Shown: positions 1 to 36,902 of the stretch, piece by piece
How the letters are laid out: each line of letters starts with the position of its first letter
Numbering within the stretch: the stretch's first letter is position 1
DNA from: Chitinophaga pinensis
Lineage (GTDB): Bacteria > Bacteroidota > Bacteroidia > Chitinophagales > LD1
Direction of reading: 5' to 3'
Length of the DNA stretch: 36,902 bases
Assembly: GCA_945867505.1 (NCBI GenBank)
Contig: CAMBIM010000006.1
Location: forward strand, 1 to 36,902
Position numbers and translations under genes: made by a program
The notes under the pieces: generated by a model
What the model saw: only the letters and a program-made list of their open reading frames with translations
What the model was told of the DNA's origin: nothing
Databases searched by the model: none

Positions 1-1161
1 ACTGCCGTTACTACTTTTAATAATTTAAACCTTGGTGGTGGAAGCGTAGTAAAGCGTCAGCAGAATATTGATGCGGTTACTTCTGGCTTATTGGCATTGA
101 ACGATGCTGAACTGGCTACCGATGTAAATGAAATGCTGGTGAGCAATGCAGCCACTACTGCCATTACTTGGAATAACGGATTTGTAAGTTCGGTTAACAC
201 CGGTAAACTTTCACGCGCTACCAATTCTACCAGCGCGTATGTTTATCCGGTGGGTTCGCCTTCTTATACCAATGCGCCAAGTATTTTCCGCCCAATGGAA
301 TATGCACATACAGCAAGTGTTGCAAACACTTATGGAGCAATGGTGGTTAAAGGCGATGCTACTAGTGATGGCTATAACATCAATACATTAGATGATTTGC
401 TTTGTAAAGTGAATCCAAATTTTTACCACCGCTTGTATCATTCATCTGGTAGTGATGCCGCTGCACTCAAAATGTTTTTTGACCCCGCAAGCGATGGCGA
501 TTGGACAGACCAAGCCCATTGGGATTCTCCAAACCGTTGGAATTTTAATGGCACACCTATAACCGGCAATGCACTTGGCTTTTCAACTGTAAGTGTTTCT
601 AACATAAGCGACTTCACTCCAGAGCCTTTTGCTTTATCAAGAATGAAATTTACAGTAGATGCCGGACCGGATGTAGAATTGGGGCTTGGTCAATCAACTA
701 CATTTAATCCAACCATTAGCGCAACAACTGTTGCTTCTTATAACTGGACACCCGTGGCTACTTTATCTTGCGGTAATTGCGAAAACCCGGATGCTTCACC
801 AAACACAACCACCGAATATTTAATTACTGTGGTAGATGATGCCGGCTGCAGTGTTTCAGATTCTTTGGTAGTAACCGTATCAAGCCCTGAACTTTTAATT
901 CCAACTGGCTTCTCGCCTAATGGCGATGGCGTAAATGAAGAGTTCCGCGCTTTGAATAAAAACTTAACCAAGTATAATCTTCAAATCTACAACCGCTGGG
1001 GAGTAAAACTGTTTGAAACCAGCGACCCATTTGAAGGTTGGGATGGTATTTACGAAGGCATTAAACAACCCATGGAAGTTTACACTTGGCAATGCAACTA
1101 CCTATTTGCCGGTGCGCCAAAATCTAAAACTGCAAAAGGCAACGTAACCTTGGTGCGGTAG
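1..1161 (+). CDS. T9SS type B sorting-domain (CHU_C-like) secreted protein, 5'-truncated
   Basis: The reading frame is open from base 1, so the gene begins upstream of the window and only the C-terminal part is seen. The last ~90 residues, beginning LLIPTGFSPNGDGVNEEF and containing YNRWGVKLFET and GWDG, are the gliding-motility-associated C-terminal (CHU_C) domain, a type B sorting signal recognised by the type IX secretion system. Before it lies a PKD/Ig-like segment with paired Cys (LSCGNCENPDASP, then DDAGCSV). The product is therefore expected to be exported across the outer membrane and be released or surface-attached. The N-terminal part visible here has no recognised enzymatic domain; an adhesin or structural surface protein is the simplest reading. 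The stop TAG is followed by an AT-rich gap. Confidence 0.88.
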   Translation, partial: TAVTTFNNLNLGGGSVVKRQQNIDAVTSGLLALNDAELATDVNEMLVSNAATTAITWNNGFVSSVNTGKLSRATNSTSAYVYPVGSPSYTNAPSIFRPMEYAHTASVANTYGAMVVKGDATSDGYNINTLDDLLCKVNPNFYHRLYHSSGSDAAALKMFFDPASDGDWTDQAHWDSPNRWNFNGTPITGNALGFSTVSVSNISDFTPEPFALSRMKFTVDAGPDVELGLGQSTTFNPTISATTVASYNWTPVATLSCGNCENPDASPNTTTEYLITVVDDAGCSVSDSLVVTVSSPELLIPTGFSPNGDGVNEEFRALNKNLTKYNLQIYNRWGVKLFETSDPFEGWDGIYEGIKQPMEVYTWQCNYLFAGAPKSKTAKGNVTLVR

Positions 1162-1209
1162 GAAATCAAAGTTACTAATTGCACTAATTAATGGCAACGC
1201 AAACACACT

Positions 1210-1228
1210 ATTCGTGTTAATTCGTGGC
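1210..1228. repeat. half-copy of an 'ATTCGTG...ATTCGTGGC' intergenic repeat
   Basis: The segment ATTCGTGTTAATTCGTGGC contains two ATTCGTG words 10-11 bp apart. It matches one arm of the long inverted repeat at 20348-20413 at most positions. It sits between convergent gene ends (1161 and 1246). A weak gcaaa/tttgc pairing flanks it (1199-1203 with 1229-1233). Confidence 0.5.
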
Positions 1229-1245
1229 TTTGCATTAATTCTCTT

Positions 1246-1920
1246 TTAAAAATTCGAATTAGAAGTCTCTAAACCATACTGCGTTTCGCGGTGGATGTAT
1301 AGAACGAACTTATACGCTATATAAGAAGCCAAAGGAGCAAAAATTACATCGGTGCTGTAATGCACGTGTTGCCACATAATCATAATACCTACCATAATAG
1401 TACAAAGGAAAATCCACGCCTTGGCATATTTATCTACTACCAGCAACATCAGTAAAACCAAAGCCGCCACATGCCCCGAAAAGAAAAGGTCTTTACTTAC
1501 AAACACATCAGAGGTATGTAAAAATAAATTTGCCATAGGGTCCCAAAGCGGCACCATATCTTTTGGCGGCTCCAGTGCCACTAAATAAATACTAAAGGTG
1601 CGAGCAAACACCATAATGGCAAACATCTGTAACCCCTTTACAAATCTATCGGGGTAAACCGAAATATAAGCTATTGCCAAAACCATGGCAGAGTATTCAA
1701 AAAAGAAAATAGGTAACGAAAGGTTAACCGGTGGCATTAAGTTCAGCAGCATATCGTTTATCTGAACACCCTGACGCTGCTGCCACAAGCGCAGGCAATA
1801 AAAATTGTGCAAGTGCGCAATTACAAACGCCAACAATGAAAAGATAAGCTGGTTTCTAAAACTTTTAGAACCACGCACATTGCGCCACGCTTGAGGAATA
1901 TATTTTAACTCGCTGAACAT
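1246..1920 (-). CDS. PAP2-family / sphingomyelin-synthase-like membrane phosphatase
   Basis: This is an integral membrane protein of 224 residues with about six hydrophobic segments. Near the C-terminus it shows FFSGH (residues 146-150) and HYSTDV (187-192), matching the second and third catalytic motifs of the PAP2_C/sphingomyelin-synthase-like branch, where two His and one Asp form the active site. An Arg in the preceding hydrophobic segment (ARTFS, R107) and LEPPK fit the first motif. Likely chemistry is transfer or hydrolysis of a phospholipid head group; the substrate cannot be read from sequence. The ATG at 1920 was chosen; a GTG at 1953 would add 11 residues and start 3 bp after the upstream stop. 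It is probably co-transcribed with the CPBP protease gene just upstream. Confidence 0.75.
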   Translation of the reverse strand: MFSELKYIPQAWRNVRGSKSFRNQLIFSLLAFVIAHLHNFYCLRLWQQRQGVQINDMLLNLMPPVNLSLPIFFFEYSAMVLAIAYISVYPDRFVKGLQMFAIMVFARTFSIYLVALEPPKDMVPLWDPMANLFLHTSDVFVSKDLFFSGHVAALVLLMLLVVDKYAKAWIFLCTIMVGIMIMWQHVHYSTDVIFAPLASYIAYKFVLYIHRETQYGLETSNSNF

Positions 1921-1956
1921 TTTACAAACCGAAAATAATAATAAAGGTTTCACTTG

Positions 1957-2532
1957 TCAAGTCTCGCGTACCGAATACTTCAACACACAAAACATAGCTA
2001 CATCGTATACAAAGTGCGCAGTTATAGCACTTGCTAAACCAAAAAACTTAAACAGATAACCAAAGCCCGCTGAAATAACTACCAGCAATACACCAAAAAT
2101 ATTCAAGCTGATATTGGTTGGTTGAATATAGCCATGCGAAAAGAAAACAAATGCAATAGCAGCCGGCCAAATGCCCACATGATGAATGGGCTGAATACCC
2201 GCACGGAACAAAATCTCTTCGCCCACCGCAGCGCAAAATGAATAGAATAGAATAGTCATGAGAGAAGGATTCATATCCTGCATCATATCGGTATAAAACT
2301 TGCGAACGCTTTTAAACCGCTTGCCATTAATTAATGCCACGGCAAGCAAGGCGGCTAAACTTCCAAAAAACAAACCCGCTACAACTTGCAGGTAATAATT
2401 CTTGCCACCAGTAAGTACATCGCTTACATCGCGCTGCTGCAAATAGTTTATAAGCACAATGCCAATGGCGCTCATACCTCCAAGGGTTAGCCAACTTAAA
2501 TAGTAAAGGCGCTTTTTATCAGGAACAACCAC
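1957..2532 (-). CDS. CPBP-family intramembrane metalloprotease (CAAX protease/Abi)
   Basis: The 191-residue polytopic membrane protein has the hallmark motifs of the CPBP (Rce1-like) family: EEILFR (E105, E106, R110), FFSHG (H133) and ITAHFVYD (H173, D177). These residues form the intramembrane catalytic centre in characterised relatives. The substrate is unknown; family members process prenylated or membrane proteins, or act in bacteriocin self-immunity. Start codon is GTG at 2532, because no ATG lies before residue 20, which would remove the first membrane segment. It is the upstream gene of a two-gene minus-strand unit with the PAP2-like gene. Divergent from thiL with a gap of about 110 bp. 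Confidence 0.82.
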   Translation of the reverse strand: MVVPDKKRLYYLSWLTLGGMSAIGIVLINYLQQRDVSDVLTGGKNYYLQVVAGLFFGSLAALLAVALINGKRFKSVRKFYTDMMQDMNPSLMTILFYSFCAAVGEEILFRAGIQPIHHVGIWPAAIAFVFFSHGYIQPTNISLNIFGVLLVVISAGFGYLFKFFGLASAITAHFVYDVAMFCVLKYSVRET

Positions 2533-2645
2533 GAAATGATTTTAGATTTTGGAAGTATGATTTTGGATGGAATACATGCCGCGCTTCGTTATCATATTAT
2601 CAGTTGCTTTCAAATATAGTATTCTTGCGGCTTCAAATAAATAAT

Positions 2646-3689
2646 ATGGCAGAAGAGAAAAAGGTAACACCGGTAAGTGCTTTAGGCGAATTTGGTTTAA
2701 TAGAACACCTAACTAAGAATTTCACTACCGTAAATTCTTCCACCAATAAAGGTATTGGTGACGATGCAGCGGTGATTGATAACGGAGCAAAGAAAACCGT
2801 GGTAAGCACCGATTTACTGGTAGAGGGAATTCACTTTGATATCATCTACACTCCGCTTAAACACCTGGGCTACAAAAGCGTGGTGGTCAACTTGAGCGAT
2901 ATATATGCCATGAACGCACACCCGAAACAGATTACCGTTTCGCTGGCAATTTCTTCGCGTTATACAGTAGAAGCGTTGGAAGAACTATATGAAGGCATTC
3001 GCCTTGCCTGCAAACATTATCAGGTTGATTTAGTAGGGGGCGATACTACTTCTTCGCTTAAAGGGTTAATTATTTCTGTTACTGCCATTGGCGAAGCCAA
3101 CGAAGAAGATTTAGTTTACCGCAACGGTGCTAAAGAAGGAAACCTGGTTTGCGTAACCGGAGATTTAGGCGGAGCCTATCTGGGCTTACAAATTCTGGAG
3201 CGCGAAAAAAGAATCTACCTCGAGCACCCCGAAGTGCAGCCGGAACTGGAAAATGCCGATTACTTAATTGGCAGACAACTAAAACCCGAAGCACGTAAAG
3301 ATGTGTTACAGTTCTTTAAAGACATGAACCTGAAGCCCACCGCTATGATGGACCTGAGCGATGGCCTTTCTTCCGATATTTTTCACCTGTGTAAACAAAG
3401 CGGTGTTGGTTGCGAGTTGAACGAAGCGCAAATACCGGTAAGCGAAGAAGCCTACCACATGGCGTTAAAATTTAACCTTGACCCTGTTACCTGCGCGCTT
3501 AACGGAGGCGAGGATTACGAAATGCTGTTTACCATTGAAGCCGAAGACGAAACCAAACTGGGAAACGACCCTACGTTTTCTATCATAGGCACTATTACTA
3601 AAAAGGAAGATGGCTGTGTGCTAATAACGCGCAGCAACAACCGCCATAATCTAAAAGCACAAGGCTGGAATCATTTTGGTAACGACTAA
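2646..3689 (+). CDS. thiL: thiamine-monophosphate kinase
   Basis: ThiL phosphorylates thiamine monophosphate with ATP to give the cofactor thiamine diphosphate, the last step of thiamine synthesis, in the cytoplasm. Visible AIR-synthase-fold motifs include GIGDDAAVI, STDLLVEGIHFD (metal/ATP-binding acidic residues), GGDTTSS, VTGDLGGA, MMDLSDGLSSD and GGEDYEMLF. The length of 347 residues is normal for the family. The ATG at 2646 is preferred over an in-frame TTG at 2604, because MAEEKKVTPVSALGEFGLI begins like other ThiL proteins and a TAnnTTTG-like box (TATTCTTG, 2620-2627) lies inside the longer version. No other thi genes are nearby, so it stands alone. It converges on the exonuclease gene downstream. 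Confidence 0.93.
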   Translation: MAEEKKVTPVSALGEFGLIEHLTKNFTTVNSSTNKGIGDDAAVIDNGAKKTVVSTDLLVEGIHFDIIYTPLKHLGYKSVVVNLSDIYAMNAHPKQITVSLAISSRYTVEALEELYEGIRLACKHYQVDLVGGDTTSSLKGLIISVTAIGEANEEDLVYRNGAKEGNLVCVTGDLGGAYLGLQILEREKRIYLEHPEVQPELENADYLIGRQLKPEARKDVLQFFKDMNLKPTAMMDLSDGLSSDIFHLCKQSGVGCELNEAQIPVSEEAYHMALKFNLDPVTCALNGGEDYEMLFTIEAEDETKLGNDPTFSIIGTITKKEDGCVLITRSNNRHNLKAQGWNHFGND

Positions 3690-3761
3690 ATAAATATGGC
3701 GAGTTGCATTTTTAATAGCAAAACGGATTAAGAGCAACAAACATACATTATGTGTCATCCT

Positions 3762-3800
3762 AAAAAAGCCATCTGATGTTTACAGCGGGCTTTCATTTAT
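3762..3800 (+). terminator. candidate terminator hairpin between thiL and the exonuclease gene
   Basis: aaagcc (3765-3770) pairs with ggcttt (3788-3793). It is preceded by an A run and followed by a T-rich tract (3791-3805), so it could serve both convergent genes. The 17-nt loop is long, so support is modest. Confidence 0.35.
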
Positions 3801-3848
3801 TTTTCAATTGTGTGCTGAATATAAAAGCAGGGTTTACAAAACCAGAGG

Positions 3849-5189
3849 TCAATAAGATACAATTTTCGAATTCTTCATTTTCCGCAAGTGCGCGCGCAAT
3901 ATTTTCTGCACCTCCAAATCATCATCATCATGCTTTACTACTTCCTTCAAATTGTCAGGAGTATTTGTAGTCAACTCGGGATTAAAATATCCGAAGCCGC
4001 GATAGGTGTTGTTCTCCACCCATATCACCGAATGTTCATCGGGGTGAATGCCTTCAGCTATAATGAAAAAGTTAGGATGACGATATAAATGCTTGCGCAC
4101 GGCCTTTTCAATTTGAGCGTTGTAATTGTTCACGCTCTTCTCTTCCAATCCGTTATCCTTCATTTTAGAGCGTATGGCAAACCAACCGTTCAAATTATTT
4201 TCCTTGATAATCTTCCCCAAAATTTTATTCGCCACTGCTTTAGATGGAAACTTCAAAATCAATTCCCCTTCGTTCCAATCCAGCGGATGAATTTTAAGTT
4301 GAAGGAATCCCTGTTCATCTTTATCAATAAAAATTCCGTGAGTGTGCGCCTGTATGCGCGGCTTTTTATTGAACTCCGGCAAATGCTTTTTCAATTCGCG
4401 ATACGAAAGCAACTTTGCCGTCAACTCATTGCCCGTTAACTCATAATCAATGTTGCGCATCAGCTCAAACATTCTTCTCACATCGGGCGAGTCGGCAGGT
4501 TTCGAAAAATCGGTAATCACCTTCTTGCGAATGTTCTTAGAGCAATCCAGGTAAAGAATTTTTCCTACCTCATCTTTATAGTAAAACACGCCTGCATCTT
4601 CAGGCAGCTTTTCAATTTCAGCTTTGCTTAAATAAGGCGGCAATAAATCTACATCTATACCGTGGCTCAATTCTATCTCAATATACTTTTGCGAAACCTG
4701 TTTATCTAAAATCAGTTTCAGCAGTTTTACCGTTGCCTCCGCATCACCGGTAGCGCGGTGGCGGTCGGTAATTTCAATTCCCAAACTATCGCAAATGTTT
4801 CCTAAGCTGTAAGAATTAAAACCCGGAATAACCTTGCGCGCCAGGTTCACGGTATCTAACTGCTTGCGGTTATAATCTATACCCAAGCGCTTAAACTCCT
4901 GCCGAATCATCCCAAAATCGAACTTCACATTATGCGCTACAAAAATATTCTCGTGCGTTAGCTCCAGTATTTTTTCATGTACATCCTCAAACAGCGGAGC
5001 ATTCTTCACCATATCGTTACTAATGCCCGTCAGCTTGGTCACATAAGGGTCAATTGGTCGCCTTGGGTTAAGCAGAGAAGAATAAGAATCAATAATTTTT
5101 TCGCCATCAAACACAAACACCGCAATTTCTATCACGCGGTCTACAGAAGGGCTCCCGCCTGTGGTTTCTACATCAATGATGGCATACAT
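3849..5189 (-). CDS. DnaQ-like DEDDh exonuclease fused to a degenerate GIY-YIG domain
   Basis: Residues 1-165 form a 3'-5' exonuclease of the Pol III epsilon/DEDDh class: DVETTGG (D6, E8), NVKFDFGM (D91) and HRATGDAEA (H144, D149) supply all catalytic residues. Residues ~195-275 align with the GIY-YIG nuclease fold of UvrC/Cho: DAGVFYY, then ILYLDCSKNIRKKV, then GNELTAKLLSYRELKKHLPEFN. The GIY tyrosine position is F202, the YIG glycine is D215 and the usual Arg is K223, so this half is probably inactive as a nuclease. About 170 C-terminal residues are unassigned. Exonuclease/GIY-YIG fusions are known in bacteria and are presumed to act in DNA repair or proofreading. Total length is 446 residues. 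It is monocistronic and convergent with thiL. Confidence 0.85.
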   Translation of the reverse strand: MYAIIDVETTGGSPSVDRVIEIAVFVFDGEKIIDSYSSLLNPRRPIDPYVTKLTGISNDMVKNAPLFEDVHEKILELTHENIFVAHNVKFDFGMIRQEFKRLGIDYNRKQLDTVNLARKVIPGFNSYSLGNICDSLGIEITDRHRATGDAEATVKLLKLILDKQVSQKYIEIELSHGIDVDLLPPYLSKAEIEKLPEDAGVFYYKDEVGKILYLDCSKNIRKKVITDFSKPADSPDVRRMFELMRNIDYELTGNELTAKLLSYRELKKHLPEFNKKPRIQAHTHGIFIDKDEQGFLQLKIHPLDWNEGELILKFPSKAVANKILGKIIKENNLNGWFAIRSKMKDNGLEEKSVNNYNAQIEKAVRKHLYRHPNFFIIAEGIHPDEHSVIWVENNTYRGFGYFNPELTTNTPDNLKEVVKHDDDDLEVQKILRAHLRKMKNSKIVSY

Positions 5190-5261
5190 TGGGCGTGAAA
5201 ATAAAAATTAACACCAACCCTAACCGGACACAAATGCACAGCAGACAAACTTGGCTGTTTC

Positions 5262-5296
5262 TCCCCTCTTCCAAAGGAGAGGGGCTGGGGGTGAGG
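5262..5296. repeat. G/C-skewed palindromic intergenic element
   Basis: CCCCTCTTCC (5263-5272) pairs with GGAGAGGGG (5276-5284) around an AAA loop with one bulged T, and is followed by CTGGGGGTGAGG. The block lies between divergent genes (exonuclease start 5189, barrel gene start 5319). Elements of this form recur between genes in many Bacteroidota genomes; this is recalled knowledge and was not searched. Confidence 0.6.
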
Positions 5297-5318
5297 TAAA
5301 ATTCTTTATTATCGTGGC

Positions 5319-5933
5319 GTGAACCAACGCGCTAAATATCTATTTCTCCTGCTCCTGCTCGGTGCTGCTTACCTTACCCAAGCGCAGGTAATAAAAGAAG
5401 ATACCACTACGAACGCGCCATTTTTTGCCGCAAAAAAATTCGATAGCAAATGCTACGTGGGATTCGAAGGCACCGCTACTCAAATTTTAAAAACCAAAGC
5501 CGCCATGAATTTGGGCATGAGCCTGAACTGGGTGGTTAATCACAAATATGTAGTTAGTGCCAAATACTACATCCTCACCACCCCCGTAAACGTTCAACCC
5601 AAAGTGGCCATCGACCGCACCGATACCATTCTTCTCAAACATCAATCAGCCGGCTTGGCGTTCAGCTATATTCTGTTCCACAACAAAAAGTTTTCTTTCC
5701 AACCCGAACTTTATGCCGGTTGGGGAATGCTCAAATACGAATACGGTGGCAGCACCTGGATTCGCCACTTTGGCGTTATCATCCCTGCCGTTTACGGCAC
5801 CTACAACGCCACCAAGCACTTCCGCTTTGGCGTAGGCCTAAACTACCGCATAGCTGCCGGTGCCAACCTGCTTAGCACGGCCGACATGAGCGGCATAGGC
5901 GGAGTAGTCTTCATCCGCGTAGGAACTTTCTAA
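5319..5933 (+). CDS. secreted, probable outer-membrane beta-barrel protein of unknown function
   Basis: The 204-residue product begins with a clear signal peptide (hydrophobic LFLLLLLGAAYLTQA, predicted cleavage after AQA). The mature part alternates polar and aromatic/hydrophobic residues (VVNHKYVVSAKYYIL, SAGLAFSYILF, FSFQPELYAGWGML, HFRFGVGLNYRIAAG) and ends in GGVVFIRVGTF, with a terminal Phe, as is usual for outer-membrane barrels. No family is recognised. The start is GTG at 5319. The upstream palindromic element at 5262-5296 lies in its 5' region. The neighbours (exonuclease, sugar nucleotidyltransferase) give no functional hint. It is probably a porin-like or assembly-related barrel, which remains inference. 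Confidence 0.72.
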   Translation: MNQRAKYLFLLLLLGAAYLTQAQVIKEDTTTNAPFFAAKKFDSKCYVGFEGTATQILKTKAAMNLGMSLNWVVNHKYVVSAKYYILTTPVNVQPKVAIDRTDTILLKHQSAGLAFSYILFHNKKFSFQPELYAGWGMLKYEYGGSTWIRHFGVIIPAVYGTYNATKHFRFGVGLNYRIAAGANLLSTADMSGIGGVVFIRVGTF

Positions 5934-5954
5934 ACCATAATTAATCGGTGGTTA

Positions 5955-6112
5955 CCCTCGCCAGCAAGCGTTGTATTTTATCCGAAGCGAAGTCAAAGGG
6001 CTCGGGTCGCGTTATCACTTCAAGTCCTCGGTTCGCAAAGCCTCTCCTGCGGGCTTTCAGTTCTACCGCTAACCCGAACAGCCACTCTTCACTGTTGCTG
6101 GTAGCCCCACCA
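5955..6112. repeat. structured intergenic element, repeat-like
   Basis: This GC-richer block lies in the 267-bp gap between the barrel gene and the guanylyltransferase gene. Nested pairings can be drawn: cgggt (6003-6007) with acccg (6072-6076), aaagcc (6037-6042) with ggcttt (6052-6057), and aacag (6077-6081) with ctgtt (6092-6096). A short spurious frame crosses it (5948-6151) but has no protein-like features. The composition and stem pattern resemble dispersed intergenic elements of Bacteroidota; no second copy is present in this window. Confidence 0.4.
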
Positions 6113-6146
6113 ATAACAAATTACTTTCAAACTACCCTTCACAGTA

Positions 6147-6177
6147 TTTAGGCGTTTCATCCGAATAATTACTTTTG
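6147..6177 (+). promoter_or_regulatory. Bacteroidota-type promoter for the guanylyltransferase gene
   Basis: TTTA (6147-6150) is followed after 19 bp by TACTTTTG (6170-6177). This matches the phylum's -33/-7 layout TTTG-N19-TAnnTTTG with one mismatch in the -33 box. The start codon is 23 bp downstream of the -7 box. Confidence 0.65.
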
Positions 6178-6200
6178 CGCCCTCTTAAAAAAAAGCACTA

Positions 6201-7280
6201 ATGAGCAACACATACGTTGCAATAATGGCGGGTGGTATTGGAAGTCGTTTTTGGCCCGAAAGCCGCACCGCCAAACCCAAGCAATTTCTCGACATCCTCG
6301 GCACAGGCAAAACCCTGCTGCAAATGACTTACGATAGGTTTCTCAAAATCATACCTGCCGAAAACATCTACATAGTAACTGCCGATGCTTATCAGCAATT
6401 GGTAAAAGAGCAGCTACCAGCCCTTACCGATGCGCAGATTCTGAAAGAACCCATGCGCAGAAACACCGCGCCATGCATCACTTACGCCTGCGATAAAATT
6501 TATGCGCGCGATAAAAATGCCACCATTATAGTTGCCGCAAGCGACCATCTTATATTAGAAGAACAGAAATTTTTAGATGTAGTAACCAAGTGTATAGATT
6601 TTGTTGCTGACAATACTTACCTAGTTACCATTGGTGTAAAGCCCACAAAGCCTTCAACCGGCTATGGCTACATTCAGTATCAGGACGATAAAGCCAATGG
6701 AGATTTCTTTCAAGTAAAAACCTTTACCGAAAAACCCACGCTTGAAATTGCCCGCACCTTTATGAAGAGTGGCGATTTTCTTTGGAACAGCGGCATGTTT
6801 GTTTGGAAGGCAAAAACACTTTTACGTGCAGTCGTTAAACACCTGCCCGAGGTAGCCGAAGCTTTCCGCGAAGGCAATAAATTTTACGATACACCGGGCG
6901 AAGCAAAGTTCTTACAAGAAGCCTACTCGCAATGCACCAATATTTCTATTGATTATGGAGTGATGGAGAAAGCCGATAACGTTTACACCATCCCTGCCCA
7001 ATTCGGCTGGAGCGATATCGGCTCGTGGGATTCGCTTTACGAAGTTTACAACCACGATTATCTCGGCAACGCTGTAGCAGGTGAGAACGTAAAAATTTAC
7101 GACTCTGCCAACAACATGATTATGGTGCCAAAAGATAAACTCGTGGTTCTGCAAGGCTTGACGGGTTACTGTGTAATTGACACCGGAGATGTTCTTCTCG
7201 TTTGCGAAAAAAGCAAAGAGCAGGAAATAAAACAAATAACGGTTGACTTGAAAGTTGCCGATTTAGATAAATACCTCTAA
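6201..7280 (+). CDS. manC: mannose-1-phosphate guanylyltransferase
   Basis: The enzyme makes GDP-mannose from mannose-1-phosphate and GTP, supplying mannose and fucose for surface glycans. The nucleotidyltransferase signature AGGIGSRFWPESR followed by PKQF (residues 10-29) is intact. Typical later motifs are PMRRNTAPCI, FLWNSGMFVWK, SIDYGVMEKA and GWSDIGSWDSLYE. At 359 residues it is the short form, without the C-terminal phosphomannose isomerase domain of bifunctional ManC/AlgA proteins. The ATG at 6201 is well supported by an upstream promoter. The aminotransferase gene starts 16 bp after the stop, so the genes may be co-transcribed although the pathways are unrelated. Confidence 0.93.
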   Translation: MSNTYVAIMAGGIGSRFWPESRTAKPKQFLDILGTGKTLLQMTYDRFLKIIPAENIYIVTADAYQQLVKEQLPALTDAQILKEPMRRNTAPCITYACDKIYARDKNATIIVAASDHLILEEQKFLDVVTKCIDFVADNTYLVTIGVKPTKPSTGYGYIQYQDDKANGDFFQVKTFTEKPTLEIARTFMKSGDFLWNSGMFVWKAKTLLRAVVKHLPEVAEAFREGNKFYDTPGEAKFLQEAYSQCTNISIDYGVMEKADNVYTIPAQFGWSDIGSWDSLYEVYNHDYLGNAVAGENVKIYDSANNMIMVPKDKLVVLQGLTGYCVIDTGDVLLVCEKSKEQEIKQITVDLKVADLDKYL

Positions 7281-7296
7281 AAGGTAAATTAGGCGA

Positions 7297-8451
7297 ATGA
7301 ATTTTCCTTCTTCTCTAAACTCCAAACTCCCCAACACCGGCACTACCATCTTTACGGTGATGAGTACGCTGGCGAAGGAGCATAACGCCATCAATCTTTC
7401 GCAAGGCTTCCCCGATTTTAATCCGCATCCTGTTTTGGTAGAAGAGGTAGAGAAAGCTATGAAGAGCGACTTCAATCAGTATGCTCCCATGGCAGGCTAC
7501 CTGCCATTGCGCGAACGTATTGCAGAAAAAGCAGAATCGCTTTATGCAACCAAGGTAGATGCCGATACAGAAGTTACTATTACTGCCGGAGGAACTCAAG
7601 CAATATTCACCGCCATACTTTCTGTTATCCGCGAAGATGATGAAGTAATTTTGTTTGCCCCCGCTTATGATAGTTACGCACCCGCAGTTGAACTTACCGG
7701 AGGCAAAGCAATTTTCTATGACCTAGAATCACCTGACTATAAAGTTGATTGGCAAAAAGTAAAGCGGTTGATTAATCAGCGCACCAAGATGATTATCATC
7801 AACACGCCACATAATCCATCGGGCACTACATTAAAGCCTGCTGATATGGTGGAGTTAGAGAAACTGACCAAAGGCAGCGACATCATCATCATCAGCGATG
7901 AGGTTTATGAGCATATAATTTATGATGAAGTAAAACATGAAAGTGTGTTGCGCTATCCAAAACTTGCAGAGCGTAGTTTTGTTATTGGCAGTTTTGGCAA
8001 AACATACCACACCACCGGTTGGAAGGTTGGTTACTGCATTGCACCTAAAAATCTGATGGGCGAGTTCCGCAAGGTGCATCAGTTTAATGTATTTAGTGTA
8101 AGCTCTGTGGCGCAAGTTGCCTTTGCCGAAATACTAAAGCGCAAAGAACTTTATCTCGAACTTAATTCTTTCTATCAGCAAAAGCGTGATTATTTCCGCA
8201 GAGCCATTCAGTCATCGCGTTTCAATTTATTGAAATGCGAAGGCACGTACTTCCAGTTGATTTCTTACAGCAAAATTTCTGACGAACGCGATTTAGAATT
8301 TGTAAAGCGAATGACCAAAGAGAAAGGCGTAGCCGCAATTCCGGTTTCAGTTTTCTATCGTCATAATATTGACAACAGCGTTATTCGCTTTTGTTTTGCT
8401 AAAGAAGAAGAAACACTAAAGCGCGCTGCTGAAAAAATATCTTTGATGTAG
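7297..8451 (+). CDS. methionine aminotransferase (YbdL/glutamine transaminase K-like, PLP-dependent)
   Basis: This is a fold-type I class I/II aminotransferase of 384 residues. Motifs seen are NLSQGFPDF, YAPMAGYLPLRE, GGTQAIFTAI, NTPHNPSGT, SDEVYEHI and SFGKTYHTTGWKVGY, in which K235 is the predicted Schiff-base lysine. The set matches the YbdL/KAT/glutamine-transaminase-K group, which transaminates methionine or other large neutral and aromatic amino acids, often with glutamine as amino donor. The next gene encodes an omega-amidase 15 bp downstream, the standard partner that removes alpha-ketoglutaramate. The pair therefore probably salvages 2-oxo-4-methylthiobutanoate to methionine or repairs 2-oxo acids. 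Exact substrate choice cannot be decided from sequence. Confidence 0.9.
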   Translation: MNFPSSLNSKLPNTGTTIFTVMSTLAKEHNAINLSQGFPDFNPHPVLVEEVEKAMKSDFNQYAPMAGYLPLRERIAEKAESLYATKVDADTEVTITAGGTQAIFTAILSVIREDDEVILFAPAYDSYAPAVELTGGKAIFYDLESPDYKVDWQKVKRLINQRTKMIIINTPHNPSGTTLKPADMVELEKLTKGSDIIIISDEVYEHIIYDEVKHESVLRYPKLAERSFVIGSFGKTYHTTGWKVGYCIAPKNLMGEFRKVHQFNVFSVSSVAQVAFAEILKRKELYLELNSFYQQKRDYFRRAIQSSRFNLLKCEGTYFQLISYSKISDERDLEFVKRMTKEKGVAAIPVSVFYRHNIDNSVIRFCFAKEEETLKRAAEKISLM

Positions 8452-8466
8452 TATCGTCACCACCGC

Positions 8467-9285
8467 ATGAAGAACCTTCGCGTTACACTTGTTCAATCTA
8501 ATCTCCACTGGGATAATATTTCAGCCAACCTTGAAATGTTTTCAAAGAAGATTGATACTGTTGTTGGTCCCCTGACCAACAACACAGATTTAATTGTTCT
8601 GCCCGAAACATTTACAACCGGTTTTAGTATGAACCCCAAGTTTGCCGAAACAATGGACGGCACTGCCGTTGAATGGATGCGCAAAACTGCACGCGAGAAA
8701 AACTGTGTTATCTGCGGCAGTTTAATGATAGAAGAAGAAGGAAAATTCTACAACCGCTTTGTTTGGATGCAACCGAACGGAGAATTTCAAACTTACGATA
8801 AACGCCACCTGTTTTGTATAAGCGATGAACCAAAATTCTTTACAGCCGGAGAAGAACGCTTGATTGTAGAACTAAACGGATGGAAAATCTGTCCATTGAT
8901 TTGTTACGATTTACGCTTCCCCGTTTGGGCGCGTAACCAACACTCACCATTCGCCAATTATCACTTGCTATTGTACGTTGCCAACTGGCCCGAAAGAAGA
9001 AATGTAGTTTGGAAGAGTTTGTTGCCTGCTCGTGCCATAGAAAACCAAGCGTATGTAATTGGAGTGAACCGTGTGGGTATTGATGAGAAAAATATTACTC
9101 ACACCGGTGATTCAACGGTGATAGATGCGCTCGGCAAAACTCTTTATCACATAGAACTTGAAGAAGATATTTTTACGATTGAGTTGAATTATGAAGAGTT
9201 GAAAAACGTGCGCGAGCAACTTCCCTTCTTGAACGATGCAGATGATTTTGTGCTAAATCCGAAATTGAAAATTAAAAGCCACTAA
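8467..9285 (+). CDS. omega-amidase (Nit2/YafV-like nitrilase-superfamily amidohydrolase)
   Basis: The product hydrolyses omega-amides of 2-oxo acids, chiefly alpha-ketoglutaramate, to the dicarboxylate and ammonia. The nitrilase-superfamily triad is visible: E47 in LPETFTTGF, K112 in YDKRHLF and C146 in LICYDLRFPVWAR. The YDKRHLF and FTTGFSMNP stretches are typical of the YafV/Nit2 branch rather than of general nitrilases. The length of 272 residues is normal. It follows the aminotransferase by 15 bp and precedes a small unknown gene by 4 bp, indicating a single transcription unit. Coupling to glutamine transamination makes that reaction irreversible. Confidence 0.92.
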   Translation: MKNLRVTLVQSNLHWDNISANLEMFSKKIDTVVGPLTNNTDLIVLPETFTTGFSMNPKFAETMDGTAVEWMRKTAREKNCVICGSLMIEEEGKFYNRFVWMQPNGEFQTYDKRHLFCISDEPKFFTAGEERLIVELNGWKICPLICYDLRFPVWARNQHSPFANYHLLLYVANWPERRNVVWKSLLPARAIENQAYVIGVNRVGIDEKNITHTGDSTVIDALGKTLYHIELEEDIFTIELNYEELKNVREQLPFLNDADDFVLNPKLKIKSH

Positions 9286-9289
9286 GCTA

Positions 9290-9652
9290 ATGCCATTACT
9301 AAACGAACATAAAAGCGAAGATGAAAAAAGCTTTGCCTTGCGCTGGTACGAAGTGCGCAACCGTGTAAAAAATGAATTTGGTCAGCGGCCAGACATCAAT
9401 GCCATGCTGTTTCTCATTGGTATGAACGAAGTAGGTGTTGTAAAAGAAAAATGGGAGAAAGAAGAAAAGCAGGATTTAATGCACGTAGCTGTTTGCAAAC
9501 TTTTTAGCAGCGAAGGCTACTTTAACTTTATAGGTAATGATGATGAAGGTTGGCCCGAATATGAAGTAGTTGAAAACATTCCCAAGCTTGTTTTAAAGGA
9601 GCAAGATGAACTGCTGAAGAAAAAGATTGTAGAATATTTTGAGACGTTGTAG
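9290..9652 (+). CDS. small conserved-looking protein of unknown function
   Basis: The 120-residue, charged, soluble protein begins 4 bp after the omega-amidase stop and ends 8 bp before the convergent prfA stop. No signal peptide or membrane segment is seen. It contains RWYEVRNRVKNEFGQRPD, INAMLFLIGMNEVG and an acidic middle (GNDDEGWPEYE), ending in a probable helix rich in Leu, Lys and Glu. The tight spacing suggests translational coupling with the omega-amidase and a role linked to the same pathway, but no domain is recognised. It is most likely a real gene because composition and codon use match its neighbours. Confidence 0.75.
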   Translation: MPLLNEHKSEDEKSFALRWYEVRNRVKNEFGQRPDINAMLFLIGMNEVGVVKEKWEKEEKQDLMHVAVCKLFSSEGYFNFIGNDDEGWPEYEVVENIPKLVLKEQDELLKKKIVEYFETL

Positions 9653-9660
9653 TCTTTCAA

Positions 9661-10737
9661 TTAAAACGCTACTCCGCCTTCTTTCAGTTTTTCGCTTTGT
9701 TCTGCTACGGCAAGTGCGTCAATCATTTCTCCAATATCTCCACCCATAAACACAGCAAGGTTGTAAATTGATAAGTTAATGCGGTGGTCTGTAATTCTTC
9801 CTTGCGGATAATTGTAAGTGCGAATTTTTGCCGAGCGGTCACCGGTGCTTACCAATGTTTTTCTGCGCGCGGCAATTTCATCTTCGTGTTTGCGCACAGC
9901 TGTTTCATAAATTTTTGTCTTCAGCATTTTCATAGCGTGTTCGCGGTTCTTGTGCTGCGAACGCTCCTGCTGACATTCCACCACTGTATTGGTGGGAATA
10001 TGCGTTAACCGCACGGCACTCTCCGTTCTGTTTACGTGCTGACCACCCGCACCCGATGCACGGAAAACATCTAAACGTATGTCTGCCGGGTTAATATACA
10101 CTTCCACCTCATCGGCTTCGGGCAATACCGCTACGGTAACTGCTGAAGTATGTACACGTCCTTTTGTTTCTGTTTCAGGAATACGCTGCACGCGATGCAC
10201 ACCGCTTTCAAATTTCAATTTGCCGTAAACATTTTCACCGGTTACATCCAACACAATTTCTTTAAATCCACCCGCACTGCCATCGCTTGAACTGGCAACT
10301 ATTACCTGCCATCCGAGAGTTTCGCAATAGCGTGTGTACATACGGCTAAGGTCTCCAACAAAAATACTGGCTTCATCGCCACCGGTACCTGCACGAATTT
10401 CAAAAAGCACATTACGTTCATCCTCCGGTTCTTTAGGAACAAGGAGTGTTCTTAAATCTGCCTCTAATTTTTCTTTTTGTAATTCCAGTTCGGCTAAATC
10501 GTTCTTTGCTAAATCGCGAAACTCTTCATCGCTCTCGTTAGAAATAATTTCTTTGTTAGTATCAATATTGCTTAACACGCTGCGATAATCATCATACAAA
10601 ACCACCACTTTCTCCAACTCGCGATACTCTTTGTTGAGTTGCGTAAACCGCTTCATATCGCTCATAGCAGCAGGATCGCTAAGCGTTTTGCCTACTTCAA
10701 TAAACTTGCCTTTAATATTTTCTAACTGACTGAACAT
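9661..10737 (-). CDS. prfA: peptide chain release factor 1
   Basis: RF1 recognises UAA and UAG stop codons and triggers release of the finished peptide on the ribosome. The catalytic GGQ loop is at residues 231-233 in SGAGGQHVNRTESAVRLTH. The codon-reading loop carries PET, the P-x-T form that separates RF1 from the SPF of RF2, in RIPETETKGRVHTSAVTVAV. RSQHKNREHAM and GRITDHRINLS are further family motifs. The length of 358 residues is normal and no programmed frameshift is present. It converges on the aminotransferase/omega-amidase unit with only 8 bp between stops. The propeller-like gene upstream is on the same strand, about 80 bp away. Confidence 0.95.
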   Translation of the reverse strand: MFSQLENIKGKFIEVGKTLSDPAAMSDMKRFTQLNKEYRELEKVVVLYDDYRSVLSNIDTNKEIISNESDEEFRDLAKNDLAELELQKEKLEADLRTLLVPKEPEDERNVLFEIRAGTGGDEASIFVGDLSRMYTRYCETLGWQVIVASSSDGSAGGFKEIVLDVTGENVYGKLKFESGVHRVQRIPETETKGRVHTSAVTVAVLPEADEVEVYINPADIRLDVFRASGAGGQHVNRTESAVRLTHIPTNTVVECQQERSQHKNREHAMKMLKTKIYETAVRKHEDEIAARRKTLVSTGDRSAKIRTYNYPQGRITDHRINLSIYNLAVFMGGDIGEMIDALAVAEQSEKLKEGGVAF

Positions 10738-10818
10738 GGACTATGATTCGATTTATGAAATGTAAACTATGATTTTAAAGCGTGCTAAAATAATTGAATT
10801 GAGCAGAGAGAAGAACCG

Positions 10819-11622
10819 CTAATACTTATAGAAATCTATTTTCTCTTTTTTCATTATTGCCAACCGGTCTTTTTCAATTGCGGCTAATGAAACATCGATA
10901 GTATCGGGAAGGGAAAGGGATTTTAATTCAAGTGTAAAAGAGTTGTAAGCATTCAACTGATGATTATCAAAATAAATAATTTGGTCTTGTAACACTTGAA
11001 ATTTGCCTAAGCCTTTAAGCGGAACTGTTTTTTCGTAACTGCCGAAAATATCGAAGACAAGAATGCCAATATTCGGGTCGTTCATATAAACTTTATTGTC
11101 GCGCTCCATCATAAAATTTGGATTGGGTGCTTGCTCCAAAACTACATTCAAGGCTTGACTTTCGCGAAAAACCTTTCCGCCTTCATCAATCTTTTTCAGC
11201 TTGAATTCTATGTTGTCGTAAAACCAAATTCTTCCATCGCTAGAAGAAGCAACGGCTGAAATATTTTGATAACCGAGCTCGAAGAAATTGTAAGTATTGA
11301 TGGGAGCGAGAAATCTGTCCATAGTCATCACCGTCATAAAATCGGGATAGAACACTAATAGCTTCATTGGGTTGTTTACATCTACCATTCCTATTTTACC
11401 ATACTTAAATTCTTCATACCGGAAAAGAAATTTCCCGTCTGACGAAAACTTCATCACCGCATTGTTAGAAGCTGCATAAAAACTTCCGAAGTTATCAATG
11501 GCAATGTTGTTTGCTTTTGTTTGGTAGGTGTTAATGAGAGAAAAAGATGTTGCAGAAAGAAGAAAGACGACTGACGACATACAGCAGACCACAGTAAATA
11601 CAAATCGTTCTATTTTTTTCAT
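10819..11622 (-). CDS. secreted protein with propeller-like (NHL/YVTN-type) repeats, function unknown
   Basis: The 267-residue protein has an N-terminal hydrophobic segment (RFVFTVVCCMSSVVFLLSATSF) that acts as a signal peptide or anchor. The rest has recurring strand patterns such as NIAIDNFGSFYAASNNAVMKFSSDGKFLFRY, SAVASSSDGRIWFYD and VYMNDPNIGILVFDIFGSY, which read as blades of a beta-propeller. The ATG overlaps the stop of the LpxH-like gene in an ATGA junction (11619-11622), so the two are translationally coupled. Part of the hydrophobic segment is encoded by a GACAACAGAC-like repeat (11565-11593). A similar tandem repeat lies just upstream of the ATG. The function is unknown; a periplasmic scaffold or sensor is possible. 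Confidence 0.75.
   Translation of the reverse strand: MKKIERFVFTVVCCMSSVVFLLSATSFSLINTYQTKANNIAIDNFGSFYAASNNAVMKFSSDGKFLFRYEEFKYGKIGMVDVNNPMKLLVFYPDFMTVMTMDRFLAPINTYNFFELGYQNISAVASSSDGRIWFYDNIEFKLKKIDEGGKVFRESQALNVVLEQAPNPNFMMERDNKVYMNDPNIGILVFDIFGSYEKTVPLKGLGKFQVLQDQIIYFDNHQLNAYNSFTLELKSLSLPDTIDVSLAAIEKDRLAIMKKEKIDFYKY
11565..11593 (-). repeat. GACAACAGAC-type dispersed repeat inside a signal-peptide coding region
   Basis: On the minus strand the run reads CTGTGGTCTGCTGTATGTCG and then TCAGTCGTC, a string of 7-mer-like CTGT/GTCGTC words. It encodes TVVCCMSSVV of the propeller-like protein. Related runs occur at 11625-11656, 23627-23655 and 30388-30416. Confidence 0.5.
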
Positions 11623-12407
11623 TTCCGTTGTCCGTTGTCCGTTGTCCGCTGTCTGTAATATTTCAATTCCATCTTCTCTCCGTCAAACACCGCATAGCTA
11701 TAATAATCGAGCCAATCTCCGGTGTTGATGTAGCGGCTTTTTTCGTTCAACTGCACATCGAGTGGTAAATGGCGGTGGCCGAAAACAAAAAAATCGAAAC
11801 GCTCTTGCTTTAATGTGGTGCGGCAAAATTGAACCAGCCATTCTTTTTCTTCATTGGTATATGCTTCGGCTGCTTTCTTCTTTCCTTCGTTTCCAAATCT
11901 GCTTTCGAACGAAAAATAATTGGCAATACGTGCACCAATATCAGGATGCAACCAACGAAATAAAAACTGACAAACAGGATTAGAAAAAACTCTCTTTATG
12001 AATTTGTAACCATGGTCACCGGGACCTAAACCATCGCCATGACCAATGAAGAATTTCTTGCCATTAAACTCCCGTTTTATGGGTTGAGTATAAACCTTTG
12101 CACCTAACTCTTGTTCAAAATAGCCGAACATCCATAAATCGTGATTGCCGGTAAAAATGTGAACCGGTATACCGGCATCGCATAACTCTGCAATTTTTCC
12201 TTGTAATCGAACAAAACCTTTCGGTATAACGGTTTTGTATTCGTGCCAAAAATCGAAGATATCGCCAATGATGAAAATTTCGGTGGCATCACCCTTAATT
12301 TCATCAAGCCATTGCACAAATAATTTTTCGCGAGCCGCACTCGATTTTTGGTCGGGTGTGCCTAAGTGTAAATCAGAAGCGAAATAGATTTTCCCCGAAA
12401 ATGCCAT
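11619..12407 (-). CDS. lpxH: UDP-2,3-diacylglucosamine diphosphatase-like metallophosphoesterase
   Basis: The calcineurin-like phosphoesterase has 262 residues. Metal-binding motifs appear in order: SDLHLG (D12, H14), GDIFDFW (D49, D52), GNHDLW (87-92), IGHGDGLGPGD (from ~121) and FGHRHLPLD near the C-terminus. FDFWHEY after the second motif is typical of the LpxH group, which cleaves UDP-2,3-diacylglucosamine to lipid X in lipid A synthesis at the inner-membrane face. The last ~11 residues (RQRTTDNGQRK) come from a tandem 7-bp repeat and are not family sequence. The gene starts 30 bp after the LUD gene and overlaps the propeller-like gene by 4 bp. A second LpxH-like gene lies at 27110, so the true LpxH is uncertain. 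Confidence 0.85.
   Translation of the reverse strand: MAFSGKIYFASDLHLGTPDQKSSAAREKLFVQWLDEIKGDATEIFIIGDIFDFWHEYKTVIPKGFVRLQGKIAELCDAGIPVHIFTGNHDLWMFGYFEQELGAKVYTQPIKREFNGKKFFIGHGDGLGPGDHGYKFIKRVFSNPVCQFLFRWLHPDIGARIANYFSFESRFGNEGKKKAAEAYTNEEKEWLVQFCRTTLKQERFDFFVFGHRHLPLDVQLNEKSRYINTGDWLDYYSYAVFDGEKMELKYYRQRTTDNGQRK
11625..11656. repeat. tandem 7-bp repeat CCGTTGT at the end of the LpxH-like gene
   Basis: Units are CCGTTGT at 11625-11631, 11632-11638 and 11639-11645, then CCGCTGT at 11646-11652 and a partial CTGT. It encodes the C-terminal tail of the LpxH-like protein and forms the ribosome-approach region of the propeller-like gene. Confidence 0.85.
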
Positions 12408-12437
12408 CGGGCTAAAAATAGAATTATTGATGGAGAG

Positions 12438-13262
12438 TTACGGACGTAACGATGGCGGAATAATTTGATCAACTAAAAACACATAAATATCTTCTGTGCC
12501 TTCAGCATTCAAAATCAAACGTTGCTTATCGTAAAAGTGTCCGTTGTTGCATGAACCCAACTTGATAATGCTCGGAAGTTCGCCTTTGTTTAAAGCCGAA
12601 AATTTCTCTAACCCATCCGCCTCGCTTGAGGCCAAGTGAGCCATATCAGTGATAATGATGTGCGTTTTAGGAAAGCAATGCAATCTTCTGCGCGATGCTT
12701 GTTTAGGATTTAAGATGATAGTGCCTTCTTCAGCAACTAAACTTTCGCAAAGTGAAATTGCAGCATCTGAATTTTCGATGGTGTAACCAATAGAACCCTT
12801 CTGAAAATTGTTATCACAGAACGCATCTTTAATTTCGTTTTCCCAACAAAAAATGTGCGACCAGTTTTTTTCGGCCTTCAACATTCTCAACCCTTCAATG
12901 GCATTACTTATGTTTTCGCAGAAAATAAATTTACCGTTTGCCTGCAAAAACTTTGTAGCAAAACGAATATCCAAATCTTTCTCGGCCGGCAATGTGTATG
13001 AAGGTGCAGTTACTTCTACAGTGCGCAATGGAATTTCTCTTTCTGTTACGCTTTCATCGCTAACGCGTGATGTGTAAGTAAACACCGGTGGAGTGGTTAC
13101 TACCGGTGTTTCGTCCGTTGCGTTTTGAAAATTTGTTTCAAACGATAAATCTTTAGCGGTAATAGTTGCAGTGCTTACTTCCTCTGCAGTAGATTTTTCG
13201 GAATTAGAAAATACGTTTTTCATTTTCGCAAAAAATCCGGTTCCGGTTTCTTCTGTAAACAT
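12438..13262 (-). CDS. LUD (LutC/YkgG-like) domain protein
   Basis: The 274-residue protein has a ~90-residue low-complexity, Thr/Val/Pro-rich N-terminal part followed by a LUD domain. Within it are FCENISNAIEGLRML, a CESLVAEEGTIIL segment, QASRRRLHCFPKTHIIIT and a C-terminal VFLVDQIIPPS. LUD domains occur in LutC-type lactate utilisation proteins and as stand-alone proteins. In Bacteroidota a single LUD gene commonly follows ftsH, as here (71 bp after the ftsH stop), without lutA or lutB. Its biochemical role in this context is not established. The LpxH-like gene starts 30 bp downstream, consistent with one operon. ATG at 13262 was used; a second ATG in frame lies 13 residues further on. Confidence 0.8.
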   Translation of the reverse strand: MFTEETGTGFFAKMKNVFSNSEKSTAEEVSTATITAKDLSFETNFQNATDETPVVTTPPVFTYTSRVSDESVTEREIPLRTVEVTAPSYTLPAEKDLDIRFATKFLQANGKFIFCENISNAIEGLRMLKAEKNWSHIFCWENEIKDAFCDNNFQKGSIGYTIENSDAAISLCESLVAEEGTIILNPKQASRRRLHCFPKTHIIITDMAHLASSEADGLEKFSALNKGELPSIIKLGSCNNGHFYDKQRLILNAEGTEDIYVFLVDQIIPPSLRP

Positions 13263-13277
13263 AAGGGTCAGGGTTGA

Positions 13278-13298
13278 TTCGATAATTTTTCTATCGAA
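13278..13298. other. 7-bp perfect hairpin between ftsH and the LUD gene
   Basis: TTCGATA (13278-13284) pairs with TATCGAA (13292-13298) over a 7-nt loop. It lies in the 71-bp gap of the operon and may act as an attenuator or RNA-processing site; no T-tract follows on the minus strand beyond ordinary AT-richness. Confidence 0.35.
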
Positions 13299-13333
13299 CT
13301 CAAAGTTAACAAGCCACTATGTGAACCGAAGTT

Positions 13334-15400
13334 TTATACAGGAGTATTCTCAACAGAAGGAGTATCAGCGTCTGTGTTTTTAGACACGACAGGTGTTACG
13401 ATAGTCGCAATTTCTGCATCAAATACATCCGGTGTTTCGTAAGGGCGCTTGCCAATTAATCGCTCTAAATCATCTTTAAAAAGAACCTCTTTCTCTAATA
13501 ACAAGCTGGCAAGGGCATCTAATTCTTTTCTTTTATCACGAAGCAAAACTTGCGCCCGTAAATATTGGTCTTCAATAATTTTGCGCGATTCTACATCAAT
13601 CATCTTCGCTGTTTCTTCACTGAAAGGTTTGTTGAATGTGTTTTGATTTTGCATATCGTAGAACGAAACGTTTCCTACTTTTTCGTTCATACCAAAAATA
13701 GAAACCATAGCATAAGCTACGCGTGTTACCTGATCTAAATCGTTTTGTGCACCGGTTGAAATTTCATTAAACACAATTCGCTCGGCAGCGCGACCGCCAA
13801 GTGTCATACACATACGGTCAAGCATTTCGTTTTCGCGTTCTATGTATTTTTCTTTCGGCAAATATTGCGCGTAACCAAGTGCTGCTACACCACGCGGTAT
13901 AATGGAAACCTTCAATAAAGGGTGAGCATATTCCAAGAACCATCCGCAAATAGCATGACCGGCTTCGTGGTAGGCAATTATTTTTTTCTCTTCCGGTGAA
14001 ATCAATTTGTTCTTTTTCTCCAACCCACCAATAGCTCGATCAACAGCATCGTTGAAATCCTGCATGTCAATTTCAGTTTTGTCGTGGCGCGCAGCAATAA
14101 GTGCGGCTTCGTTACAAATGTTTGCAATGTCGGCTCCAACAAAACCCGGAGTAAGCGCAGCAAGTTTATGCACATCAACCACGGGACTTAACTTGATAGT
14201 TTTTAAATGCACTTTAAATATTTGCTCGCGTCCTTTTAAGTCCGGTTTATCAATAGAAATTTGACGGTCGAATCTTCCTGGTCGAAGAAGCGCACTATCC
14301 AATACATCAGGCCTGTTAGTCGCGGCAATCATAATTACGCCCTTTTCTGAACTAAATCCATCCATCTCCACCAACAACTGGTTTAAGGTGTTTTCGCGCT
14401 CATCATTTCCTTGCACTAAATTTTTTCCGCGAGCACGACCAATAGCATCAATTTCATCAATGAAAATAATACATGGCGCTTTCTCTCTTGCCTGGCGGAA
14501 CAAATCACGAACACGCGATGCACCAACTCCTACAAACATTTCTACGAAATCTGAACCTGAAATAGAGAAGAACGGAACTTGCGCTTCGCCAGCCATTGCT
14601 TTTGCAATTAAGGTTTTACCAGTTCCCGGAGGGCCTATGAGCAATGCGCCTTTCGGAATTTTACCACCGAGTGCGGTATATTTTTTCGGGTTCTTTAAGA
14701 AGTTTACAATTTCGTGAACTTCCACTTTTGCTTCGTCTAATCCTGCCACATCATCAAACGTGATGTTTATTTTTTCATCCTTATCAAACAGAATAGCTTT
14801 TGATTTTCCAATATTGAAAATATTGCCGCCGGGTCCGCCAATGCCACCACCCGATTTGCGAAGCATAAAAATCCAAAGACCAGCAATAAGAAGAAGAGGA
14901 AGTAGCCAAGGCACAATATCTCTCCACCAGTCCTGACGCAATTCGTATTCTACATTTACTTGTGCCAACTCCGGTTTAAGTTTATAAAACTCAGTAATGA
15001 ATTTGTCGAACGCATCGTTTGATGGAACGGTGAGATTGTAATGAGGGCCTTTGTTGACAGAGCCAAATCTGGTGCGGGCAATTTTTTTGTATGCAGCCTT
15101 AGTAAGCGAAGAATCTTTTAAGTAAACTTCTGCCTGTTTTTCGTTGACAATAACAACTTTGTCAACGTCTTGGTTGGCCAGCATTTCTCGCAAATTGTTC
15201 ATGTTGCTCTTCTGCACGTTCTCGGCAAAAAACGACATGTTAAAAGAGATAACTATAAATACAAAAATAATGGCGTAAACCCAGAAGTAGTTAAACTTCG
15301 GTCCATCATCTAAAAGACTTTTAGCAGAACGCTTTTTTTCTTTTGGCTCTTCAGCCGGTTGATTATTGTCGCTTTTTTGATTCTTGTTTTCAGTTTCCAT
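13334..15400 (-). CDS. ftsH: ATP-dependent zinc metalloprotease FtsH
   Basis: FtsH is a hexameric membrane-anchored AAA+ protease that extracts and degrades misfolded membrane proteins and regulatory proteins. The 688-residue product has a first membrane helix ([15 protein letters not shown]), a periplasmic domain and a second helix ([19 protein letters not shown]). The AAA module has Walker A GPPGTGKT (256-263), Walker [12 protein letters not shown] and the second region of homology [20 protein letters not shown]. Zinc ligands are in HEAGH (478-482). The charged N-terminus ([21 protein letters not shown]) is a common variation in this phylum. It lies 68 bp after rsfS in a conserved cluster. 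Confidence 0.97.
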
Positions 15401-15468
15401 GTTACTCGTTTGTCAATTGTCCCCTTTCAGACGATTCTACTTTTTATTTATTGTAAGTTAAATTTTGT

Positions 15469-15834
15469 TCAATCATCAGAATGCTTGGTCAGTTTTCCAT
15501 CGCTCCATAATTCTTCAAGCGCATAAAACTCTCTTTTGTCGCGGTGAAAAACGTGTACAACCACATCCACAAAATCAACAATAATCCATTCTGAATTTTT
15601 GCCGCCTTCGCTATGGTAAGGTTGAAGTCCTTTTTCAGCGGCATCCTTTACCACGCTGTCGAAAATTGCTTTTACCTGTGTGGTTGAATCGCCATGCGTG
15701 ATAATGAAATAATCTGCGGCAGCATCGTTTATTTTTCGTAAGTCAAGAGATACAACTTCGCGACCTTTCTTATTTAAAATTGCCTCCACCACCAACTTCT
15801 TCAAACTTTCCGTTCCTGTGTTCTTCTTCGCCAA
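15469..15834 (-). CDS. rsfS: ribosome silencing factor RsfS
   Basis: RsfS binds ribosomal protein uL14 and blocks joining of the subunits, lowering translation in starvation. The 121-residue DUF143/Iojap-domain protein shows VVSLDLRKINDAAADYFIIT, HGDSTTQVKAI and the C-terminal EWIIVDFVDVVVHVFHRDKREFY. The start is TTG at 15834: an in-frame TAA lies two codons upstream, and no ATG lies in the first half of the gene, so a rare start codon is required. It is the first gene of the rsfS-ftsH-LUD-lpxH run. A TACTTTTG box 40 bp upstream is the likely promoter. Confidence 0.93.
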   Translation of the reverse strand: MAKKNTGTESLKKLVVEAILNKKGREVVSLDLRKINDAAADYFIITHGDSTTQVKAIFDSVVKDAAEKGLQPYHSEGGKNSEWIIVDFVDVVVHVFHRDKREFYALEELWSDGKLTKHSDD

Positions 15835-15873
15835 ACCTTAATTTTTTTTGATAAAATACATGTATAACACTAT

Positions 15874-15881
15874 CAAAAGTA
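15874..15881 (-). promoter_or_regulatory. -7 box of the rsfS-ftsH operon promoter
   Basis: Read on the minus strand the site is TACTTTTG, an exact TAnnTTTG, inside ATTACTTTTG that is identical to the boxes at 6168-6177 and 27925-27934. No good -33 TTTG is seen at the expected distance. Confidence 0.5.
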
Positions 15882-15914
15882 ATTAGTTTTTGAGAACGAA
15901 GAAGAAGCGGCTGC

Positions 15915-16868
15915 TTATGCAATAATTCGTTGAAGCTTCTTTTTTGTATAAACCAAAATTGAGCCTTGATGATAACGATTTAGCAGGGCAAGATATTCTT
16001 CGTAATAAAAGTAAACATCGGGCAAGTAATACCATAACGAGCCGATGTTTTTGAGGTGAAGTTTTCTGAAATATTTTTCAGGAGCAATAAACACTTTGTC
16101 TTTGTTCATCATGAGCGGTTTAATGCCCGCCCAATGAACTACGGTATCTTGTTTAACTACCGGTTCGTTGTTTGAAAACGAAAAAGTAGTTTCCAATTGT
16201 TGAATAGACCAAACCGGAACTATTGTTTGAAGATGTTTCTCCGATGCCTTCAATTCTCCTTTTTCATGCGCTAAAAAAATCAGATAATTTATCATGCCCT
16301 GTGGCTCGGCTGGCATCAGCGATTTGTCTTTCTTCCACAGCCAGTACATTTGCTTAAATTTTTCGAGGTCAAGAATTCCGCGCTTGCCGATAAAAACACC
16401 TGCATTAAAAAAATGACACTGTTGCCAGTTAAATTTCTCGACAAAATCAAATAGCCGTTCGTAATCAAAATACTGAGTCTTATATATTTTCTCGTTATAG
16501 GGCTCGTGCGGTTCGTTGTAAAAAAAATCAGCCTCTTCAATATTTATATGGCGAAGAATGTTTCCCCAAAGCACCAGGTCTGAATCGAGATAAAGAAATT
16601 TTTCGAACGGACTTTCCCAAAAGGCAATCATGTTTGTGCAGCGCGAACCAAAACAGTTGTCGCGGAGAAAATCGTTTTTCACATCCTTCTTTTTTATTAC
16701 ATGCGAAATGTTGTACGTATTCAGCGCCTCACCCAGCGGAAAATCTCCGTCCTGAATAATACAGATAGGAAGTTCGGGTGCGAATTTTTTAATGCTGGCG
16801 AGTAAACCTTTAGTGAGATAAAAATCGCCAACGTAGGTGGTGAGGACAATGCCAAAATCTTTATTCAT
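15915..16868 (-). CDS. GT-A-fold glycosyltransferase, GT8-like
   Basis: The 317-residue soluble protein has the layout of a retaining GT-A glycosyltransferase. The N-terminal strand is FGIVLTTYVGDFYLTKGLLASI, the DxD metal/nucleotide-sugar motif is in KFLYLDSDLVLWG (D95, D97), and FFNAGVFIGKRG and VHWAGIKP resemble the acceptor and C-terminal motifs of GT8-type enzymes. No membrane segment is seen. Donor and acceptor are unknown; surface polysaccharide or LPS modification is likely. It lies between birA (divergent) and rsfS, which are usually adjacent in this phylum, so it may be a later insertion. It ends 34 bp before the rsfS -7 box and is probably transcribed on its own from the birA side. 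Confidence 0.78.
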   Translation of the reverse strand: MNKDFGIVLTTYVGDFYLTKGLLASIKKFAPELPICIIQDGDFPLGEALNTYNISHVIKKKDVKNDFLRDNCFGSRCTNMIAFWESPFEKFLYLDSDLVLWGNILRHINIEEADFFYNEPHEPYNEKIYKTQYFDYERLFDFVEKFNWQQCHFFNAGVFIGKRGILDLEKFKQMYWLWKKDKSLMPAEPQGMINYLIFLAHEKGELKASEKHLQTIVPVWSIQQLETTFSFSNNEPVVKQDTVVHWAGIKPLMMNKDKVFIAPEKYFRKLHLKNIGSLWYYLPDVYFYYEEYLALLNRYHQGSILVYTKKKLQRIIA

Positions 16869-16974
16869 GAGCTATCTGTTTCAAATTGCGGTTAATAATA
16901 GGAAGAAGAAAATAATTTAAAAGAAGAAGAAGCCATTTTTGCCTGCGAACAATCTAATTGCGTATTTTTAGAAA

Positions 16975-17736
16975 ATGAGAATTGAACCCACTACACTTTT
17001 TGTTGGCAAAAATATTATTGAACTTGAAATGGTAGATTCAACCAATACTTATGCAAAAGAATTGCTTGCCAAAGAAAAACCGGTAGAAGGGACAATTGTA
17101 TTTGCGCATGAGCAACACAGTGGGCGCGGGCAAATGGGCAACACTTGGGAAACCGAAGCTGGAAAGAATCTTACGGTTAGCTTTATTTTGTATCCCGATT
17201 TTTTGGATGCCGATAAACAGTTTTACCTGAACATGGCAATAAGCCTGGCTTTAAAAGATTTTTGCGAGAGTGTATTGCCCGATGAAATAAAAATTAAGTG
17301 GCCCAACGATATTTACTGGCACGATAAAAAACTGGGTGGAATTTTAATTGAGAATACCATTAGCGGAAATCGAATTTCATCATCTGTTATAGGTATAGGC
17401 ATTAACGTAAATCAGGAAGAGTTTGACGGGACATTGCCAAACCCGGTTTCGCTTTTACAGATTTCGAATTTTGAATTTAAGCTAGCTAATTTAATTGAAG
17501 GACTAAGTGTATTTATAGAAAAGTATTATCTGCAATTGCGCCAATTGCATTTTAATTTTTTGGATAAAGGTTACACTGTTGCGTTATACCGATATCAACA
17601 AACACACGAGTTTAAAAAAGGCGAACAGATTATACGAGGCGAAATAAACGGTGTAGCAAAAGATGGCAAACTAATCTTTCATTCGGGCGGAAAAGAAATG
17701 CGGTTTGCGTTTAAGGAGATTGAGTTTGTTATTTAA
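16975..17736 (+). CDS. birA: biotin--[acetyl-CoA-carboxylase] ligase
   Basis: BirA activates biotin with ATP and attaches it to the biotin carboxyl carrier protein. The 253-residue protein has the ligase motifs SGRGQMGNTWE (residues 49-59) and KWPNDIYWHDKKLGGILIEN (109-128), and a short C-terminal SH3-like domain (IIRGEINGVAKDGKLIFHSGG). There is no N-terminal helix-turn-helix, so it is a group I enzyme without biotin-operator repression. ATG at 16975 fits the usual N-terminus. It is divergent from the glycosyltransferase and converges with the EEP gene, with only 4 bp between stops. Confidence 0.94.
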   Translation: MRIEPTTLFVGKNIIELEMVDSTNTYAKELLAKEKPVEGTIVFAHEQHSGRGQMGNTWETEAGKNLTVSFILYPDFLDADKQFYLNMAISLALKDFCESVLPDEIKIKWPNDIYWHDKKLGGILIENTISGNRISSSVIGIGINVNQEEFDGTLPNPVSLLQISNFEFKLANLIEGLSVFIEKYYLQLRQLHFNFLDKGYTVALYRYQQTHEFKKGEQIIRGEINGVAKDGKLIFHSGGKEMRFAFKEIEFVI

Positions 17737-17740
17737 GTCA

Positions 17741-18808
17741 TTACTTCAACTTAATTTTCATTTTAACCGGTTGGTGGTCGCTGAAATCGAAGCCCATATC
17801 AACCCCTTTTACTTCTTCTACTTCTATGTTTGGCGAAGTGAAATAGTAATCAATAACCGTAGTAAATGTTTTAGCAGCATCAAACGAGTATTTGTTTTTA
17901 CGGTTAGTAGCAGTAGTTGAATCGTAAGCGTAGTTCCAGCCGGTAACGTAATTCGGGTCATTGTTCTTTAAATACAATTGGTCGTCTTCGGGTTCTTTCT
18001 CCCAAGTGTGCACGTTGAACGATGGAGGCGCAATATTCCAATCGCCACCCAGCACTACATAGTTTCCTTTAGCGTATTCTTCTTCCAATATCTTTTTGGT
18101 TAAAGCCATTTGTTCTTTCTTAACGCTGCCATCGTCATATGCTTCAAAGTGCGTGTTGATGACGAGCAAATCTTTTCCGTTAGCTAGCTTGTAGCGTTGC
18201 ATCAGTAAGCATCTCTCCAGGTAAAACAGTTTGCGCGGAAAATCGCTGATACCCGGTAGGGCAATTCGTTTTGACTCTACTGGTGTAAATTTTGAAAGGG
18301 TTTGCAAGCCGCCATATACTTTACCAATAGGGTTGGTGAATGGAAACGGCAAATATTCTACCTGATAATTGGGCGTGAAAGCATAATTATGTCTTGGCAA
18401 TACGTTAGCAAACTGCTCTGCCTGGTCAATTTTCCAACTGCGCTTGCTGCTGCGGTCAACTTCTTGCAGCATGATAAAATCAACATCTGTATTCTCTGCA
18501 AAAAACTTCTTCATGCCTTCGTTATTCTTCAGCACATGTTCTTTAGGTGAGGTAACCATCTTTCCGCCATCGTAAAAAAAGTCGACTTCTTTACCCAAGC
18601 CACCGTAACCCACGTTCCAAATCATAAATGACAAAGTAGAATCGGAAATTGGACTTGAATCTGTAATTGCAGATTTTGGGTTGGTCAACTCCACCACCTC
18701 TACCGGTGCAGGTTTAAACTTGGTGATGATGCCAAACAAAATCATTCCGCCTACATATAGTATAGCGCTTATTAAAAGAATGCCCACGAATAATAACCCT
18801 TGCTTCAT
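17741..18808 (-). CDS. endonuclease/exonuclease/phosphatase-family hydrolase, membrane-anchored
   Basis: The 355-residue protein has an N-terminal membrane segment (LLFVGILLISAILYVGGMILFG) and an EEP catalytic domain facing the periplasm or outside. Motifs in order are MIWNVGYGG, MLQEVDRSSKRS (metal-binding Glu), VINTHFEAYD, LGGDWNIA and the C-terminal SDHQPVKM. These are the catalytic Asn, Glu, Asp and His positions of DNase I/sphingomyelinase-like enzymes. The substrate may be nucleic acid, a phospholipid or a phosphosugar; the anchoring favours a lipid or extracellular phosphoester. It is divergent from the serine hydrolase with an 88-bp gap. Confidence 0.85.
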   Translation of the reverse strand: MKQGLLFVGILLISAILYVGGMILFGIITKFKPAPVEVVELTNPKSAITDSSPISDSTLSFMIWNVGYGGLGKEVDFFYDGGKMVTSPKEHVLKNNEGMKKFFAENTDVDFIMLQEVDRSSKRSWKIDQAEQFANVLPRHNYAFTPNYQVEYLPFPFTNPIGKVYGGLQTLSKFTPVESKRIALPGISDFPRKLFYLERCLLMQRYKLANGKDLLVINTHFEAYDDGSVKKEQMALTKKILEEEYAKGNYVVLGGDWNIAPPSFNVHTWEKEPEDDQLYLKNNDPNYVTGWNYAYDSTTATNRKNKYSFDAAKTFTTVIDYYFTSPNIEVEEVKGVDMGFDFSDHQPVKMKIKLK

Positions 18809-18896
18809 GTTTTTAAATTTCAGCGCAAGATAATTTCTACATTTGAATTGACGATAACAAAATCATAGTTTTCATTTCATCACCAAAATCAAAGTA

Positions 18897-19727
18897 ATGA
18901 ATCACTTTACCTGGACCTGGAAACAAGAGGGAGAAACAATTAGCGCACAAGGCTGGAACCCGCCACAAACCAAAGGGGTGGTTTGCATTGTGCATGGCTT
19001 TAACGAACACAGCAGCCGCTATGCCGATGCTGCTGAATGCCTATGCGCGGCCGGTTATGCGGTATTAACTTACGATGAATTTGGACACGGAAACACTACC
19101 GGTAAACGCGGACATGCGCCAACGTATGATGCGTTTTTAGATTCGGTGAAAATAATTTTAGATGAAGCGGAAACCCGTTTCCCCGGTGTAAAGAAATTTT
19201 TGTGGGGTCACAGTATGGGGGGAGGTATTGTGTTGAACTATTTATTGAAACGCCAGCCGAACATTGCCGGTGCTATTGCTACCGGCCCGCTATTAAAGCT
19301 GGGTTTTGAACCACCAGCTTTTAAAGTGTTTTTGGCTAAGATGATGGTGAATATTTATCCTGCATTTAGCGAAAGTGCTCCGCTTGATTCATCCGCTATT
19401 TCGCGCGATAAAGAAGAAGTGCGCAAGTATGATGCCGACCCTTTTAACCACGGTAAAATTACTGCCGGAACTTTCTTTGGAATGTTTAGTGCCGGCAAAT
19501 GGAACATTGAACATGCCGGTGAATTGAAGGTTCCTGTCCTGCTGATGCACGGCACTGCCGATAAACTTACTTCGCCCGAAGGCACCAAAGAGTTTGCTGC
19601 TAATGCGCCAAAGAATTTGGTAACGCTTAAACTTTGGGATGGTTTTTATCACGAGCTGCACAACGAACCCGAAGCGGACAGAAGTCAGGTGTTTGCGTTT
19701 ATCACTAACTGGCTGAACGGAAAGTAG
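18897..19727 (+). CDS. alpha/beta hydrolase, monoacylglycerol lipase/lysophospholipase-like
   Basis: The 276-residue protein is a serine hydrolase of the Hydrolase_4 (lysophospholipase) group. Seen are VHGFNEHSSRY (oxyanion loop), the nucleophile elbow GHSMGGG with S106, MHGTADKLTS with D222, and DGFYHELHNEP with H252. These complete the catalytic triad. Members hydrolyse monoglycerides, lysophospholipids or other esters; YDEFGHGNTTGKRGHAP is typical of the monoglyceride-lipase branch. No signal peptide is present. The next gene begins 1 bp after its stop, so the two are an operon. A TAGTTTTC box (18866-18873) is a weak promoter candidate. Confidence 0.88.
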   Translation: MNHFTWTWKQEGETISAQGWNPPQTKGVVCIVHGFNEHSSRYADAAECLCAAGYAVLTYDEFGHGNTTGKRGHAPTYDAFLDSVKIILDEAETRFPGVKKFLWGHSMGGGIVLNYLLKRQPNIAGAIATGPLLKLGFEPPAFKVFLAKMMVNIYPAFSESAPLDSSAISRDKEEVRKYDADPFNHGKITAGTFFGMFSAGKWNIEHAGELKVPVLLMHGTADKLTSPEGTKEFAANAPKNLVTLKLWDGFYHELHNEPEADRSQVFAFITNWLNGK

Positions 19728-19728
19728 T

Positions 19729-20343
19729 GTGCTAAAAAAACTCTTCTTCATTTTTCTATTTCTGCTTTTAACCGGAGCGGCTCTCTATCTTTTCCGAACG
19801 CCCATACTTCGTTCATTCGCTACTTTTTTGATAAGAGAAGATAGCCTTCAAACGGCTGATGCCATTTTTATTTTATCGGGTGGCGGGTACGATAGAGGCA
19901 ACGAAGCCGCTAAAATTTACGATGCCGGTTGGGCTCCGGTAATTGTTTGCACCGGTGGTAACGAAATGCCGATGTTATGCGTGTTTGATATTGATACGCT
20001 GGAAAGCGATATGGCGCGCTGCAACCTGTTGCAGTTGGGTATACCCGATTCGGTAATTGTAATGATACGCCAGGGCACCAGCACTAAAGAGGAGTTTAAA
20101 ATTATTCTGCGCTACTGCGCACAGCATAATCTTAGCCGCATTATTATTATTACCTCTAAACTGCATACCTACCGCGTAAACGATGTGTTTAGAAAAACCA
20201 TGAAAGATGCGGGAGTAGATTTGATTATCCGCGCTGCCAAAAATTCGCGCTTTAATGAGTTGGAATGGTGGAAAACCGAAGAGGGTTTAATTGCCATTAA
20301 CAACGAATGGATTAAGACCTTGTATTACTGGTGGAAGTATTAA
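19729..20343 (+). CDS. YdcF/SanA/ElyC-family (DUF218) membrane-anchored protein
   Basis: The 204-residue protein has one N-terminal membrane helix (LFFIFLFLLLTGAALYLF) followed by a DUF218 domain. Recognisable segments are ADAIFILSGGGYDRGNEAAKIYDAG, GIPDSVI, TSTKEEFKIIL, IIIITSKLHTYRVNDVF and the conserved terminal WWKTEEGLIAINNEW. Family members SanA and ElyC influence the cell envelope and peptidoglycan or lipid-carrier recycling; the exact chemistry is unsettled. Start codon is GTG at 19729, 1 bp after the hydrolase stop. A strong inverted repeat begins 4 bp after its stop and may end transcription. Confidence 0.85.
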   Translation: MLKKLFFIFLFLLLTGAALYLFRTPILRSFATFLIREDSLQTADAIFILSGGGYDRGNEAAKIYDAGWAPVIVCTGGNEMPMLCVFDIDTLESDMARCNLLQLGIPDSVIVMIRQGTSTKEEFKIILRYCAQHNLSRIIIITSKLHTYRVNDVFRKTMKDAGVDLIIRAAKNSRFNELEWWKTEEGLIAINNEWIKTLYYWWKY

Positions 20344-20347
20344 ATAC

Positions 20348-20413
20348 ACAGCCACGAATTTCACGAATTAATACAAAAGTGATTTGTCTTTAATTCGTGA
20401 AATTCGTGGCTGT
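20348..20413. repeat. 24-bp perfect inverted repeat with internal hairpin
   Basis: The left arm 20348-20371 and right arm 20390-20413 are perfect reverse complements. The arms read ACAGCCACGAATTTCACG plus AATTAA and its complement. Inside, acaaa (20373-20377) pairs with tttgt (20383-20387) around a 5-nt loop. Each arm carries two CACGAATT words. It lies just after the YdcF-like gene and may act as a terminator. A related half-site lies at 1210-1228. Confidence 0.9.
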
Positions 20414-20489
20414 TTCTCTTTCCTATTTATGGCTACCATCACAATCTTCCCTTCCTGAGTAACCTGTTTTTTTACTCCCTCACCAACTT

Positions 20490-20550
20490 AAGCGCGTAGC
20501 GTGGAGGCTTTACTCTTTTTCCTTTTCTTTTTATTTTGGCTTAAACAAAA
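20490..20550. repeat. pyrimidine-rich repeat-like intergenic block
   Basis: The block starts AAGCGCGTAGCGTGGAGGC and runs into a long pyrimidine tract (20509-20537) ending TTTTGGCTTAAACAAAA. It directly precedes the ATG at 20556 of an unknown gene. I recall very similar blocks with spurious translations rich in Leu and Phe in other Bacteroidota; not searched. It may supply the leader of the downstream gene. Confidence 0.35.
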
Positions 20551-20555
20551 CTGTT

Positions 20556-21026
20556 ATGGCGGTATATTTTCAAAACACACTACTGGCATCTGGCGATTTT
20601 ATACGCATTACCCGCAAGTATTCATCTCCACAAAGTTTAAGCCGCGCGCGCAAACGGGGCACGGCTCATATAGTAGCTATTGGCAGAATGCGGTTTGCGC
20701 ATACCACGCCCGAACAAGTGGCAGCTTTTCATGCTATTGGTTCGTGGCAAAACTTACAGGTAATAACCGAGGTGCCGGGTGGCTTAAGTTCGTTAAACAG
20801 CATCAGCAAAAAAATAGGGGTGGGCGAAGCGCAACTAATAAGTTGGGCTGTGTTCAACCGTATAGATGTTTACTGGATAGGCGGAACTTTTTTTGGCAAC
20901 CAGCAACTGCTAAAGGCAATTGCCGATGGTGAGGACCAAAGAATGAATTCGTTTAACAAGAAGACCAAGAAACAATTAGAGGAGATGTATAGAAAGCAAT
21001 TCGCACATATACTTAAGCAACCGTAA
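20556..21026 (+). CDS. protein of unknown function
   Basis: The 156-residue product has no signal peptide or clear membrane segment and no recognised domain. It is basic at the N-terminus (RITRKYSSPQSLSRARKRG), has a central globular-looking part (AHIVAIGRMRFAHTTPEQVAAFHAIG, SLNSISKKIGVGEAQLISWAVF) and a Lys/Glu-rich C-terminal helix. A competing frame (20501-20932) overlaps it, but this frame has more protein-like composition and an ATG. It is flanked by repeats on both sides (20348-20550 and 21030-21349), so it could be recently acquired or a fast-evolving gene. No function is proposed. Confidence 0.5.
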   Translation: MAVYFQNTLLASGDFIRITRKYSSPQSLSRARKRGTAHIVAIGRMRFAHTTPEQVAAFHAIGSWQNLQVITEVPGGLSSLNSISKKIGVGEAQLISWAVFNRIDVYWIGGTFFGNQQLLKAIADGEDQRMNSFNKKTKKQLEEMYRKQFAHILKQP

Positions 21027-21029
21027 AAG

Positions 21030-21074
21030 GGCAATTTTTATAATAAATGCCTTTCTTTCTTCTATAAAATTGCC
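21030..21074 (+). terminator. AT-rich hairpin 3 bp after the unknown gene
   Basis: GGCAATTTTTATA (21030-21042) pairs with TATAAAATTGCC (21063-21074), twelve pairs with one bulge and a 20-nt loop rich in CTTT. There is no terminal T-tract, so the terminator role is tentative. Confidence 0.4.
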
Positions 21075-21097
21075 ATTTACCTTACCAATTAGGCCTT

Positions 21098-21349
21098 TTG
21101 CAGGTCGTAAAGGGCAATAACGGAATTCTGATATATACCTTGCAGACTTGAAAGGTTAATAACAGAATCCTGATATGTGCCAGCCTGACCGGAAAGGACT
21201 ATAACTGAATTCTGTTAGTTACCTGTCACACCTGCAAGGATAATAAGGGAATTCTCACATATACCTGACAGGTCAGAAAAGATGATAATAGAAACCCCAC
21301 ATTAACCTGCGCGACCTGCAAACTGGCTATTTGGAACCGATTATTTGCA
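21098..21349. repeat. degenerate tandem array, six units with exact 42-bp period
   Basis: Units are 21098-21139, 21140-21181, 21182-21223, 21224-21265, 21266-21307 and a weaker sixth at 21308-21349 that enters the GH3 stop region. Shared columns are an AAAGG word near unit positions 13-17, ATAA near 20-23, GAAT near 26-29 and terminal ACC/GCC. Units differ at many sites but keep length without any indel. This array fills most of the ~300-bp gap (21027-21326) between the convergent unknown gene and GH3 gene; nothing else is seen there except the hairpin at 21030. Confidence 0.85.
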
Positions 21350-23531
21350 AAGTATGAGTAAGCATTTGTGTGCTGCGCGAAGAATTACCAACCAGAACTT
21401 CATACTTGCCTTTATCTATACCCCAAGCATTAATGTCGGGATAGAAAAACTCTAAATCTTTCCGACTGAAGGTAAATTCTACTTGGCGCTCTTCGTTTGG
21501 CTCTAAATAAATCTTGCTGAAGCCGCGCAATAGTTTTTCCGGTCGCTCCTCTTTAGTTTCAGGAAAGACGATATACAACTGTACTACTTCTGCACCGGCT
21601 CTGGCTCCGGTGTTTTTAATCTTTACAGAAACATTTACTGTTTCAGAAACCTGTGAGGTTTGTAAATCAGAAATCTGAAACTGCGTATAGCTCAAACCAT
21701 AACCGAAAGGATAGCGCGGCTGCTTGTCCTCCGCTGGCGGAGGTGTTCCGCTGCTTTGAGCGGAACGGAGGTGGTTAAGCTCATACTTATCAAAAAGCGT
21801 GTAGCCATGATAGTAACCGTAATCAACCGCAGTATCGAAAGAATTAAACGGAGGCAAATCGCTTTCTAATTTCGGAACGGTGAAAGGCAATTTGCCGCTT
21901 GGGTTTACATCGCCAAATAAAATACGCGCCAGTGCATTGCCGCCTTCCATACCGTTGTAGAAAGTTTCGATAATAGCCGAAACTTCTTCGCGCCATTCTT
22001 CTACCGTAACAGCACTGCCCGCTACCAAGCTCACCACAATGTTTTTGTTTACCGAAGCAGCGGCATGTATTACATCAATATCCCGCTGATGCAAATGCAG
22101 GTATTCTCTATCGCCACCTACACCCAATATACCGGTGCGGGTAATAAAGTTTTTCTTATCGGGGTTTTTCTTATCGCGAATTTGCCCGTTGCCGATAAAC
22201 TCGCCTTCGTCTTTATAGGTAGTGCCGGAAATCACAATTACAGCATCTGCTCCTCCGCATATTTTTTTTACTGAATCGACATTATTGGTGGTGGTGACAA
22301 TCTCTACACCGGTTCCGGCAAAATAATTCTTAATGCCATCGAGCGGAGAAACAATGTAAGTCGGAAACACGCGGCTGCTGCCGTGGTCGCCTGTTTGTTT
22401 TACATCCGCCAGCGAGCCTATTACGGCAATGCGTTTTATTTTTTCTTTATGAAGAGGAAGGAAGGAGTTGTCGTTCTTCAATAACACGGCACTCTTCTCG
22501 GCCACTTCGCGCGCTAAATCGGTATGCGCTTTACAACCCGCTAAACTTTTAGGATACTGCTGCACATCTTTCTGCGAAGCATAAAATAACTTGGTGCAGA
22601 TGATGGGCAAAACCAAATCATCAATTTGTTGCTCTTTAATCTTACCATCTGCCAATAATTTTTTGATGGTAGAAAGTTTGTAGATAGTGTTGCTTGGCAT
22701 TTCAATATTCATACCGGCTTCAATTCCTTTTTGCGCATCGTAAAGTCCGTTCTGCCAATCGCTGGTTATATAACCTTTAAAGCCCCATTGGTTGCGCAGA
22801 ATATCGGTCAGCAGCAATTTGCTGTGCCCGCAGTATTCGCCATTCAGTTTATTGTACGCGCTCATTACCGAAGCCGCGCCCCGCTCTATTACTTTTTTAA
22901 AATGCGGAAGGTAAACCTCGTGCAGCGTGCGCTCATCCATGTTCATGGTGCCGCCAAACCGGTTGTTCTCCATGCTGTTGGCGGCAAAGTGTTTTACACA
23001 AGCCTGCACATTGTGTTTCTGAATTCCCTCCACCAAAGCCGAAGCCATTTCGCCTACATGGTGCGGGTCTTCGCCATACGTTTCCTGCGCTCTACCCCAA
23101 GCCGGATGGCGCAATAAATTCATACACACTGCACCGCTGTAGTTAGCGCCCAAGGCGCGGATTTCTTCTGCCATGGCTTCGCCAACACGCTTTTCCAAAT
23201 CAACATCCCAACTGGCTCCACGCGCCATGGTAACCGGAAAAGCTGTGGTGCCTTTAGTTAAACTAACCCCTCGCGGACCATCTAAAAATATAGTGGAAGA
23301 AATTCCTAAGCGTTTACTGCCACCTGCATGTACCGGTTTTATTTTTTTAGAAAAGAGGATAGACAAGCCGAAACGTACCACGCCATGTCCGTGCATTTCG
23401 TACACCTTTTCTTTTAAACTCATTTGCGCAATAAGTGCGCGGGCGGTGGTGTCGGCTTCTTGTGCTGTCATGGTTTGTGCGGTTGAAGTGGTAGCGGTAA
23501 ATAATAAGAATAGTGGGATAATACGAAACAT
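21327..23531 (-). CDS. glycoside hydrolase family 3 beta-glucosidase-like enzyme
   Basis: The 734-residue protein starts with a signal peptide (FRIIPLFLLFTATTSTAQ) and is probably periplasmic. The N-terminal TIM-barrel domain contains FLDGPRGV, FPVTMARGASWD, GRAQETYGEDP, CVKHFAANS and GYITSDW, whose D258 is the predicted nucleophile. The (alpha/beta)6 domain includes VLLKNDNSFLPL and IAVIGSLAD, and a fibronectin-III-like domain closes the protein (VKIKNTGARAGAEVVQLYI). It resembles BglX-type enzymes cleaving beta-glucosides or beta-xylosides from oligosaccharides. Just before YPFGYGLSYTQF it carries ~16 extra residues (HLRSAQSSGTPPPAED, ~586-602) encoded by a palindromic element. No SusC/SusD neighbours are present, so it is not part of a polysaccharide-utilisation locus here. 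Confidence 0.92.
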   Translation of the reverse strand: MFRIIPLFLLFTATTSTAQTMTAQEADTTARALIAQMSLKEKVYEMHGHGVVRFGLSILFSKKIKPVHAGGSKRLGISSTIFLDGPRGVSLTKGTTAFPVTMARGASWDVDLEKRVGEAMAEEIRALGANYSGAVCMNLLRHPAWGRAQETYGEDPHHVGEMASALVEGIQKHNVQACVKHFAANSMENNRFGGTMNMDERTLHEVYLPHFKKVIERGAASVMSAYNKLNGEYCGHSKLLLTDILRNQWGFKGYITSDWQNGLYDAQKGIEAGMNIEMPSNTIYKLSTIKKLLADGKIKEQQIDDLVLPIICTKLFYASQKDVQQYPKSLAGCKAHTDLAREVAEKSAVLLKNDNSFLPLHKEKIKRIAVIGSLADVKQTGDHGSSRVFPTYIVSPLDGIKNYFAGTGVEIVTTTNNVDSVKKICGGADAVIVISGTTYKDEGEFIGNGQIRDKKNPDKKNFITRTGILGVGGDREYLHLHQRDIDVIHAAASVNKNIVVSLVAGSAVTVEEWREEVSAIIETFYNGMEGGNALARILFGDVNPSGKLPFTVPKLESDLPPFNSFDTAVDYGYYHGYTLFDKYELNHLRSAQSSGTPPPAEDKQPRYPFGYGLSYTQFQISDLQTSQVSETVNVSVKIKNTGARAGAEVVQLYIVFPETKEERPEKLLRGFSKIYLEPNEERQVEFTFSRKDLEFFYPDINAWGIDKGKYEVLVGNSSRSTQMLTHTLQIIGSK
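21727..21774. repeat. double-hairpin palindromic element inside the GH3 gene
   Basis: CCTCCGC (21728-21734) pairs with GCGGAGG (21737-21743) and GTTCCGCT (21745-21752) pairs with AGCGGAAC (21759-21766), both perfect. GGAGGTGG follows (21767-21774). The 48-bp length is a multiple of three and leaves the GH3 frame open. Confidence 0.85.
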
Positions 23532-23567
23532 AGTAAAGCCAAAATAAACAAATATGACTGCTGCCGA

Positions 23568-23597
23568 TTTTCAGATTAAATACAAAAGCTATTTTTG
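23568..23597 (+). promoter_or_regulatory. Bacteroidota-type promoter for the small secreted protein
   Basis: TTTT (23568-23571) is followed after 18 bp by TATTTTTG (23590-23597), an exact TAnnTTTG. The ATG is 7 bp downstream of the box, so the leader would be very short or absent. Confidence 0.5.
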
Positions 23598-23604
23598 AAG
23601 CCTT

Positions 23605-23997
23605 ATGAAAAAGCAATTTGTATTCGCTGTTATCTGTTGTCTGCTTTCTGTTGTCAGCAAGGCACAGCAACCGCTTCCTGTTAAAACCTACCTCATTATG
23701 CGCGACTCTACCACCAGTATGGATATAGTAATGATGCAGGGCAAAGGCGGTAGCATGAGCCTGGATGGACGCAACGTAAAATTGTTCAATAATCTTTTCG
23801 AAAACAAAACGGCTGCTAAGTTCAACTCACCACTTGGCGGCAACATGATGTGGTTAATAAACGGAAGAGAATTTATTTCAGGCAATTACTTTCTTGGGGA
23901 TAGCAATGGCTATATCGTTTTTCAAAAAGATGGAAAGGAATACGTAAACCTGATAAACGCACAAGGCAATTCATTTTTTAAAGGACAGATAAAGTAG
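23605..23997 (+). CDS. small secreted protein of unknown function
   Basis: The 130-residue protein has an N-terminal signal peptide (QFVFAVICCLLSVVSKAQ, cleavage predicted after KAQ). The mature ~110 residues contain short strand-like segments (TYLIMRDSTTSMDIVMMQGKGG, SMSLDGRNVKLFNNLFENKT, GNMMWLINGREFISGNYFLGDSNG). I recognise no family. Part of the signal peptide is encoded by a GACAACAGAC-type repeat (23627-23655). It is divergent from the GH3 gene and 6 bp upstream of yajQ, so it may be co-transcribed with yajQ. Confidence 0.7.
   Translation: MKKQFVFAVICCLLSVVSKAQQPLPVKTYLIMRDSTTSMDIVMMQGKGGSMSLDGRNVKLFNNLFENKTAAKFNSPLGGNMMWLINGREFISGNYFLGDSNGYIVFQKDGKEYVNLINAQGNSFFKGQIK
23627..23655 (+). 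repeat. CTGTTGTCTG-type dispersed repeat inside a signal-peptide coding region
   Basis: The run contains CTGTTATCTGTTGTCTGC then TTTCTGTTGTC, a close relative of the runs at 11565-11593 and, in reverse complement, 30388-30416. It encodes VICCLLSVVS of the signal peptide. Confidence 0.5.
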
Positions 23998-24003
23998 TAA
24001 ACC

Positions 24004-24495
24004 ATGCCAAGTTTTGATGTTGTAAGCAAAGTTGATGCGCAGGTAGTAGAGAACGCTATTAACGTGGCATGGAAAGAAATTGTAAACCGTTACGATTTTC
24101 ATGGCTCTAAAACCGAAGTGGATTTGAATAAGAAAGACCTGACTCTTCTTATCACCACCGAAAACGAAATGCGCTTGGGTGCAGCTATAGATATTATTAT
24201 CAGCCGTGGTTTAAAGCAGGGCTTGGATGCCCGCAGTTTTGATGTCAGCAAAGAGCACTATCCATCGGGCCCCATGATTAAGAAAGATATTAAACTGAAG
24301 AACGGGCTGGATAAAGACACCATGAAAAAAATTGCGAAGGCAATTAAAGACAGTGGGCTTAAAGTGCAGGCCGCGCAAATGGATAACATCATCCGCGTTA
24401 CCGCAAAAAAAATTGACGACCTGCAACAGGTTATCGCCTTCCTCCGCAAAGGCGATTATGGTTTTCCGCTGCAGTTCGATAATATGAAGAGCTAA
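24004..24495 (+). CDS. yajQ: YajQ-family cyclic-di-GMP/nucleotide-binding protein
   Basis: The 163-residue protein belongs to the YajQ family, which in Xanthomonas and Pseudomonas relatives binds cyclic di-GMP; in other bacteria it has been linked to nucleotide or RNA binding. Typical segments are MPSFDVVSKVDAQVVENAIN, EIVNRYDFHGSKTEVDLN, GLDARSFDV, a KDIKLKNGLDKDTMKKIAKAI stretch and AAQMDNIIRVTAKKIDDLQQ. Length is normal. Which ligand applies here cannot be seen. It precedes the YbaB gene by 47 bp on the same strand. Confidence 0.92.
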   Translation: MPSFDVVSKVDAQVVENAINVAWKEIVNRYDFHGSKTEVDLNKKDLTLLITTENEMRLGAAIDIIISRGLKQGLDARSFDVSKEHYPSGPMIKKDIKLKNGLDKDTMKKIAKAIKDSGLKVQAAQMDNIIRVTAKKIDDLQQVIAFLRKGDYGFPLQFDNMKS

Positions 24496-24542
24496 ATTGT
24501 ATTTTCATTCCGCATCCCAAATTCTAAATTCAACATTACACT

Positions 24543-24830
24543 ATGGGCTTTTTTGACCAGATGAAACAACTGAAAGAACTTCAGGAAAAAATGGAAGAAA
24601 CAAAAAAACGTCTCGACAGTATTGAAGTAAGTTCTGAAAACGATTACGTAAAGGTTTCCGTTTCGGGCAACCGCAAAATCAAGAACATCGAAATTTTAAA
24701 GCAGGACGATAAACTTGTTTTAGAAGGTAAACTGCAGGCTGCTGTTAACGATGCTATGGAGCAAGCCGATAAACTAATGCAAAGCGAAATGATGGGAGCC
24801 ATGCCTAAAATACCGGGGCTTACCGGTTAA
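24543..24830 (+). CDS. YbaB/EbfC-family nucleoid-associated protein
   Basis: The 95-residue protein has the family layout: an N-terminal coiled-coil-prone helix (MKQLKELQEKMEETKKRL), a central strand pair (VKVSVSGNRKIKNIEI) and a C-terminal helix (AAVNDAMEQADKLMQSEMMG). YbaB/EbfC dimers bind DNA and help shape the nucleoid or regulate genes. It is not next to dnaX or recR, its usual neighbours in many phyla. The next gene starts 2 bp after its stop. Confidence 0.88.
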   Translation: MGFFDQMKQLKELQEKMEETKKRLDSIEVSSENDYVKVSVSGNRKIKNIEILKQDDKLVLEGKLQAAVNDAMEQADKLMQSEMMGAMPKIPGLTG

Positions 24831-24832
24831 TT

Positions 24833-25822
24833 ATGAACACCAAAAACATCGACATTGCCAATATTGCCCTAATGATAATTTCATGTGTGGCGGCATTTGT
24901 CATTCCCTTCGAATTGTTTTTGTTTTCGTATGCGGTGCTCGGCCCGCTGCATTATCTTACAGAAATAACTTGGCTGCACAAGCGCGATTATTTTACTAAC
25001 GGTAAATTTGATTACGTATGGTTGATAATGCTTTGTGTAGTTCTTTTCCTGCTCAATTTTGTTTTTACCGACAACGCCAGTGCTTCCAACTTTATGATTT
25101 ACCTTGCTTTTGCCAGCGCATTGGGCTTTGTGCTGTTTAAAGATTTGCTTTGGAAAATTCTGTTTGTGGTTATCGCTGCTTTTCTGGGAGGCATTATCGT
25201 AAACACACAATCTTTCTTTTTTCTGTTCGCGGTTTTTCTTCCAACCTTAATTCACGTTTTCGTTTTCACCGGTTTGTTTATTCTGCTTGGTGCTTTAAAG
25301 AATAAGAGCGTTACCGGTATTGCTTCGCTAGTTGTGTTTTCGGCATGTGCTATCAGCTTCTTTGTTTTATTCCCGCATTTCAGTTTTTATAAAGTGAGCG
25401 AATACGCAGAAAAAACTTTGGTGCAAAGTGGTTTTGCTATGGTTAACCAATCGTTCATTCATATTTTTAAACTAGGCGAAACCACACGCGAAAATATTTT
25501 CACTTCAAACATCGGCTTTGGCATTATGCGTTTTATTGCCTTTGCTTATACCTACCATTACCTCAACTGGTTTTCTAAAACTTCGGTTATCAAATGGCAT
25601 TTAATTCCCAAGAAATGGCTGGTTTCAGTAATCGTTTTATGGCTGGCATCTGTAGCACTTTATGCATACGATTACCGCACAGGCTTAATTGCTCTTTACT
25701 TCTTAAGTATGCTGCATGTGTTTCTTGAGTTTCCGCTCAATTACCGTAGCTTCATTGGTATTGGGGAAGAGCTTGGCACACTCACCGGAATCCGCAAGCC
25801 AGCACCCGTTAAGAAAAAGTAA
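24833..25822 (+). CDS. polytopic membrane protein of unknown function
   Basis: The 329-residue protein has roughly eight or nine hydrophobic segments and short loops, and ends in a basic tail (RKPAPVKKK). Conserved-looking polar residues lie within or next to membrane segments: GPLHYLTEITWLHKRDYF near residue 37, YHYLNWFSKTSVIKWH, and LHVFLEFPLNYRSF near the end. Several His flank membrane segments, as in di-iron or haem membrane enzymes such as the Brp/Blh carotenoid oxygenase group, to which similar Bacteroidota proteins are sometimes assigned; this is only a suggestion. The ATG lies 2 bp after the YbaB stop, so translation is likely coupled. Confidence 0.7.
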   Translation: MNTKNIDIANIALMIISCVAAFVIPFELFLFSYAVLGPLHYLTEITWLHKRDYFTNGKFDYVWLIMLCVVLFLLNFVFTDNASASNFMIYLAFASALGFVLFKDLLWKILFVVIAAFLGGIIVNTQSFFFLFAVFLPTLIHVFVFTGLFILLGALKNKSVTGIASLVVFSACAISFFVLFPHFSFYKVSEYAEKTLVQSGFAMVNQSFIHIFKLGETTRENIFTSNIGFGIMRFIAFAYTYHYLNWFSKTSVIKWHLIPKKWLVSVIVLWLASVALYAYDYRTGLIALYFLSMLHVFLEFPLNYRSFIGIGEELGTLTGIRKPAPVKKK

Positions 25823-25886
25823 ATTCTCTTTTTTGCTTTCTTGTTTCATATTTCCATTTCATTACTTTCATGTAAAATAAAAGTTA

Positions 25887-27071
25887 ATGAAACGTTACGC
25901 TTTGCCACTTGCCTTTTGCTTTTTATTTATCGCTTCTTGTAAAAAAGAACCCAAAGAAAAAGTCCTTCCCATAGTTTACAACAACGGCCCAACCGATAGT
26001 TTAAAGATGAATCAAATTCAGGTTATTGCCAGCCACAATAGCTATCACTTAAAAACAGACGATAGTGTTTTTAACTGGATGACTTTGGCAAACAGCTTAG
26101 GCTTGCTTCCTGCACAATATAACCCAGCAGATTTAGACTACTGGCATTTACCTATTGAGCAACAGTTTGATAATTACAATGTTCGTGGCTTGGAACTCGA
26201 CTTTTATAACGACCCACAAGGTGGAAATTTTTACTACCGCCAAGGAATGTCAATGGTTGGCTTAAACAACGATTCGCATTTGGAAATATTGAAAGAGCCG
26301 GGCTTTAAAATCTTGCACATACCCGACTTTGACTTTAACACCAGCTACTACACTTTTAAGCAAGCACTTACTACCGTTTACAACTGGAGCGTTTCGCATC
26401 CAAACCATCTTCCCATTTTTATAAATATTGAAACTAAAGAAGAAACGGTAGGCGATGCCGTTTCGCTTCAGGATTTAACCCGTTCTATTCCTTATGATGC
26501 AAGTGCTTGCGACAAAATGGATGAAGAAATAAAATCAGTTTTTGGAGATGCATTAAATAAAGTAATTACCCCTGATGATGTTCGCGGCACATATTCTACT
26601 CTTGAAGATGCAGCAGTGGATGGTAATTGGCCAACGTTAGCAAAGGCTCGCGGCAAGGTGGTTTTCATTATGCAAGGTGCAGCGGAGTCGCTTTACAAAA
26701 CTGGTCATCCTTCGCTGCAAGGCCGAGCTATGTTTGTTTACTCAAATCCAGGAACGCCCGAAGCGGCTTTTGTAATTATGAATAACTCGTCACAAAAAAC
26801 ACAAATTCAAAACCTGGTTACGCAAGGTTATATTGTAAGAACAAGGGCTGATGCTGGAACTAAAGAAGCAAGATTAGGCGACTACACCGATATGAATAAT
26901 GCTTTTGAAAGTGGAGCGCAAATTATTTCTACAGATTACTACAAAGCCGATGACCGTGCCGGTACACCGGGCTGGACAGATTACCATGTGCAATTTCCAA
27001 ACGGAGAATTAGCCCGCATTAATAGTTTTTCGGCAACCGGACAAACCAACTTAGGGCTTATTAAAGAATAA
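25887..27071 (+). CDS. lipoprotein with PI-PLC-like (Ca2+-dependent PLC-C1) domain
   Basis: The 394-residue protein has a lipoprotein signal peptide with lipobox IASC and lipidated C18. The phosphodiesterase domain starts with IQVIASHNSYH (H50, first catalytic His), then VRGLELDFYND (E103, D105, calcium ligands), ILHIPDFDF (H144, second His) and LPIFINIETKEE. This matches the Ca2+-dependent phosphoinositide-specific phospholipase C1-like family, whose bacterial members probably cleave phosphodiesters of lipids or inositol-type head groups at the cell surface. The acidic C-terminal part (GAQIISTDYYKADDRAG) is also family-like. The metallophosphoesterase gene follows 38 bp later. Confidence 0.85.
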   Translation: MKRYALPLAFCFLFIASCKKEPKEKVLPIVYNNGPTDSLKMNQIQVIASHNSYHLKTDDSVFNWMTLANSLGLLPAQYNPADLDYWHLPIEQQFDNYNVRGLELDFYNDPQGGNFYYRQGMSMVGLNNDSHLEILKEPGFKILHIPDFDFNTSYYTFKQALTTVYNWSVSHPNHLPIFINIETKEETVGDAVSLQDLTRSIPYDASACDKMDEEIKSVFGDALNKVITPDDVRGTYSTLEDAAVDGNWPTLAKARGKVVFIMQGAAESLYKTGHPSLQGRAMFVYSNPGTPEAAFVIMNNSSQKTQIQNLVTQGYIVRTRADAGTKEARLGDYTDMNNAFESGAQIISTDYYKADDRAGTPGWTDYHVQFPNGELARINSFSATGQTNLGLIKE

Positions 27072-27109
27072 CCTTCTGTTAACATGGCGTTGCGAAATTT
27101 GACCCGCTT

Positions 27110-27904
27110 ATGGCTGATGTGAAACGAAAAGTAAAAGTGGCTGTTATCAGCGATGTTCACCTTGGCTTTATTGGCTGTAAAGCTAAAGAGTTGAACCGCT
27201 ACCTAGCCAGAATTGAACCCGAAACACTTATCATTAATGGCGATTTAATTGACATCTGGCAGTTTCGCTCGTACTACTTTCCTAAGTCACACACCAAGGT
27301 AATTGAGCGCATTTTCAAATTTGTTTCGGAAGGTGTGAAGGTTTATTGCTTAACCGGCAACCACGATGAAATGCTGCGTAGATATTCCGGTTTAAAACTC
27401 GGTAATCTAGAACTGGAAGATAAAGTGGTGCTGAATTTAGATGGCAAGCAGCATTGGTTTTTTCACGGAGATATTTTTGATATTTCTATGCACGGTTCGC
27501 GGTGGCTTGCAAAGCTGGGAACTACCGGTTACGAAATTTTAATTCTCATCAACAAACTCGTTAACCTTCTGCTGGGATTTATGGGCAGGGAGAAATCTTC
27601 TTTCTCGCAACAGGTCAAGGTAGCCACCAAGCAGGGGATAAAAAAACTAAGTAACTACGAATTGACTGCTGCCGAAATTGCGCTGGATAAAGGCTATGAT
27701 TTTGTCGTCAACGGACACACCCATATTCCCTGCATAAAGGAAATTAAAACCGAGCGCGGCAGCGTAATGTATTTAAACAGTGGCGATTGGGTAGAAAACA
27801 TGACCGCACTTGAATACAACCTCGGCAAGTGGGAACTGATTTGGTTTAAAGATTTAAAATTCCCCGCTACTTGGCTACAAGTAGATGAAGAAGATTTGCC
27901 GTAA
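27110..27904 (+). CDS. LpxH-like UDP-2,3-diacylglucosamine diphosphatase family metallophosphoesterase
   Basis: The 264-residue calcineurin-like enzyme shows SDVHLG (D15, H17), NGDLIDIW (G44-D48 region), TGNHDEMLRRY (83-86), FHGDIFD and NGHTHIP. The GNHDEMLRRY stretch and the ~260-residue length match the distant LpxH-like group of Bacteroidota, in which several paralogues coexist. The gene at 11619 is a second member with different detail (FDFWHEY, GHRH). One may be the lipid A enzyme and the other may act on a different lipid pyrophosphate or phosphoester; sequence alone does not say which. ATG at 27110 lies 38 bp after the PI-PLC-like gene. Confidence 0.85.
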   Translation: MADVKRKVKVAVISDVHLGFIGCKAKELNRYLARIEPETLIINGDLIDIWQFRSYYFPKSHTKVIERIFKFVSEGVKVYCLTGNHDEMLRRYSGLKLGNLELEDKVVLNLDGKQHWFFHGDIFDISMHGSRWLAKLGTTGYEILILINKLVNLLLGFMGREKSSFSQQVKVATKQGIKKLSNYELTAAEIALDKGYDFVVNGHTHIPCIKEIKTERGSVMYLNSGDWVENMTALEYNLGKWELIWFKDLKFPATWLQVDEEDLP

Positions 27905-27926
27905 ATAAATTACTCGTTAAGAAAAT

Positions 27927-27934
27927 TACTTTTG
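27927..27934 (+). promoter_or_regulatory. -7 box of the TonB receptor promoter
   Basis: TACTTTTG, an exact TAnnTTTG, lies 23 bp upstream of the ATG in the same ATTACTTTTG context as at 6168-6177. The spacing from box to ATG is the same in both genes. No clear -33 box is seen. Confidence 0.55.
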
Positions 27935-27957
27935 AATAAACCACCCAATAAATCAAT

Positions 27958-30381
27958 ATGAAGAAATTCTACTTGTCATGTTTTACTATCATTTTTTTTC
28001 TTCAAATTTCCTCCGCGCAAAATGCCGAAGTTTCAGGAAGTGTAAAAGAATCGGATAACAACGAACCGGTTTCAGGTGCTTCTGTAAAATATGAAAAAGG
28101 TAAAGGTGTAATTACGGATGCCGTAGGTAAATATATATTGAGTTTACCGGCTGGTGAGTATGAACTTGTTTTTAGTTCTATCGGTTATAAAAAGGACAAG
28201 AAAAAAGTAACGCTTACCGCAGGCGAAAAACTAAAGCTGGACATTAAACTAAACTCCGATGTGTTTAAATTGAACGAAGTTGTAACGGTAAGCCAGTATA
28301 AAAAGAATGCTTCTACCGAAACCATATCTACTTCAGTTATTACTAGAGACCAAATTAGAAACACCAACAGTAATGACTTAGGAGAGGTGGTAAACAAAAC
28401 ACCCGGTGTGTTGGTGCAAGATGGTCAAGTGAGTATTCGCGGAGGAAGTTCTTTCTCTTACGGTGTAGGCTCGCGCACCACTTTATTGGTAGATGGTTTA
28501 GATTTATCGAGTGCAGACTTAGGGCAAACACAAAACACATTTGTACCGCTGGAGAATGTAAAACAAGTGGAAGTAATTAAAGGCGCTGCTTCGGTTATTT
28601 ATGGCTCATCCGCCTTAAACGGTATTGTAAACGTAATTACCGAATGGCCTAAAGATGCTGAACCTAAAACCGAAATTGAAACTAACGTAGGGGTAAGCGA
28701 CCAACCCAAAGATAAACGGATGAAATGGTGGGATGTCACTCCCCCTTTCTTAGGTTCTATCAATATTACTCACGCTCGCAGAGAAAAAGATTTGCAAATA
28801 ATTACGGGTGGCAACATCAGCTACAACAGCAGTTTTTTGCAAGGCGATAATTATTGGCGGTTGCGCGGGTTTCTAAAAACGCGCTATATACACCCTAAAA
28901 TTGCAGGTTTAAATTTTGGTGCTAATGCCAGTTTTCAAGTAGAAAGAGCCGAGCAGTTTTTTATCTCACAGGATTTAGATTCTCTCTCGCTAGTGCCCGC
29001 TGCTAAATCTGGCAGCGAATACAATAAAGTAACTTTCGACCCACACTTAAATTACAGCAACATAAAAGGCCATAACTATCGGTTGCAAATCAGGTACATG
29101 AATATTTTTAGAGAAGGTAATGGTTCAGATATTGATGCCATTAGCCATTCGCTTATTGTCAACAACCAATATCAATATCGCTTTAAAGAAAAGCTGTTGA
29201 TTCTTACCGTAGGTACGCCCTTTTTTATGGGGCATTCGCAAAGTAATTTGTATCAAAAAACCGGAAGTCACTTTAACTTCAATTGGGCAGTATATGCGCA
29301 AGCAGAAGTCAACTATAAAATTTTATCGCTTCAGGCAGGTGTACGTTATGAAATTGCCGGGCTGAACAAGGAAATTAATTATGGGTTTCCTTTAGAAGTA
29401 AAACGTAAAAATGGCGAGAGCTTTAAAACACTTAACCTACCCATTTTTAGAGCGGGTTTAAATATTCAGGCATCGAAGAGTACTAACATCCGTATGTCTT
29501 GGGGGCAGGCGTTTCGAATACCAAGTATTGGCGAAAAATACATTGGGCAGCCTTTTGTTACTGGCATAAATATTGTGCCGAACGATACGCTTAAAACCGA
29601 GCGCGCTTGGAGTATGGAAATTGGTATACAGCAAGGTGTGCAGGTAAAAGATTGGAAGTTGGGAATAGACTTGGCTTTCTTTTGGCAGGAATACAAAAAC
29701 TATGTGGAGTATACTATCAGCACTTGGCCTAATCAATACTCTAACGGCACACAAATTTTTGCGGACTCGCTGGAGTTTCCGCAAAACAGCGGTTTAGTGT
29801 TAGGCCCCAAACCATTGAACGTAGAAAACGCCCGCATTGCCGGTTACGAAATCGGGGTGATAAGTGCCGGTAAAATTGGACCCGTAGGTTTGCAAATAAA
29901 TGCTGGTTACACGTATAACTTCCCCGGCAAAAAAGATAACGATACCGGTTCGTCACACTACAGCACCAAAGAGTTTTTAAGAGATATGTTTGTTTACAAT
30001 GTTAAGCGAGTAGAGCCGGAGAATAATGGCAGAATTCTTTCTTACCGCATTCGCCATTTGTTTAGAGGCGATGTAGAAATAAAATATTGGAAAGCCTACC
30101 TTGGTGCTACATTCTATTATGCTTCTACACCAGAAAGAATTCCTGATTTCTTCCGCTTGGCTTCTATCTTTATTTTTAAAGATGAATTGGCATTGGATAA
30201 ATACTTAGCCAAACACGGCAATGGCGATTTTGCTATGGACTTGCGAGCAGGTATGAAAGTGAACGATCATTTTAGCATGGGCTTTATTGTAAAGAACGTA
30301 ACCAATCATCTTTACTCGTTGCGCCCGGGCAGACCGGAACCGTTGCGTAATTATACGTTACAATTTCGCTACAACTTTTAA
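27958..30381 (+). CDS. TonB-dependent outer-membrane receptor with carboxypeptidase-like N-terminal domain
   Basis: The 807-residue protein imports a ligand across the outer membrane using TonB energy. It has a signal peptide (SCFTIIFFLQISSAQ), a CarboxypepD_reg-like domain (GSVKESDNNEPVSGASVKY to SSIGYKK), a plug domain (STSVITRDQIRNTNSNDLGE, NKTPGVLVQDGQVSIRGG, LLVDGLDL, VEVIKGAASVIYGSSALNG) and a beta-barrel ending in YTLQFRYNF. No SusD-like partner follows, so it is not a SusC-type pair. The PhoD-like gene overlaps its stop (TAATG), suggesting uptake of a phosphate ester, a metal or a siderophore. The ligand is unknown. Confidence 0.92.
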   Translation: MKKFYLSCFTIIFFLQISSAQNAEVSGSVKESDNNEPVSGASVKYEKGKGVITDAVGKYILSLPAGEYELVFSSIGYKKDKKKVTLTAGEKLKLDIKLNSDVFKLNEVVTVSQYKKNASTETISTSVITRDQIRNTNSNDLGEVVNKTPGVLVQDGQVSIRGGSSFSYGVGSRTTLLVDGLDLSSADLGQTQNTFVPLENVKQVEVIKGAASVIYGSSALNGIVNVITEWPKDAEPKTEIETNVGVSDQPKDKRMKWWDVTPPFLGSINITHARREKDLQIITGGNISYNSSFLQGDNYWRLRGFLKTRYIHPKIAGLNFGANASFQVERAEQFFISQDLDSLSLVPAAKSGSEYNKVTFDPHLNYSNIKGHNYRLQIRYMNIFREGNGSDIDAISHSLIVNNQYQYRFKEKLLILTVGTPFFMGHSQSNLYQKTGSHFNFNWAVYAQAEVNYKILSLQAGVRYEIAGLNKEINYGFPLEVKRKNGESFKTLNLPIFRAGLNIQASKSTNIRMSWGQAFRIPSIGEKYIGQPFVTGINIVPNDTLKTERAWSMEIGIQQGVQVKDWKLGIDLAFFWQEYKNYVEYTISTWPNQYSNGTQIFADSLEFPQNSGLVLGPKPLNVENARIAGYEIGVISAGKIGPVGLQINAGYTYNFPGKKDNDTGSSHYSTKEFLRDMFVYNVKRVEPENNGRILSYRIRHLFRGDVEIKYWKAYLGATFYYASTPERIPDFFRLASIFIFKDELALDKYLAKHGNGDFAMDLRAGMKVNDHFSMGFIVKNVTNHLYSLRPGRPEPLRNYTLQFRYNF

Positions 30382-31907
30382 TGAATAGACGACAGACAAC
30401 AGACGGCAGACAACAGAAAATACATCACGCCCTTTTGTGCTTGTTATTTGCGATGTACTATTCACCACTTGCTGCGCAATACATTACCCACGGCCCTGTA
30501 ATTGGCGCAGTTAGTTCTTCTTCTTGCAAAGTTTATATCCGTACTAAACAATGCGGAAAAATTTTGATGGAGTTAAGCCAAACGCCCGATTTGCAAAAAG
30601 CATTTTCGGTAGCTGGTGTTACCGATAGTTTGCACGATAAAAGCGTTATGCTTCAAATCTCTTCGCTAAATGCAAATACAAAATACTACTACCGGTTACT
30701 TTTTGAAGGAAGAGAAGATGTAGTAAAAGGAAGTTTTAGAACCTTTCCTGCCGAAGGGGCAAAAGGCGATTACAGTTTTGTAACCGGTAGCTGTCAGGAA
30801 ACCGAAAACATGAAAGTGTTTGAAGCCATGCCTAAAAACGACCCTTACTTTATAATGCACACTGGGGATTTTACTTACCCAGATTATATGATTGCGCGCA
30901 ATTATGCCGCCACACAAGAAGGGATAGACAGCAGCTACCGCAGACGTTACAACGAGAAAGTAATGAAGCAAATGCTTTACAACTTACCTATAGATTATGT
31001 GTTTGACGATGATGATTATGTGGGTGCCAGCGCGGGCAGATATTGCACTAACGATTTAGTTTCGAAACGAGTGAATGGCAAAATTACGTATACCATGCCG
31101 GCCGATACTTTCCCTGCCTTATGGCGCAGCAACGTAATTAAAGGCTATGCCGATTATTTTCCGCACTACCAATTACCGGATACTAACGAAGGCATTTTCC
31201 ATTCCTTCAAATTTGGCAACGCAGAATTTTTTGTAATTGACCGCAATAGCGCAAAAGATGCACCCGATAGCGATGTGTTTCGCTACAACGCCCAAAAGCA
31301 CAAGTGGTATTTTGCTCCAGATTCAACTATGGCTTTGTTTGGCAAAAAGCAAATGGATTGGTTGAAGACATCTATCAAAAATTCTACAGCCGATTGGAAA
31401 TTTATTGTAAGCGGTGTGCCGCTAAACGGTGCCTGCGAAAAACTAATTCAGGCGGGAGTGAAAATTCAGAAACTGCATTATAAAGAGTGGTATGGTTTCC
31501 ATCTCGCCAGCGGCTTTGGGCATTATTGGGCAGGCTTTCCATACGAGCGCAACGACTTTGTGAGTTTTGTAAAACAGAATAACATTAAAAATGTGTTGGT
31601 TATTAGTGGCGACACACACCATTGCGTAATGGACGATGGCAAAAATTCAGATTTCCCCGAAATGAATGCCAGCGGGTTGAGCGTATCTACTACCGAATTA
31701 GCTAAATACATAAAACTAATTGGCAACGGCTTTGGGCTTTACCATTTTAAAAAAATATGGAACAAAGGCGGCATAGGCATAACTACCAAGGAATGTAAAA
31801 ACGGTTTCGGCAAAGTGCGCATTGTGGGCAGCGACTATGTGGAGTTGAGCATTATTGATGAAGACAACAAGACCATTAGCAGTTTCAATGTGCCGTTTAA
31901 AAAGTAA
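30381..31907 (+). CDS. PhoD-like alkaline phosphatase/phosphodiesterase
   Basis: The 508-residue secreted protein has a signal peptide after a basic N-region (HHALLCLLFAMYYSPLAAQ). An N-terminal Fn3/Ig-like domain (ITHGPVIGAVSSSSCKVYIR) is followed by a metallophosphatase domain of the PhoD type: FVTGSCQE, IMHTGDFTYPDY, YVFDDDDYVGASAG, a KQMDWLKTSI segment and VISGDTHHCVMDD. PhoD enzymes release phosphate from mono- and diesters using Ca2+ and Fe3+. The start ATG shares a base with the TonB receptor stop. The first ~12 codons contain a repeat (30388-30416, encoding RRQTTDGRQQ). Co-expression with the receptor suggests a phosphate-scavenging or ligand-processing pair. Confidence 0.87.
   Translation: MNRRQTTDGRQQKIHHALLCLLFAMYYSPLAAQYITHGPVIGAVSSSSCKVYIRTKQCGKILMELSQTPDLQKAFSVAGVTDSLHDKSVMLQISSLNANTKYYYRLLFEGREDVVKGSFRTFPAEGAKGDYSFVTGSCQETENMKVFEAMPKNDPYFIMHTGDFTYPDYMIARNYAATQEGIDSSYRRRYNEKVMKQMLYNLPIDYVFDDDDYVGASAGRYCTNDLVSKRVNGKITYTMPADTFPALWRSNVIKGYADYFPHYQLPDTNEGIFHSFKFGNAEFFVIDRNSAKDAPDSDVFRYNAQKHKWYFAPDSTMALFGKKQMDWLKTSIKNSTADWKFIVSGVPLNGACEKLIQAGVKIQKLHYKEWYGFHLASGFGHYWAGFPYERNDFVSFVKQNNIKNVLVISGDTHHCVMDDGKNSDFPEMNASGLSVSTTELAKYIKLIGNGFGLYHFKKIWNKGGIGITTKECKNGFGKVRIVGSDYVELSIIDEDNKTISSFNVPFKK
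30388..30416 (+). repeat. GACAACAGAC-type dispersed repeat at the start of the PhoD-like gene
   Basis: The run GACGACAGACAACAGACGGC followed by AGACAACAG is built of AGAC/GACAACAG words. It encodes RRQTTDGRQQ in front of the signal peptide. It is the reverse-complement relative of the runs at 11565-11593 (as coded) and 23627-23655. Confidence 0.6.
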
Positions 31908-31991
31908 TTAGCATCTTTTACCAAAATAGTTGTAGCTACAAATATTAGCTTAACTTCAAATTTTCACCTTTGCAATCTCAAATTTTGTTCG

Positions 31992-33056
31992 ATGTCAAAA
32001 TTCACTTGGTTTATTGTAGCAATTGTTGTTTTAGTGACAGGCATTGTTGTTTACAATAAGGTTCTTCATCCTAAAGAGAATACTACCCCTGCATCAAAAG
32101 GCGGTGCACCCAAATATATTTCGGTAAGCGGGTTTGTGGTGCAACCCAAAGATTTAGACAACGGAATTGTAGCATCGGGAACTTTACTAGCAAATGAAGA
32201 AGTGGAACTTCACCCCGAAGCATCAGGAAAAATTACTCAATTGAATTTGAACGAAGGAAGTGCGGTGAGCAAAGGAACTTTACTGGTCAAATTATTTGAT
32301 GCCGATTTACAGGCACAACTGAAAAAGTTACAGCTACAAAAAGGAAGTGCAGAAAAAACCGAAATGCGATTAAAACAATTACTTGCCATCAATGGCATTG
32401 GTCAACAAGAGTATGACAATGCAGTTACCCAAATCAATAACATAAATGCAGATATAGATTTAACACAGGCGCAAATTTCCAAAACAGAAGTCCGCGCACC
32501 GTTTAACGGAGTGGTGGGTTTAAAAAATGTAAGCATCGGTGCTTATGTTTCGCCAACCACTTCTATCGCCACGCTCCAGCAAATCGACCCGCTCAAAATT
32601 GACTTCACTGTGCCTGAAAAATATTCTTCATCGCTTGGAAAAGGCGATGCAATAAAATTTACAGTGGATGGTTCAACAGAAATTTTCACCGGAAAAATAT
32701 TTGCTATTGAACCAAAGATTGATGAAGCCACTCGCAGTATAAAAGTTCGTGCGTTGGTAGCCAATTCAAAAACAAAATTATTTCCCGGTGCTTTTGCAAA
32801 AATTGATTTGGGGTTAAAAAGTGTAGAAGGTGCAATGATGGTACCTACTCAATGCATAATCCCCGAAGCACGCAACAAAAAACTGATTGTGGTAAAAGAT
32901 GGCAAAGCAAAATTTATCATCGTAGAAACCGGAGTGCGCAATGAGAGTTACATACAAATTACAAGCGGGGTAGAAGCTGGCGATACCATAGTAGCCACTG
33001 CACTGATGTATGTAAAACCCGATGCTGGAGTGAAAGTTGTAAAAGTGATTGAATAA
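31992..33056 (+). CDS. RND efflux periplasmic adaptor subunit (membrane fusion protein)
   Basis: The 354-residue protein links the RND permease to the outer-membrane channel. It has one N-terminal membrane helix (FTWFIVAIVVLVTGIVVY) without a lipobox. The lipoyl halves are VELHPEASGKITQLNLNEGSAVSKGTLLVKL and KTEVRAPFNGVVGLKNVSIGAYV, with a coiled-coil hairpin between them (LQAQLKKLQLQKGSAEKTEMRLKQL is part of it), followed by beta-barrel and membrane-proximal domains (DEATRSIKVRAL, FPGAFAKIDLGL). The permease gene starts 3 bp downstream. No regulator gene lies adjacent. A CACCTTTG box (31965-31972) is a possible -7 element with one mismatch. Confidence 0.9.
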   Translation: MSKFTWFIVAIVVLVTGIVVYNKVLHPKENTTPASKGGAPKYISVSGFVVQPKDLDNGIVASGTLLANEEVELHPEASGKITQLNLNEGSAVSKGTLLVKLFDADLQAQLKKLQLQKGSAEKTEMRLKQLLAINGIGQQEYDNAVTQINNINADIDLTQAQISKTEVRAPFNGVVGLKNVSIGAYVSPTTSIATLQQIDPLKIDFTVPEKYSSSLGKGDAIKFTVDGSTEIFTGKIFAIEPKIDEATRSIKVRALVANSKTKLFPGAFAKIDLGLKSVEGAMMVPTQCIIPEARNKKLIVVKDGKAKFIIVETGVRNESYIQITSGVEAGDTIVATALMYVKPDAGVKVVKVIE

Positions 33057-33059
33057 GAA

Positions 33060-36000
33060 ATGAGTTTACCCGGTTTAAGTTTAAAGCGTCCTGTACTTGC
33101 CATAGTAATGAGCATCATTATTGTGCTCTTCGGTATTATTGGCTATAAGTTTTTGGGTGTGCGTGAGTATCCGAGTATTGACCCACCGGTAATTACCGTT
33201 CGCACTAATTATACTGGTGCAAATGCCGATGTAATAGAATCGCAGATTACCGAGCCGCTTGAAAAAGCCATTAACGGTGTAGAAGGAATCCGGACTATTT
33301 CTTCATCGAGCAACCAAGGTTCAAGCATCATTACAGTTGAATTTAATTTGGGAGCAAACCTCGAAGCCGCAGCGAATGATGTACGCGATAAGGTTTCGCA
33401 AGGCATACGGTTGTTGCCGCAGGATATTGATGCGCCACCGGTAGTTACCAAAGCCGATGCGAATAGCGATGCGATAATTTCCATGACTGTGCAGAGCAAC
33501 ACACGCAATCAATTGCAGGTTTCAGATTATGCTTCGAACGTGTTGTTGGAAAAATTGCAAACCATTCCGGGCGTAAGCACCGTGCAGATTTGGGGCGAGA
33601 AAAAATACGCTATGCGTCTTTGGGTGGACCCAATGAAACTTAATGCTTATTCCCTTTCATTTACCGATATTCAAAATGCGCTCACGAGAGAAAATGTGGA
33701 ATTGCCTGCAGGAAAAGTGTACGGCAACAACACCGAACTCACGGTAAAAACTTTTGGTCGTTTAAGCACAGAAGTCGATTTCGAAAACCTCATTATAAAA
33801 AGTGGCGATAACCAAATCATTCGTCTGCGCGATGTAGCTGATGTGGTGTTGGGTCCCGAAAACGAAGAAACCATTTTGAAAGAAAGCGGAGTGCCAATGG
33901 TAGCACTCGCTATCACACCACAACCGGGTAGCAACTATGTAGAAATAGCCGATGAGTTTTACAAACGCTACGAGCAGATTAAAAAAGAAGTGCCAGATGA
34001 TATCAAGCTCGATATCGCACTCGACCAAACAGTTTTTGTAAAGCGGTCGATTACCGAAGTAGGCGAAACCCTCGCCATTGCTTTCGCATTGGTAGTGCTT
34101 ATCATCTTCCTCTTCTTCCGCGATTGGCTCATAGCCATTCGTCCGCTCATTGATATTCCGGTTTCGCTGATTGGCGCGTTCTTCATCATGTACATTTCCG
34201 GATTCACCATAAATGTATTAACGCTGTTAGCTATTGTTCTTGCCACAGGTTTAGTGGTAGATGATGGTATTGTGGTAACTGAAAATATTTTCAAAAAACT
34301 TGAAGCTGGTTTAGACAAACACCGTGCGGCAAAAGAAGGAAGCGAAGAAATTTTCTTTGCAGTCATTGCCACCTCTATAACACTTGCTGTGGTTTTTCTT
34401 CCCATAATTTTCTTACAAGGTTTTGTAGGCAGTTTATTCCGAGAGTTTGGAATTGTAGTAGCCGGAGCGGTTTTAATTTCTGCCTTTGTTTCGCTCACGC
34501 TCACGCCAGTGCTGAATGTTTTGTTGACGCGCAAGGAAAATAAACGCACTTGGTTCTACGAAAAAACAGAACCGTTTTACGAAGCATTAGATAACGGCTA
34601 CCGTCAGTCTCTGCAAACATTCATGAAACGCAGATGGCTGGCGTTTCCAATTCTGCTTGCTTGCGGACTTTTTATTTTTCTTATCGGAAAGAATTTGCAA
34701 AGCGAGTTGGCGCCAATGGAAGATAGAGGCGCATTTCGTTTAAGTGTAAGCACACCCGAAGGCACATCCTACGATTACATGAATCGTTACATGGATAAAC
34801 TCGTCAGTTTTGCAAAAGACTCTGTGCCCGAAGCAAAAATTGTTTTGAGTGTAACAGCACCGGGCTTTGCAGGCAGTGGAGCCGTTAACACCGGCTTTGT
34901 GCGTTTGCGCTTGAGCGAACCAGACGAGCGCAAACGTTCGCAAAATGATGTGGCGCAATACGTTGCTAAAAATGCCGGTCGGTTTAACGAAGGAAAAGTT
35001 TTCCCTATCCAGGACCAGACTATTTCTACTGGTGGTGGTGCGCGTTTTGGTTTGCCGGTTCAGTTCGTTATTCAGAATTTGAACTTCGAAAAAATACGCG
35101 AAGTGTTGCCGAAGTTTTTAGAAGAAGCAAATAAAAATCCAACATTTCAGGGAGTAGATGTAAATCTAAAATTCAATAAGCCTGAGTTGCAAATAGAAAT
35201 TGACCGGCTCAAAGCAAACGAATTGGGCGTAAGCGTGCTCGATATCTCAACCACACTTCAACTTGCGTTGAGCGGAAGACGTTTGGGCTATTTTATCATG
35301 AACGGAAAACAATATCAGGTAATTGGTCAGGTGGACAGAGACAACCGCGATGAACCGCTTGATTTAAAAACCTTTTTTGTGCGCAACAACAAAGGCACAC
35401 TTATTCAATTAGATAATTTGGTTTCCATTACCGAGCAAAGCAATCCTCCGCAACTGTATCACTTCGACAGATATAAAAGCGCTACCGTATCAGCAGGACT
35501 TGCTCCCGGAAAAACGGTTGGTGATGGGGTAGCAGCTATGGAAGAAATTTCGAAAAAAATTTTAGACGAATCGTTTAACACCGCAGTCACCGGTGCATCG
35601 CGCGATTTCAAAGAGAGCTCTTCGAACATCGGCTTTGCATTTTTACTCGCGCTCATTCTTATATTCTTAATTCTTGCCGCGCAGTTCGAAAGTTTTGTTG
35701 ACCCGCTCATCATCATGTTTACTGTTCCTCTTGCTATTGCAGGTGCGTTGTTGAGTTTGTGGATGTTCAATCAAACACTCAATATCTTTTCGCAAATCGG
35801 CATCATTATGTTAATTGGTTTAGTGACCAAAAACGGAATTTTGATTGTAGAGTTCGCCAACAAAAAACGCGAAGCCGGTGAAGAAAAATTAGAAGCGGTC
35901 GTAGACGCTGCCGCTCTTCGCCTGCGCCCAATCTTAATGACCAGTTTGGCAACAGCTTTGGGTGCCTTACCTATTGCGCTTGCTCTTGGTGCTGGTGCAT

Positions 36001-36122
36001 CCAGCCGCGTTTCATTAGGTATTGTAGTAATTGGCGGAATTATGTTTTCGCTCATACTTACGCTGTATGTAATTCCGAGTATGTATTCATATCTATCAAG
36101 AACAAAGAAACATGCCGAATAA
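33060..36122 (+). CDS. RND-family multidrug efflux permease (HAE-1/AcrB-like)
   Basis: The 1020-residue permease is a proton-driven trimeric pump. The 12-helix layout is visible, with two large periplasmic loops. Proton-relay residues are present: D401 and D402 in LVVDDGIVVTENIF, and K924 in LVTKNGILIVEFANKKREAG. YPSIDPPVITV and GANADVIESQITEPLEKAING near the N-terminus are typical of the hydrophobe/amphiphile class rather than of heavy-metal CzcA-type pumps. Likely substrates are drugs, dyes, detergents or fatty acids. The downstream TolC gene overlaps its end by 11 bp, giving the order adaptor-permease-channel in a single operon. Confidence 0.95.
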   Translation: MSLPGLSLKRPVLAIVMSIIIVLFGIIGYKFLGVREYPSIDPPVITVRTNYTGANADVIESQITEPLEKAINGVEGIRTISSSSNQGSSIITVEFNLGANLEAAANDVRDKVSQGIRLLPQDIDAPPVVTKADANSDAIISMTVQSNTRNQLQVSDYASNVLLEKLQTIPGVSTVQIWGEKKYAMRLWVDPMKLNAYSLSFTDIQNALTRENVELPAGKVYGNNTELTVKTFGRLSTEVDFENLIIKSGDNQIIRLRDVADVVLGPENEETILKESGVPMVALAITPQPGSNYVEIADEFYKRYEQIKKEVPDDIKLDIALDQTVFVKRSITEVGETLAIAFALVVLIIFLFFRDWLIAIRPLIDIPVSLIGAFFIMYISGFTINVLTLLAIVLATGLVVDDGIVVTENIFKKLEAGLDKHRAAKEGSEEIFFAVIATSITLAVVFLPIIFLQGFVGSLFREFGIVVAGAVLISAFVSLTLTPVLNVLLTRKENKRTWFYEKTEPFYEALDNGYRQSLQTFMKRRWLAFPILLACGLFIFLIGKNLQSELAPMEDRGAFRLSVSTPEGTSYDYMNRYMDKLVSFAKDSVPEAKIVLSVTAPGFAGSGAVNTGFVRLRLSEPDERKRSQNDVAQYVAKNAGRFNEGKVFPIQDQTISTGGGARFGLPVQFVIQNLNFEKIREVLPKFLEEANKNPTFQGVDVNLKFNKPELQIEIDRLKANELGVSVLDISTTLQLALSGRRLGYFIMNGKQYQVIGQVDRDNRDEPLDLKTFFVRNNKGTLIQLDNLVSITEQSNPPQLYHFDRYKSATVSAGLAPGKTVGDGVAAMEEISKKILDESFNTAVTGASRDFKESSSNIGFAFLLALILIFLILAAQFESFVDPLIIMFTVPLAIAGALLSLWMFNQTLNIFSQIGIIMLIGLVTKNGILIVEFANKKREAGEEKLEAVVDAAALRLRPILMTSLATALGALPIALALGAGASSRVSLGIVVIGGIMFSLILTLYVIPSMYSYLSRTKKHAE

Positions 36123-36902
36123 AATCTTGAGATTGTTTTTTGCTTTTCTGCCGTTGTTGGTGTTATCACCAACAAATCTCTGCGCCCAGGAAACCCTCAC
36201 AGTTGAACAAGCTATAGAATTAGCGTTGAAGAATAACTACGACATACAAATTGTGAAGAACGATGCAGAAATTGCTGCACGTAACAATACGATAGGTAAT
36301 GCAGGTATGTTGCCAAGAATAGATGCAACAGTTGCCGATAACTATACACTGATTAATCTAAACCAAAAATTTACTAATGGAACAGAAATCAATCGCAATG
36401 ATGTAACCGGAAATAATATCAGCGCGGGTGTTTCGCTTAACTGGACTTTGTTCGATGGCTTAAAAATGTTTGCTACCAAAGGGAAACTAAAGCGATTAGC
36501 TGAAATTGGCGAGTTGCAATTTAAAGATGAAATACAAACATCTGTAGCCAACGTGATGAACGCTTATTACGATGTAGTGCGCGCGCAGCAACAGGTAAAA
36601 GCAATTGAGGAGGCCATTAAGATTTCTAATGAGCGCGTGAAATTAGCCGACATGAAGTTTCAAGTAGGTTCTGCCAGCAAAGTTGATTTGCTGCAAGCCA
36701 AAGTCGATTTAAACGAACAGAAAAGCAATTTGCTTACGCAACGTAAAACCATTGAGCAACGCAAAGGCGATTTGAATACTTTACTGGCACAGAATATCGA
36801 AACTGATTTTAGCGTAACTGATTCTATTCCGTTCACAGACCCGAATCTTTCAGCAGACTTAGACAAAAACTTTCAACTGCAAACGGCTATGAAAAATATA
36901 GA
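36112..36902 (+). CDS. TolC-family outer-membrane channel protein, 3'-truncated
   Basis: The frame begins at ATG 36112, 11 bp inside the permease gene, and runs open to the window end; 263 complete codons are seen. There is a signal peptide (LRLFFAFLPLLVLSPTNLCAQ). The mature part opens with ETLTVEQAIELALKNNYDIQIVKND, the usual TolC start, and continues with GLKMFATKGKLKRLAEI, then KISNERVKLADMKFQVGSASKVD and LLQAKVDLNEQKSNLLTQRK, the long periplasmic helices. It completes the tripartite pump. A 9-bp hairpin (36154-36175) lies in the signal-peptide coding region. Confidence 0.92.
   Translation, partial: MPNKILRLFFAFLPLLVLSPTNLCAQETLTVEQAIELALKNNYDIQIVKNDAEIAARNNTIGNAGMLPRIDATVADNYTLINLNQKFTNGTEINRNDVTGNNISAGVSLNWTLFDGLKMFATKGKLKRLAEIGELQFKDEIQTSVANVMNAYYDVVRAQQQVKAIEEAIKISNERVKLADMKFQVGSASKVDLLQAKVDLNEQKSNLLTQRKTIEQRKGDLNTLLAQNIETDFSVTDSIPFTDPNLSADLDKNFQLQTAMKNI
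36154..36175 (+). other. 9-bp perfect hairpin in the TolC signal-peptide region
   Basis: TTGTTGGTG (36154-36162) pairs with CACCAACAA (36167-36175) around a TTAT tetraloop. It encodes residues 15-22 of the TolC protein and starts 42 bp after the start codon, downstream of the overlap with the permease gene. Confidence 0.6.

What the first reader, a model, noticed from the sequence alone, without database searches (positions are those of the whole stretch)
21098..21349. Six-unit degenerate tandem array with an indel-free 42-bp period between convergent genes
Unit boundaries, marked by ACC or GCC, fall at 21137, 21179, 21221, 21263 and 21305, exactly 42 bp apart. Units share only part of their bases, yet none has gained or lost a base. 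Two explanations fit. First, 42 bp is 14 codons: the minus strand reads GIYQNSVIALYDLQ, GTYQDSVINLSSLQ and then decayed copies with stops in units 3 and 5, as if a 14-residue repeat protein had died here. Second, 42 bp is four helical turns, which would place a bound protein on one face of the DNA. Unit starts (ACCTGACAGGTC, ACCTGTCACACCTG) also look palindromic. The last unit runs into the GH3 stop codon. It is not a CRISPR because there are no identical repeats alternating with unique spacers.
Basis: partly seen in the sequence, partly recalled or inferred. Interest (0 to 1): 0.72.

Follow-up and report, generated by a model that had tools for sequence, protein, structure and literature searches.

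The report
Alternating 21-base repeats between genes

Summary
The array is real: lag-42 identity is 63% against 19-30% at neighbouring lags, and it is by far the strongest periodicity in the window. The 42-bp unit is composite. It resolves into eleven 21-bp units (21105-21335) in strictly alternating orientation, with dyad centres every 21 bp. It is not a dead repeat protein (stops in every frame, no codon-position bias). It is not unique either. In sampled genomes of the same genus, 27 of 34 intergenic arrays have periods that are exact multiples of 21, and almost every locus has its own sequence. Four relatives carry a 42-bp dyad-symmetric array directly 3' of the same gene; unit identity there has fallen to 42-64%, yet the arrays stay in phase. 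This is the little-understood class of 'constant size, variable sequence' bacterial tandem repeats (20-21 and 52 nt) of Subirana and Messeguer, which they linked to two helical turns. What appears new is the alternating-orientation form, the statistical dyad symmetry, the cross-species persistence of spacing without sequence, and this host group. The best explanation, inferred, is a helically phased DNA platform for a dimeric architectural or topological protein at transcript ends. Length-restricted slippage and RNA hairpins remain possible.

The parts
21105..21335 (.). Array of eleven 21-bp units in strictly alternating orientation (apparent period 42 bp); consensus TCTGnAAGGTnnATAACAGAA
   Evidence: opposite-orientation units are 53% identical when inverted and 25% when read directly; lag 42 is 63% identical
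21105..21125 (+). 21-mer unit 1
21126..21146 (-). 21-mer unit 2
21147..21167 (+). 21-mer unit 3
21168..21188 (-). 21-mer unit 4
21189..21209 (+). 21-mer unit 5
21210..21230 (-). 21-mer unit 6
21231..21251 (+). 21-mer unit 7
21252..21272 (-). 21-mer unit 8
21273..21293 (+). 21-mer unit 9
21294..21314 (-). 21-mer unit 10
21315..21335 (+). 21-mer unit 11, most decayed; overlaps the GH3 stop codon (21327-21329) and the codons before it
20556..21026 (+). Flanking gene, 156-aa protein of unknown family; orthologues in four relatives also have a 42-bp array directly 3'
21026..21078 (+). Inverted repeat (13-bp arms, 92% complementary) between the 156-aa gene and the array; a possible separate 3'-end hairpin
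   Evidence: the terminator scan did not score it
21327..23531 (-). Convergent flanking gene, glycoside hydrolase family 3 protein
   Evidence: Pfam GH3 N, GH3 C and Fn3-like

Best explanation
Shown: the feature is one member of a genus-wide class of intergenic arrays built from a 21-bp module, repeated head to tail (period 21) or in alternating orientation (period 42, with a dyad every 21 bp). Module length and often dyad symmetry are kept; sequence is not. Inferred: the array works at the DNA level as a helically phased platform. Each dyad offers a two-fold symmetric site, and 21-bp spacing puts all sites on one face of the helix. A dimeric, weakly sequence-specific architectural or topological protein (an HU-type nucleoid protein or gyrase, by analogy with E. 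coli BIMEs) could then line up along the array between transcription-unit ends. Selection would keep spacing and symmetry and purge indels, while bases drift and slippage adds or removes units.
For: Alternating 21-mer anatomy. Within 21n arrays identity peaks only at 21, 42 and 63 (0.55, 0.67, 0.53 against about 0.27), with no heptad signal. 27 of 34 intergenic arrays are at exact multiples of 21, and intergenic autocorrelation peaks at 21, 42, 63, 84, 105 and 126. 18 of 27 21n arrays are palindromic against column shuffles (p <= 0.03). Five orthologous arrays behind one gene are all 42-bp and palindromic (p < 0.002) with unit identity 42-64%. About 438 substitutions with phase kept gives P(no indel) = 1.6e-4 even at 0.02 indels per substitution. 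Wobble (GT:AC) counts match composition, 155:145 against 156:144, so there is no RNA signature. Arrays favour convergent gaps (p = 0.035) and avoid divergent ones (p = 0.028). The 21-mer is not dispersed, so geometry rather than a word is shared.
Against: No binding protein is identified and no motif is shared among loci. About a third of the arrays show no significant dyad symmetry. Exceptions of 20, 28, 41, 44, 60 and 104 bp occur. Some genus members have none or few arrays (G006, G014, G015), so they are dispensable. The orientation bias is modest and rests on a home-made gene finder. Four of the five array-rich genomes were sampled because they matched this locus. The indel argument assumes decay from a once homogeneous array, and its indel ratio is an assumption.
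Confidence: 0.4

Rival explanations
1. Mutational minisatellite: arrays are born by slippage or template switching that favours 21-bp steps (helically phased loops or strand-switching hairpins give inverted copies) and then decay neutrally. No function is needed.
For: Arrays span all ages, from nearly identical units (L067, L054) to about 50% identity or less, each with its own sequence. Presence is patchy between close relatives. Strand-switch errors naturally create inverted copies (general knowledge).
Against: Neutral decay at 42-64% unit identity should have brought indels at the five orthologous loci, yet phase is kept. The location is non-random. Slippage on its own has no reason to choose 21.
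Confidence: 0.33
2. RNA element: the transcribed array folds into hairpins (3' mRNA stabiliser, bidirectional terminator, or sponge/small RNA).
For: Both strands fold better than shuffles (z = -4.8 and -4.4). Arrays lie between convergent genes more often than expected. Tandem repeats of constant size are transcribed in B. coagulans (PMC8161180, PMC8625621).
Against: Any DNA palindrome folds on both strands. There is no excess of GT over AC at paired positions, no clear excess of pairing within a unit over pairing between units, no terminator call in the array, and no Rfam match.
Confidence: 0.2
3. Remnant of a 14-residue repeat protein.
For: 42 bp is 14 codons, and one minus-strand frame stays open over two units.
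Against: Stops in all frames, no codon-position bias (p = 0.95), no coding signal, no Pfam match to the read-through. The 21-bp units alternate in strand, which a protein repeat gives no reason for.
Confidence: 0.01
4. REP/BIME-type mobile palindromes spread by a RAYT transposase.
For: Palindromic units in alternating orientation, extragenic, and a preference for transcript ends resemble BIMEs (PMC2817692, PMC3733652). Y1 transposases occur in 17 of 18 genus genomes.
Against: No dispersed copies: the 21-mer pattern is at control level outside the locus and blastn finds no paralogue. Y1 transposases are equally present in array-free genomes.
Confidence: 0.03

Closest known systems
Constant-size, variable-sequence tandem repeats of bacteria (20-21 nt and 52 nt; Subirana and Messeguer, J Bacteriol 2020 (not readable here); PMC8161180)
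   Same: Noncoding, many loci per genome, one constant unit length (20-21 nt) with unrelated sequences, patchy between related species; the authors suggest a nucleoid or RNA role and note that 20-21 nt equals two helical turns
   Different: Here the host is a freshwater Bacteroidetes genus; many arrays appear as 42-mers because 21-mers alternate in orientation; dyad symmetry is shown statistically; orthologous arrays keep spacing across species after losing sequence; many arrays are too degenerate for the strict satellite definition
BIME/REP elements (PMC2817692, PMC3733652)
   Same: Palindromic units in alternating orientation, extragenic, at transcript ends; BIME-2 binds gyrase
   Different: REPs share one sequence in >100 copies and depend on RAYTs; here nothing is shared between loci
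BrickBuilt minisatellite within a MITE of Porphyromonas gingivalis (PMC4596501; only the start of its abstract was read)
   Same: Short tandem units in a Bacteroidetes genome
   Different: BrickBuilt lies in a MITE, a transposable element; this array has no related copies elsewhere in its genome

Membership tests
Constant-size, variable-sequence tandem repeats (20-21 nt class) | Unit length of 20-21 nt, or a simple multiple of it | tested here: met
   21-mer module; 27 of 34 arrays at multiples of 21
Constant-size, variable-sequence tandem repeats (20-21 nt class) | Several loci per genome with the same unit length and unrelated sequence | tested here: met
Constant-size, variable-sequence tandem repeats (20-21 nt class) | Noncoding | tested here: met
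Constant-size, variable-sequence tandem repeats (20-21 nt class) | Short characteristic sequence present in most arrays of one species (reported for some Bacillus species, not used as the definition) | tested here: not met
   No 5- or 6-mer stands clear of column shuffles across the arrays
REP/BIME | One sequence family dispersed in many copies | tested here: not met
REP/BIME | Cognate RAYT transposase whose presence tracks the repeats | tested here: not met
   Y1 transposases in 17 of 18 genomes, with or without arrays
REP/BIME | Palindromic units in alternating orientation | tested here: met
CRISPR | Near-identical repeats separated by unique spacers | tested here: not met
   Degenerate contiguous units without spacers
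Repeat-protein gene or pseudogene | Open frame or codon-position bias in substitutions | tested here: not met
Gyrase- or HU-binding platform (works like) | Protein bound in phase with the units | not testable with these tools
   Needs footprinting or ChIP

The most novel reading that the evidence does not exclude
The genus keeps a geometry rather than a sequence: intergenic platforms whose only conserved properties are a 21-bp (two-turn) step and two-fold symmetry, maintained by selection across species after sequence similarity is largely gone, as docking arrays for a protein that reads DNA phase and symmetry rather than bases.
Probability: 0.25. Interest if true: 0.8.

Novelty: new variant of a known kind. 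Interest (0 to 1): 0.52.

Why it matters
Tandem repeats of constant length but free sequence were reported in bacteria without an explanation. Here the 21-bp step is resolved into an oriented module with dyads one step apart, and one locus can be followed through five species. That makes the open question testable: does the cell select spacing and symmetry, or does the replication machinery stutter in two-turn steps? If spacing is selected, intergenic DNA would carry an architectural code that sequence alignment does not see.

Tried and rejected
Dead repeat protein: rejected. Known RNA family: none. CRISPR: rejected on anatomy. REP/BIME: rejected for lack of dispersion and of RAYT tracking. 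Heptamer origin (21 = 3 x 7): rejected, lag 7 and lag 14 are near background inside the arrays. Local compensatory pairing within units: an apparent excess is explained by choosing the best phase, and overall same-unit pairing is not clearly better than cross-unit pairing. The 156-aa neighbour as the maker of the arrays: it first seemed confined to array-bearing genomes, but G004 and G008 have arrays without it; its fold prediction was uninformative (pLDDT 45). A shared array motif: none. In one search the half-unit test for L070 is unreliable (its dyad appears to fall on a base, so halves are off by one) and is not used.

Full report
Observation. The 42-bp array is present at the stated place. 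Lag-42 identity is 63% over the stated range, all other lags tested are at 19-30%, and no other periodicity in the 36.9-kb window comes near it. The array ends at about 21335, inside the last codons of the convergent GH3 gene.

Anatomy. Folding the array on its own profile gives one strong dyad (score 22.5 against 15.0 for the next centre; column-shuffled null 15.6, 0 of 200 shuffles as good). Cutting at the dyad centres, 21104.5 + 21k, resolves the array into eleven 21-mers that alternate in strand. Opposite-strand units are 53% identical when inverted and 25% (background) when read in the same direction. The consensus is TCTGnAAGGTnnATAACAGAA. The 42-bp period is thus two inverted 21-mers, which speaks against the coding reading, since a protein repeat gives no reason for strand alternation. 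Codon-position bias is absent (p = 0.95), the coding score is at noncoding level, and all frames have stops.

Not alone. No other copy of the sequence exists in the genome. In sampled stretches of the same genome and relatives, however, intergenic autocorrelation peaks at 21, 42, 63, 84, 105 and 126. An ungapped search for any period from 15 to 130 found 34 intergenic arrays, of which 27 sit at exact multiples of 21 (21 x10, 42 x12, 63 x2, 84 x2, 126 x1); the others are 20, 28, 41 (twice), 44, 60 and 104; shuffled sequence gives about 0.3. Inside 21n arrays identity is 0.55, 0.67 and 0.53 at lags 21, 42 and 63, and near background elsewhere, including lags 7 and 14. Arrays come as direct 21-mers or as alternating 21-mers. 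Seven have little or no direct lag-21 similarity, and six of these are palindromic. Overall 18 of 27 are palindromic at p <= 0.03. Array sequences are mostly unrelated between loci. Sampling caveat: G003, G009, G016 and G017 were chosen because they matched this locus. In G006, G014 and G015 (80-180 kb each) no 21n arrays were seen; G004 and G008 have a few; genomes outside the genus show little signal in small samples. The named relatives are lake and bog Bacteroidetes MAGs (the habitat is read from isolate names).

One locus through five species. The 156-aa gene next to the array has orthologues in G003, G009, G016 and G017 (G017 with an internal stop) and a decayed one in G006. In all four plus the window a 42-bp array follows directly 3' of it, although in G009 and G016 other sequence lies between the array and GH3. 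All five arrays are palindromic (p < 0.002). Mean unit identity within each (G000, G003, G016, G009, G017) is 0.64, 0.42, 0.53, 0.57 and 0.47. The window profile is related to those of G003, G016 and G009 (none of 300 shuffles as good) but not clearly to G017's (p = 0.13). So the arrays share ancestry in most cases, and the period outlives the sequence. About 438 substitutions without loss of phase would be improbable under neutral decay even at 0.02 indels per substitution (1.6e-4; 3e-10 at 0.05). The indel ratio and the homogeneous starting array are assumptions.

DNA or RNA. Both strands fold well, as any DNA palindrome must. If RNA pairing were selected, GT pairs should exceed AC mismatches on the sense strand. 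They do not: 155:145 against 156:144 expected (this count includes convergent arrays, for which the sense strand is arbitrary; summing only the codirectional rows of the same output gives 79:68 against about 77:70). No terminator is called in the array. A separate 13-bp inverted repeat lies between the 156-aa gene and the array.

Where they sit. Of 37 arrays with both neighbours, 20 are codirectional, 12 convergent and 5 divergent. Against gaps of at least 150 bp this is an excess of convergent (p = 0.035) and a deficit of divergent sites (p = 0.028).

Mechanism. I favour a DNA-level platform: dyads 21 bp apart face the same side of the helix and could dock a row of dimeric architectural or topological proteins between transcription units, as gyrase binds BIME-2 (PMC2817692). 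Spacing, symmetry and location are shown; the protein and the function are inferred. Length-restricted slippage followed by decay is the main rival; it explains the locus-specific sequences well but not the indel-free old arrays.

Known kind. Subirana and Messeguer described bacterial tandem repeats of constant size (20-21 or 52 nt) and variable sequence, noncoding, patchy among species, of unknown role, and noted that 20-21 nt equals two helical turns (PMC8161180; overview PMC6749651; their 2020 J Bacteriol paper is not held). This array and its kin belong there, apart from a shared short motif, which I did not find. In the texts I could read, the alternating-orientation 42-mer form, the dyad statistics and the cross-species persistence are not described, though they note that short sequences and their reverse often occur in the same 52-nt repeat. 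Hence a new variant of a known kind.

Noticed in passing
window 11624-11653, 23627-23655, 30387-30417: Short heptanucleotide arrays (TCCGTTG, CTGTTGT, AGACAAC units, about 4 copies each) at or near gene ends; many similar heptamer arrays occur in the relatives. They show no link to the 21-mers.
   Followed up: partly
window 20556-21026: A 156-aa protein without Pfam or NCBIfam match, found in only six of 61 genomes searched, decayed or interrupted in two, with a basic C-terminal tail in two orthologues (KRKKRR).
   Followed up: partly
L188:16745-17228 (G008): A 480-bp array of about eleven 42-bp units (GCAAAACGGACTTGTGTTTTGC hairpin-like core) between convergent genes in a genome with few other arrays.
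   Followed up: no
L191:15570-15859 (G004) and L057:4999-5295 (G009): Clean arrays with a 41-bp period, the commonest exception to the 21n rule; 41 bp is still close to four helical turns.
   Followed up: no
L089:7401-7950 (G006): Intergenic array of a 227-bp unit (2.4 copies), unrelated to the 21-bp class, in a genome where that class was not seen.
   Followed up: no
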